Both the position numbers and the translations under genes were made by a program. Positions 1 to 42,821 of a stretch of DNA of 42,821 nucleotides are shown here, piece by piece (position 1 is the stretch's first letter; every line of letters starts with the position of its first letter). The stretch covers positions 1-42,821 of the forward strand of contig JAFQKX010000021.1 in assembly GCA_017414705.1 (NCBI GenBank), read 5' to 3'. The notes beneath the pieces were generated by a model that saw only the letters and a list, made by a program, of their open reading frames with translations, made no database searches and was not told where the DNA came from. Source of the DNA: Clostridia bacterium. GTDB lineage: Bacteria; Bacillota; Clostridia; Oscillospirales; Acutalibacteraceae.

Positions 1-95
1 CCCCCAACGACGGCAATCGCTTTAGTTTGGTAGACGATGACACCAGGACCATCTTGAGTGAAGAGTTGGCGCAAATCATTCGCGGAAACGTGTAA
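1..95 (+). CDS. C-terminal end of an unidentified protein (5' partial)
   Basis: An open frame enters from the left edge (codons in phase from base 3) and stops at TAA 93-95. The visible residues end in ...SEELAQIIRGNV. About 30 residues are visible, too few to identify a family. The next gene starts 14 bases after the stop on the same strand, so the two are probably co-transcribed. Coding status is inferred only from the open frame and this tight spacing. Confidence 0.45.
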   Translation, partial: PNDGNRFSLVDDDTRTILSEELAQIIRGNV

Positions 96-109
96 CGAAG
101 GAAGCTCCA

Positions 110-964
110 ATGGGATATTTGTTTTTTTCGGTCAGCTTGTCGGTAATCAGAAATTTTACCTCTAAAAAAACATCTGCTGCTGCAGAGGGAAAAGCTTCGT
201 TTTTTCTTTATCAAAGCATTTTGTTTTTTTGTGCGACGGTGTTTCTTTCCGGCATTACGCTCATGCAGGGCAGCTTGCGTGCCTCGGGTGCTACGCTGCT
301 TTGCGCGGGCATTTATGCGATCCTGCTGTTTTTATCGCAGGGAATGTTAACGGTCGCGTTGAAGTATGGAAACATCTCTGTTTGTTCGGTGATTTATTCC
401 TTCGGCTTTATTCTGCCGACCCTTTCCGGTACCGTATTTTGGGGTGAGCCGTTTACGGTTTGGAATTTTTTGGGTCTTTTACTGGTGATTGCCGTTATCC
501 TGCTCACCGAAAAGCAAAGCCGCCAAGAGAGCAAGGGAACGGGCCGATTTTTGTTTTTTATTACAGTTGCCATGTTTTGCTCGGGTGGCCTGGGAATCAT
601 GCAAAAGCTACAGCAATCCACGTGTGCCATAGAAGAAACGCCTGCGTTTTTGACACTTTCATTTTTATTTGCCTTTATCGTATCCCTCATCTTATACCTT
701 TTGTGTCCGCAAAAGGAGAAGGTTCACTTGAAACAAGCCGGCGCACCTTGCATCACGGGGCTTTGCTTCGGAGGAGCTAACTTTTGCAATACGGTGCTTG
801 CCGGGCAAATGAAAAGCGCAGTTTTTTTCCCGCTTCAAAACGTGCTGGTTATTTTACTTTCCACGCTGGTGGGCGTGCTGCTTTTTCGAGAAAGGATCAC
901 GGCGAAAATTAGTATCAGTATTTTTCTTTCAATTTGCGTGATCGTTCTTTTTTGGAAATTTTAG
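110..964 (+). CDS. EamA/DMT-superfamily membrane permease
   Basis: This is a 284-residue, strongly hydrophobic protein with about ten predicted membrane spans arranged as two similar halves, the layout of the drug/metabolite transporter (EamA) superfamily. Family members export or import amino acids, nucleotide-linked or other small metabolites; the substrate cannot be told from sequence. A short polar loop with QSRQESKG near residue 138 separates the two halves, and the last helix ends close to the C-terminus, as is usual in the family. The ATG has a GAAGGA-type ribosome binding site. It follows a partial upstream gene by 14 bases and probably shares its transcript. Confident for the superfamily only. 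Confidence 0.8.
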   Translation: MGYLFFSVSLSVIRNFTSKKTSAAAEGKASFFLYQSILFFCATVFLSGITLMQGSLRASGATLLCAGIYAILLFLSQGMLTVALKYGNISVCSVIYSFGFILPTLSGTVFWGEPFTVWNFLGLLLVIAVILLTEKQSRQESKGTGRFLFFITVAMFCSGGLGIMQKLQQSTCAIEETPAFLTLSFLFAFIVSLILYLLCPQKEKVHLKQAGAPCITGLCFGGANFCNTVLAGQMKSAVFFPLQNVLVILLSTLVGVLLFRERITAKISISIFLSICVIVLFWKF

Positions 965-1164
965 GTCAACATAAGACCAATCAACAAAAAATGAGCTTGG
1001 CCCTTGTTTGTGCGAAAGGTCTGCTCCGTCAGCGTGCAGGCAAAACGGAACAAAAAATGTAAACGGTACCAAATTTTGAGATTTTTTGGTTCGCTTTTCA
1101 AATAGACCTTACTTTTTGGTGAACTTTTCGCAGAAAATGGTGAGAAAATTTAAAAGTTTTTTGC

Positions 1165-1170
1165 TATTAT
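1165..1170 (+). promoter_or_regulatory. Possible -10 element upstream of the beta-helix operon
   Basis: TATTAT at 1165-1170 lies 50 bases before the first gene of the operon in an AT-rich gap (965-1220). No good -35 box is visible at the right distance, so a regulator-dependent promoter is possible. The rest of the gap shows no gene or strong hairpin. Confidence 0.3.
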
Positions 1171-1220
1171 GAAATTGTCAAATTGATCTTCAAAATAAAA
1201 ATAATCAAAGAGGTGCGTGT

Positions 1221-3461
1221 ATGTTGAAATTTTCATTTCGTTTTTGTGCTTTGATGCTTTGTCTGATCTTGTCAGCGGCATTGTGCGCTTGCGCCGGAGA
1301 TCCCGCGCAGTCCTCGGATGCTTCGAGCTCGGTGACGGGCAATGCGCAGGAAGCCTATCCTTTCACCCCGAAACTGATTCAAACTGCCTATCAAACGCTG
1401 GATAGCGTGGTAGCGGTGACCGACGTGGTTGCCTACGGCGCCGATCCCACCGGCAAGGCGGATTCGACCAAGGCCATCCGCGATGCGCTCAATGCAGTCG
1501 GTCAAGCCGGCGGCGGTACGGTCTGGATGCCCAAGGGTCAGTACGTCGTCACGGGGCAGATCACCATTCCGACCTTGGTGACGCTGCGCGGCGATTGGAA
1601 CGACCCCGATGCCGCGGACTTTAACGGTGATTACGGCACCGTGATCCTTGCCAAAGTCAAGTCGGATGCTTCCACCGCTTACGGCTTGTTCCAGATTCGC
1701 GGCAGTGCAGGCGTGGAAGGTCTGACGGTCTATTATCCCGAGCAGGATATCAACAATGTCAAGCCTTATCCCTATACCTTCTATATCCCGCGCGTCACGC
1801 TGGCAACGGTTAAAAACTGTACCCTCATCAACGCCTATCGCGGCGTTGGGTTCCCCGGTAACGATAAATGCACCATCAAGAATCTCAAGGGTACCTGCTT
1901 GATGGAAGGTGTTAATGCCATCATTTCCACCGATATCGGATATTTCGACAACATTACGCTCAGCCCCAAATATTGGGCAAACGCTTCTGCCTCGGCAGGC
2001 ATGCAGGCAGCGGATGCCAAGGCGATCGCCAAATGGTCCAAGAGCAACAAGGGTATCGGCTTTACGCTGCAGGATCTGGAGCAATCGCAGTTTACCACCA
2101 TCCGCATCGAGGGCTTTGACCACGGAATCCATGTTCCCAACAAGCCCAGTCGTTTCATGGGCTCGGGTCCCATGTTTGACGTGACCATCAAAAATTGCAA
2201 CTACGGCATCTATGCCGAAAGCGGTACTTATAAGAGCACCCATAACTATGCTACGGATAATTGCCCCATTCTCACCGGCATCGATTGGCGCTGCGGCTGG
2301 GCAATTACCAAGGGCTACATCGAAGGCAGCAAGTATGCCGTCTATAACGGCTCGGAGACGGTTGGCCCGTTCGAAAACGGATTGTTCTCCGGCGAAGAGT
2401 CGCGAACGGGTTTCGTCCGCTTGAGCGGCGTGACCCTCAAGGGCGCCACCAAGGGCAGCGTTTATTACACGCAAAACGGCAAGGATGACCTCAGCGGATA
2501 TGAAATTCAAACCAACCGTCAGGTCAAATCCACCGGTAAGGCTTTTGAGTATCTGACCCCAAAAGCAAGCGAGGCAGACATCCAAGCCGCTCTGGACAAG
2601 GTCGGCAAGGCAGGCGGCGGTGTGGTTTATCTGACCCCCGGCCGTTATGAGATCAAAAACGGCTTCAAGGTTCCCGCCAATACCGAGCTGCGCGGCGCAG
2701 GTTCCTCACCTTACATTCTCGCCTCGGCAGGTACCGTCTTCTGGGTGCGTCAAAGCGGAGCCGAAACGCAGGAAGACGGTGCAAAATTACCTGCCATCGT
2801 TGCACTCAACGGTCAAAATGCAGGCGTGGCCGGCATCTACTTTATGTATGACGAAAACATCATTTCGTTGGATGCCGATATGAAATATCAGTTCTACAAT
2901 TACACAATTACCGGAAACGCCAAGGGCGTTTGGGCGCTCAACCTCTGCGTGATGGGCCCCACGCACGGTATTCGCTTTGAAAACTGTGACGATCACGTGA
3001 TCGAAAACGTTTATTCCTCTTGCGTAGAGGAATCCATCACCATCGTCAACAGCAATAACGGACTGATCCTGGATTGTCTGGGCAACGGCGTTTATATGTA
3101 TTGCACCAATGTTTTGCATGTGGTACGCGGCGGTCGCGGTCAGCAGCGTTATTTAGACAACGTCGGAAAATTCAAGAACGATTATATCGTGGTCGAGGGC
3201 GGTAACGCGCAGCAGATCGTCAACTCCTTCGTATTCTGCGGCAAGGTCTTTTTGACCACCAGAAATGCCGAAAATTTATTGGCGGTCAACGCCTGCTCCG
3301 ACGGTCTCGGCTCGGTCTACAGCGAGTATAACGGCGGCTCGGTCACGGTGCTGGGTGCCACGCAGACCAACGGCAACAAGATCCGCAACAATAATTGCAA
3401 GCTGACGGTCTATAACAATATGTCTCTCTTCCCGCAGGACGATGAGGATGTGAAACCGTAA
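1221..3461 (+). CDS. Lipoprotein with right-handed beta-helix (pectate-lyase-like) repeats
   Basis: This 746-residue protein starts with a lipoprotein signal (hydrophobic residues 8-21 and a lipobox cysteine at 22 or 24), followed by a Ser-rich linker. Two tandem modules of the pectate_lyase_3/GH28-related type follow. Module 1 begins near residue 68 with YGADPTGKADSTKAI, GGGTVWMPKGQY and LRGDWNDP. Module 2 begins near residue 450 with IQAALDKVGKAGGGVVYL and ELRGAG. Such folds bind or cleave polysaccharides; no catalytic residues can be assigned by eye, so lyase, hydrolase, epimerase or binding roles all remain open. The ATG has an AGAGGT ribosome binding site. Its stop overlaps the start of a paralogous gene (TAATG), and a solute-binding lipoprotein follows, which suggests surface carbohydrate handling. 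Confidence 0.85.
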   Translation: MLKFSFRFCALMLCLILSAALCACAGDPAQSSDASSSVTGNAQEAYPFTPKLIQTAYQTLDSVVAVTDVVAYGADPTGKADSTKAIRDALNAVGQAGGGTVWMPKGQYVVTGQITIPTLVTLRGDWNDPDAADFNGDYGTVILAKVKSDASTAYGLFQIRGSAGVEGLTVYYPEQDINNVKPYPYTFYIPRVTLATVKNCTLINAYRGVGFPGNDKCTIKNLKGTCLMEGVNAIISTDIGYFDNITLSPKYWANASASAGMQAADAKAIAKWSKSNKGIGFTLQDLEQSQFTTIRIEGFDHGIHVPNKPSRFMGSGPMFDVTIKNCNYGIYAESGTYKSTHNYATDNCPILTGIDWRCGWAITKGYIEGSKYAVYNGSETVGPFENGLFSGEESRTGFVRLSGVTLKGATKGSVYYTQNGKDDLSGYEIQTNRQVKSTGKAFEYLTPKASEADIQAALDKVGKAGGGVVYLTPGRYEIKNGFKVPANTELRGAGSSPYILASAGTVFWVRQSGAETQEDGAKLPAIVALNGQNAGVAGIYFMYDENIISLDADMKYQFYNYTITGNAKGVWALNLCVMGPTHGIRFENCDDHVIENVYSSCVEESITIVNSNNGLILDCLGNGVYMYCTNVLHVVRGGRGQQRYLDNVGKFKNDYIVVEGGNAQQIVNSFVFCGKVFLTTRNAENLLAVNACSDGLGSVYSEYNGGSVTVLGATQTNGNKIRNNNCKLTVYNNMSLFPQDDEDVKP

Positions 3462-5566
3462 TGCATGAAATCAACGTAAAACGAATTCAACCGCAGTATC
3501 CCACATTGGATACGGTGATTGCGGTTGCCGACGTATTAGAATTCGGCGCCGATCCGACGGGACAAACGGATTCCACCGCAGCCGTTCAGGCGGCGCTGGA
3601 TGCCGCCAAAGCACACGGCGGCGGCACGGTCTGGATGCCCAAGGGTCAGTACCTGCTGACCGACACCGTCACCGTCTTTTCTCTGTGCACCCTGCGCGGC
3701 GATTGGAACGATCCCGATGCAGAGGACTTCAACGGGGACTACGGCACCGTCATTCTGGCGCGTCCCGTCAGCGAGGATTGCGACCAAAAGGGCCTCATCG
3801 ATATTCAGGCCTCTGCCGGTGTGTGCGGGCTGACGGTCTACTATCCCGAGCAGGATATCAAAAATGTCAAGCCGTACCCCTATGCGTTTTATATCAATAT
3901 GCAGACACTGGCAATGGTCAGAAACTGCACGCTCATCAATGCCTACCGCGGCTTGGGAAGCCCCGGCACGGATAAGTGCACCGTCAAAAATCTCAAGGGT
4001 ACCTGCCTGAAGGAGGGCGTGCACGTCAAGATCTCTACCGATATCGGTTATTACGATCATTTGACGCTGACCCCCGATTATTGGGCAAATGCAAAGGGCG
4101 CAATGAAGAACGCCGACCCGTCTGAGATCATTGCTTGGTCGCAGGCGCATGACAGCGCAGGACTTACGGTGCACGACGTAGAGCAATCACAGTTTTGTCA
4201 CATTACCGTGCGCGGTTATACCCACGGCGTCAAATTCCCGTGTGAGCCTACCCGCTTTATGGGGTCGGGTCCCATGTTTGACGTGAATATCGACGATTGC
4301 ATCAATGGCATTTATGCCGAGGAGGGTACCTACAAAAGTTCCTGGAATTACGTTACCGATCGGCATCCCATTCTCACCAGCATTGACTGGCGTTGCGGCT
4401 ATAATATTACCAAGGGACGCATCGCAGGCAGCGAGTATGCCATTCGTAACGATTCTCCTCCCATCGCTCCGTTGGAAAAGGGAATGTTTGCCGACGGAAA
4501 GGTCAAAACCGGCTGCGTTCGCTTGAGCGGCGTTACGTTAGAGGGCAAAACCTGCGGAAAGGTTTATTACACGCAATTGGGTGAGGATATCGACCTGAGC
4601 GGATACACCGTCGAGACCAACCGCAAGGTCAAATCGGACGGCTGCGCGTTTGAGTGGCTGACCGATACGGCAGGGCAAGCCGAGATTCAGGCTGCCCTGG
4701 ATAAGGTCGGGGCAGCGGGCGGCGGCGTTGTGTATCTGGCTGCCGGCGATTATTACCTCACAAGCGGTTTGCGCGTGCCTGCCAATACCGAGCTGCACGG
4801 CGCAGCGGCCTCTCCCATTATGGTCGCCACCTGCGGTACCGTGCTTTGGGTGCGAATTCCGGGTGAGGAAAGCTTTGAAAAGGCCTGCGAGCACGCACCG
4901 CTCATTACGCTCGACGGCGATCAGGCAGGTATTTCGGGCCTCTACCTGATGTACGACGAAAACATTTACTTATTGGATGAGACGCAGCAGGGACGCTATT
5001 ACAATTACGCCGTGCAGGGACGCGGCAAGCATGTGTTCGTCTTCCATTGCTGCATTATGGGCTGCACGCACGGCGTTTTGCTGGACGGCTGTGACGATCA
5101 CGTGCTGGAGCATATCTTCACCGCTTGCGTCGAGCGATCCTATGTCATCAAAAACAGCAACGACGGCTTGCTTTTGGATTGTCTGGGCAACGGTGTTTAT
5201 CAGTATTGCTCAGAGCGTCTGAACGTGATTCGCGGCGGAAAAGGACAATATGCGTATCTCGCCGAGGTCGGCAGAAAAAATACGCATCACATCCTGCTGG
5301 AAAATTGTCAGGGAATGCAGCTGGTCAACGATTTCATCTTCTGCGCCAGAACGCTGCTGCAATGCAACAACGTACGGGAGCTGGTGGCGGTCAACGCCTG
5401 CTCCGACAGTCTGACCTCCTATCTGTATGAGTTCGACGGCGGCAGCGCCACCGTGCTCAACTCGGTTCAGACCAACGGCAACGGGTATCGCAATCAGGGT
5501 TGCCGTTTGACCGTTCTCAATGCGATGTCCTTATTTCCCGATGACGATCGGGATGTTTCGGAATGA
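3461..5566 (+). CDS. Second beta-helix (pectate-lyase-like) protein without signal peptide
   Basis: This 701-residue paralogue of the preceding gene starts within the upstream TAA (TAATG overlap), so it is translationally coupled. It keeps both beta-helix modules and long shared blocks, including YGTVILA, LTVYYPEQDIKNVKPYPY, RFMGSGPMFDV and VNACSDSL. Its N-terminus (MHEINVKRIQPQYPTLDTV) is polar and enters module 1 directly; no signal peptide or lipobox is present. It may therefore act in the cytoplasm, leave by an unusual route, or be a duplication that lost its export signal. An exported and a non-exported copy in one operon could process the same glycan outside and inside the cell (inference). 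Confidence 0.85.
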   Translation: MHEINVKRIQPQYPTLDTVIAVADVLEFGADPTGQTDSTAAVQAALDAAKAHGGGTVWMPKGQYLLTDTVTVFSLCTLRGDWNDPDAEDFNGDYGTVILARPVSEDCDQKGLIDIQASAGVCGLTVYYPEQDIKNVKPYPYAFYINMQTLAMVRNCTLINAYRGLGSPGTDKCTVKNLKGTCLKEGVHVKISTDIGYYDHLTLTPDYWANAKGAMKNADPSEIIAWSQAHDSAGLTVHDVEQSQFCHITVRGYTHGVKFPCEPTRFMGSGPMFDVNIDDCINGIYAEEGTYKSSWNYVTDRHPILTSIDWRCGYNITKGRIAGSEYAIRNDSPPIAPLEKGMFADGKVKTGCVRLSGVTLEGKTCGKVYYTQLGEDIDLSGYTVETNRKVKSDGCAFEWLTDTAGQAEIQAALDKVGAAGGGVVYLAAGDYYLTSGLRVPANTELHGAAASPIMVATCGTVLWVRIPGEESFEKACEHAPLITLDGDQAGISGLYLMYDENIYLLDETQQGRYYNYAVQGRGKHVFVFHCCIMGCTHGVLLDGCDDHVLEHIFTACVERSYVIKNSNDGLLLDCLGNGVYQYCSERLNVIRGGKGQYAYLAEVGRKNTHHILLENCQGMQLVNDFIFCARTLLQCNNVRELVAVNACSDSLTSYLYEFDGGSATVLNSVQTNGNGYRNQGCRLTVLNAMSLFPDDDRDVSE

Positions 5567-5592
5567 TCTTTAATTTGAAAGGAGTTTTCATT

Positions 5593-7119
5593 ATGGTAAA
5601 AAAACAGAGTAAACTTGTGCGTCTTGTCTGTTTGCTGATGGCTGCAATGCTGTGTCTGGCCCTGCTGTCCGGCTGCAAAGACAAGGAAAACGATGGTTCC
5701 GCGGACGGTTCCTCCAAGGAGACCAGTTCGGTCAAAGACACCGTAGCCATGGAATCGTATGCCGACGTTTGGAATCCCAACATTCCCGAGCGGCAGGATC
5801 TTGGCGGATTTGAATTGAAATTCGCCGCCAGAAATATGAACATGATCATCCCCAAGGAAGGGGTCAGCGAGGATGACGATCAGATCGTTGAGATCATGAA
5901 GGATCTTCAGAGCCGATACAACTGCAAGTTCTCGGTACGCGAGGTCAAGGATTGGGGTACCGGTGACATTATGAGCGAGCTGCTCACCGGCAGCGAGGTC
6001 GCACACGTCCTGATGCCTGAGGTCTGGCGTTCCGGCTTGTACGTTTCGGCACGTATTCTGATGGATTGGAATTCCGAGCCCATCAAAAAATACGTCCACA
6101 CCGATGAGCTTTGGTGGAACTCCACCATGGCATACGCCTCCAATGTCAACGGCAAGGTCTATGCCGGCGCCTGCAACATTCAGAACTATGCTGACTGGAC
6201 CTACGTCTGCTTGTTCAACAAGAAGATCCTCAGCGAGATCGGTTCTTCCGCAGACGAGCTTTACAAGATGTACGACGACAAGACCTGGAACTGGGATGCC
6301 TTCCGCACCCTGGCCAAGAAAGCGGTCAAGGACCTCGACGACGACGGACAGATGACCGCTGCCGACCAGTACGGCTTCTGCTCCTCCGACTACGATGCGT
6401 TGGTTGCGCTCATTTCCTCTGCCGATGCCGACTGCATCCGCAGTAATAACGGTAAGGATGCGCATTACACCTACGCGAAACCCCGCGAGATTCAGGTGCT
6501 GACCACCCTCAATGAAATGTACACCCTTGACGGCTCGTACTTTGCAGGCAGCATGGAGCGAGTCGACGGTGTGCGCGGAGACGTTCGTCAGTTCACCTCC
6601 GGCAAATCGCTCTTCTTCCTCTTCACGCTCAGTTCCATCAAGGGCGCTGACTATCGCACAATGTCAGAGGACCTCGGCATCCTGCCCGTCCCGCTGGGAC
6701 CCAGCAATGACGGCAAGGGCTGGCAGAGTGAGTATATGTCCCGCGTGGACCACAACTTCTTTGCAACCCTCATTCCCGCTAACAACAGCGATCCCGAAAA
6801 GACCGCTCTCTTGCTGGAAGCCATCGCCTTCGTCCGTTGGAGAAACACCAACGACCGTATGGATGCCTACGGCGTTCTGTATTGCAGCGATGACAAATCC
6901 GCTGAGATCGTCAAGGAAGTCTACAACTTCTCCTCCTTCGAGATCTCCCAGTTTGTCTATAGCGTCAACAATCAGGCATTTGCCCGTAACGTCTGCTGGG
7001 CCATGGCCAATATCACCAAGATCCCCGGCATGGATATTGCAGGCCAGTGGGGCTCGGTCGAGCAGGTAGCACAGGATATCATCGACGCCTACTTCTCCGA
7101 CAAGCCTCTCACCGTGTAA
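5593..7119 (+). CDS. Extracellular solute-binding lipoprotein (ABC-type sugar-binding family 1)
   Basis: This 508-residue protein has a signal peptide with the lipobox LLSGC (Cys28), a Ser/Thr/Lys/Asp linker and a long mixed alpha/beta body. The body resembles the large family-1 solute-binding proteins of carbohydrate ABC importers in Clostridia, with conserved-looking segments such as MYDDKTWNWDAFRTLAKKA and YSVNNQAFARN. The start chosen is ATG 5593, which has an AAAGGAG site 9 bases upstream; the ATG at 5563 would add ten poorly supported residues. It is the last gene of the operon with the two beta-helix proteins and ends at a hairpin terminator. No permease or ATPase gene is adjacent, so its transporter partners must be encoded elsewhere, or it has another binding role. 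Confidence 0.8.
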   Translation: MVKKQSKLVRLVCLLMAAMLCLALLSGCKDKENDGSADGSSKETSSVKDTVAMESYADVWNPNIPERQDLGGFELKFAARNMNMIIPKEGVSEDDDQIVEIMKDLQSRYNCKFSVREVKDWGTGDIMSELLTGSEVAHVLMPEVWRSGLYVSARILMDWNSEPIKKYVHTDELWWNSTMAYASNVNGKVYAGACNIQNYADWTYVCLFNKKILSEIGSSADELYKMYDDKTWNWDAFRTLAKKAVKDLDDDGQMTAADQYGFCSSDYDALVALISSADADCIRSNNGKDAHYTYAKPREIQVLTTLNEMYTLDGSYFAGSMERVDGVRGDVRQFTSGKSLFFLFTLSSIKGADYRTMSEDLGILPVPLGPSNDGKGWQSEYMSRVDHNFFATLIPANNSDPEKTALLLEAIAFVRWRNTNDRMDAYGVLYCSDDKSAEIVKEVYNFSSFEISQFVYSVNNQAFARNVCWAMANITKIPGMDIAGQWGSVEQVAQDIIDAYFSDKPLTV

Positions 7120-7187
7120 GAACGGTCGGTATGATACCGTCCTTTCTGATATGCTTTTCGATCTTCTCCTTTCGAAAAGCAAAAAAC

Positions 7188-7217
7188 AAAGCCCGTCCGA
7201 ACGCACCGGACGGGCTT
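7188..7217. terminator. Bidirectional rho-independent terminator
   Basis: The arms AAGCCCGTCCG and CGGACGGGCTT form a GC-rich hairpin followed by a T-rich tract (CTTCTTTT) on the plus strand and preceded by an A-rich tract for the minus strand. It lies between the convergent solute-binding protein and dnaC-like genes. A second AT-rich dyad (GCTTTTCG/CGAAAAGC, 7153-7180) sits just upstream. Confidence 0.8.
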
Positions 7218-7228
7218 CTTCTTTTCTA

Positions 7229-8185
7229 TCATTCCGGACTACCGGTCTTTTTGAGAATGCGGATATCGCGTCCCTCAAACTGCAGCAGCTCGTAGCTGCC
7301 CACGATGCGCGACACGATGCGGTCGGAATACCGACTGCCCAGCTCCTGCAGCGACAGGTTGGTGCTGATGATGGTCGGCTTTTCGCTCAAGATGCGGCTG
7401 TTGATGATGTTGTACAACGCCGAGTTGAGAAATGCCGAGGAAAACTCCGTTCCCAGATCGTCCAAAATCAGCAGATCGCAGGACAACAGCGTTTCCATAC
7501 TGTCCAAGCTGCCGCCGTTGGAAAAGTGCTCGCGCTCTACACGGGCAAGCAGATTTCCAACCGAGCCGTATACTACCGTGTAACCCTGCTGCATGACCTT
7601 TCCTGCAATGGCAAGCGACAAATGCGTCTTGCCAAGTCCCGTTTCCCCACACATCAGGATCCCGTAGCCGCGGCGCTCAAACGGCTCTGCATAGCGGCGG
7701 CAGAAGTCGAAATGCTTTTGCATCTTGGCGCGTACGTCCTTGGGGTAATAATCTACGCAAAAAGCGTCAAAGGTGCAGGTCTGCAGCGGAAAACGGTCGC
7801 TGAGCGTTTCCACCGCCAGCTTCTTTTCCAGATCCCTCAGGCAGGTGCAGACCATACCGTTGAAATATCCGTTATCCTCGCAGGCGGGGCAATGATATAC
7901 CGGCTCAAAATCCTTGCGGGTATAGCCCGCCTTGGCCAGCGCAGCGTCAAATTTCTGCAGCAGAGCGGCGTTTTCTTTGCGTAGATCACCCAGCTTTTGC
8001 GCGTTAGCGCTCATAGCGGCCTGCGCGGTCTGCAGTGCATTGCGCGACAGCTCCACCGATAAGCGGCTGAGCACTTCGGAGGACGCCACTGCCGCCTGAT
8101 AGCGTTGCTTGGCTTGCTCCTGTGCCTGCCTGCGATGCGCTTGGATCTGTGCCAGCGCGCGTGCGCGGTAGCTGTTTTGACTCAT
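7229..8185 (-). CDS. DnaC/DnaI-type replicative helicase loader (AAA+ ATPase)
   Basis: This 318-residue protein has a charged, probably coiled N-terminal region, then a zinc-binding-like segment (CPAC...CTC near residues 119-134). An AAA+ ATPase domain follows with Walker A GETGLGKTH near residue 175 and Walker B LLILDDLGTE near residue 235. Proteins of this type (DnaI in Bacillus, DnaC in Escherichia coli) load the replicative helicase at origins or restart sites. The ATG has an AGGAGGT site 6 bases upstream. It lies 23 bases downstream of a dnaD-like gene on the same strand, the usual primosome pairing in Firmicutes. An IstB-type transposition ATPase is less likely because no transposase is nearby. 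Confidence 0.88.
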   Translation of the reverse strand: MSQNSYRARALAQIQAHRRQAQEQAKQRYQAAVASSEVLSRLSVELSRNALQTAQAAMSANAQKLGDLRKENAALLQKFDAALAKAGYTRKDFEPVYHCPACEDNGYFNGMVCTCLRDLEKKLAVETLSDRFPLQTCTFDAFCVDYYPKDVRAKMQKHFDFCRRYAEPFERRGYGILMCGETGLGKTHLSLAIAGKVMQQGYTVVYGSVGNLLARVEREHFSNGGSLDSMETLLSCDLLILDDLGTEFSSAFLNSALYNIINSRILSEKPTIISTNLSLQELGSRYSDRIVSRIVGSYELLQFEGRDIRILKKTGSPE

Positions 8186-8208
8186 AGCAGATACCTCCTG
8201 TCTCGGAT

Positions 8209-9165
8209 TTATTCAAACAGTTTGTTGAGTTGATCGTAATCAAAGGAGCCGGAGCGTTGCGCCGCCTTGGCAGGCTTTTTGTCCTGCTCGGCCTCCTTGA
8301 CCTGCGCGGGGGTCTGAATGCCGGCGTTGTGCCAAGCACCCAATACGCGATTGATATACGGCATGGAAAGCTTGCCTGCGTGATCGATGCAGGCATCGTA
8401 TGCCAGCGTCAGCATACTGCGCCCAAAGCCCCATTCCTGTACCCATACGCGGGAATATTCCAATTCTTTTTTGGAGGCGCGGCGATCCTCGATGCCAAAC
8501 GAGGTGCGCACCAAATGCCACGCTTTTTTGGACATGGCCGCCTTGTGCAGCGTTTCCTCTGCCTTGGCAACGGTGTCGATCTCCTGCTGCGCCCAATCAA
8601 TGGCGGTCTTTTCCAGCCAACGGATGCCGTTGTGTCCTTCGCTGACGGCGTATTCGGCCAGCATCAGAATGACCGGTGTGGGCAATCCCAGCGTGTCGTG
8701 GATCCATACCACCGTGATCATTTCCTGTTGGCTGAGGGTGCGCGACAGCTTGACCTGCATCTCGCTGAGCAGCAACCGTACGTCCTCATCCTGCAGACCG
8801 CGCCGTACCGCTTCCTCGCGCGTCGGCTTGCCGGTCAGTGAATCGGCAACCTTGGGCAGCGTGCGGGCTTTCTCCTGTGCTTGCGCCGAAGCAGTATCCT
8901 CGTTGCAGCGCACCGGCACCGCATCGGCACCCGTCTGATTTAAAATACCTTCTCCCGCCCAAAACAACAGCGCGTCCTCCGCCTGCTCGGCAGACAGATG
9001 CAACTGCTCGGCAAGCACCTGTGCCGATAACTCCTGCTGCGGCTGAGAGAAAATTGCAAGCAGCACGCGCAGCTGCACGTCGTTGGCCAAGCGCGCCTTT
9101 TGCGCTGCTGCCGTCGGCATGGTAAATACGCCGGCGTAAACGGCGGGGTTGATGGAAAACTGCAC
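8209..9165 (-). CDS. DnaD/DnaB_2-domain primosomal protein
   Basis: This protein of about 318 residues has an N-terminal winged-helix-like region (about residues 15-85) and two DnaB_2-like helical segments. Each segment ends in the recognisable aromatic motif, RWLEKTAIDWAQQEI in the first and MPYINRVLGAWHNAGI in the second. DnaD-like proteins bind origin DNA and help recruit the helicase with its loader. Two GTG codons are possible: GTG 9174 abuts the AAAGGAG site, while GTG 9165 has an 8-base spacing and is preferred. It is followed by the helicase-loader gene. The C-terminus is Lys/Ala-rich and probably disordered. Confidence 0.85.
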   Translation of the reverse strand: MQFSINPAVYAGVFTMPTAAAQKARLANDVQLRVLLAIFSQPQQELSAQVLAEQLHLSAEQAEDALLFWAGEGILNQTGADAVPVRCNEDTASAQAQEKARTLPKVADSLTGKPTREEAVRRGLQDEDVRLLLSEMQVKLSRTLSQQEMITVVWIHDTLGLPTPVILMLAEYAVSEGHNGIRWLEKTAIDWAQQEIDTVAKAEETLHKAAMSKKAWHLVRTSFGIEDRRASKKELEYSRVWVQEWGFGRSMLTLAYDACIDHAGKLSMPYINRVLGAWHNAGIQTPAQVKEAEQDKKPAKAAQRSGSFDYDQLNKLFE

Positions 9166-9247
9166 GGTGCTCACTCCTTTTTCGGAATCTGATCTTAATT
9201 ATATCTGCCGCGCCCGCATTTTTCAAGTGTGCGTTTGCGCTCAGAAG

Positions 9248-9273
9248 AAAAAACCGGATGAGAGGTCATCCGG
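9248..9273 (-). terminator. Terminator of the XRE regulator gene
   Basis: The arms CCGGATGA (9254-9261) and TCATCCGG (9266-9273) form a hairpin; read on the minus strand it is followed by six T residues. It separates the XRE gene from the dnaD-like gene. Confidence 0.75.
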
Positions 9274-9280
9274 AGTTGCG

Positions 9281-9661
9281 TTATTCTTGGGGGAAGATCT
9301 GCTGCAACGCAGCCAAAACCTGCAGCTGATGCTCCGGCGGCAGTCTGCGATAAAGCAGCAAAAGGCTGGTCTCATCGATCTTTTGCGTCAGCAGTCCCTT
9401 CTCGTGTACCACCGAATTTTCCGCCAAAGGCTCTGCAGGACCCGCGGCAAAGCATTCCTTGGGCAGCATTTGATCCACCGATACCGAAAAGATGCCGGAC
9501 AACCGCATCAAACGATCCAGCTTGATATCGGTCGCACCGTTTTCAAAATAAGTATACGCGGAACGGTCTACGCCCAAAGCATCGGCAACCTGCTGTTGCG
9601 ACAGTCCGGACTGCTTGCGCAGCTCGCGGATGCGTTGTGCAATTAATTTTTTCATTTCCAT
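9281..9661 (-). CDS. XRE-family helix-turn-helix transcriptional regulator
   Basis: This 126-residue protein has an N-terminal Cro/C1-type helix-turn-helix (residues 3-58). Its motif SGLSQQQVADALGVDRSAYTYFENG contains the typical scaffold and recognition helices. The C-terminal half is short and helical, perhaps for dimerisation. The start chosen is ATG 9661, which has GGGAG 8 bases upstream; GTG 9670 would overlap that site. A TTGACA-17-TATAAT promoter lies immediately upstream. It is transcribed divergently from a candidate non-coding RNA, so it could control itself and that RNA (inference). Its targets are unknown. A terminator follows, so it is not obviously co-transcribed with dnaD. Confidence 0.85.
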   Translation of the reverse strand: MEMKKLIAQRIRELRKQSGLSQQQVADALGVDRSAYTYFENGATDIKLDRLMRLSGIFSVSVDQMLPKECFAAGPAEPLAENSVVHEKGLLTQKIDETSLLLLYRRLPPEHQLQVLAALQQIFPQE

Positions 9662-9696
9662 GGTCGTCACTCCCGCCCCTCTGATTGAACTATTTT

Positions 9697-9725
9697 ATTA
9701 TACTGTAAAAAAAGGGGAGTGTCAA
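9697..9725 (-). promoter_or_regulatory. Consensus sigma-A promoter of the XRE gene
   Basis: On the minus strand TTGACA (9725-9720) and TATAAT (9702-9697) are separated by 17 bases. Both hexamers match the consensus exactly. Confidence 0.8.
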
Positions 9726-9810
9726 TAGAATCGTTTGGAAAAAAGTCGAAAAAGGACAGCTCTTGTCATTTTCCATAAAAACCGAGTGTGTATTTCGTCA
9801 CCGTGCCCAA

Positions 9811-9839
9811 TTGACAGAGCAGGAAACTTTTGGTATAAT
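9811..9839 (+). promoter_or_regulatory. Consensus extended -10 promoter of the candidate ncRNA
   Basis: TTGACA at 9811-9816 and TATAAT at 9834-9839 are spaced by 17 bases, with an upstream TGG forming an extended -10. This is as strong as a vegetative promoter can look. The predicted transcript start is near 9846, at the 5' edge of a structured region rather than before a gene with a ribosome binding site. Confidence 0.82.
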
Positions 9840-9845
9840 AAGATC

Positions 9846-10078
9846 AAACAAGAAACCCCGAAGAAAACGGAAAGGCGGTGGATCCCGTGAACAGCGAGCA
9901 GACAAGTCATTTTCACGGCGGTCTGCCGTGCGGTTTCGTCGACCCGTTTGCTGCCTGAATACTTGGGAACAGTTAAATTTGTTGAGATGTCACGCACAGA
10001 CCGCCAGCCGGCGATCCGTGCGTATTTTTATGCACGCCGCTGCGTAAATAATAACGCACAGACCGTCTCGGGTTCTAT
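9846..10078 (+). ncRNA. Candidate structured non-coding RNA, about 230 nt
   Basis: The start is predicted from the promoter and the end from a closing stem that pairs 9851-9861 (AGAA..CCCGA) with 10068-10076 (TCGGGTTCT). Inside, 9917-9924 plus 9928-9932 pair with 9993-10005, giving 13 base pairs with a 3-nt bulge. The segment CAAGT (9903-9907), just 5' of that stem, can pair with ACTTG (9961-9965) in its loop, a pseudoknot. Two further hairpins follow: CGTGC/GCACG (10017-10036) and TGCGT/ACGCA (10041-10058). The 11-mer CGCACAGACCG occurs twice (9993-10003 and 10055-10065), so the 5' arm has two alternative partners. No convincing coding frame or 3' terminator is seen. It lacks signatures of SRP RNA, tmRNA and RNase P. 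Size would suit classes such as 6S or raiA, but I cannot identify it. Confidence 0.6.
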
Positions 10079-10134
10079 CAGTGGACAGGCTCTTGTGTTT
10101 TGAATTTAAAAAATCAGTCTACAGGGAGATTTTT

Positions 10135-11061
10135 ATGAAAGGCAATCAATATTTCAAGCTGTTTTCTATACTGTTGACGGTGCTTTTGTTGACTGCTTGT
10201 GCTGATTCTTCAAAGACACTTTCACAAATATCCTCTCAACAACAATTATCAACCGTTTCCGATTCACATGAGGATTTCCAAGACCAACAGGGACTCGTTA
10301 CTTTGACGACAGATTTCGATCAAGTTCATCTTAAAAATCAAACGGTATTATATTCTGCTTGGGGCAGATTCACAAAAGAAGGATATGAAGATCCGAATTT
10401 GTTACAGCAGCATTGTTGCTACATAACAGCAGACCTCAGCGTGAAACAAGAATCCTTTGAAACGGATCTCAATATGATCATATCTTTAAATGGAGAATTC
10501 ATCTTCAAAAAGATTGATACGATTTTACAGGCCGATGCGGATCGAATTACGGTAGGCTCTCTACACAGTGCGGATTTGAATGGCGACGGTTTGGATGAGT
10601 TGGTTTTAAATTTTTCGGTTGGAAACGGAAACACTGTAACGCGCATTTATAAAGTGACCCAAGATACAATTGATGTAATTTTTGATTTTGATGAGTTCAA
10701 TTCTTACGAATCCAATTTAATACAGAAGCTGGGATATTCCGTTTCGTTTATTAAAAACAAAAAAGCTGTTTTATCCAATAGCACTGTTGCACAATTCAAA
10801 AAAGAGATTGATTTGTCCGATCAATTTTTAGAGGAAGCGTTTGATCGCTTCGGTGTTTTAAAAGAGGAAGATGATCTGCGTGATTTATACGTGCAAACGA
10901 TTTATGAGTGCAAAATTTTTCCGAGCGAAACCAACGAAGTATTTCGATTTAACAGCACATTAATTTTGGGTACCGGATATTTTGCTACCGTACAAACGAC
11001 GGTTGCCCTGACAGCGGAAAACGAGTTAAAAGTATTGGATGCATTGGTTTTGAAAACTTAA
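10135..11061 (+). CDS. Lipoprotein of unknown function with a calcium-loop-like DxNGDG motif
   Basis: This 308-residue protein has a lipoprotein signal (hydrophobic residues 9-19, lipobox LLTAC with Cys22) and a Ser/Gln-rich linker. The globular region contains SADLNGDGLDELVLNF near residue 145, the pattern of FG-GAP/VCBS-type calcium-binding loops in beta-propeller surface proteins. The start chosen is ATG 10135 after a GGGAG site; an upstream GTG at 10081 lacks such a site and would destroy the signal peptide. Codon use is more AT-rich than in the neighbouring housekeeping genes, which suggests a separate history. It is followed by a repeat element and then a second lipoprotein gene. Function unknown. 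Confidence 0.75.
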   Translation: MKGNQYFKLFSILLTVLLLTACADSSKTLSQISSQQQLSTVSDSHEDFQDQQGLVTLTTDFDQVHLKNQTVLYSAWGRFTKEGYEDPNLLQQHCCYITADLSVKQESFETDLNMIISLNGEFIFKKIDTILQADADRITVGSLHSADLNGDGLDELVLNFSVGNGNTVTRIYKVTQDTIDVIFDFDEFNSYESNLIQKLGYSVSFIKNKKAVLSNSTVAQFKKEIDLSDQFLEEAFDRFGVLKEEDDLRDLYVQTIYECKIFPSETNEVFRFNSTLILGTGYFATVQTTVALTAENELKVLDALVLKT

Positions 11062-11221
11062 GCAGAAATCAATCCGAAGACGTTTTTGTGACTGATTTCA
11101 TTTGTGTTTTCGGATAACAATGAAAAAACGCGGGAGGGAGAGAGTCTTTTGTTTGTTGATCGGTTATATGGTCGAAATAATGTTTTAAGAAAAACTTTCA
11201 TCCCTTGCGTTACGTCAATCA

Positions 11222-11265
11222 GGGGCGGTTCTGTGATTGGCGCAGAACGCAAGAGAACCGTCCCC
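11222..11265. repeat. GC-rich inverted-repeat element, copy 1
   Basis: GGGGCGGTTCT (11222-11232) pairs with AGAACCGTCCCC (11254-11265) around a loop containing GATTGGCGCAGAACGCAAG. A closely similar stretch occurs at 12787-12830 and a shorter relative at 12182-12201. The GGGACGGTTC core resembles REP-like dispersed repeats seen in clostridial genomes (recollection of the type, not a search result). Confidence 0.7.
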
Positions 11266-11298
11266 TTGTGTTGTTTGGTTTATTAAGAAGGGTTGATC

Positions 11299-12174
11299 AT
11301 GAAAAGGTTTTTAACGTTACTGATCGTGTTATCCGTTTCATTGTTTTGTTTCGGTGCTTGTGCCGACCCGTCCTTTGAATTCCATTTTTTGACCGATGAA
11401 CAATTGAACATAGGAGATGAAATGACCAAAGGGGAAACCTTTGGATTAAGGACATTTCAAACTCAGAAACAAAAAGATCCCTCGTTGAAAAAGGACATGA
11501 AAAAGTTGCCGCACGATGGTGCAAGAGTTTGGTACGAATGCACAGAAATCACTGTGGATCAAAATCAAAATCCAATTTTTTACGGTTCGTATGATACTTA
11601 TCAAAATGAGATCGTGGAGGCGGAGTATCTTCATTCCACGGATGTTTTATGTTTCTATTTTAAGTCGTTTCCGCAGTCTGCAGATCATGGAAAAGGAATT
11701 GCTGACCACAAAGCAAAACAAATTGCAGAGGATTTTTTGAAGGCAGTTATGTCGGAAGAAAAATTTTCACAGTTTACTTATGTCGAAACGGAATCAACAC
11801 AGCGTGATTCGGTTAGTGTTGCCTATATGCGTTATATTCATGGATACCTTACGGATGAAAGACTTTCGGTAACGGTTCATCCCTGTGGTGAGGTAGCTTC
11901 TTACAACGGAAAGAATTTGTATAAGTATGATAAGTTAGAATCCCGCATCAAAAAAGAGACGTTGGAACAGGCTGAACGGGAATTAAAAGCAGGCATCGAT
12001 GCTTTGAATTTGAAAAACGTCCGTCAAGGAGATGCTGTCATCATTACCAATTCTCAAGGGAAACTGTTTTTAAGGATTTCTATCTTTCACGATATAGAGC
12101 TTTCCAAAGGCAATACGGTCTCGGCAGACAAGCAATTCTACGTTAATCTCGAGAAAGTCGAACCGTTGGCATAA
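11299..12174 (+). CDS. Lipoprotein of unknown function
   Basis: This 291-residue protein has a lipoprotein signal (hydrophobic residues 4-18, lipobox FGAC with Cys21). No family is recognised. The body is hydrophilic and Lys/Glu-rich, with a segment (about residues 136-205) that could be a PepSY-like or similar small alpha/beta domain, judged only from the alternation of hydrophobic residues. The start chosen is ATG 11299, which has GAAGGG 6 bases upstream; an in-frame TTG at 11293 lies too close to that site. It sits between two repeat elements in an AT-rich three-gene cluster with another lipoprotein and a membrane protein, which suggests a cell-surface assembly. Function unknown. Confidence 0.75.
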   Translation: MKRFLTLLIVLSVSLFCFGACADPSFEFHFLTDEQLNIGDEMTKGETFGLRTFQTQKQKDPSLKKDMKKLPHDGARVWYECTEITVDQNQNPIFYGSYDTYQNEIVEAEYLHSTDVLCFYFKSFPQSADHGKGIADHKAKQIAEDFLKAVMSEEKFSQFTYVETESTQRDSVSVAYMRYIHGYLTDERLSVTVHPCGEVASYNGKNLYKYDKLESRIKKETLEQAERELKAGIDALNLKNVRQGDAVIITNSQGKLFLRISIFHDIELSKGNTVSADKQFYVNLEKVEPLA

Positions 12175-12181
12175 TCAATCC

Positions 12182-12201
12182 GGGAACCGTCCCCTGATTG
12201 G
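12182..12201. repeat. GC-rich repeat element, short copy
   Basis: GGGAACCGTCCCCTGATTGG shares the AACCGTCCCCT core with copy 1 and the GATTGG motif with copies 1 and 2. With the preceding CAATC it can form a small hairpin. It lies between the second lipoprotein gene and the membrane-protein gene. Confidence 0.55.
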
Positions 12202-12228
12202 CTTTGATTCTGTTACAGGAGAAAATTT

Positions 12229-12777
12229 ATGAGCAATAAGATGATTGAAAATCAGAAAAATAAAAAACGCATTCAAATAATACCGATTATAATGGGTGTT
12301 GTTGTATTGGTTTCGTTGCTTTTTTTGATTGCTTCACAGTTTGCTGCATGGAATCTCACTTATTTGTATCAAAAGATTGCATGGAATCAATCGGATAAAA
12401 TTTGGCTGGTGACCGATAAGCGACAAGTCAACAATGTAGATAAGATCGTCATGGAGATTGATGGGAAAAAGACCGAATTGACGGATCAAACTTTGATTCG
12501 CACTTTATCTCGTCAGGCAGTGATCGGGGATGGTACCTCTTTCTGGCATAAAGGTCGAATCCAAACGGTATTTTATCTGTATGATAACAACGAGATCATA
12601 CGAACGGTGGTCAAATATCGCGATGAAAACTATACCGCTAAGATCATTGCCGGGACACAAGAAGATCTGAACGAAGGGCGCGGGTTGGGATACATTACGT
12701 TGTCTTCGGAAACGGTGGAGCAAATTGAGCAATTGATCGCGCAGCAGGCGGCGGAAAAAGCAGAAACTTCTCAATAA
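12229..12777 (+). CDS. Single-span membrane protein of unknown function
   Basis: This 182-residue protein has a Lys-rich N-terminus, one transmembrane helix (about residues 16-38, IIPIIMGVVVLVSLLFLIAS) and a predicted extracytoplasmic region of about 140 residues ending in a Gln/Ala/Glu-rich tail. No family is recognised. The ATG has an AGGAG site 8 bases upstream. It is third in a cluster with two lipoprotein genes and is followed by a repeat copy and a terminator. The shared low-GC character and surface location suggest the three products work together (inference). Confidence 0.72.
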   Translation: MSNKMIENQKNKKRIQIIPIIMGVVVLVSLLFLIASQFAAWNLTYLYQKIAWNQSDKIWLVTDKRQVNNVDKIVMEIDGKKTELTDQTLIRTLSRQAVIGDGTSFWHKGRIQTVFYLYDNNEIIRTVVKYRDENYTAKIIAGTQEDLNEGRGLGYITLSSETVEQIEQLIAQQAAEKAETSQ

Positions 12778-12786
12778 GATTCAATT

Positions 12787-12830
12787 GGGGGCGATTCTGT
12801 GATTGGCGCAGAACACAAGAGAACGGTTGT
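12787..12830. repeat. GC-rich inverted-repeat element, copy 2 (degenerate)
   Basis: This copy keeps TTCTGTGATTGGCGCAGAAC and CAAGAGAAC from copy 1 with one base changed between them, but its 3' arm is degraded. It lies immediately after the third gene of the lipoprotein cluster. Confidence 0.65.
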
Positions 12831-12881
12831 TGCGCAGCTCGTTGTAAAAAGGGGAGAGTTCCCTCGAAATTTTTAGCTTTT

Positions 12882-12911
12882 ATCCCGTGGGCGTTTGCCC
12901 GCGGGATTTTT
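12882..12911 (+). terminator. Rho-independent terminator of the lipoprotein cluster
   Basis: ATCCCGTGGGC (12882-12892) and GCCCGCGGGAT (12897-12907) form a stem with one mismatch and a 4-base loop, followed by TTTTTGATTT. Confidence 0.85.
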
Positions 12912-12960
12912 GATTTGTTCACTTTTTTATCAATTTCAGCCGTTAAGTTTGTTAAAAAGA

Positions 12961-12989
12961 TTGACAAATCGCCCTTTTTGTTGCATAAT
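12961..12989 (+). promoter_or_regulatory. Promoter of the aconitase-rex operon
   Basis: TTGACA (12961-12966) and CATAAT (12984-12989) are separated by 17 bases. The predicted transcript start (about 12996) lies just before a Rex-type operator. Confidence 0.8.
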
Positions 12990-12999
12990 AGAAAGTACA

Positions 13000-13017
13000 T
13001 TGTTAAATTTTGAACAG
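13000..13017. promoter_or_regulatory. Near-consensus Rex operator
   Basis: TTGTTAAATTTTGAACAG matches the Firmicute Rex consensus TTGTTAA-N4-TTAACAA at 12 of 14 defined positions. It lies just downstream of the -10 box, where a repressor would block transcription, and rex is the second gene of this operon. The match is seen directly; the regulatory role is inference from known Rex biology. Confidence 0.72.
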
Positions 13018-13030
13018 CGAGGCGAGAATT

Positions 13031-14965
13031 GTGGGTTACACATTAGCACAAAAGATTATCCGTGCCCATTGCGTGGAGGGTACCATGCAGGTCGGCGAGG
13101 ATATCGCATTAAAGATCGACCAAACTCTGACGCAGGATGCCACCGGCACCATGGCGTATCTGGAGTTTGAGGCCATGGGCGTCGAGCGCGTCAAGACCGA
13201 GCGCAGCGTGGCGTACATTGACCATAATACGCTGCAAAGCGGCTTTGAAAATGCCGACGATCATCGGTTTATTCAGTCGATTGCCAAAAAGCACGGCATT
13301 TATTTCAGCCGTCCCGGTAACGGCATCTGCCATCAGGTACATCTGGAGCGCTTCGGCGCACCCGGCAAGACGCTGATCGGCTCCGACAGCCATACCCCCA
13401 CCGGCGGCGGGATCGGTATGCTGGCATTCGGTGCCGGCGGTCTGGACGTGGCGGTTGCCATGGGCGGCGGTGCTTATCATATCACCATGCCCAAAATGGT
13501 GCGCATCAACCTGACCGGAAAACTGTCGGGTTGGGTGGCTGCCAAGGATATTATTTTGGAAGTGCTGCGCCGTATGAGCGTTAAGGGCGGCGTTGGCAAG
13601 ATCATCGAATACGGCGGCGAGGGCGTCAAGACCTTGTCGGTTCCCGAGCGCGCCACCATCACTAACATGGGTGCCGAGCTGGGTGCCACCACCTCGATCT
13701 TCCCCTCCGATGAGATCACCAAGGCGTTTTTGGAAGCGCAGGGACGCGGCGACGTTTACGTAGAGCTGGCCCCCGATGCCGACGCGGTGTACGATGAGGT
13801 CATTGACATTGATCTGTCCAAGATCGAGCCTGCTGCCGCTATGCCGCACAGCCCCGACAACGTCAAGAGTGTGCGCGAGATCGGCCCCATCAAGGTCGAT
13901 CAGGTCTGCATCGGCTCCTGCACTAACTCGTCCTTGCTGGATATGATGAAGGTTGCTGCCATCCTGCGCGGCAAGACGGTGGCGGAAAGCGTTTCGCTCT
14001 CCATCGCCCCCGGCTCCAAGCAGGTGTACAATATGCTGGCACAAAACGGCGCGTTGGCGGATCTCATTGCTGCCGGTGCCCGCATTCTGGAATGCGCCTG
14101 CGGCCCCTGCATCGGTATGGGTCAGTCGCCTAACTCCGCAGGTGTTTCCCTGCGCACCTTCAACCGCAACTTTGAAGGCCGCAGCGGTACTGCTGACGGT
14201 CAGGTCTATCTGGTCAGCCCCGAGGTGGCTGCCGCTTCCGCCCTTACCGGCGTGCTGACCGATCCGCGCGCGTTGGGTGACGAGCCGCAGATCACACAGC
14301 CCAAGGAATTCCTCATCAACGATAATATGATCGTCGAGCCGGCTTCGGTAGAGGATGCCAAGGACATTGAGATCCTGCGTGGCCCTAACATCAAGCCCTT
14401 CCCCAAGACGCAGCCTATGCCCGCCGAGATTTGTGCCGAGGCGGTGCTCAAGGTGGGCGACAACATCACCACCGACCACATTATGCCGGCAGGTGCCAAG
14501 ATCTTGCCCTACCGCTCCAATATTCCTTATCTGTCCAATTTCTGCTTCGGCGTATGCGATACTACCTTCCCCGAGCGCGCCAAGGCAGCCGGTACCGGCT
14601 TTGTCATCGGCGGCGCCAACTACGGTCAAGGCTCCTCGCGTGAGCACGCCGCATTGGTTCCGTTGTATCTGGGCATCCGTGCCGTCATCGTCAAGTCCTT
14701 TGCCCGTATCCATTGCGCCAACCTGGTCAATGCAGGTATTCTGCCGCTGACCTTTGCCAATGAGGCGGATTATGACCGCGTTTCGCAGGGAGACCGTCTG
14801 TGCCTGCCCGATGTACGCGCCCGCCTGCAAAAGGGTGAGGCTCTGACCTTGGTCAATGAGACCACCGGTGAGACCATCGAGCTTGCCCACGCGCTGTCCG
14901 ACCGTCAGGTGCAGATCCTGTTGTGCGGCGGATTGCTGGATTATACCCGCGAACAAAACGGATAG
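13031..14965 (+). CDS. Aconitate hydratase (single-chain aconitase-like)
   Basis: This 644-residue protein combines the Fe-S catalytic domains and the C-terminal swivel domain of aconitases. It has a CIGSCTNSS motif near residue 294 and ACGPCIGMGQSP near residue 357, which supply the three [4Fe-4S] cysteines. It also has SDSHTPTGGGIGMLAFGAGG near residue 118 and the swivel-domain loop YGQGSSREHAAL near residue 530. It should interconvert citrate and isocitrate in the cytoplasm. The length and motifs fit the short Aquifex/Clostridium-type aconitase; 3-isopropylmalate dehydratase is unlikely because that enzyme is usually split into two subunits. GTG 13031 is preferred as start because it has GAGG 8 bases upstream; TTG 13010 falls inside the Rex operator. 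It is co-transcribed with rex. Confidence 0.9.
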   Translation: MGYTLAQKIIRAHCVEGTMQVGEDIALKIDQTLTQDATGTMAYLEFEAMGVERVKTERSVAYIDHNTLQSGFENADDHRFIQSIAKKHGIYFSRPGNGICHQVHLERFGAPGKTLIGSDSHTPTGGGIGMLAFGAGGLDVAVAMGGGAYHITMPKMVRINLTGKLSGWVAAKDIILEVLRRMSVKGGVGKIIEYGGEGVKTLSVPERATITNMGAELGATTSIFPSDEITKAFLEAQGRGDVYVELAPDADAVYDEVIDIDLSKIEPAAAMPHSPDNVKSVREIGPIKVDQVCIGSCTNSSLLDMMKVAAILRGKTVAESVSLSIAPGSKQVYNMLAQNGALADLIAAGARILECACGPCIGMGQSPNSAGVSLRTFNRNFEGRSGTADGQVYLVSPEVAAASALTGVLTDPRALGDEPQITQPKEFLINDNMIVEPASVEDAKDIEILRGPNIKPFPKTQPMPAEICAEAVLKVGDNITTDHIMPAGAKILPYRSNIPYLSNFCFGVCDTTFPERAKAAGTGFVIGGANYGQGSSREHAALVPLYLGIRAVIVKSFARIHCANLVNAGILPLTFANEADYDRVSQGDRLCLPDVRARLQKGEALTLVNETTGETIELAHALSDRQVQILLCGGLLDYTREQNG

Positions 14966-14977
14966 GAGATTTTTGTT

Positions 14978-15613
14978 ATGCCGAAACTCGGAAACGTATC
15001 CCTGGCAGTCATTAAGCGAATGCCTCGCTATTACCGTTTTTTGGGCGATCTTGCACAGCAGGGAATGGAGCGTATTTCCTCCCGCGAGCTGTCTAACCGT
15101 ATGGGACTGACCGCAAGTCAGATCCGTCAGGATCTCAACTGCTTCGGCGGCTTCGGTCAGCAGGGCTATGGCTATAACGTGCATCAGCTGCAGCAGGAGA
15201 TCGGGCAGATCCTGGGGCTCAATAAACGCCGCAAGGTCATTATTATCGGCGTGGGCAACATCGGCCGCAGTATGGCAATGTATATGACCTATGAATTCCC
15301 CGCCTTTGAGATCATCGGGATGTTTGACCGCAAGGAATCCCTGGCAGGACAGATCCTGCTGGGTCAGCCGGTGCGACCCATCCGACAGCTGGATGAATTT
15401 TGCCGCGAGACCCGCCCCGATATTGCCGCACTTTGCCTGCCCACCGCTGCTGCGCCCGAGATCGCCGCGCAGCTGCACGAGCTGGGTGTGCGCGGGGTGC
15501 TCAATTTCACCCAATATGACGTGGGACTCAATTATCCCGAAATGGACGTGGAAAACATCCATCTCAACGATTCGTTTATGACGCTTTGTTATAAGCTCAA
15601 CCGCGAGAGATAA
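14978..15613 (+). CDS. rex: Redox-sensing transcriptional repressor Rex
   Basis: This 211-residue protein has an N-terminal winged helix (residues 1-80, with SSRELSNRMGLTASQIRQDLNCFGGFGQQGYGY). A Rossmann domain follows with the NAD(H)-binding motif IIGVGNIGRSMA near residue 88. The conserved C-terminal FTQYDV segment precedes the final swapped helix. Rex senses the NADH/NAD+ ratio and represses fermentative and respiratory genes when NADH is low. The ATG has an AGGAG site. It lies 12 bases after the aconitase gene, and the operon carries a Rex operator, which suggests autoregulation and redox control of aconitase. Confidence 0.95.
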   Translation: MPKLGNVSLAVIKRMPRYYRFLGDLAQQGMERISSRELSNRMGLTASQIRQDLNCFGGFGQQGYGYNVHQLQQEIGQILGLNKRRKVIIIGVGNIGRSMAMYMTYEFPAFEIIGMFDRKESLAGQILLGQPVRPIRQLDEFCRETRPDIAALCLPTAAAPEIAAQLHELGVRGVLNFTQYDVGLNYPEMDVENIHLNDSFMTLCYKLNRER

Positions 15614-15623
15614 AGGAGAGCGT

Positions 15624-16421
15624 ATGAGACAGCTTTATGCCGAGGGCGCTTTTGCCCCCATTCCCGTCAGCGGCGGCTTTGTGTTTATTGCGCAGCAGCC
15701 GTCCAAGGAGGAGACCGATCCGCTTGCCGCGGTGCAGGATGCCGATCCCGTCAAGGACGAAGCAGCACAGACCGAGCCCGTCGAGGGCGAGGAGCAGGAA
15801 TCCGAGACCGCCGAGGTCGAGCAGGAGACCGTGCCGCAGACCGTGAAGGTTGGCTACAAGATCTACCGTATGGAAGAAAACACCGTCAACCCCGTCACCC
15901 GCAGCGTCTATTTGTTGTCCAAATTCGGCATCAACTACGACCTGTTCCAGCATAATTACAAGCACTATATTCTCTGCAAGATCATTCCGTTGTCCTCCAA
16001 GCAGCAGCTGGTCATTGAACCGGACGGTCAGGCGCGCATCGTGCAGTCGGGCGACAAGCTCAATTGGATCGGCAATCTTTGCTTTGAGGAGGAGCCGCCC
16101 TGCGGCGTCTACCTCAACGGAAACGATCTGTGGCTCAGCTACACCAAAGCAGGTGCCGTGGTGCGCTACGATATCCGCAGCATGCATCAGGAAATGCGCA
16201 TCGGCGGCGGAAGAGGACAGCGCTTTGCCGACCCCGAGGGCGTTTGGGCAGACGACAACAGCGTGCTGATCTGCGCTACGGCGGAAAACCGTATCGTGCG
16301 GCTGGATCTGAATTCCTTTGAGTTGACTACCCACCGCGAGTTTGACGAACCGGTGCGTACCTATTTCCGCATTGATCAAAATGAGATCGTCCAGCTCGAC
16401 TCCGGCTTTTACGTTTTATAA
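15624..16421 (+). CDS. Unknown protein with acidic linker and beta-rich C-terminal domain
   Basis: This 265-residue protein has a short N-terminal segment (residues 1-25). A very acidic low-complexity stretch rich in Glu, Val and Gln follows (about residues 27-73), then a beta-rich region with repeated strand-turn patterns such as DPEGVWADDNSVLICATAENRIVRLDL that recall beta-propeller blades. There is no signal peptide or membrane span. It starts 10 bases after rex with a clear AAAGGAG site, so it belongs to the aconitase-rex operon. I do not recognise the family. Confidence 0.75.
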   Translation: MRQLYAEGAFAPIPVSGGFVFIAQQPSKEETDPLAAVQDADPVKDEAAQTEPVEGEEQESETAEVEQETVPQTVKVGYKIYRMEENTVNPVTRSVYLLSKFGINYDLFQHNYKHYILCKIIPLSSKQQLVIEPDGQARIVQSGDKLNWIGNLCFEEEPPCGVYLNGNDLWLSYTKAGAVVRYDIRSMHQEMRIGGGRGQRFADPEGVWADDNSVLICATAENRIVRLDLNSFELTTHREFDEPVRTYFRIDQNEIVQLDSGFYVL

Positions 16422-16470
16422 GCAAAAGTACTGGACAAACCCGTCGTGTCGTTAGCGGAGTTAAATTCAA

Positions 16471-16502
16471 ACCGACCGTCAACAATTTTGTTGACGGTCG
16501 GT
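16471..16502. terminator. Perfect 15-bp inverted repeat, possible terminator
   Basis: ACCGACCGTCAACAA (16471-16485) is perfectly repeated in inverse orientation at 16488-16502, with a two-base centre. It follows the rex operon and precedes the convergent restriction endonuclease gene. There is no good T tract on the plus strand, so termination is plausible but not certain. Confidence 0.5.
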
Positions 16503-16608
16503 TGATATATTATAGGGGGTGGACCACTGACCAATAGTGTTTATGCATACAAATGCGATGCTGTTTCTCTCTTGAAAGAGTGCATAATATCAGTTCCATC
16601 TTTGAAAG

Positions 16609-17352
16609 TTAATCGCCACTATTAAATTCAATGAGAGAGTTCCAATCTATTGTTCCGTCCTCTTTGCAATACTTTATAGTAAATTCTCTTATCATACGGT
16701 TTTCCGCTTTATTATAAGTTTCCTCAAACTTTTTGACATATTCATCGGGGCGAGTTCCCATAAACTCAATGATTTTGGTATAGAAATCAGCATCACCTGT
16801 AAGCCACTCCCAAAAATCCTTACCTGCAAGTTCAAGATAAAATTTTTCTTTACCTGTCTTGGTTTTCTTTTTGCCGTAACCGTAACCAATCACCGGTAAA
16901 TATGCTTTTTTGGCTTGTCTTACTCGCTTTTGGGCGGATTGGAAATTCTGCTCCTGTTGTTTCCTACTATTCGCATTAAAAACGGATGTTCCACTTTTTA
17001 CGGCGATGCTGTAAATAGTGTTGTCTTTATCTACTGTAATATCAACACCTTCAGTAACTGCCTTTTGGCCGCCAGAAACAACAATCGCAATAGGTTCAAA
17101 GAAACAGTTGCCAAAAATGGTTTCTTCGCTTGATGATATGTAGGCGGCAAGGATACCATCCACAATCTGTACTGCACTATTGATACCCTTTGCACGATAC
17201 AGATACGGATTTTTTCTTTTAATAATTTTTTCCACATCAATATTGTCAAGTGTTCGGGTTAATGCGGTATAAAAATCAGTTAAGGCAGTACCAACCGCCT
17301 CAAACACTGCTTTTTCATCATAACTGTTATTTAATGGTTCTATGTTTAACAT
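16609..17352 (-). CDS. Type II restriction endonuclease (PmeII-like)
   Basis: This 247-residue protein is encoded directly after a cytosine-5 methyltransferase and overlaps it by 7 bases. It contains a PD-(D/E)XK-like core, GVDITVDKDNTIYSIAVKSG (about residues 101-120), in which Asp103 and Lys118 would be metal-binding and catalytic residues. The overall sequence recalls the PmeII family of type II enzymes (from memory). It should cut unmethylated DNA at the site its partner protects; that site cannot be predicted. The ATG has a GGAGG site inside the methyltransferase gene, so translation is coupled after the methyltransferase, a usual way to delay nuclease production. Base composition is AT-rich compared with flanking genes. 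Confidence 0.78.
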   Translation of the reverse strand: MLNIEPLNNSYDEKAVFEAVGTALTDFYTALTRTLDNIDVEKIIKRKNPYLYRAKGINSAVQIVDGILAAYISSSEETIFGNCFFEPIAIVVSGGQKAVTEGVDITVDKDNTIYSIAVKSGTSVFNANSRKQQEQNFQSAQKRVRQAKKAYLPVIGYGYGKKKTKTGKEKFYLELAGKDFWEWLTGDADFYTKIIEFMGTRPDEYVKKFEETYNKAENRMIREFTIKYCKEDGTIDWNSLIEFNSGD

Positions 17353-18482
17353 TTGCTTGTTCCTCCAACTTGGATGGCATTTTGGATTTTATCGTGTATG
17401 CCTGTTCCTCTAATTCGTTTGACAACAATTTCCTGTTCACCGTTTGAAACTGCGACCAAAGTCTCACCTATTGCACGTGCAAGACCAACTGGAACGGCAT
17501 TTCCAATCTGGCGGTATTTATCAACCGTTGTACCAATAAGTTTCCAATCATCTGGGAATTGCTGAATACGAGCATATTCAGCCACACTCAACGGTCTATC
17601 TTGTGTTGGATGACACATCATTGTTGCCTTTTGTACTGGACTTGTAACAACCGTAGGACTTGGTTGTGAATATGACAAACGGCGATAAAAACCGACTTTA
17701 CCGCCACCAGAAGAATACGCACCGCCCATAGCATCCTGCAAAATGTCCGCAGGTAGGTCTTTCCAGTTTCCGCCTTCAGGAACCATTTTCAAAAACTGCA
17801 ATCTGCTATCGCTGAATGAAGCACATTCACCATCTGCATTTTCAAGATCTTTGATTACATCGCCCAGAGTAACCCAACGATATGCAGGATTCTGGTGTAT
17901 GCGGAAATGGGTAGGAGCAGGAAGAAAAATGTTCTCGTTATCTCTACTGCCTATCATAACAAATCTTTCACGAAACTGCGGAACACCATAATTGACCGCA
18001 TCCAGAACGCCATACACCGTTTTATAATTCAGTTTGCGGAACTCATCCAGAATAACATCTACTACTTTGGTATTGGTGTTGTTGCCGTTTTCATCCTTTA
18101 ACGCAGAACTCATCAATCCCTTAACATTTTCCATCACAAAGAAACGTGGGCGGATTTCATCAATCATCCGCACAAATTCTTTGAACAAACTGCCTCTGGG
18201 GTCATTGATGCCTAACCGCTTACCAGCCGTTGAAAACGGTTGACAAGGAGGGCCACCACAAACTAAAAAGGGTTCACCAACTTTCATGCCCGCCTGTTCC
18301 AGAATGGAATCAGCGGATATGTTTCGTATATCTCCTGCAATACCTTTATGACCGTTTGCATACATAGTCTGGATACAGGAAGTATCAAAATCTTGACCTA
18401 TTTGTATATCAATTCCTGCCTGCATAAGTCCTAAATCAAGACCCATCGCACCAGAAAATAAGGATATTGACTTTAAACCCAT
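17346..18482 (-). CDS. DNA (cytosine-5) methyltransferase
   Basis: This 378-residue protein carries the ordered motifs of 5-methylcytosine methyltransferases. These are motif I SLFSGAMGLDLG (residues 7-18), motif IV GGPPCQPFS with the catalytic Cys80, motif VI ENV (118-120), motif VIII QFRERFVMIG (169-178), motif IX RPLSVAEYARIQQFPDDW and motif X QIGNAVPVGLARAIG (325-339). The target recognition region lies between VIII and IX. It should protect the host sequence cut by the downstream endonuclease. ATG 18482 is preferred as start because AGAGG lies 7 bases upstream. It has its own promoter and is AT-rich relative to its neighbours, consistent with a horizontally gained cassette. Confidence 0.93.
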   Translation of the reverse strand: MGLKSISLFSGAMGLDLGLMQAGIDIQIGQDFDTSCIQTMYANGHKGIAGDIRNISADSILEQAGMKVGEPFLVCGGPPCQPFSTAGKRLGINDPRGSLFKEFVRMIDEIRPRFFVMENVKGLMSSALKDENGNNTNTKVVDVILDEFRKLNYKTVYGVLDAVNYGVPQFRERFVMIGSRDNENIFLPAPTHFRIHQNPAYRWVTLGDVIKDLENADGECASFSDSRLQFLKMVPEGGNWKDLPADILQDAMGGAYSSGGGKVGFYRRLSYSQPSPTVVTSPVQKATMMCHPTQDRPLSVAEYARIQQFPDDWKLIGTTVDKYRQIGNAVPVGLARAIGETLVAVSNGEQEIVVKRIRGTGIHDKIQNAIQVGGTSKC

Positions 18483-18512
18483 CTCGTTACCTCTCAAAGT
18501 TTGATTTATTTA

Positions 18513-18541
18513 ATTATATCATAATATTTGTGTCTGTTCAA
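18513..18541 (-). promoter_or_regulatory. Promoter of the restriction-modification operon
   Basis: On the minus strand TTGAAC (18541-18536) and TATAAT (18518-18513) are separated by 17 bases, 30 bases before the methyltransferase start. Confidence 0.75.
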
Positions 18542-18550
18542 GAATTTTCA

Positions 18551-18594
18551 ACAAAAAATACGGAAGGCTACAAAAATGCGACTTTCCGTAAAAA
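18551..18594 (-). terminator. Minus-strand terminator upstream of the methyltransferase
   Basis: TACGGAA (18559-18565) and TTCCGTA (18584-18590) form a stem; read on the minus strand it is followed by six T residues. It would insulate the restriction-modification operon from leftward transcripts. Confidence 0.55.
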
Positions 18595-18645
18595 CTCCGT
18601 TAAGAAAATCACACTAATTCGTCGAGTGCTTTTTTGATGGGTCTA

Positions 18646-18674
18646 TTGATTTCCCAAAAAGCTTGTGTTACAAT
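18646..18674 (+). promoter_or_regulatory. Promoter before the glycosidase remnant
   Basis: TTGATT (18646-18651) and TACAAT (18669-18674) are 17 bases apart, upstream of an AAAGGAG site and a GTG start. Confidence 0.6.
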
Positions 18675-18702
18675 CGGCTTAAACAGAAAAGGAGCTGATA
18701 TC

Positions 18703-18888
18703 GTGTTTGTATTTGGAACGCAGTATCTGCGCAGCGCAAGCCAAGCCGTTACGGCAACGCTTCCCACCCCAAAGCCGTTTGGCAAGGTGACCGATATTTA
18801 TCATCACGTCCCGTGTGATATCAATGAAACGACCCTCACCGTGACGCTGGCACCCGATCAAAGCACCATCCTTCGTTTGGAACATTAA
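18703..18888 (+). pseudogene. Probable internally deleted glycoside hydrolase remnant (61 codons)
   Basis: A GTG start (18703) with AAAGGAG 8 bases upstream opens a 61-codon frame. Its first residues (MFVFGTQYLR) resemble the N-terminal strand of GH42-like glycosidases. Its remainder (PKPFGKVTDIYHH...LTVTLAPDQSTILRLE) resembles the final beta-sandwich strand of such enzymes. The catalytic middle is absent. A promoter upstream and a hairpin terminator directly after the stop fit a gene that lost a large internal segment. The two similarities are by eye; a genuine small protein is the alternative. Confidence 0.45.
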
Positions 18889-18890
18889 AT

Positions 18891-18924
18891 AAAAATCGGC
18901 GTTGTAAAAACAACGCCGATTTTT
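18891..18924. terminator. Bidirectional terminator
   Basis: AAAAATCGGCGTTGT (18891-18905) and ACAACGCCGATTTTT (18910-18924) form a perfect stem with a 4-base loop. It serves the remnant gene on the plus strand and the alpha-mannosidase operon on the minus strand. Confidence 0.88.
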
Positions 18925-18932
18925 TCATTTGC

Positions 18933-21794
18933 TTATTCGCAGAATTTGATGGTCAGGATCTTTTTGCCGGTGATCTCAAATTCTACCGTGCCGTCATCTG
19001 CCATGGGCAGATCGGACAGCTCTTTTTCCTCCAGCGAGATGAGCTTGACCGCACTCCACTTCTTGTCGGAGTAGGCGGGCAACTCAAACTCTGCTGCCTG
19101 ACGCTCTACGGGGGACTGCGTCTTTTCGATGGGAGCCTTGCCGCCGTTGAGGTTGATGGTGGTCTTGACGGGAGCGTCGGAGGGGTTGAACAGACGCACA
19201 ACGTAGCCGCTCTCGTCCTCGGCGCGTTTGACGGCGCTCACGCTGAGCTTTTCGCTGCCGATCTCCAGGAAGGAGTGGGTCTCGGCGTTTTTGCCGTGTG
19301 CGGTGGGCGCGATCTGGCACATAATGAAGTCAAGATTGAACTGCTCGCTCTGACCCCAAACATTGCCCTCTTCCCAGTTGCCGGTATGCGGCAGGAAGGC
19401 GTAGTGGAACTTGTTTTTGCCAAGGCACTGAGAGCCTTTTTCCCAACTGTAGTCCTGCATATCCTGCGTGACGCAGATGCGCAGCGGATAGCAGCGCATC
19501 AGATCCAGATACACCGTGCGGCGCTCGTCGTCGGCAGTCTCGTAAGCCTTGAGGCCTTCGTTGAGCAGGGCCGCACCGATCTTGCCGTCCGATACGTCCA
19601 CAAAGGAGTTCATCGGCTGCTCGCTCATCGGGATCTCGTCAAACAAGGTGTAATCGGGACGCGCGATCTCGCGCTCCACCACGTCGAACTGACCCTGTGC
19701 ATGGGCGTGGGTCGCCTTGATGTCGGTGGGGAAGCCAACCTGCAGATAGTGATCCTCCGAACGGTTGTCTACCGTAGTCTGGATATCGACAAAGCGGCAG
19801 CCCTTGCGCAGCGACACGATGCTTTCGATGATGCAGGGGTTGAAATGCTCCGAACGGCGCTTTTCGTCCATGGCGCGCTTTTCGGGCAGCGCCCAGTTGA
19901 TCAGGACACGGAAGGAGGTCTCCAGCTCGCCGTCGTGCAGCAGGGTGATGCGGGCATTTTCACCCAGCGTGGTGAAGATCTCGTCGTTTTCGGGCTGCGT
20001 GTGGAACCACGGGTCACCGATTTCGCCGCTGTCCTTGAAGTAGTGAAGATCGGTGTAATTCTTTCCGGTTTCCTTATCCAGCACGTTGAAGGTGCCGTTT
20101 GCGTTGAAGCTTACGCGCAGATATTCGTTTTCCATAGTCTGCGGCTCGCGCACCATGGAGATGGGATTGCGGGCACGCTCGTAGCCTGCAGCGGTGACCT
20201 TCAGCGTTTTGTAACCCATGGCGGGGACGTCCTTGACGTCCAGCATAATGGTGTATTGCTGGGTGTGCAGCACGTTTGCTACGTCGTTGGGATTCTGGAT
20301 GATCTCGGTGTTGTTCATGTTGGTGGCAAGGATCTGATACGAGAGCTTGCTGCCATCGGTATCAAAGATCTCAAAACGCTTGGTGTTCCACTCTTGCGGA
20401 ATCTGCAGCACCACCTTGACCGGCTCGCTGCGCTTGAAGGGAGCGGGGTTGAATACCACCAATGCGGCATCATCGCGGCTCCAGGCACGCAGGTCAATAT
20501 CACCGGCGATATCCATAAACGCACGCTCCAACACGCAGCCGGACATCTCGCGCGATTGACGGAAGCGGTAGATGACGTCTTCGTACACTACGTCGCGACC
20601 GCAGGCGCCGATACTGTCGTGGCCGTGGTTCTGCAGCATATAGTTGTAGGAAAGATCAATGGCGTTCTTGGGATAGGGTGCACCGAGCAGCGAAGCGAAT
20701 ACCGCCATCGGCTCGGCGTAGTTTTCAAGCTGACGCTCGGTGTTGAAGTTGTCCTGCTTGATGTAGGTGCGAGCCGACAGGATCCAACCGAACATACCCG
20801 AAACCGAGCCTTTGGTGTAAGGATAACGCATTTCGCCGCGCAGAACGGGGCTGTTGGGGTCGAATTCATCAATGATGCCCTGTTCCATTTCCTTGAGGGT
20901 GCTGTGGAAGACGTGAGCATCCGGCAGCGCCTCGTCGAGATCCTTGATCATCTGCACCTCGCGGATGTCGGGGCAGGAGGAGTCGTGACCTGCCGACCAG
21001 AAGCGGTGGGGCGTCGTCCAATCGTTGTCCTGCTCGCGCAGAGCCTGCTCACCGCGCGGCTTCACGTTCTCCTTGAAATACTCAAAATAGGGATGCGCGT
21101 ACTGATAGTCAAGCGAACAGAAGTTTTCGTCGGTAAACTTGAAGATCCCGTTGTTGTCGTTCCATTTGAAGTCGCGCAGCTCCTCGTGCTCTACGTTGAA
21201 ATACGCGGGACGCTGCACCACGTACCACACGTTGTAGCGCGGGCGTTTGCCCAAACGCGAGGCGTAAATGCGGGTACCGTCGGGGCTTTCCCAGAAAAAT
21301 TCGGAACGCGGTGCCTGATAGGTGTTGAGACCGCGATAGAAGGAAGCAAAATGAATATCAAAGCCGGCGTAGATCTGCGGCAGCTGCGAGATCTGACCCC
21401 ATCCGAAGGGGGAATAGCCGGTTTTGCTGACACCGCCCATCTCAGCCGCGATCTTGTGGCCGAGCAGCAGGTTACGTACGAGCGATTCACCGTTTACGCT
21501 GAATTCGTCCGGTAGGCAGAACCACGGGCCGATGGCGATGCGACCCTCCTCTACCAGCTTTTTAAAGCGTGCTTTCTTTTCGGGGTACAGCTCCAAATAA
21601 TCCTGCACGGGCATGGTCTGCGAGTCCAGGTGGAAATGACGGAATTCAGGATTTTTCTCCAGAATATCCATCAGCATGTCCAGCATATATCCAAGCATAT
21701 ACTGGGTGCGGCGTGCGGAAAAACGCCATTCTCTGTCCCAGTGGGTGTTGGATATAAAATGGCACTGGATCTTTTTGCCATTACGGTCAGCCAT
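18933..21794 (-). CDS. Alpha-mannosidase, glycoside hydrolase family 38
   Basis: This 953-residue protein fits the domain order of GH38. The N-terminal catalytic domain begins with the metal-binding motif SNTHWDREW (about residues 15-23). It also has PFGWGQISQLPQ and FHFASFYRG-like segments, a helical middle domain with LQNHGHDSIGACGRD near residue 400, and long C-terminal beta domains. The middle-domain motif resembles MngB-type enzymes that act on mannosylglycerate or mannosylated sugars. There is no signal peptide, so it should work in the cytoplasm on imported oligosaccharides. ATG 21794 has AAAAGGAG 8 bases upstream; upstream in-frame codons lack such a site. It follows a HAD phosphatase gene by 26 bases in one operon. 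Confidence 0.92.
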   Translation of the reverse strand: MADRNGKKIQCHFISNTHWDREWRFSARRTQYMLGYMLDMLMDILEKNPEFRHFHLDSQTMPVQDYLELYPEKKARFKKLVEEGRIAIGPWFCLPDEFSVNGESLVRNLLLGHKIAAEMGGVSKTGYSPFGWGQISQLPQIYAGFDIHFASFYRGLNTYQAPRSEFFWESPDGTRIYASRLGKRPRYNVWYVVQRPAYFNVEHEELRDFKWNDNNGIFKFTDENFCSLDYQYAHPYFEYFKENVKPRGEQALREQDNDWTTPHRFWSAGHDSSCPDIREVQMIKDLDEALPDAHVFHSTLKEMEQGIIDEFDPNSPVLRGEMRYPYTKGSVSGMFGWILSARTYIKQDNFNTERQLENYAEPMAVFASLLGAPYPKNAIDLSYNYMLQNHGHDSIGACGRDVVYEDVIYRFRQSREMSGCVLERAFMDIAGDIDLRAWSRDDAALVVFNPAPFKRSEPVKVVLQIPQEWNTKRFEIFDTDGSKLSYQILATNMNNTEIIQNPNDVANVLHTQQYTIMLDVKDVPAMGYKTLKVTAAGYERARNPISMVREPQTMENEYLRVSFNANGTFNVLDKETGKNYTDLHYFKDSGEIGDPWFHTQPENDEIFTTLGENARITLLHDGELETSFRVLINWALPEKRAMDEKRRSEHFNPCIIESIVSLRKGCRFVDIQTTVDNRSEDHYLQVGFPTDIKATHAHAQGQFDVVEREIARPDYTLFDEIPMSEQPMNSFVDVSDGKIGAALLNEGLKAYETADDERRTVYLDLMRCYPLRICVTQDMQDYSWEKGSQCLGKNKFHYAFLPHTGNWEEGNVWGQSEQFNLDFIMCQIAPTAHGKNAETHSFLEIGSEKLSVSAVKRAEDESGYVVRLFNPSDAPVKTTINLNGGKAPIEKTQSPVERQAAEFELPAYSDKKWSAVKLISLEEKELSDLPMADDGTVEFEITGKKILTIKFCE

Positions 21795-21820
21795 GTCAGT
21801 TACTCCTTTTCTATGTAGTT

Positions 21821-22816
21821 TCAGCCTTTGATTACCTTCATGATATCGTTGAAATTCTGCTCGTAATAGGTGCAAACGGCCTTGGTGCCGCTTTCCTCGA
21901 TATTACCGCCCGCAATACCAATGGTGGTATAGCCGGCAAGACGTACCGAGCAGGCACCTGCACCGCTGTCCTCAATGCCGACCACGCGGTTGCGGTTTTG
22001 GAAGAGCGAGCCCAGACCCACGATGGAGGTCTCGGAATACAGCCACGGATGCGGCTTGGGTGACAGCTCACCCAGCGTACCGACCGAGCCCTTGCGCAGC
22101 GGGAAGCCTGCCGAGATGATGGCATCGTAGAACTCACGCGGATCGCCCATGCCGAGCGTCTGGAATGCCGAAAGAATTTCGGGGAAGGCTTTTTCGTAGA
22201 GGCCCGAGGTGACAAGACCGATCTTGACGCCCATGGATTTCAGCTCCAGCAGAAAATCCTTGATGCCCTCGGTGGGGGTGAAGGCACCCTCCTTGCCGCG
22301 GCCTGCCATGATCTCCTCCATCTCACGGTGAGTATGCTCAAAATAGAAATCACGGGCGCGATCCAGCGAAGCACCGGGGCAATATTTGTCGATACAATAC
22401 TGCAGATGCTCCGACACGCTGTGGCCCGAAACGAACGGGATATCGGCTTCCTCCAGCTCAAACTTGGGGTTGCCGAGCAGGCTGGCGATGCTCATTTGAA
22501 TGATCCAGATCCAAAATTCTTCGCTGCGCACGGTAGTGCCGTCCAGATCCATCAGTACCGTTTCCACCGGGCGTTCTAATTCTACCGGCAGCACCGGATA
22601 ATATACGGGATAGGCGATGGCCGATTTGACACAGGCGAGCGAACGGTCGCCGAACGACACGAATTCCACCTTTTGATCGCCGGTGGCAAGAATGTCTACC
22701 ACACCGTTTTTGCCGACCTCAAAGCGTGCGTCCTCGGTTCTCTCCAGTACGTGAAAGCCGCTTTCCGGCCCGATGTCTCCCAAATCGGGGATGTGAACGG
22801 TTTTTTGCAAAATCAT
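21821..22816 (-). CDS. HAD-superfamily phosphatase with an extra N-terminal domain
   Basis: This 331-residue protein has an N-terminal region of about 80 residues with no recognised fold, followed by a HAD hydrolase domain. Motif I is LMDLDGTTV (nucleophile Asp90, general acid Asp92), motif II is LVTSG, a Lys in SPKPHPW serves motif III, and motif IV is GIEDSGAG. A helical cap lies between motifs I and II, as in beta-phosphoglucomutase-like enzymes. ATG 22816 has AAAGGAG 7 bases upstream and is preferred over upstream codons inside the promoter. It is the first gene of an operon with the alpha-mannosidase, so a sugar phosphate released from or related to mannosides is a likely substrate (inference). 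Confidence 0.85.
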   Translation of the reverse strand: MILQKTVHIPDLGDIGPESGFHVLERTEDARFEVGKNGVVDILATGDQKVEFVSFGDRSLACVKSAIAYPVYYPVLPVELERPVETVLMDLDGTTVRSEEFWIWIIQMSIASLLGNPKFELEEADIPFVSGHSVSEHLQYCIDKYCPGASLDRARDFYFEHTHREMEEIMAGRGKEGAFTPTEGIKDFLLELKSMGVKIGLVTSGLYEKAFPEILSAFQTLGMGDPREFYDAIISAGFPLRKGSVGTLGELSPKPHPWLYSETSIVGLGSLFQNRNRVVGIEDSGAGACSVRLAGYTTIGIAGGNIEESGTKAVCTYYEQNFNDIMKVIKG

Positions 22817-22859
22817 GAGGTTGCTCCTTTTTTTTTTGAGCATAGAAATATCTGAAACA

Positions 22860-22888
22860 ATCATATCAAATTTTTGCCAAAATAGCAA
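22860..22888 (-). promoter_or_regulatory. Promoter of the HAD-mannosidase operon
   Basis: On the minus strand TTGCTA (22888-22883) and TATGAT (22865-22860) are 17 bases apart, with an extended -10 TG. Confidence 0.7.
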
Positions 22889-22929
22889 GTCCGTTTTCGG
22901 GCAATCAGTGAATTGTTGAACATTTCAAA

Positions 22930-22959
22930 AAAACGAACGCAGTGAGATGCGTTCGTTTT
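22930..22959 (-). terminator. Terminator of the DUF308 gene
   Basis: AACGAACGCA and TGCGTTCGTT form a 10-bp stem; read on the minus strand it is followed by a run of T residues. Confidence 0.78.
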
Positions 22960-22998
22960 AAAATGGGGATCGCCCGATGTATTTGCTAAGCCCTGCTT

Positions 22999-23517
22999 TT
23001 AATACGGGGAACAAGCCCCGTTGAGGGCTTCCTGAATGCCGGTTGCAATGAGCACGGCGCCCAATACCTGCATCAGAGTCTTACTGCTTTCAAAGGGGCA
23101 GAAGATCAGCACCGCACCAAGCCCCGCACAGATGACGGCGCAGCAAAGCAGCCACGGATGGCGGATGCGCCGAGTGCGGCAATGCTGCAGCGCATCCCGC
23201 AATCGCAGCACCCCCAGCACCAGCACGAATAATCCTGCTGAGACCGACAGCACCGAAACCACCGCGCCGGGGCGAAAGGCAAATACCATCCCGCCCGCAA
23301 TGGCAACGATGCCCAAAAAGGCGGGCAGAGAAGCGGTGTTGCGCTTAAAGCAGACGCACAGCTGCCATACCCCGAACAGAACCAGCAATAGCCCGATCAT
23401 AAAGCAAAGCATGATCAGCGAGCTTTCGGGACGAAATAAAATATAAACGCCGAACAACACCAACAACGCCGCGTATAAAAAGCAGAAGGAGCCTCTGCGC
23501 TTGCACGTTTTCTTCAA
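22999..23517 (-). CDS. DUF308 (HdeD-like) integral membrane protein
   Basis: This 172-residue protein has six short predicted membrane helices arranged as repeated pairs, with the ALLVLFGVYILFRP and GIVAIAGGMVFAFRPG pattern typical of the DUF308/HdeD family. HdeD is linked to acid resistance in enterobacteria, but the role in Firmicutes is not established. Codons begin with TTG at 23517, preceded by GAGAGGG 7 bases upstream; no in-frame ATG lies nearby. It is monocistronic, divergent from the ABC exporter operon and ends at its own terminator. Confidence 0.78.
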   Translation of the reverse strand: MKKTCKRRGSFCFLYAALLVLFGVYILFRPESSLIMLCFMIGLLLVLFGVWQLCVCFKRNTASLPAFLGIVAIAGGMVFAFRPGAVVSVLSVSAGLFVLVLGVLRLRDALQHCRTRRIRHPWLLCCAVICAGLGAVLIFCPFESSKTLMQVLGAVLIATGIQEALNGACSPY

Positions 23518-23603
23518 CCCATCACCCTCTCACCGTCTGTTTTATTTATATGGAACTCAGCGGCGGGTACATTCCTTTTTGCCGTAAATTTGTGCTTGCT
23601 CTC

Positions 23604-23632
23604 TTGACTGTACCGAAAAATTGATTTACAAT
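23604..23632 (+). promoter_or_regulatory. Promoter of the ABC exporter operon
   Basis: TTGACT (23604-23609) and TACAAT (23627-23632) are separated by 17 bases, 28 bases before the start codon. Confidence 0.72.
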
Positions 23633-23660
23633 AAAACCGTCAAGTACTTGGGAGGCGGCT

Positions 23661-25394
23661 ATGAAGAAATACGGCAAATACGTCAAAAAATATTGGTATA
23701 GCTTTTTGCTGGGGCCCCTTTTTATGGTGTTGGAGGCCTGCGGCGAATTTATTTTGCCTTACATCAACGCGAATATCATCAACAAGGGCGCAGCGAACGG
23801 CGACGTCGGCTATATTATTGAAAACGGTATTTATATGGCGCTTTTGGCAATCGCGATGATGATCACCGGCATTTTGGGCGCTAATTTTTCGATCCGCGGC
23901 TCCTCGCGGCTGGCGGCAGGGGTGCGCGCCGACGTGTTTCGGCAGATCCAAAAATTTTCCTTTGCCAACATCGACGAATTTACCACCGGCTCACTCATTA
24001 CCCGTATCACCAACGATATTACGCAGATCCAGAATTTTGCACAGACCCTGCTGCGCGGAATGTTCCGAAGCCCTATTATGCTCGTCGGTGCACTGATTAT
24101 GTCGTTTGTGCTGGATCCGTCGCTTGCCGTCATTATTCTCATTATTATGCCGCTGCTTGCGGTGGCCATTGCCATTATCATCAAGACCGCTTCCCCGCGT
24201 TACGGCAAAATGCAAAAAGCCATCGACGGTCTCAACAACGGCGTCAACGAGACCATTACCAATCACCGCGTCATCAAATCCTTTGTGCGCGAGGAATACG
24301 AGATCGCAAAATTCGCCCGCATCAACGACGATCTGGTCAATAAAAGCACCGCCGCCCTCAAGGTCATGCTGTTTATGCAGCCGGTTTCGGCCTTGGCGGT
24401 CAATATCACCACGCTTGCCGTGGTGTGGTTTGCGGGCAAGCCCATTATGATCGGCAATCTGGAGATCGGCACCCTGACTGCCTTTATTACCTATCTGTCG
24501 CAGGTGCTGACGGCACTCAACTTTTTGGCGAATATTATTTTGCAGGGCGCTCGTGCCGCTGCCTCCGATCAACGCATCGGCGAGGTGCTGGGTGCCAAGC
24601 TTGATTTGACCGACCAAAATGCCGCTCATCCCGAACAGACGGTGCAGCACGGCGAGATCGAGCTGCGCGGCGTCGATTTTCGGTATTTCAAGCACAATCG
24701 CGACAAGGTGCTCAACGAGATCAGCGTACATATTGCGCCCGGACAGCTGGTGGGCATCATCGGCTCTACCGGATCGGGTAAAACAACGCTCATTTCACTC
24801 ATCCCCAGACTGTACGATGCCGATGCGGGTCAGGTGTTGATCGACGGCATCGACGTGCGGGACTATTCCCTCAAAAATCTGCGCGACGGCATTGCCGTCG
24901 TGCTGCAAAAAAACACCCTTTTTTCGGGCACGGTTGCCGAAAATCTGCGTTGGGGCAACGAGCAGGCAACCGACGAGCAGGTCGTTGCTGCCGCCAAGAT
25001 CGCGCAGGCCGACGGCTTTATTCGCGAGCTGCCAAACGGCTATGACAGCGAGCTGGAGCGCGGAGGCGCCAATTTGTCGGGCGGACAGAAGCAGCGCCTT
25101 TGCATTGCCCGCGCTTTGCTCAAAAATCCCAAGATCCTGATTTTGGATGATTCCACCAGCGCGGTGGATACCGCCACCGACGCCTCCATCCGTGCGGCGT
25201 TTCGCGAGCAGCTGCAGGGTGTTACCAAGCTGATTATTGCGCAGCGCATCACCTCGGTGGCAGACGCCGATCAGATCATCGTGCTGGATGCGGGACGCAT
25301 CGTGGGCGTGGGTAACCACGCCGAGCTGATGCAGACCTGCCCAACCTATCGGGAGATCTATGATTCCCAAAAGGATCGGGAGGTGACCGAGTAA
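23661..25394 (+). CDS. ABC exporter half-transporter A (fused membrane and ATPase domains)
   Basis: This 577-residue protein has an N-terminal six-helix ABC exporter membrane domain (about residues 10-300). A nucleotide-binding domain follows with Walker A GSTGSGKTT near residue 370, signature LSGGQKQR near residue 473 and Walker B ILILDDSTSAVD near residue 493. The usual catalytic Glu after Walker B is Asp here, the mark of the degenerate site in heterodimeric exporters such as BmrC/BmrD. Substrates of this group include drugs, peptides and lipids; none can be assigned. The ATG has a GGGAGG site. The stop overlaps the next start (TAATG), so both halves are translated together. Confidence 0.9.
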   Translation: MKKYGKYVKKYWYSFLLGPLFMVLEACGEFILPYINANIINKGAANGDVGYIIENGIYMALLAIAMMITGILGANFSIRGSSRLAAGVRADVFRQIQKFSFANIDEFTTGSLITRITNDITQIQNFAQTLLRGMFRSPIMLVGALIMSFVLDPSLAVIILIIMPLLAVAIAIIIKTASPRYGKMQKAIDGLNNGVNETITNHRVIKSFVREEYEIAKFARINDDLVNKSTAALKVMLFMQPVSALAVNITTLAVVWFAGKPIMIGNLEIGTLTAFITYLSQVLTALNFLANIILQGARAAASDQRIGEVLGAKLDLTDQNAAHPEQTVQHGEIELRGVDFRYFKHNRDKVLNEISVHIAPGQLVGIIGSTGSGKTTLISLIPRLYDADAGQVLIDGIDVRDYSLKNLRDGIAVVLQKNTLFSGTVAENLRWGNEQATDEQVVAAAKIAQADGFIRELPNGYDSELERGGANLSGGQKQRLCIARALLKNPKILILDDSTSAVDTATDASIRAAFREQLQGVTKLIIAQRITSVADADQIIVLDAGRIVGVGNHAELMQTCPTYREIYDSQKDREVTE

Positions 25395-27286
25395 TGGATC
25401 GCTTTGAACGCCTTGCCCAAAAATACGGCAACTATACCGCCAAGCAAGCCCCCAAGCAAATGAACGTTATGGGCAGAGGCGGTGGCGGCGGTATGATGGC
25501 GCGTGACGCCATGGGCAAAAAGGGAAAACCGCAAAACGCCCTCAAAACGCTTGGAAAATTACTGCAGTACCTTGCGGGGGAGAAAAAGCTCTTTTTCCTG
25601 GCACTGTCTTGTTCGATAATCAACACCGTTTCTACCTTAGCGGCATCGTATATGCTGCGCCCCATCATGAATCGGTTTTTATATCACGATCCCGCACAGA
25701 CCGATCTGACCGCCCGCTTGAGCGCATTGGCACTTGGCATTGCCGCCATGGCGGCGGTGTATGCCGTTTCGGTGCTGACCCAATGGCTGCAGCAGAGGCT
25801 GATGCTGACCGTCTCGCAGCGCTGTCTCAAGCAGATGCGTGCCGACCTTTACAATAAGCTGCAGACCTTGCCCGTGCGGTATTTCGATACCCATCCCGCG
25901 GGCGATATCATGAGCCGCTTTGCCAACGACGTGGATGCGGTGGGCGAGATGCTCAATACCACGCTGGTGCAGATCGTTTCGGGCGCCATTACCATTGTGG
26001 GAACGCTGGTGCTGATGCTTTACACCAACTGGATTCTGGGGCTCATCACCTTGGTTATGACGCCGCTGCTGACCTTTGCCAGCAAGGCGATCCTCAAATA
26101 CGGACGCAGCTCCTACGTGCGTCAGCAAAAAAATCTCGGAATGCTCAACGGATTTTCCGAAGAGACCATCTCGGGGCAAAAGGTGGTCAAGGTCTTTAAC
26201 CACGAGGAGACCGCCTGCGAGGAGTTCGATTACCTCAACGAGCAGCTCTGCCAAGCGCAGATCCGCGCCCAGTTTTGCTCGGGCATTATGGGCCCCGTCA
26301 CGCATCAGCTGTGCAACGTGGCGTATGCCGTCACCGCCTGCGTGGGTGCACTGCTGGTGGTGCTGCGTGGCTTTGATATTGGCGGATTGACCATCTCGGT
26401 CAACTATACCCGCACCTTTAACCGCCCCATTAACGAGATCTCAATGCAGATGAATACCGTCTTTTCGTCCCTCGCAGGTGCCGAGCGGGTGTTTGAGGTG
26501 CTGGCGCAGGAACCCGAAAGGGCAGATGAGATCACCCGTCCTATGCAAAAGATCGAGGGGCACGTGGTGCTCGATCACGTCAGCTTCGGTTACGTACCCG
26601 AAAAAACGGTACTGCACGATATTTCATTGTATGCCAAGCCGGGACAGAAGATCGCCTTCGTCGGTTCCACCGGAGCGGGCAAGACCACCGTCACCAACCT
26701 ACTCTCGCGTTTTTACGATATTGCCGAGGGCAGCATCACCATTGACGGTGTTCCCATCGAGCAGATCGACCGCGCCTTCTTGCGCTCCAACATCGCTATG
26801 GTGCTGCAGGATACCCACCTGTTCACCGGCACGGTTATGGAAAATATCCGCTACGGCAGATTGGATGCTACCGACGACGAGGTTGTTGCCGCCGCCAAGG
26901 TTGCCTCGGCGCATTCCTTTATCGTCAATCTGGAAAACGGCTATGATACGCTGCTGGAAAACGACGGCGCCAATCTTTCACAGGGGCAGCGTCAGCTGCT
27001 CAATATTGCCCGCGCCGCCATCAGCCGTGCGCCCATCCTGATTTTGGATGAAGCCACCAGCTCGGTCGATACCCGTACCGAGCGGCACATTGAAGAAGGT
27101 ATGGACGCCCTTATGGAGCATCGCACCACCTTCGTCATTGCGCACCGCCTGTCTACCGTGCGCAAATCCAACGCCATTATGGTGCTCGAGCAGGGCAGGA
27201 TCGTGGAGCGCGGTACGCATGAGGAATTGCTTGCCCTCGGCGGCCGAGACGCCGATCTGTATCACGAAATCGCACAATTAGATTAA
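25394..27286 (+). CDS. ABC exporter half-transporter B (fused membrane and ATPase domains)
   Basis: This 630-residue protein has a Gly/Met/Lys-rich N-terminal extension of about 50 residues, six membrane helices, and an ATPase domain. The ATPase domain has Walker A GSTGAGKTT near residue 425, signature LSQGQRQ near residue 529 and Walker B LILDEATSSVD near residue 549. It carries the canonical catalytic Glu that its partner lacks, so the pair should form a heterodimer with one hydrolytic site. Translation is coupled to the upstream gene by a one-base overlap. The operon ends in a strong bidirectional terminator. Confidence 0.9.
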   Translation: MDRFERLAQKYGNYTAKQAPKQMNVMGRGGGGGMMARDAMGKKGKPQNALKTLGKLLQYLAGEKKLFFLALSCSIINTVSTLAASYMLRPIMNRFLYHDPAQTDLTARLSALALGIAAMAAVYAVSVLTQWLQQRLMLTVSQRCLKQMRADLYNKLQTLPVRYFDTHPAGDIMSRFANDVDAVGEMLNTTLVQIVSGAITIVGTLVLMLYTNWILGLITLVMTPLLTFASKAILKYGRSSYVRQQKNLGMLNGFSEETISGQKVVKVFNHEETACEEFDYLNEQLCQAQIRAQFCSGIMGPVTHQLCNVAYAVTACVGALLVVLRGFDIGGLTISVNYTRTFNRPINEISMQMNTVFSSLAGAERVFEVLAQEPERADEITRPMQKIEGHVVLDHVSFGYVPEKTVLHDISLYAKPGQKIAFVGSTGAGKTTVTNLLSRFYDIAEGSITIDGVPIEQIDRAFLRSNIAMVLQDTHLFTGTVMENIRYGRLDATDDEVVAAAKVASAHSFIVNLENGYDTLLENDGANLSQGQRQLLNIARAAISRAPILILDEATSSVDTRTERHIEEGMDALMEHRTTFVIAHRLSTVRKSNAIMVLEQGRIVERGTHEELLALGGRDADLYHEIAQLD

Positions 27287-27322
27287 AAAATCTCCGTTGG
27301 CAGAAAACCAACGGAGATTTTT
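27286..27322. terminator. Bidirectional terminator
   Basis: AAAAATCTCCGTTGG and CCAACGGAGATTTTT form a perfect 15-bp stem with a 7-base loop between the convergent ABC exporter operon and ddh. Confidence 0.9.
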
Positions 27323-27332
27323 GCTTTTCTTT

Positions 27333-28319
27333 TTACAGTAAGGTCGCACGCAGCTCCTCGCCCGATTTGGGACTGAGGTAGGCGGGTGGAATGTCAAACA
27401 CCGTCTTGCAGCCGCTTTGCCCTTCGCTATGCAGGCGGTGCACCGCGCGGGCAAACGCCACGATGACCGATGCGGTAAATTCGGGATTGGAATCCAGCTT
27501 GAGACTGTATTCAATAACGTGGTTGTTTTGCTTGTCCATGCCCGTCTTACCGCTGCGGATGACGAATCCGCCGTGCGGAATGCCGCCGTGATCGCGCTTG
27601 AGCTCCTCTGCCGAGATGAAATGCACCGTGGTATCGTAATCGGCAAAATAGTTGGGCATCTGCTTGATCTCCTGCTCAATGCGTGCCTTGTCAGCACCCT
27701 CGGCAGCCACCACGAAGCATTCGCGGGTGTGCTTTTGACGCGCCGTCAGCTCGGGAGCCGCACCGCTGCGCACCGCATCCAATGCCTCCTGCACGGGAAT
27801 GGTGTACTGTTTGGCATCCAAAACGCCCGCAATGCGGCGAATGGCATCCGAATGCCCTTGGCTGACACCCTTGCCCCAAAAGGTGTAATCCTCTCCCTCG
27901 GGAAGGATGACTCCTGCGTACAGGCGATTGAGCGAGAACATTCCGGGATACCAACCCGCCGAAATAATGCCGACGGTGCCTGCCTGCTTGCAAACGGCGT
28001 CCACGTTGGCAAAATGCGCGGGGATCTTGGCGTGGGTATCAAAGCTGTCAATGACGCAGAAGGTCTTGGCAAGTGCAGGTGTCTGCTCCGGCAGATCGGT
28101 GGCAGAGCCGCCGCACAGTACCATAACGTCGATCTTGTCGGCGTAGTCCTCCGCTTGCGAGACGTGGCAGACCGGCACGTTCGGAGTGCTGATCTTAAGT
28201 GTCGACGGATCTCGACGGGTAAATACCGCCGCCAGCGTCATATCGGGATTTTGGCGAATGGCACTTTCAATGCCTCTGCCCAAATTTCCGTAGCCGTAAA
28301 TACCGATTCTGATTGTCAT
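27333..28319 (-). CDS. ddh: meso-Diaminopimelate dehydrogenase
   Basis: This protein of about 328 residues has an N-terminal Rossmann motif GYGNLGRGIESAI (residues 8-20) for NADP and the conserved blocks VDVMVLCGGSATDLP-like, SAGWYPGMFSLNRL and TFWGKGVSQGHSDA. The enzyme reductively aminates tetrahydrodipicolinate to meso-diaminopimelate in one step, feeding lysine and peptidoglycan synthesis. The length is close to the family norm of about 320-330. ATG 28319 matches the conserved MTIRIGIYGYG start; the ribosome binding site is weak. The gene appears monocistronic. Confidence 0.93.
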   Translation of the reverse strand: MTIRIGIYGYGNLGRGIESAIRQNPDMTLAAVFTRRDPSTLKISTPNVPVCHVSQAEDYADKIDVMVLCGGSATDLPEQTPALAKTFCVIDSFDTHAKIPAHFANVDAVCKQAGTVGIISAGWYPGMFSLNRLYAGVILPEGEDYTFWGKGVSQGHSDAIRRIAGVLDAKQYTIPVQEALDAVRSGAAPELTARQKHTRECFVVAAEGADKARIEQEIKQMPNYFADYDTTVHFISAEELKRDHGGIPHGGFVIRSGKTGMDKQNNHVIEYSLKLDSNPEFTASVIVAFARAVHRLHSEGQSGCKTVFDIPPAYLSPKSGEELRATLL

Positions 28320-28455
28320 ATACCATGCCTGCCTTTCCCGCACCGGCTGTGCGGTGCTTCACGGTTCTTATTTTATCACATCTTGTTATGGTTTGTATAG
28401 TAGCAAAAAAGAAAAATTTTTATCTTCTCAAAACTTTTTTGTGTGCAAAACGATA

Positions 28456-28483
28456 TTGAAAAATCCTTTTTTTATAGTATAAT
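28456..28483 (+). promoter_or_regulatory. Promoter of tmk
   Basis: TTGAAA (28456-28461) and TATAAT (28478-28483) are spaced by 16 bases, followed by the AAAAGGAG site of tmk. Confidence 0.75.
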
Positions 28484-28516
28484 AAAATTATCTTCATCCA
28501 AAAAAGGAGAACGATT

Positions 28517-29158
28517 ATGTTAAGCAGAGGAAAATTCATCGTGCTTGAGGGCTTGGACGGCAGCGGCAAGACCACCCAGCTGCAGCTGTTGCATGAGCGT
28601 ATGCAGCAGCATTGCAAACAGCGCAAATGCTTTGCCACCCGCGAGCCCAGCGAAAGCTTTCCCGGACTTTTGTGCCGCGGCATCAGCCGCCGCTCCATTC
28701 AGGTGGAAAATGAGACCATTGCCATGCTGTTCGCCGCCGACCGCTACGAGCACGTGGTGGGGGAGCTGCTGCCGCAGCTCGAGCAGGGAAACCACATCCT
28801 TTGTGACCGCTATTATTTTTCCAACTTTGCCTATCAGATGCTTTCCACCGATCTGGAAAGTCTGCTTGCCTATAATAAAAAAGCTATGGATCTGTTGCAT
28901 CCCGACGTGACCATCTACGTGGACGTCTCGCCCGAGGAATGCGCCGCCCGCCGCAGCACTTCGCGCACCAGCGAAGAACTGTACGAGAAGGTGGACACCG
29001 CCAAAAAGATCTACCGCAATTACATGACGGCGTTTGATGCGCTGCAGCAAAGCGAGCGGGTGGTCACCATCAACGGTAACCGCGACGCACAGACCGTGGC
29101 GGATTCCATTTGGAAATTCCTGACCGAGCAAGTCTTTGACAAGGACGACCTGATCTAG
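28517..29158 (+). CDS. tmk: Thymidylate (dTMP) kinase
   Basis: This 213-residue protein has the P-loop EGLDGSGKTTQ (residues 11-21), the TREPSES segment in place of the usual TREPGG, the DRYYFSNFAYQ substrate-binding motif near residue 95, and an Arg-rich lid RRSTSRTSEELYEKVD near residue 140. It phosphorylates dTMP to dTDP. The ATG has an AAAAGGAG site. Its TAG stop codon (29156-29158) is formed where a MITE-like element begins: T and A belong to the target site and G to the element. The original C-terminus may therefore have been slightly different, although the length is still normal for the family. Confidence 0.9.
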   Translation: MLSRGKFIVLEGLDGSGKTTQLQLLHERMQQHCKQRKCFATREPSESFPGLLCRGISRRSIQVENETIAMLFAADRYEHVVGELLPQLEQGNHILCDRYYFSNFAYQMLSTDLESLLAYNKKAMDLLHPDVTIYVDVSPEECAARRSTSRTSEELYEKVDTAKKIYRNYMTAFDALQQSERVVTINGNRDAQTVADSIWKFLTEQVFDKDDLI

Positions 29159-29182
29159 CCAAAGCAGTGAGACTTGAACCGG
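29156..29182 (+). repeat. Left terminal inverted repeat of the MITE-like element
   Basis: This 27-base end begins TAGCCAAAGCAGTGAGACTT and includes the tmk stop codon. It is the exact reverse complement of 29406-29432. Confidence 0.85.
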
Positions 29183-29405
29183 CCTGAAAAGGCAGGTTTT
29201 CGGTGCTTTTCGGCTCATTGTCGCACATAGGCGGCAGCCTTATGTACTCCGCTTCGCCAAAAATCATTCAAAAATCTGCTCCTTTCAGGTCGCAGAATTT
29301 TGTCGCAAAGTATTTTTCGGTGGGCGAGGCACAAAACGTAGCCAATACTGTCCGTATTGGCGAGTATTTTAACGAAGCCACAGCGGAAAATACTTGCTCC
29401 AAAAT

Positions 29406-29432
29406 CCGGTTCAAGTCTCACTGCTTTGGCTA
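29406..29432 (-). repeat. Right terminal inverted repeat of the MITE-like element
   Basis: This 27-base end finishes in CACTGCTTTGGCTA, 4 bases before the AAAGGAG of the LysR gene. It is the exact reverse complement of 29156-29182. Confidence 0.85.
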
Positions 29433-29452
29433 AGCGAAAGGAGAATGCCGCT

Positions 29453-30382
29453 TTGAATATTCTGCATCTCAAATACGCGGTGGAGGTTGCCCGTGCCGGC
29501 TCTATCAACAAAGCCGCTGAAATTTTGTTGGTGGCGCAGCCCAACCTCAGCCGTTCCATTAAGGAATTGGAGGCCGATCTCGGCATCACCATCTTTGACC
29601 GCTCCGCCAAGGGAATGTGTCTGACCCCCGACGGCGAGGCGTTCATCGGTTATGCCAAAAAGATCCTGCATCAGATCACCGAGGTGGAGGACCTTTATAA
29701 GGCAGGCAAGCCCGCCAAGCAGCAGTTTTCCATTTCGGTGCCGCGGGCCAGCTATATTGCCGATGCTTTTGCACAGTTCGTGGCAGAACTGTCGCTCGAT
29801 CCCGCCGAGATCTTTTATAAGGAGACCAACTCCGAGCGTGCGATCGAAAATATCCTGCACGCCGAGTATAATTTGGGCATCGTCCGTTATGCCGAAAAAT
29901 ACGAGCGCTACTATAAAGAACTGCTGGAGGTCAAGGGTCTGGCGCACGAGGTCATTGCCGAGTTTCACTATGTGCTTATGATGCGCGCCGACAGTCCCCT
30001 CAACGCCAAAGAGGAGATCCGTTTTGAGGATCTTTGCCCCTATATCGAGATCGCCCACGCCGATCCCTACGTGCCCACGCTGCCTATGGCGCAGGTGCGC
30101 AAGGAGGAGCTGCCCGATAACATTGACCGCCGTGTCTACGTTTTTGAGCGCGCCAGCCAATTTGAACTGCTCAGCGAAAACCGCGACGCCTTTATGTGGG
30201 TCTCACCCGGTACCGACAAGATCATGCAGCGCTACGGCTTGGTGCAGCGCGAGTGCGCGGACAACAAAAAGATCTACCGCGACGTGCTGATCTGCCGCAA
30301 GGATTATCGCCCCACCGAGCTGGACAAGCGATTCATCGACCAGCTTGCTCGATCCTGCAAAAAACACCTCAAACAAAATTAA
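29453..30382 (+). CDS. LysR-family transcriptional regulator
   Basis: This 309-residue protein has an N-terminal winged helix-turn-helix (residues 1-60, with AGSINKAAEILLVAQPNLSRSIKELEADLG) and a periplasmic-binding-protein-like effector domain (about residues 90-300), the standard LysR layout. The effector is unknown. The start is TTG 29453 with AAAGGAG 9 bases upstream; the longer in-frame extension to 29357 runs into the MITE-like element and is not conserved-looking. Because the element abuts the ribosome binding site, any private promoter must lie inside the element, or the gene is read through from tmk. Confidence 0.88.
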   Translation: MNILHLKYAVEVARAGSINKAAEILLVAQPNLSRSIKELEADLGITIFDRSAKGMCLTPDGEAFIGYAKKILHQITEVEDLYKAGKPAKQQFSISVPRASYIADAFAQFVAELSLDPAEIFYKETNSERAIENILHAEYNLGIVRYAEKYERYYKELLEVKGLAHEVIAEFHYVLMMRADSPLNAKEEIRFEDLCPYIEIAHADPYVPTLPMAQVRKEELPDNIDRRVYVFERASQFELLSENRDAFMWVSPGTDKIMQRYGLVQRECADNKKIYRDVLICRKDYRPTELDKRFIDQLARSCKKHLKQN

Positions 30383-30393
30383 ACACAAAAAAG

Positions 30394-30425
30394 AAGCAGC
30401 CGTTCTCGCACGAGAACGGCTGCTT
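30394..30425. terminator. Bidirectional terminator, strongest on the minus strand
   Basis: AAGCAGCCGTTCTCG and CGAGAACGGCTGCTT form a perfect 15-bp stem; CTTTTTT follows on the minus strand. It lies between the convergent LysR gene and the third beta-helix lipoprotein gene. Confidence 0.85.
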
Positions 30426-30438
30426 GGTTATTGTACCG

Positions 30439-32595
30439 TTATTTAACGTCTTCTTCGTCGGGGAAGTTGATGGCCATGCGGTTATAGATCTTAAGCGCGC
30501 AGCCGTTATTTTTGAGCGGATCGCCGTTGTAACGCATAGAATTGATGACGGTGGCGGAGCCGCCGTTGAAGGTATACATCACACCGGTCCCCGGATCTCC
30601 CAGATTATCGGCACCGACGTTGACGGCAAGCAGGTTTTTGGCACCTTCCGCCGTCAGCATGGTGTTACCGCCGTAAATAAAGCAGTTGATGATCTGCAGG
30701 TTTTCCGCGCCCTTGACGGTGATATATCGGACGGTTTTTCTGCCGATGGGATTGAAGAAATGATCAAACATATTGTGAGGGTTGGTCGCAAGCACGCCGG
30801 TGTAATACATGACCGTTGCATTCTGCAGACAGTTGGCGATCAGACCGTTTTTGCCTGAAACGGTCATGGTATTGTGAATTGCCGTGGCGATGAGATTGGT
30901 GATGACGTGGGCGTCGCAGTCGGTGAAATCCACGCCGTGCGTAGCACCGCTGATGCAGCAGTCAATACAGTAGACGCCCTTGCCCTTGCCCTTAATGGCG
31001 TAGGAATAAAATTGATAGGTCGACTCCTCGTTGATGGACATCACATTTTCGTCGTATAACAGATGAATGCCGGAGATGCCTGCATTGTCGCCGTTGAGAA
31101 GCACCAGCGGCTTTTCAAAATCTACGCGTCCCACTTCGGATTTTCCCGACTGACGGCAATATAAAGCCGTACCGGTTGCTTGTCGCTGCGAGGTGTCGGA
31201 AACGCCCTTAAGCTCGACGTTGGCAGGTACCTTAAGCGTGCCTGCGATCTCATATTTTCCTGCCGACAGATACACCGTACCGCCGCCTGCCTGACCCGCT
31301 TTGTCCAGCGTTTGCTGGATCTGTGCCTCGGTTGCACCCTCGTTCAACTGCGCAAAATAGCTGCCGGTGCTCTTGGTCACGCGGTTGGTGTTGACGTAAT
31401 AGTTGCTCAGATCGGCCTTGTGGGAATTGAGATCCACGCCGCCGCGGGTGATGCCCTTAAGCGTGACACCCGACAGCTTGATCTTGCCTGCTGAGTCATT
31501 GATGACCGAGCCCTTGCTGCCTTCGATGGAGGAGTTGGCAATATTGTAGCCCCAGCGATCATCAACGTTGGTATTTCCCGCCGGATTTTTGCCCTTTTCG
31601 GCATATACGCCGTAGACGCAGTCGGGGGTACGAAGCCGGTAAAACGAGCCTGCCCCCATGAAACGGGTGTTACGACAGGGCAGATAGATCCCGTAATGCA
31701 TTCCCTCTACGCTGATGTTGTAATATTGCTGCTGCTCGGCATCGGTGATCATCATACCGGCACCCTCGTTGACCTTGCACCAAGCCGTGATTTCTGCGGC
31801 GGTGGCGGTATTCATACCTTGACCTGCCTTTGCCCAATACGCAGGCGAGATCGATAATCCGTCTACCGTACCGACGTCCGAGGAGTTATTGATAAACACG
31901 CCGGTCTTTAAAAAGGTTGCGCGCACGTTTTTGATCATCAGCATCTCGTGTGGATCCGCCGCCGTACCGATCCCACGATAAGCGTTGATAAAGGTACAGT
32001 TTCGGACGTTTTTGAGCTTGCCTGCCGAGGCAAACACCGTAAACGGATACGGCTTGACGTTTTTAATGTCCTGCTCGGGATAATAGAAGGTCAACCCCTC
32101 GATTCCGGAGGATTCTGCCAACATAAAGGTTCCACGGTCCTCGCGGTCGAGCGAGGGGACCTTGAGCAGCAAAACGGTGCCGTGTTCTCCGTTGAAGTCG
32201 GCTGCGGCGGGATCGTTCCAATCGCCGCGCAGCGTGACCTGCTTGGGAATGGAAAAGCTCCCGCTGACCAGATAGGTACCTACCGGCATCCAGACCGTGC
32301 CGCCGCCTGCCATGCCTGCTTCAATAAGAGCATCCTTGATGGCGGAGGTGCAGTCCTTTTGCCCCGTGGGATCGGCACCGTAGTCAATGACGTTAAATGC
32401 CGAAACCACCGTGTCGGGTGTTTCGTATTTCGTGGAGATCATTTTGGCAAGCGGTGCGTCGGCTTGTGCGGTATCGCCTTGCGAAACGGTGGAGGAGACA
32501 ACTTCCTCCTGCTTGGAGCAGCCTGCTGTTGTCAGCAGCCCCAGCAGCAATGCCAGCATCACCGCAGCCATTCGGCAATAATGGTTTTTTGTCAT
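30439..32595 (-). CDS. Third beta-helix (pectate-lyase-like) lipoprotein
   Basis: This 718-residue paralogue of the two proteins at 1.2-5.6 kb has a lipoprotein signal with the lipobox TAGC (Cys26) and two beta-helix modules. Module 1 starts near residue 69 with YGADPTGQKDCTSAI, GGGTVWMPVGTY and LRGDWNDP. Module 2 starts near residue 416 with IQQTLDKAGQAGGGTVYLSAGKYEI. Shared blocks include LTFYYPEQDIKNVKPYPF and RFMGAGSFY. It is predicted to be anchored on the outer face of the membrane and to bind or modify polysaccharide; catalytic residues cannot be assigned. The ATG has AAAGGAG 9 bases upstream. It is monocistronic, unlike its relatives. Confidence 0.85.
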   Translation of the reverse strand: MTKNHYCRMAAVMLALLLGLLTTAGCSKQEEVVSSTVSQGDTAQADAPLAKMISTKYETPDTVVSAFNVIDYGADPTGQKDCTSAIKDALIEAGMAGGGTVWMPVGTYLVSGSFSIPKQVTLRGDWNDPAAADFNGEHGTVLLLKVPSLDREDRGTFMLAESSGIEGLTFYYPEQDIKNVKPYPFTVFASAGKLKNVRNCTFINAYRGIGTAADPHEMLMIKNVRATFLKTGVFINNSSDVGTVDGLSISPAYWAKAGQGMNTATAAEITAWCKVNEGAGMMITDAEQQQYYNISVEGMHYGIYLPCRNTRFMGAGSFYRLRTPDCVYGVYAEKGKNPAGNTNVDDRWGYNIANSSIEGSKGSVINDSAGKIKLSGVTLKGITRGGVDLNSHKADLSNYYVNTNRVTKSTGSYFAQLNEGATEAQIQQTLDKAGQAGGGTVYLSAGKYEIAGTLKVPANVELKGVSDTSQRQATGTALYCRQSGKSEVGRVDFEKPLVLLNGDNAGISGIHLLYDENVMSINEESTYQFYSYAIKGKGKGVYCIDCCISGATHGVDFTDCDAHVITNLIATAIHNTMTVSGKNGLIANCLQNATVMYYTGVLATNPHNMFDHFFNPIGRKTVRYITVKGAENLQIINCFIYGGNTMLTAEGAKNLLAVNVGADNLGDPGTGVMYTFNGGSATVINSMRYNGDPLKNNGCALKIYNRMAINFPDEEDVK

Positions 32596-32627
32596 AATTT
32601 CTTACTCCTTTGTTTTAGCTTGATTTT

Positions 32628-32636
32628 ATCATATCA
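32628..32636 (-). promoter_or_regulatory. Extended -10 promoter element of the third beta-helix gene
   Basis: TGATATGAT on the minus strand (an extended -10) lies 33 bases before the start codon. The -35 region (TTCGGA) is weak, so activator dependence is possible. Confidence 0.5.
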
Positions 32637-32762
32637 CAAAATAAAAAATCCGAATAGGGACAACTATCTCGAAAAATAGTAAAATCTTCCCGATGGCATC
32701 GCAACTTTTCGCGTGTTTTGTAGTATTTTTGAAAAACTTTGGTATTTTTTCATCAAAAGGCA

Positions 32763-32791
32763 TTGACTCTGCGGAAAAATCGTATTAAAAT
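32763..32791 (+). promoter_or_regulatory. Promoter of the membrane pyrophosphatase gene
   Basis: TTGACT (32763-32768) and TAAAAT (32786-32791) are 17 bases apart. A second TTGACT-like box occurs at 32804. Confidence 0.7.
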
Positions 32792-32816
32792 GCTAAAATA
32801 ACCATTGACTTTGTGA

Positions 32817-32834
32817 GGGGATCGTGCGATCCCC
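32817..32834 (+). promoter_or_regulatory. Perfect hairpin in the pyrophosphatase leader
   Basis: GGGGATCG and CGATCCCC form an 8-bp stem with a 2-base loop, followed by the T-rich stretch TTGGTTTTGTTT. It lies between the promoter and the ribosome binding site and could act as a weak attenuator or as a 5' stability element. Confidence 0.45.
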
Positions 32835-32866
32835 TTGGTTTTGTTTCAGGGAAATGGAGGAACATT

Positions 32867-34954
32867 ATGGAATTGTATTTGGTGATCGCCACGTTTGTGG
32901 GGGCAACGTTAGCGCTGTTGTTTGCGCTGCTGACGGCGCGTAAGGTGCTTAAATTTTCAGAGGGCACCGAGCGGATGCAGAAGATCTCGGCATCCATCCG
33001 TCAGGGCGCTAACGCCTACCTCAAACGGCAGTATAAGATCGTGCTGATCTTCTTTGGTGCCATGTTTGTTATTTTGGGTGCCATGGCTATTTTCAAGCTG
33101 CTGACGCCGTACGTACCGTTTGCCTTTTTGACCGGTGGCTTCTTCTCGGCGCTGTCCGGCTTTATCGGTATGAAGATCGCAACGCTGGCCAACGCCAGAA
33201 CCGCCAACGCCTGCCGCGAGGGACTCAACCGCGGTCTGCGTGTGGCATTTTCTGCCGGTAGTGTAATGGGCTTCACGGTGGTTGGTCTGGGTCTGCTGGA
33301 TCTTGCCATTTGGTTTGCACTTTTGAAATTTGTGTTTAAACTGAATCCGACTGATATTACCGGTGCCATGCTGACCTTTGGCATGGGTGCTTCTTCCATG
33401 GCTTTGTTTGCCCGCGTGGGCGGCGGTATCTTTACCAAGGCTGCCGACGTCGGCGCCGATCTGGTTGGTAAGGTCGAGGTCGGAATTCCTGAGGACGACC
33501 CCCGTAACCCCGCCGTCATTGCCGATAACGTGGGTGATAACGTCGGTGACGTTGCCGGTATGGGCGCCGATCTGTACGAATCCTACGTTGGCTCGGTCAT
33601 TTCCGCCTGCGCCTTGGGCGTTGCTGCATTCGGCGGCGATATCAAGGCAATGGCTTTGCCCATGCTGCTTGCTGCATTGGGTGTGGTCTGTTCCATCTTC
33701 GGCACCTTTCTGGTGCGCACCCAAGAGGGCGCCGGTCAGAAGCAGCTGCTGGGCGCACTTTCCCGCGGAACCAATTTCTCCGCCATCCTCATCGCCATCA
33801 TTTCCTTGCCGTTGGTTTGGTTTGTGCTGGGCAAGGATCATTGGACCATTTACTTTGCCGTGTTGGCAGGTCTGATCGCAGGCGTGCTGATCGGTCAGTC
33901 CACCGAATATTTCACTTCCGAAAGCTATAAGCCCACCCGCAATCTGGCAGCCACCTCCGAGACCGGTACCGCCACCATCATCATCGGCGGTCTGTCGGTG
34001 GGTATGCTGTCCACCCTGCTGCCCATCGTGATCATTGCGGTCTGCGTTTTGGTCGCCTACTTTGTCTCGGGCGGCGCGCAGAGTGCTTCCATGGGTCTGT
34101 ACGGCATTGCCCTGGCAGCCGTGGGTATGCTGTCGACGCTGGGCATCACCTTGGCAACCGACGCTTACGGCCCCGTCGCCGATAACGCAGGCGGTATTGC
34201 CGAAATGGCAGGTCTGGAAAAGGAAGTCAGAGAGCGCACCGATGCCCTTGACTCCTTGGGTAACACCACCGCCGCCACCGGCAAGGGCTTTGCCATCGGC
34301 TCTGCTGCGCTTACCGCGCTGGCACTTATGGTCTCTTATATCGATAAGGTCAAGTCCATTGAGGGCGGCGCCGAGGCGATTGCTAACCTCAGCATCACCA
34401 ATCCCACCGTGCTGATCGGTCTGTTTATCGGTGCTTGCTTGCCCTTCGTCTTTGCGGCACTGACCATGGAATCGGTCGGCCGCGCCGCGCAAAGCGTGGT
34501 CAAAGAGGTGCGCCGTCAGTTCAAGGAGATCACAGGTCTGATGGAAGGCACTGCCGATCCCGATTACGCCAGCTGCGTGGATTTGTGCACCAAAGCCAGC
34601 CTGCACGAAATGGTTCTGCCCACTATCGTTGCCGTCATCGTTCCCATCGTCACCGGCTTGGTGCTTGGCTGCACCGGCGTGGTAGGTATGCTGGCAGGCG
34701 CCACCGTTTCGGGCTTCCTGATGGCAGTCTTTATGTCCAACTCGGGTGGGGCCTGGGATAACGCCAAAAAGTACATTGAAAGCGGCGTGCACGGCGGAAA
34801 AGGCTCCGATTGCCACAAGGCGGCAGTCGTCGGCGACACCGTCGGCGATCCCTTCAAGGACACCTCGGGACCCTCCATCAACATTCTCATCAAGCTGTTG
34901 TCGATGGTCTCTATCGTGTTTGCTGCCATTGTAGTCGGTTTCTCAATCCTGTAA
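32867..34954 (+). CDS. hppA: Membrane-bound K+-dependent pyrophosphatase (ion-pumping)
   Basis: This 695-residue, highly hydrophobic protein has about 16 membrane spans. It contains the pyrophosphate-binding signatures [20 protein letters not shown] and [19 protein letters not shown] near residues 186-240, [17 protein letters not shown] near residue 430, and a C-terminal [14 protein letters not shown]. It hydrolyses pyrophosphate and pumps H+ or Na+ across the membrane. The segment [10 protein letters not shown] near residue 464 has Ala rather than Lys at the position that separates K+-dependent from K+-independent enzymes; many K+-dependent bacterial forms pump Na+. The ATG has GGAGG 7 bases upstream. 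Monocistronic, with its own promoter and terminator. Confidence 0.95.
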
Positions 34955-34968
34955 TCGTATCATTTTCA

Positions 34969-35006
34969 AACGACCGAATTGTCATAGCGTCAATTCGGTC
35001 GTTTTT
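34969..35006 (+). terminator. Terminator of the pyrophosphatase gene
   Basis: CGACCGAATTG (34971-34981) and CAATTCGGTCG (34991-35001) form a perfect 11-bp stem followed by TTTTT. Confidence 0.88.
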
Positions 35007-35020
35007 CTTGTCGCGAATCC

Positions 35021-35049
35021 TTGCAAAACGGCAGATTTTCCCGTATAAT
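35021..35049 (+). promoter_or_regulatory. Promoter of the DUF5058-M20 operon
   Basis: TTGCAA (35021-35026) and TATAAT (35044-35049) are 17 bases apart, upstream of the TTG start at 35104. Confidence 0.72.
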
Positions 35050-35103
35050 GTAGTTAAGCACATTACATAATTTTAAAAATGATAAAGAAAGAGGGTAGAA
35101 ATC

Positions 35104-35829
35104 TTGAATTTCAGTACCAACAGTCTATTTTTGTACGTGGTTGCCGCCTGCATTATCGTGTTCGTGCTGGCACAGTCCACCTTTTTTCTGGTGCGTGCCT
35201 ATCGGCGCGGCAAGCAGCTGGGACTGACCGCCAAGCAGCTGCGCAAAACGGTCATTTCCACTGCGGTGTTCACCATCGCGCCCGCCATCTCGTTTCTGGT
35301 TGGCATCGTGACGCTGTCCAAGTTCTTGGGCATTCCGTTGCCGTGGATCCGCATGAGCGTTATCGGCGCCATTACCTACGAATTACCCGCCGCTACCTCT
35401 ACGGCAAACGCACTTAACGTTTCCTTGTCCGAAATGATTACCGACCCCAAGGTCTATTCCGCCATCGCGTGGGTCATGACGCTTGGCATTATCCCCAGTA
35501 TTATTTTGCCGCCGTTTTTGATGAAGCCGCTGCGCAACGGCGTCATCAAGCTGCAAAACCGCGACCAAAAATGGAGCGATCTGTTCATGACCTCTATGTT
35601 TTTGGGCATGATCTCGGCGTTTCTCGGCATGGTGTTTGCCGACGTTCGCTCCGGTCTGGTCGGTTGGATCCCCATCTTCGTGCTGCTGTTCTCGGCGGCG
35701 CTGATGGGTATCTGCGGTATTCTCATCAAGAAATGCAATATGAAATGGCTGGAGACCTATGCTATGGCAATCAGTATGGTGGGTGCGATGGTGTTTGCCG
35801 TCGTCATTACCCCTGTGATCGGAGGTTAA
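35104..35829 (+). CDS. DUF5058-type multi-span membrane protein
   Basis: This 241-residue protein has about six to seven predicted membrane helices and matches the DUF5058 family as I recall it. The conserved-looking segment is RMSVIGAITYELPAATSTANAL. Its role is not established; the neighbours suggest a two-subunit permease. It starts at TTG 35104 after an AGAGGGT site. Four bases after its stop comes another membrane protein gene, and then an M20 peptidase gene, all in one operon. Confidence 0.78.
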   Translation: MNFSTNSLFLYVVAACIIVFVLAQSTFFLVRAYRRGKQLGLTAKQLRKTVISTAVFTIAPAISFLVGIVTLSKFLGIPLPWIRMSVIGAITYELPAATSTANALNVSLSEMITDPKVYSAIAWVMTLGIIPSIILPPFLMKPLRNGVIKLQNRDQKWSDLFMTSMFLGMISAFLGMVFADVRSGLVGWIPIFVLLFSAALMGICGILIKKCNMKWLETYAMAISMVGAMVFAVVITPVIGG

Positions 35830-35833
35830 GTGT

Positions 35834-36487
35834 ATGCGTGATTATATGAAAGATACCGACAGATACGGTAAAATTTGGATCTGGACGGCTGCCGTGCTGA
35901 TTTTGATGGTGCCGGTCGCCATATGCGTTTATTACGATGCCTGGCCTGAAATGACGGCGGTGTTCAAGGGCTTGTTGGGCGTCGCACCCATTTACTGGAC
36001 GGTGGGACTGATCGAGGTCATCACCTATACCCCCATGCTTGGTGTCGGCGGCACCTACCTTGCCTTCGTCACCGGCAATCTGACCTCGCTCAAGGCGCCC
36101 AGCGCCCTCTCCGCCATGGAGAACGCCGAGGTCAAGCCCGGCAGCGAGGAGGGCGAGGTGGTCTCCACCATCGCCATTGCTACCAGCTCCATCGTCACAA
36201 CTCTGGTGCTGGCCGCAGGCGTCGGCGTGCTTTGGTTGGTGACACCGCTGTTGGATTCCCCTGTGCTCAAGCCTGCGTTTGATAACATCCTGCCCGCCTT
36301 GTTCGGCGGTCTGGGCGTGGTGTATATCAGCAAAAACTGGAAATTATCAGTCGCCCCCATCGTCTTTATGGTGGTGCTGTTTTTGGCGGTGCCGTCCTTG
36401 GCAGGCTCGGTCGGTGTTTTGGTGCCGGTCGGTGTGCTCATCGCCTTGGGCGCGGCACGCATTATGTACAAAAAAGGGTGGGTCTGA
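35834..36487 (+). CDS. Multi-span membrane protein paired with DUF5058
   Basis: This 217-residue protein has about six predicted membrane helices, including WIWTAAVLILMVPVAICVYY near the N-terminus and a Gly-rich segment TPMLGVGGTYLAFVTGNLTS near residue 57 that could line a transport path. I do not recognise a named family. The ATG has GGAGG 8 bases upstream, inside the end of the preceding gene. Its stop overlaps the next start (TGATG). The tight pairing with the DUF5058 gene suggests the two form one membrane complex (inference). Confidence 0.72.
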   Translation: MRDYMKDTDRYGKIWIWTAAVLILMVPVAICVYYDAWPEMTAVFKGLLGVAPIYWTVGLIEVITYTPMLGVGGTYLAFVTGNLTSLKAPSALSAMENAEVKPGSEEGEVVSTIAIATSSIVTTLVLAAGVGVLWLVTPLLDSPVLKPAFDNILPALFGGLGVVYISKNWKLSVAPIVFMVVLFLAVPSLAGSVGVLVPVGVLIALGAARIMYKKGWV

Positions 36488-37932
36488 TGATAGGCTGGAT
36501 CATTGCGGGCAGCTTGCTCGCGCTGCTGACCATTTTTTTGGCGGTCATTATCATCCGTACCCTGCGCTTTCGCCCCGCCGTGCAGCCTGCTGAGCAGGCA
36601 GACGAGATCACTCTGCCGCAGGATAAGATCGTCGACGATATGGCGGAGATGCTGCGCTGCAAGACCGTCTCCAACCGCGACGAAGCCTTGGTGGATCGTG
36701 CCGAATTTGAAAAATTCATTGCGCTGCTGGCGGAACGGTTTCCTCGGATCCACGCCGCCTGCACGCTGCAAAAGATCGGTAAGACGGGTCTGCTTTACCG
36801 CCTGGCGGGACAAAGCAGAGCAGAGCCGACCGTCCTGATGGCGCACTACGACGTGGTGCCGGTCAATGCCGAAGGCTGGAGCAAGCCTGCGTTTGACGGA
36901 CTCGTCGAGAATGACTGCATCTGGGGCCGCGGTGCATTGGATACCAAGAGCACGCTGTGCGGTGTTCTGGAGGCTTTGGAGTTGCTGCTCGCGCAGAATT
37001 ATCAGCCTAAAAATGACCTTTATCTCTCCTTCTCGGGCGAAGAAGAGATCGACGGCAGATCCTGTCCCGAGATCGTGGCGCATCTCAAAGAAAACGGCAT
37101 CGTTCCCGCTATGGTTCTGGATGAGGGCGGTGCCGTGGTGCAAAACGTTTTCCCGGGCGTCAAGCAGGAATGTGCCCTCGTCGGCGTGGCGGAAAAGGGA
37201 AGCCTCAATCTCAATTTTACACTGCATTCGAGCGGCGGACACGCCTCCACACCGCCCCCGCATACCGTGTTGGGCAGACTGTCGCAAGCGGTGGTGCGTA
37301 TGGAAAGAAGCCCCTTCCCGCGACACCTGACTCCTCCCGTCGCAGGGATGTTCGATACGCTGGGACGCCATTCCAATTTCGTGTATCGGATGATCTTTGC
37401 CAATCTGTGGTGCTTTTTACCGCTGCTGGATCTCATCTGCAAAAAATCGGGCGGCGAGCTCAACGCCATGATGCGCACCACCGTTGCCGTCACTCGTATG
37501 CAGGGCAGCGATGCTTATAACGTCCTGCCGCCCAAAGCAAGTCTTGGTATCAATATGCGCCTGATGGGCGGGGATACCGTGGAATCGGCACAAGCCTATC
37601 TTAAAAAGGTCATTGCCGACGAGGAGATCGAGTGCGCGGTGGTCAGCGGTATGAATCCGTCCATTTGCTCGCGCACCGATTGTGCGGCGTGGGATACCCT
37701 GCAAAAGGCCATTCGACAGACCTGGCCCGAGGCCATCGTCTCGCCCTATCTGATGATGGCCTGCAGTGATTCGCGCCATTATTGCGCCATCACTGACCGC
37801 GTCTATCGCTTTTCTGCCATGCGGTTGTCCAAGGAGGAACGCGGTATGATCCACGGAAACGACGAGCGTATTCCCATTGCCACGCTGCTGCGTACGGTGG
37901 AATTTTACGTCCGCCTGCTGCGTATGATCTGA
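36487..37932 (+). CDS. Membrane-anchored M20 family metallopeptidase (CPS1/PM20D1-like)
   Basis: This 481-residue protein has an N-terminal membrane helix (residues 3-22) and a di-zinc M20 peptidase domain. Metal and catalytic motifs are MAHYDVVPV near residue 118 (His, Asp), RGALDTKS near residue 152 (bridging Asp), SGEEEIDG near residue 183 (catalytic Glu pair) and a C-terminal metal-binding His near LMMACSDSRHY. The long lid domain resembles CPS1/PM20D1, which act on carboxypeptidase substrates or N-acyl amino acids. ATG 36487 overlaps the upstream stop, so translation is coupled to two membrane proteins. An uptake-and-hydrolysis unit for peptides or acylated amino acids is the best guess. 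Confidence 0.87.
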   Translation: MIGWIIAGSLLALLTIFLAVIIIRTLRFRPAVQPAEQADEITLPQDKIVDDMAEMLRCKTVSNRDEALVDRAEFEKFIALLAERFPRIHAACTLQKIGKTGLLYRLAGQSRAEPTVLMAHYDVVPVNAEGWSKPAFDGLVENDCIWGRGALDTKSTLCGVLEALELLLAQNYQPKNDLYLSFSGEEEIDGRSCPEIVAHLKENGIVPAMVLDEGGAVVQNVFPGVKQECALVGVAEKGSLNLNFTLHSSGGHASTPPPHTVLGRLSQAVVRMERSPFPRHLTPPVAGMFDTLGRHSNFVYRMIFANLWCFLPLLDLICKKSGGELNAMMRTTVAVTRMQGSDAYNVLPPKASLGINMRLMGGDTVESAQAYLKKVIADEEIECAVVSGMNPSICSRTDCAAWDTLQKAIRQTWPEAIVSPYLMMACSDSRHYCAITDRVYRFSAMRLSKEERGMIHGNDERIPIATLLRTVEFYVRLLRMI

Positions 37933-37942
37933 ATCACATAAC

Positions 37943-37976
37943 AAAAACGCCTTGGTCGATCGACCAAGGCGTTTTT
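37943..37976. terminator. Bidirectional terminator
   Basis: AAAAACGCCTTGGTCG and CGACCAAGGCGTTTTT form a perfect 16-bp stem between the convergent M20 operon and mntP. Confidence 0.92.
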
Positions 37977-37983
37977 CTTTGTC

Positions 37984-38571
37984 TTAAAAGAAGCTGCTGA
38001 TGAGGATCTCAAAGCCGATGGCGATCAGGATCACGCCGCCCAGAATGGAGGCTTTGTTGGCAAATACCGTGCCGAATTTCTTGCCGATCAGGATCCCCGC
38101 CGTGCACAGCACGAAGGTGACCGCCGCAATGATCAATGCACAAACCAGCGCCATAATGACGTTATATTCGGCAATGGTAAAGCCCACCGACAAGGCGTCA
38201 ATGGAGGTGGCAACACCCTGCACCAGCAATGCGCCCAAGCCTACCGCTTGCTTTTGCTCGCAGGCACAGTCGCGGTTGCGAATACCGTCCAGCAGCATCT
38301 TGCTGCCGATGTAGCACAGCAGGATCAGCGCAATCCAAGGGATAAACGGCTCGAACAGCTTGAAATACTGCAGCAGCATGTGAACGCACAACCAGCCCAG
38401 CAGCGGCATCAAGGCCTGAAAGCCCGCAAAGACGCCCGCAATCCCAATGGCTTTTTTGTTTTTCATGCAGGGCTCGTTGAGGCCGTTTGCCAGCGACACC
38501 GAAAAGGCGTCCATGGCAAGCCCTACGCCCAGCAACGCGCTGTTGACAAAAAACATGATATTCCAATCCAT
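37984..38571 (-). CDS. mntP: Manganese efflux pump MntP
   Basis: This 195-residue protein has six predicted membrane helices and the internal duplication of the MntP family. It has the conserved GLAMDAFSVSLANGL (residues 18-32) with Asp21, and ATSIDALSVGFT (about residues 121-132) in the second half. It exports Mn2+ to prevent manganese toxicity. The ATG has AAAGGAG 7 bases upstream. It starts 13 bases after mfd and is probably co-transcribed with it; no yybP-type riboswitch is visible in so short a gap. Confidence 0.92.
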   Translation of the reverse strand: MDWNIMFFVNSALLGVGLAMDAFSVSLANGLNEPCMKNKKAIGIAGVFAGFQALMPLLGWLCVHMLLQYFKLFEPFIPWIALILLCYIGSKMLLDGIRNRDCACEQKQAVGLGALLVQGVATSIDALSVGFTIAEYNVIMALVCALIIAAVTFVLCTAGILIGKKFGTVFANKASILGGVILIAIGFEILISSFF

Positions 38572-38584
38572 GGTTTTGGCTCCT

Positions 38585-41500
38585 TTATTGGTTTGCAGTC
38601 AGAGACTGCAGAATAAACAGTACCGTTCGAATGCAGCCAATGAGTTCCTCTCCCGGCTTGGAACGGATGCGGAAATACGATTTTTCACCTGCCCCAACCG
38701 CAAAGCGCCGCTTGTAGCGGGTCAGCAGCGTGTCAAACTGTTCTTGGGATAAGGTGTTGGTGTAAAAATGAAGCCATTCGCCGTGCTGCGCCACCTCGTA
38801 AATGCCTTGCTGCGCCGCAATGCAGCGGATTTTGGCAATCTCAATGAGTCCGTCCACGCCCTGCGGAACGGGGCCGTAACGGTCGGTTAGCTCATCCAGC
38901 ACGTCAGCCTCGTCGGCATCGGTGCGAATATCGGCAATGCGGCGGTAAGCATCCAACCGCTGCTCTAATACCGGAATATAAGATTCGGGAATATGCGCAT
39001 CGGTCTGCAGATCGATGGTGCATTCCAATTTTGGGATCGGCTTTTCGCCCTTGGCAGCCTCAACTGCCTCGGCAAGCATGCGTACATATAATTCGTAACC
39101 AACGCTTTCCATCTGTCCGTGCTGCTCGGCACCCAGCAGGTTGCCTGCACCGCGGATCTCCAGATCCCGCATGGCAATGCGAAATCCCGAGCCGAACTCG
39201 GTGAAATCCCGCATGGCCTCCAACCGCTTGCGTGCCACGTCGGTCAGCTCCTTGCCGGGGCGGAAGGTGAAATAGGCGTAGGCACGCCGACTCGAGCGTC
39301 CCACGCGCCCGCGCAGCTGATGCAGCTGAGAAAGTCCCATGCGATCGGCTTGTTCAATAATCAACGTGTTGACGTTGGGGACGTCCACGCCGGTCTCAAT
39401 GATGGTGGTACAGACCAAAATATCGGTCTCGCCCTCGATCAGCTTGCTCCATTCCTTGGAGAGCGCTTCCTCCTTCATCCTGCCGTGCGCCACCGAAATG
39501 CGCGCATCGGGCAGCTCGTTTGCCAATAATGCCGCGCAACGCTCAATGGTCTCCACGTGATTGTGCAGATAATAGATCTGTCCGCCGCGGCGCAGCTCGC
39601 GCCGAATGGCCTCCAGCAGTACTCCGCGGTTTTCTTCCATGACGTAGGTCTGCACCGGCACGCGGTCGCCGGGCGCTTCCTCGATGAGCGACATATCGCG
39701 AATACCCGACATCGCCATATTGAGCGTGCGGGGGATGGGGGTGGCGGATAAGGTCAGAATATCCACCTGCGGATATAATTCCTTGAGCTTTTCCTTGTGT
39801 GCCACACCAAAGCGCTGCTCCTCGTCCACGATGACCAGCCCCAGATCGCGGAACTGTACGTCCGACGAGATGAGACGGTGCGTGCCCACCAAAATATCCA
39901 CCGTGCCGCGCTTAAGACGCTCCAGAATGGTCTTTTGCTTGGAGGCGGGGACAAAGCGCGAGATCATTTCAATATTCATACCGCTGTATTCCATGCGCTG
40001 CTGCATGGTCATGAAATGCTGCCACGCCAAAATGGTGGTCGGTACCAAGACTGCTACCTGCTTGCCGTCCAAAACCGCCTTAAACGCTGCGCGCAGAGCT
40101 ACTTCGGTCTTGCCGAAGCCCACGTCGCCGCACAACAGACGATCCATCGGGATGCTGCGCTCCATGTCGCTTTTGATCTCGGCGCAGCAGCGCAGCTGAT
40201 CGTCGGTCTCTTCATAGACAAAACGGTTTTCGAAATCCCGCTGCGCGTCACAGTCGGGTGAAAACGCAAAGCCCTTTTGCTGCATACGAACCGCATACAG
40301 CTTGATGAGCTGATCGGCAATATCCTTGACCGCCTTGCGCACCCGCGCGTGGGTCTTTTCCCAATCGGCAGAGGAGAGACGGTGGATCTTGATCTTGGCA
40401 TCCTCGCTGGACGGTCCCACGTATTTGGAGACCAGATCCAGCTGCGTCACCGGCACGTACAGCACGTCGTTGCCGGCGTATTGGATCTTGATGTAGTCCT
40501 TGGTAATGCCCTGCATCTGCCGTTTGACGATGCCCGAAAAAATGCCGATTCCGTGCACCGTATGCACGATATAATCGCCCGCGTGCAGCTCATCCAACGA
40601 GCCGAAGGCCTGTGCGCGCTGTCTGCGGTGCTTGGTGCGCGCGGCGGGCAGTCCGAACGGAATGATCATAAATTTGCTGCCGGGATATTCGCAGCCGCCG
40701 GTCAGCGGCAGCTCGGTCACCAGCACCTGCCCCGCGACAGGCAATACCGGCTTGGAAACCGTCTGTGCCTTGACGTCAAAGCGGCACAGATCCTCCGCCA
40801 GGATCGAGGCGGTTTTTTGATTGGTGACCGCGATGACGACGCCGAAGCCCACCGCAAGCGAGCCCTTGATGTCGTCCGCTAATGCCTCGGCGGTGGAGCT
40901 CCACGGGGTGATCTGCCGCGTGCGGAAGCTGATTGCCTCACGGAAGGTCAGATCGTACGAGGAATACAGCAGGGAATCCAGCACCACCGCGCCGCCTGCT
41001 TGCAGTTTTTCATTCACTTCCCCGTAGGTCAGGTAATAGGCGTCGTAGCCCTCCGCTACGCAGCCGTCCTCAGCAAGGATCTCAAAATCCGAGCAAAGAC
41101 TGTCGTAATATCCGTTCAGCCGCTCGCGCACCTTGGAGTATTCGCTGACGAACAATAACCGATCCGCAAACAGGTCAAAGACCGTGTTTCCCGCGCTGTC
41201 GGTCAAAAACAGATACCGATCTGCAGTAGCGGGCAAAACGCCGCCCTGCAGCAAGCTGAGATCGGCTTGCACCGTCTCGCGCAGCGTGTCGGACATCGAC
41301 TTGCGTTGCCTGCAGTAGTCCTCCAACCGATTTTTCAGTACGTCGGGCGCGATCAGCAACTCCCGCGCCGGAAAAATGGAGGCACTTTTTTGCGTGGCTT
41401 CTCTGCGCTGCGTCACGGGATCAAAGGTCACGATGGTGTCCACCGTGTCGCCGAAGAAATCCAACCGCACGGGATACTGTGCCCCCGGCGCAAAAAAGTC

Positions 41501-42034
41501 AATAATAGAACCGCGGTGCGAAAACTGTCCCGCACCGTCCACGCGGTCGGCCTGCGTATAACCGCCCTGCACCAATGCGTACAGTACGGTCTTCATATCC
41601 AATTCATCGCCTACGCGCACCGTCACGGTGGCGGCACGCATGGCAGCCTTTTGCGGCAAAAACGAGATGGCGGCATCGGCGGGGCAGACCAGCACCTGCG
41701 CATCGCCGTGGATGGCACGGGTCAGCGCGCTGAGCTGCATCTGCTCGTATTCCCGCGAAACGGCGGCAACGCTGCGCAGCGCCAGATCGCGTGCAGGCAT
41801 ACAGACCGCCGAAACACCCAGGGCGTTGCAGTCGGCCACCACCTTGTTGGCTTCGTTTTCGTCGGCGGTAATCACCAAAGCACCGCGCGAGGATTGCTCG
41901 CACAGTGTTGCAATGATATGTACCTTTGAAAAGTGCGAAAGACCCGAAGCCGTCAGGGGGAGGGTATGCCGATCAACGGCATTCCGTAGCTGAACGTATT
42001 CAGGCAATGCGCACAGAGCGGTGTCAAACAGCAT
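38585..42034 (-). CDS. mfd: Transcription-repair coupling factor Mfd
   Basis: This 1149-residue protein has the full Mfd layout. It comprises an N-terminal UvrB-like region; a CarD-like RNA-polymerase-interacting domain near residues 478-545 (LHAGDYIVHTVHGIGIFSGI); superfamily 2 helicase motor domains with Walker A GDVGFGKTEVALRA near residue 633 and the DEEQRFGV box near residue 734; a RAD50-like translocation motif around QLHQLRGRVGRSSR; and the C-terminal regulatory domain. It displaces RNA polymerase stalled at DNA lesions and recruits UvrA. The ATG has only a weak GAGTGAG site. It lies 45 bases after pth in the conserved Firmicute order prs-pth-mfd. Confidence 0.97.
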   Translation of the reverse strand: MLFDTALCALPEYVQLRNAVDRHTLPLTASGLSHFSKVHIIATLCEQSSRGALVITADENEANKVVADCNALGVSAVCMPARDLALRSVAAVSREYEQMQLSALTRAIHGDAQVLVCPADAAISFLPQKAAMRAATVTVRVGDELDMKTVLYALVQGGYTQADRVDGAGQFSHRGSIIDFFAPGAQYPVRLDFFGDTVDTIVTFDPVTQRREATQKSASIFPARELLIAPDVLKNRLEDYCRQRKSMSDTLRETVQADLSLLQGGVLPATADRYLFLTDSAGNTVFDLFADRLLFVSEYSKVRERLNGYYDSLCSDFEILAEDGCVAEGYDAYYLTYGEVNEKLQAGGAVVLDSLLYSSYDLTFREAISFRTRQITPWSSTAEALADDIKGSLAVGFGVVIAVTNQKTASILAEDLCRFDVKAQTVSKPVLPVAGQVLVTELPLTGGCEYPGSKFMIIPFGLPAARTKHRRQRAQAFGSLDELHAGDYIVHTVHGIGIFSGIVKRQMQGITKDYIKIQYAGNDVLYVPVTQLDLVSKYVGPSSEDAKIKIHRLSSADWEKTHARVRKAVKDIADQLIKLYAVRMQQKGFAFSPDCDAQRDFENRFVYEETDDQLRCCAEIKSDMERSIPMDRLLCGDVGFGKTEVALRAAFKAVLDGKQVAVLVPTTILAWQHFMTMQQRMEYSGMNIEMISRFVPASKQKTILERLKRGTVDILVGTHRLISSDVQFRDLGLVIVDEEQRFGVAHKEKLKELYPQVDILTLSATPIPRTLNMAMSGIRDMSLIEEAPGDRVPVQTYVMEENRGVLLEAIRRELRRGGQIYYLHNHVETIERCAALLANELPDARISVAHGRMKEEALSKEWSKLIEGETDILVCTTIIETGVDVPNVNTLIIEQADRMGLSQLHQLRGRVGRSSRRAYAYFTFRPGKELTDVARKRLEAMRDFTEFGSGFRIAMRDLEIRGAGNLLGAEQHGQMESVGYELYVRMLAEAVEAAKGEKPIPKLECTIDLQTDAHIPESYIPVLEQRLDAYRRIADIRTDADEADVLDELTDRYGPVPQGVDGLIEIAKIRCIAAQQGIYEVAQHGEWLHFYTNTLSQEQFDTLLTRYKRRFAVGAGEKSYFRIRSKPGEELIGCIRTVLFILQSLTANQ

Positions 42035-42079
42035 GATCTCACTCGTTTCGCTTGTCAGATGGCTTTGTTTTATTTTTGA

Positions 42080-42679
42080 TCAAAGGGCGGTTCCGTTGTA
42101 GCGGCTCATCGCCAGATCGGTTTCCCCCTGAACGATCAGTTCAATCGCTTTGACGGCGTTTTGTATGGCGGCATCCAAGCCTTTGCGGTCGGCATCCGAG
42201 AATTTGGACAGTACCCAGTCGGCAAGATCCATTTGCGGGTGCGGTTTGACGCCAACCCCCAAACGCAGCCGCACGAAGTCCTCGCTGCTCAAATGCTCAA
42301 TGATGGAGCGCAGTCCCTTTTGCCCGCCGTCCGAGCCTTTTTTGCGGATGCGCAGCGTTCCCGGAGCAAAATTAACGTCATCACATAGAATAACAATTCT
42401 CTCGGGGGGAATTTTGTAGAAGCGTGCCAGCGCACCGATACTTTCTCCCGACAGATTCATAAAGGTCTGCGGCTTGGCCAAAATACAGGGCACGTCACCC
42501 ACGCTGCAGCGTGTAACCAACGCCTTGTGCTTGAGGGTATCTACCGAAACGCTGTGCTCGCGCGCCAGCGCGTCAATACACAAAAATCCTGCGTTATGAC
42601 GGGTGTTTTCATATTTCGGGCCGGGATTTCCAAGTCCCGCGATCAAAAATTGCGGCGAGCCTTTGGCACCAAACAGCAT
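42080..42679 (-). CDS. pth: Peptidyl-tRNA hydrolase
   Basis: This 199-residue protein has GLGNPGPKYENTRHNAGF (about residues 16-33) with the catalytic His28. It also has KPQTFMNLSGESI near residue 69, LCDDVNFAPGTLRIR near residue 98 and GSDGGQKGLRSI near residue 114, all diagnostic of bacterial Pth. It cleaves peptidyl-tRNA released from stalled ribosomes, recycling tRNA. The ATG has an AGAGG site. It lies between prs and mfd as in many Firmicutes and probably shares a transcript with mfd; a terminator separates it from prs. Confidence 0.96.
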   Translation of the reverse strand: MLFGAKGSPQFLIAGLGNPGPKYENTRHNAGFLCIDALAREHSVSVDTLKHKALVTRCSVGDVPCILAKPQTFMNLSGESIGALARFYKIPPERIVILCDDVNFAPGTLRIRKKGSDGGQKGLRSIIEHLSSEDFVRLRLGVGVKPHPQMDLADWVLSKFSDADRKGLDAAIQNAVKAIELIVQGETDLAMSRYNGTAL

Positions 42680-42708
42680 AGGATCATTCCTCTCGTTGGA
42701 TTCTCAAG

Positions 42709-42735
42709 AAAAAGCGGCGGGATGCCCGCCGCTTG
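42709..42735 (-). terminator. Terminator of prs
   Basis: On the minus strand AAGCGGCGGG and CCCGCCGCTT form a 10-bp stem with a short loop, followed by TTTT. Confidence 0.88.
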
Positions 42736-42746
42736 TAAGCTTGGAT

Positions 42747-42821
42747 TTAGTTGAACATGGTGGACATGGGCTTGTCCTCGTAGATGCGCTCGATGGCTTC
42801 TGCAAACACGGGAGCGCAGGG
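42747..42821 (-). CDS. prs: Ribose-phosphate pyrophosphokinase, C-terminal end (partial)
   Basis: Only the last 24 residues are in the window, ending PVFAEAIERIYEDKPMSTMFN before the TAA stop. This matches the C-terminal helix and tail of PRPP synthetases (AEAIxRIxxxxSxSxLF pattern). The enzyme makes phosphoribosyl pyrophosphate from ribose 5-phosphate and ATP. The position upstream of pth and mfd supports the call. The 5' part lies outside the window. Confidence 0.78.
   Translation of the reverse strand, partial: PCAPVFAEAIERIYEDKPMSTMFN

Follow-up and report, generated by a model that had tools for sequence, protein, structure and literature searches.

A probable leader-peptide transcription attenuator multiplied before lipoprotein genes in one Clostridia species

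The promoter, the leader ORF and the downstream genes

The stretch of DNA analysed here (42,821 nucleotides, hereafter the window) carries on its forward strand, at 9811–9839, a sigma-70-type promoter, TTGACA-17-TATAAT, which matches the consensus at 12 of 12 positions and has a TG before the −10 element (extended −10), exactly as the original prediction had described it. Transcription is predicted to start at about 9846. A second 12/12 promoter site is found close by on the opposite strand (9725–9697), where it would drive the divergent XRE gene.

The region behind the forward promoter had been regarded as devoid of any credible gene; a 23-codon ORF (9887–9958, + strand), preceded by a very strong Shine-Dalgarno sequence, had been missed. 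The ORF reads GTG AAC AGC and so on up to a TGA stop codon, and its predicted product is VNSEQTSHFHGGLPCGFVDPFAA. The Shine-Dalgarno region (AAAGGCGGTGGATC, 9871–9884, + strand) would form with the 16S tail a duplex of −17.9 kcal/mol, the tail used for all duplex energies being the general bacterial sequence. This energy is equalled by 1 of the 4,321 ATG, GTG and TTG codons in the window, and that codon is very likely the start of the leader ORF itself, because the tally included it; the duplexes of the neighbouring genes range from −2 to −12. Thus, if the ORF is translated, the promoter is followed by a short coding region with its own ribosome-binding site, as in an attenuator. In the peptide we found no Pfam or NCBIfam family above the cut-off, no hydrophobic segment, no series of codons for one amino acid from which a signal could be read, as in the trp and his leaders, and no stall motif that we could recognise.

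Three genes follow on the same strand. The first (10135–11061) encodes a lipoprotein-like product with an LTAC lipobox and a weak similarity to FG-GAP (E 0.0027, below the Pfam cut-off); the second (11299–12174) encodes a lipoprotein to which the family search assigned a DUF4901 (YcdB/YcdC) domain, and which has only two weak matches outside its own genome; the third (12229–12777) encodes a small protein, for which a single membrane segment is predicted at the N terminus and no family was found in the same search. We know of no link between these genes and translation stress.

One arm with two partners

Between the ORF and the first lipoprotein gene, a single arm can pair in two mutually exclusive ways. 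Region 3 (ACGCACAGACCGCC, 9992–10005, + strand) is complementary both to region 2 (GGCGGTCTG ccg TGCG, 9917–9932, + strand), which lies within the ORF and would be the 5′ arm of an antiterminator, and to region 4 (10010–10023, + strand), the 3′ arm of a putative intrinsic terminator, whose ATTTTT tract occupies 10024–10029 (+ strand). The first helix (9917–9925 and 9929–9932 with 9993–10005) has 13 pairs and is more stable than shuffled sequences (z −2.7); it corresponds to the 13-bp bulged stem drawn in the original prediction. The second (9992–10005 with 10010–10023) has 12 pairs and two mismatches, −17.5 kcal/mol and z −4.4, and in the other copies of the element described below its z ranges from −3.4 to −6.3. 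A simple terminator scan did not flag this hairpin, because of the two mismatches. Therefore, the locus shows two further traits of an attenuator, namely an antiterminator, overlapping the ORF, in which one arm is also an arm of the terminator and, as judged by sequence, a hairpin followed by a U tract, here a short one (5 T), before the first structural gene. In addition, region 1 (GCAGAC, 9898–9903, + strand) is able to pair with 9921–9926 in the RNAalifold consensus, thereby holding region 2; it is invariant across the copies and so offers no covariation.

To what extent this arrangement is unusual was evaluated by dinucleotide shuffling of 9846–10029. An equally strong hairpin, at any position, occurred in 13 of 1,500 shuffles, and in none of the 1,500 did the 5′ arm of the hairpin also pair upstream as strongly; since the test was designed after the arrangement had been seen, the latter count should be taken as a rough guide, without the standing of a corrected probability. 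Folded as a whole, the 246-nt region is only slightly better than shuffles (z −1.7, with 10 of 200 as good), hence being structured in general is not the unusual part, which is the two-partner arm 9992–10005.

An alternative hairpin (10018–10035, + strand), in which region 4 pairs with 10028–10035 and the T tract lies in the loop, was also found (−13.3 kcal/mol for 10010–10040), and it is just partly formable in the other copies. Behind the terminator, at 10054–10067, region 3 is repeated (ACGCACAGACCGTC) in the window copy alone, and this repeat could pair with region 2 as well.

Five copies in one genome

When 9811–10110 was used as a query, five places were found in the genome of the window itself (1.04 Mb in 83 contigs, 70% complete), with 93–96% identity. 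The copies are dispersed on contigs C79 (the window), C55, C51, C74 and C40, and their parts follow in identical order; every intact copy has a promoter close to the consensus, a very strong Shine-Dalgarno site and the 23-codon ORF. The 5′ block, from the transcript start to codon 20, is 95–100% identical between copies and the 3′ block (regions 3 and 4) 75–100%, where identities are counted over the shorter sequence and unrelated stretches give about 50–75%, likeness being what lies above that. Exchanged between copies are the linker, the downstream sequence and, in most of them, the sequence upstream of the promoter. The linker (9959–9990, + strand, in the window) is replaced in other copies, together with the end of the ORF, by 32–86 unrelated nt, and its identity is at the level of unrelated flanks except in two pairs: one linker is common to the window and C55, and a second, 86 nt long, to C51 and C40. 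TTGACA and TATAAT keep the identical 17-nt spacing in C40, although its spacer (41% identity) and its upstream sequence are unrelated.

The other copies retain an intact leader ORF that has undergone few changes, too few across the five to gauge selection on the peptide; in C74 the last codons differ and the stop lies one codon further on. Region 3 is invariant in all copies but for its last base in C74. The T tract reads ATTTTT in C51 and C40 and ATTTTC in C55, while the run of T in C74 is shifted by several nt. In region 4 of C74 two substitutions turn mismatches into pairs and one turns a G-C into a G-U; these changes improve the terminator helix. Over the alignment, 100% of the pair cells of the antiterminator helix keep pairing, with two one-sided changes, and 84% of those of the terminator helix are standard pairs, compared with 18–59% for slid versions. 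As to the covariation test that the original prediction had proposed, no two-sided compensatory change occurs in either helix among these five near-identical copies of one genome, the only copies in what was searched. The structure is compatible with the alignment and is not proven by covariation, and, given how alike the copies are, their conservation could to a large extent be due to recent duplication. Two other elements drawn earlier fared worse: a pseudoknot (9903–9907 with 9961–9965) has its 3′ half in the linker, where three of the five copies have other sequence, and a closing stem needs sequence downstream of the terminator that is absent from the other copies.

Lipoprotein genes follow all three copies with intact readable downstream genes, namely those of the window, C55 and C40. 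Directly behind the C55 leader there is a DUF4901 lipoprotein gene, a paralogue whose product is 50% identical to that of the second window gene, and then another lipoprotein gene; behind the C40 leader, a further lipoprotein gene begins before the contig ends. The gene behind the C74 leader, judged by eye, seems to have lost its signal peptide and looks decayed, and contig C51 ends too soon behind the leader for a downstream gene to be read. Apart from the DUF4901 paralogues, the downstream genes of different copies are unrelated, as judged from one compared pair and from the family search.

These data bear on whether the element could be a stand-alone RNA of about 184 nt (9846–10029), acting in trans as a small RNA and/or encoding a working 23-residue peptide, with the lipoprotein genes being incidental. 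The strong promoter and the hairpin with its T tract would delimit a discrete transcript, the 5′ block, which includes the ORF, is nearly identical between copies, and multicopy small RNAs are common. However, in every readable copy genes in the same direction lie about 20–110 nt behind the hairpin, with no promoter of their own noted; a two-partner arm is needed by an attenuator and not by a free small RNA; and the peptide has neither a hydrophobic segment nor a family match. We consider a stand-alone RNA quite unlikely. What stood of the original prediction, which had proposed a structured non-coding RNA, is a strongly promoted, structured leader with no match in Rfam, while its stand-alone, non-coding status probably does not hold: the region would more likely form the 5′ part of a lipoprotein mRNA, from which a discrete short transcript ending at about 10029 is possible as the terminated product.

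Searches for known families and for relatives

No Rfam family matched the window at the gathering score, including 6S, raiA, SRP RNA, RNase P, tmRNA, riboswitches and amino-acid leaders; no tRNA or tmRNA was found in the window either. Permissive Rfam hits in 9600–10200 were eukaryotic snoRNA and miRNA families at chance level (E 1.7–4.8).

The two helices, being mutually exclusive, could also belong to a terminator switch in cis operated by a ligand or RNA-binding protein and not by the ribosome, the ORF being incidental. Many such switches are present in Bacillota, and a peptide in which neither a stall motif nor a codon run can be recognised would be in line with this. On the other hand, the ribosome site is among the strongest of the window and region 2 is itself part of the ORF; no riboswitch or leader family of Rfam was matched; and, with linkers that vary between 32 and 86 nt, a conserved ligand pocket could hardly be accommodated beyond the ORF block. 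Altogether, we regard this explanation as very improbable.

The search for relatives outside the genome gave no true match at any level. The DNA of 9811–10110 was not found in 59 relatives, nor in the genus, family, order and class samples, in which matches at E up to 1 were chance pieces of about 20–40 nt; a covariance model run over 148 relatives, and searches for the leader DNA in phages and plasmids, were likewise negative. A 20-base pattern with 3 mismatches gave chance hits elsewhere. The peptide pattern had six hits in 84,980 genomes, which on reading were judged to be chance, since they occur in other contexts without this architecture, and none in viral contigs. Within the genome, a sixth, divergent copy on C6 turned out to be a chance match to an ordinary terminator, and further copies of region 3 alone were, by their context, coding sequence. 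The restriction to one species therefore refers to what was searched, and records of the same genome may be left out of public collections. In the literature that we searched, nothing was found on such a leader before lipoprotein genes, nor on its peptide.

Genomic surroundings

The positions of the copies were compared with two congeners (55% and 67% complete), with the names ClpP-like, aconitase-family, GltX, GlnRS and phosphoesterase read from translations and not from a family search. In both congeners the ClpP-like gene lies immediately beside the aconitase-family gene, in divergent orientation, and in one of them (G002) dnaD-xre adjoins the phosphoesterase gene and gltX-glnS. At these junctions the genome of the window has, on C51, the ClpP-like gene next to a leader and, on C55, the leader, the lipoproteins and gltX; the order in the window is xre, leader, lipoproteins and aconitase-family gene. 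Leader and lipoprotein cassettes therefore are probably lineage-specific insertions at junctions of genes that adjoin in the congeners. The pairing in the window, with xre on one side and the aconitase-family gene on the other, matches neither congener and could reflect recombination of one copy with another or a mis-join made at the repeat during assembly, since C51, C55 and C40 end in or near the leader; for this reason the divergent position with respect to the XRE regulator, pointed out in the original prediction, has to be treated with care. The difference in gene neighbourhood from both congeners concerns 9640–10135 and 12780–13010 of the window and the loci L115, L116 and L117, and suggests recombination between leader copies or a mis-join at the leader.

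Could the element, then, be a dispersed repeat that arose by duplication or as the remnant of a small mobile element, carrying a promoter and no regulatory role, with lipoprotein genes duplicated along? Its occurrence in one species only, the cassettes between genes that adjoin in congeners, the two paralogous downstream genes and the dispersed palindromic repeats close by would all fit. However, the blocks that pair are kept while the linker, upstream and downstream sequences are exchanged, the genes behind different copies show no other relationship, and neither terminal inverted repeats nor target duplications were recognised. A repeat of this kind seems to us unlikely and, if it is what the copies are, they would be a lineage-specific feature of limited interest.

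A conditional terminator controlled by the ribosome

We consider it probable, and clearly favour the idea, that the element is a leader-peptide transcription attenuator, or conditional terminator, which was multiplied in one species before lipoprotein genes; the replacement of the linker between copies in which the paired blocks are kept counts for this reading. From the copies, the promoter, the ORF with its strong ribosome site, the mutually exclusive pairings and the downstream genes we infer the following course of transcription, translation, termination and switching. After the start at about 9846, ribosomes would load at the very strong site and translate the 23-codon ORF. If the arm 9992–10005 pairs back with region 2, the antiterminator would form and transcription would read through into the lipoprotein genes; if, alternatively, the arm pairs with region 4, the terminator would form and the transcript would end at about 10029. 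The choice would depend on the position of the ribosome on the ORF: on codons 7–18 it would cover region 2 and force the terminator, while a ribosome halted in the first codons would leave region 2 free. Candidate signals are a starved amino acid, an antibiotic or a general slowing of translation.

When the footprint of the ribosome was masked in silico, codons 7–18 covered region 2 and the terminator was favoured. With masking at the first codons or at the stop codon, the energy balance varied among copies: masking early codons shifted it by about 4–6 kcal/mol towards the antiterminator in the window copy but did not do so in C51, and in C74 the terminator was favoured always. As these equilibrium energies under a masking ribosome disagree between copies, we claim no direction of switching.

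In the attenuators of trp, his and phe the leader ORF overlaps the 5′ arms of alternating helices and a terminator precedes the first structural gene. The present leader resembles them in having an ORF that overlaps alternating helices and a terminator upstream of the genes, and differs in having no regulatory codon run, no biosynthetic genes and no match to an Rfam leader. Similarly, ermK combines an erm-type leader peptide with transcription attenuation, and has in common with our leader a leader ORF and one or more terminator hairpins, whereas here there is no Erm gene, and no leader family of Pfam was matched by the peptide. The leader-peptide attenuators known so far occur individually, before biosynthesis or resistance genes. 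The element would be an attenuator by its anatomy, and the surprise would lie mainly in its multiplication before lipoprotein genes.

Conditional terminators controlled by a uORF regulate ARE-ABCF genes, as described for cplR of Clostridioides difficile, lmo0919/vgaL and vmlR (PMC10201436). The layout of the present leader, with a promoter, a short and presumably translated ORF, a terminator competing with an antiterminator and a coding gene behind, is like that of the cplR type (PMC10201436), and most likely it is a ribosome-controlled conditional terminator as for cplR. The uORFs of the cplR type, however, have few codons and control ribosome-protection factors (PMC10201436), whereas here there are 23 codons, lipoprotein genes and five loci.

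If confirmed, the attenuator would be a module that has spread, within one genome, to several lipoprotein loci. It would thereby illustrate a route by which attenuator regulons come into being, and would suggest that in uncultured gut-type Bacillota translational sensing acts on surface lipoproteins. More tentatively, and as a possibility that we would not call probable, the species may have built a small regulon by placing promoter, leader peptide and conditional terminator before lipoprotein genes unrelated to each other, whereby the lipoprotein surface of the cell would be set by a translational signal, with VNSEQTSHFHGGLPCGFVDPFAA as a new type of ribosome-sensing peptide.

Some minor observations concern the sequences around these genes. 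The motif TGAACAGCGAG, just upstream of the aconitase-family gene (12994–13032), also opens the leader ORF (9887–9898), and may be there by chance. A palindromic 23-nt repeat, ACAAGAGAACCGTCCCCTTGTGT, lies beside the lipoprotein genes at 11249–11271 and also near those on L008 and L011; it has 5 copies in the same genome and 26 in a member of the family (G015), and is scattered in four further genomes. Finally, the second window lipoprotein and the C55 lipoprotein have nearly identical signal-peptide regions (11299–11365 and L008, about 6175–6239, − strand, respectively), followed by some 60 residues that are poorly alike and then by renewed similarity, a pattern that looks like an exchange of N-terminal parts.
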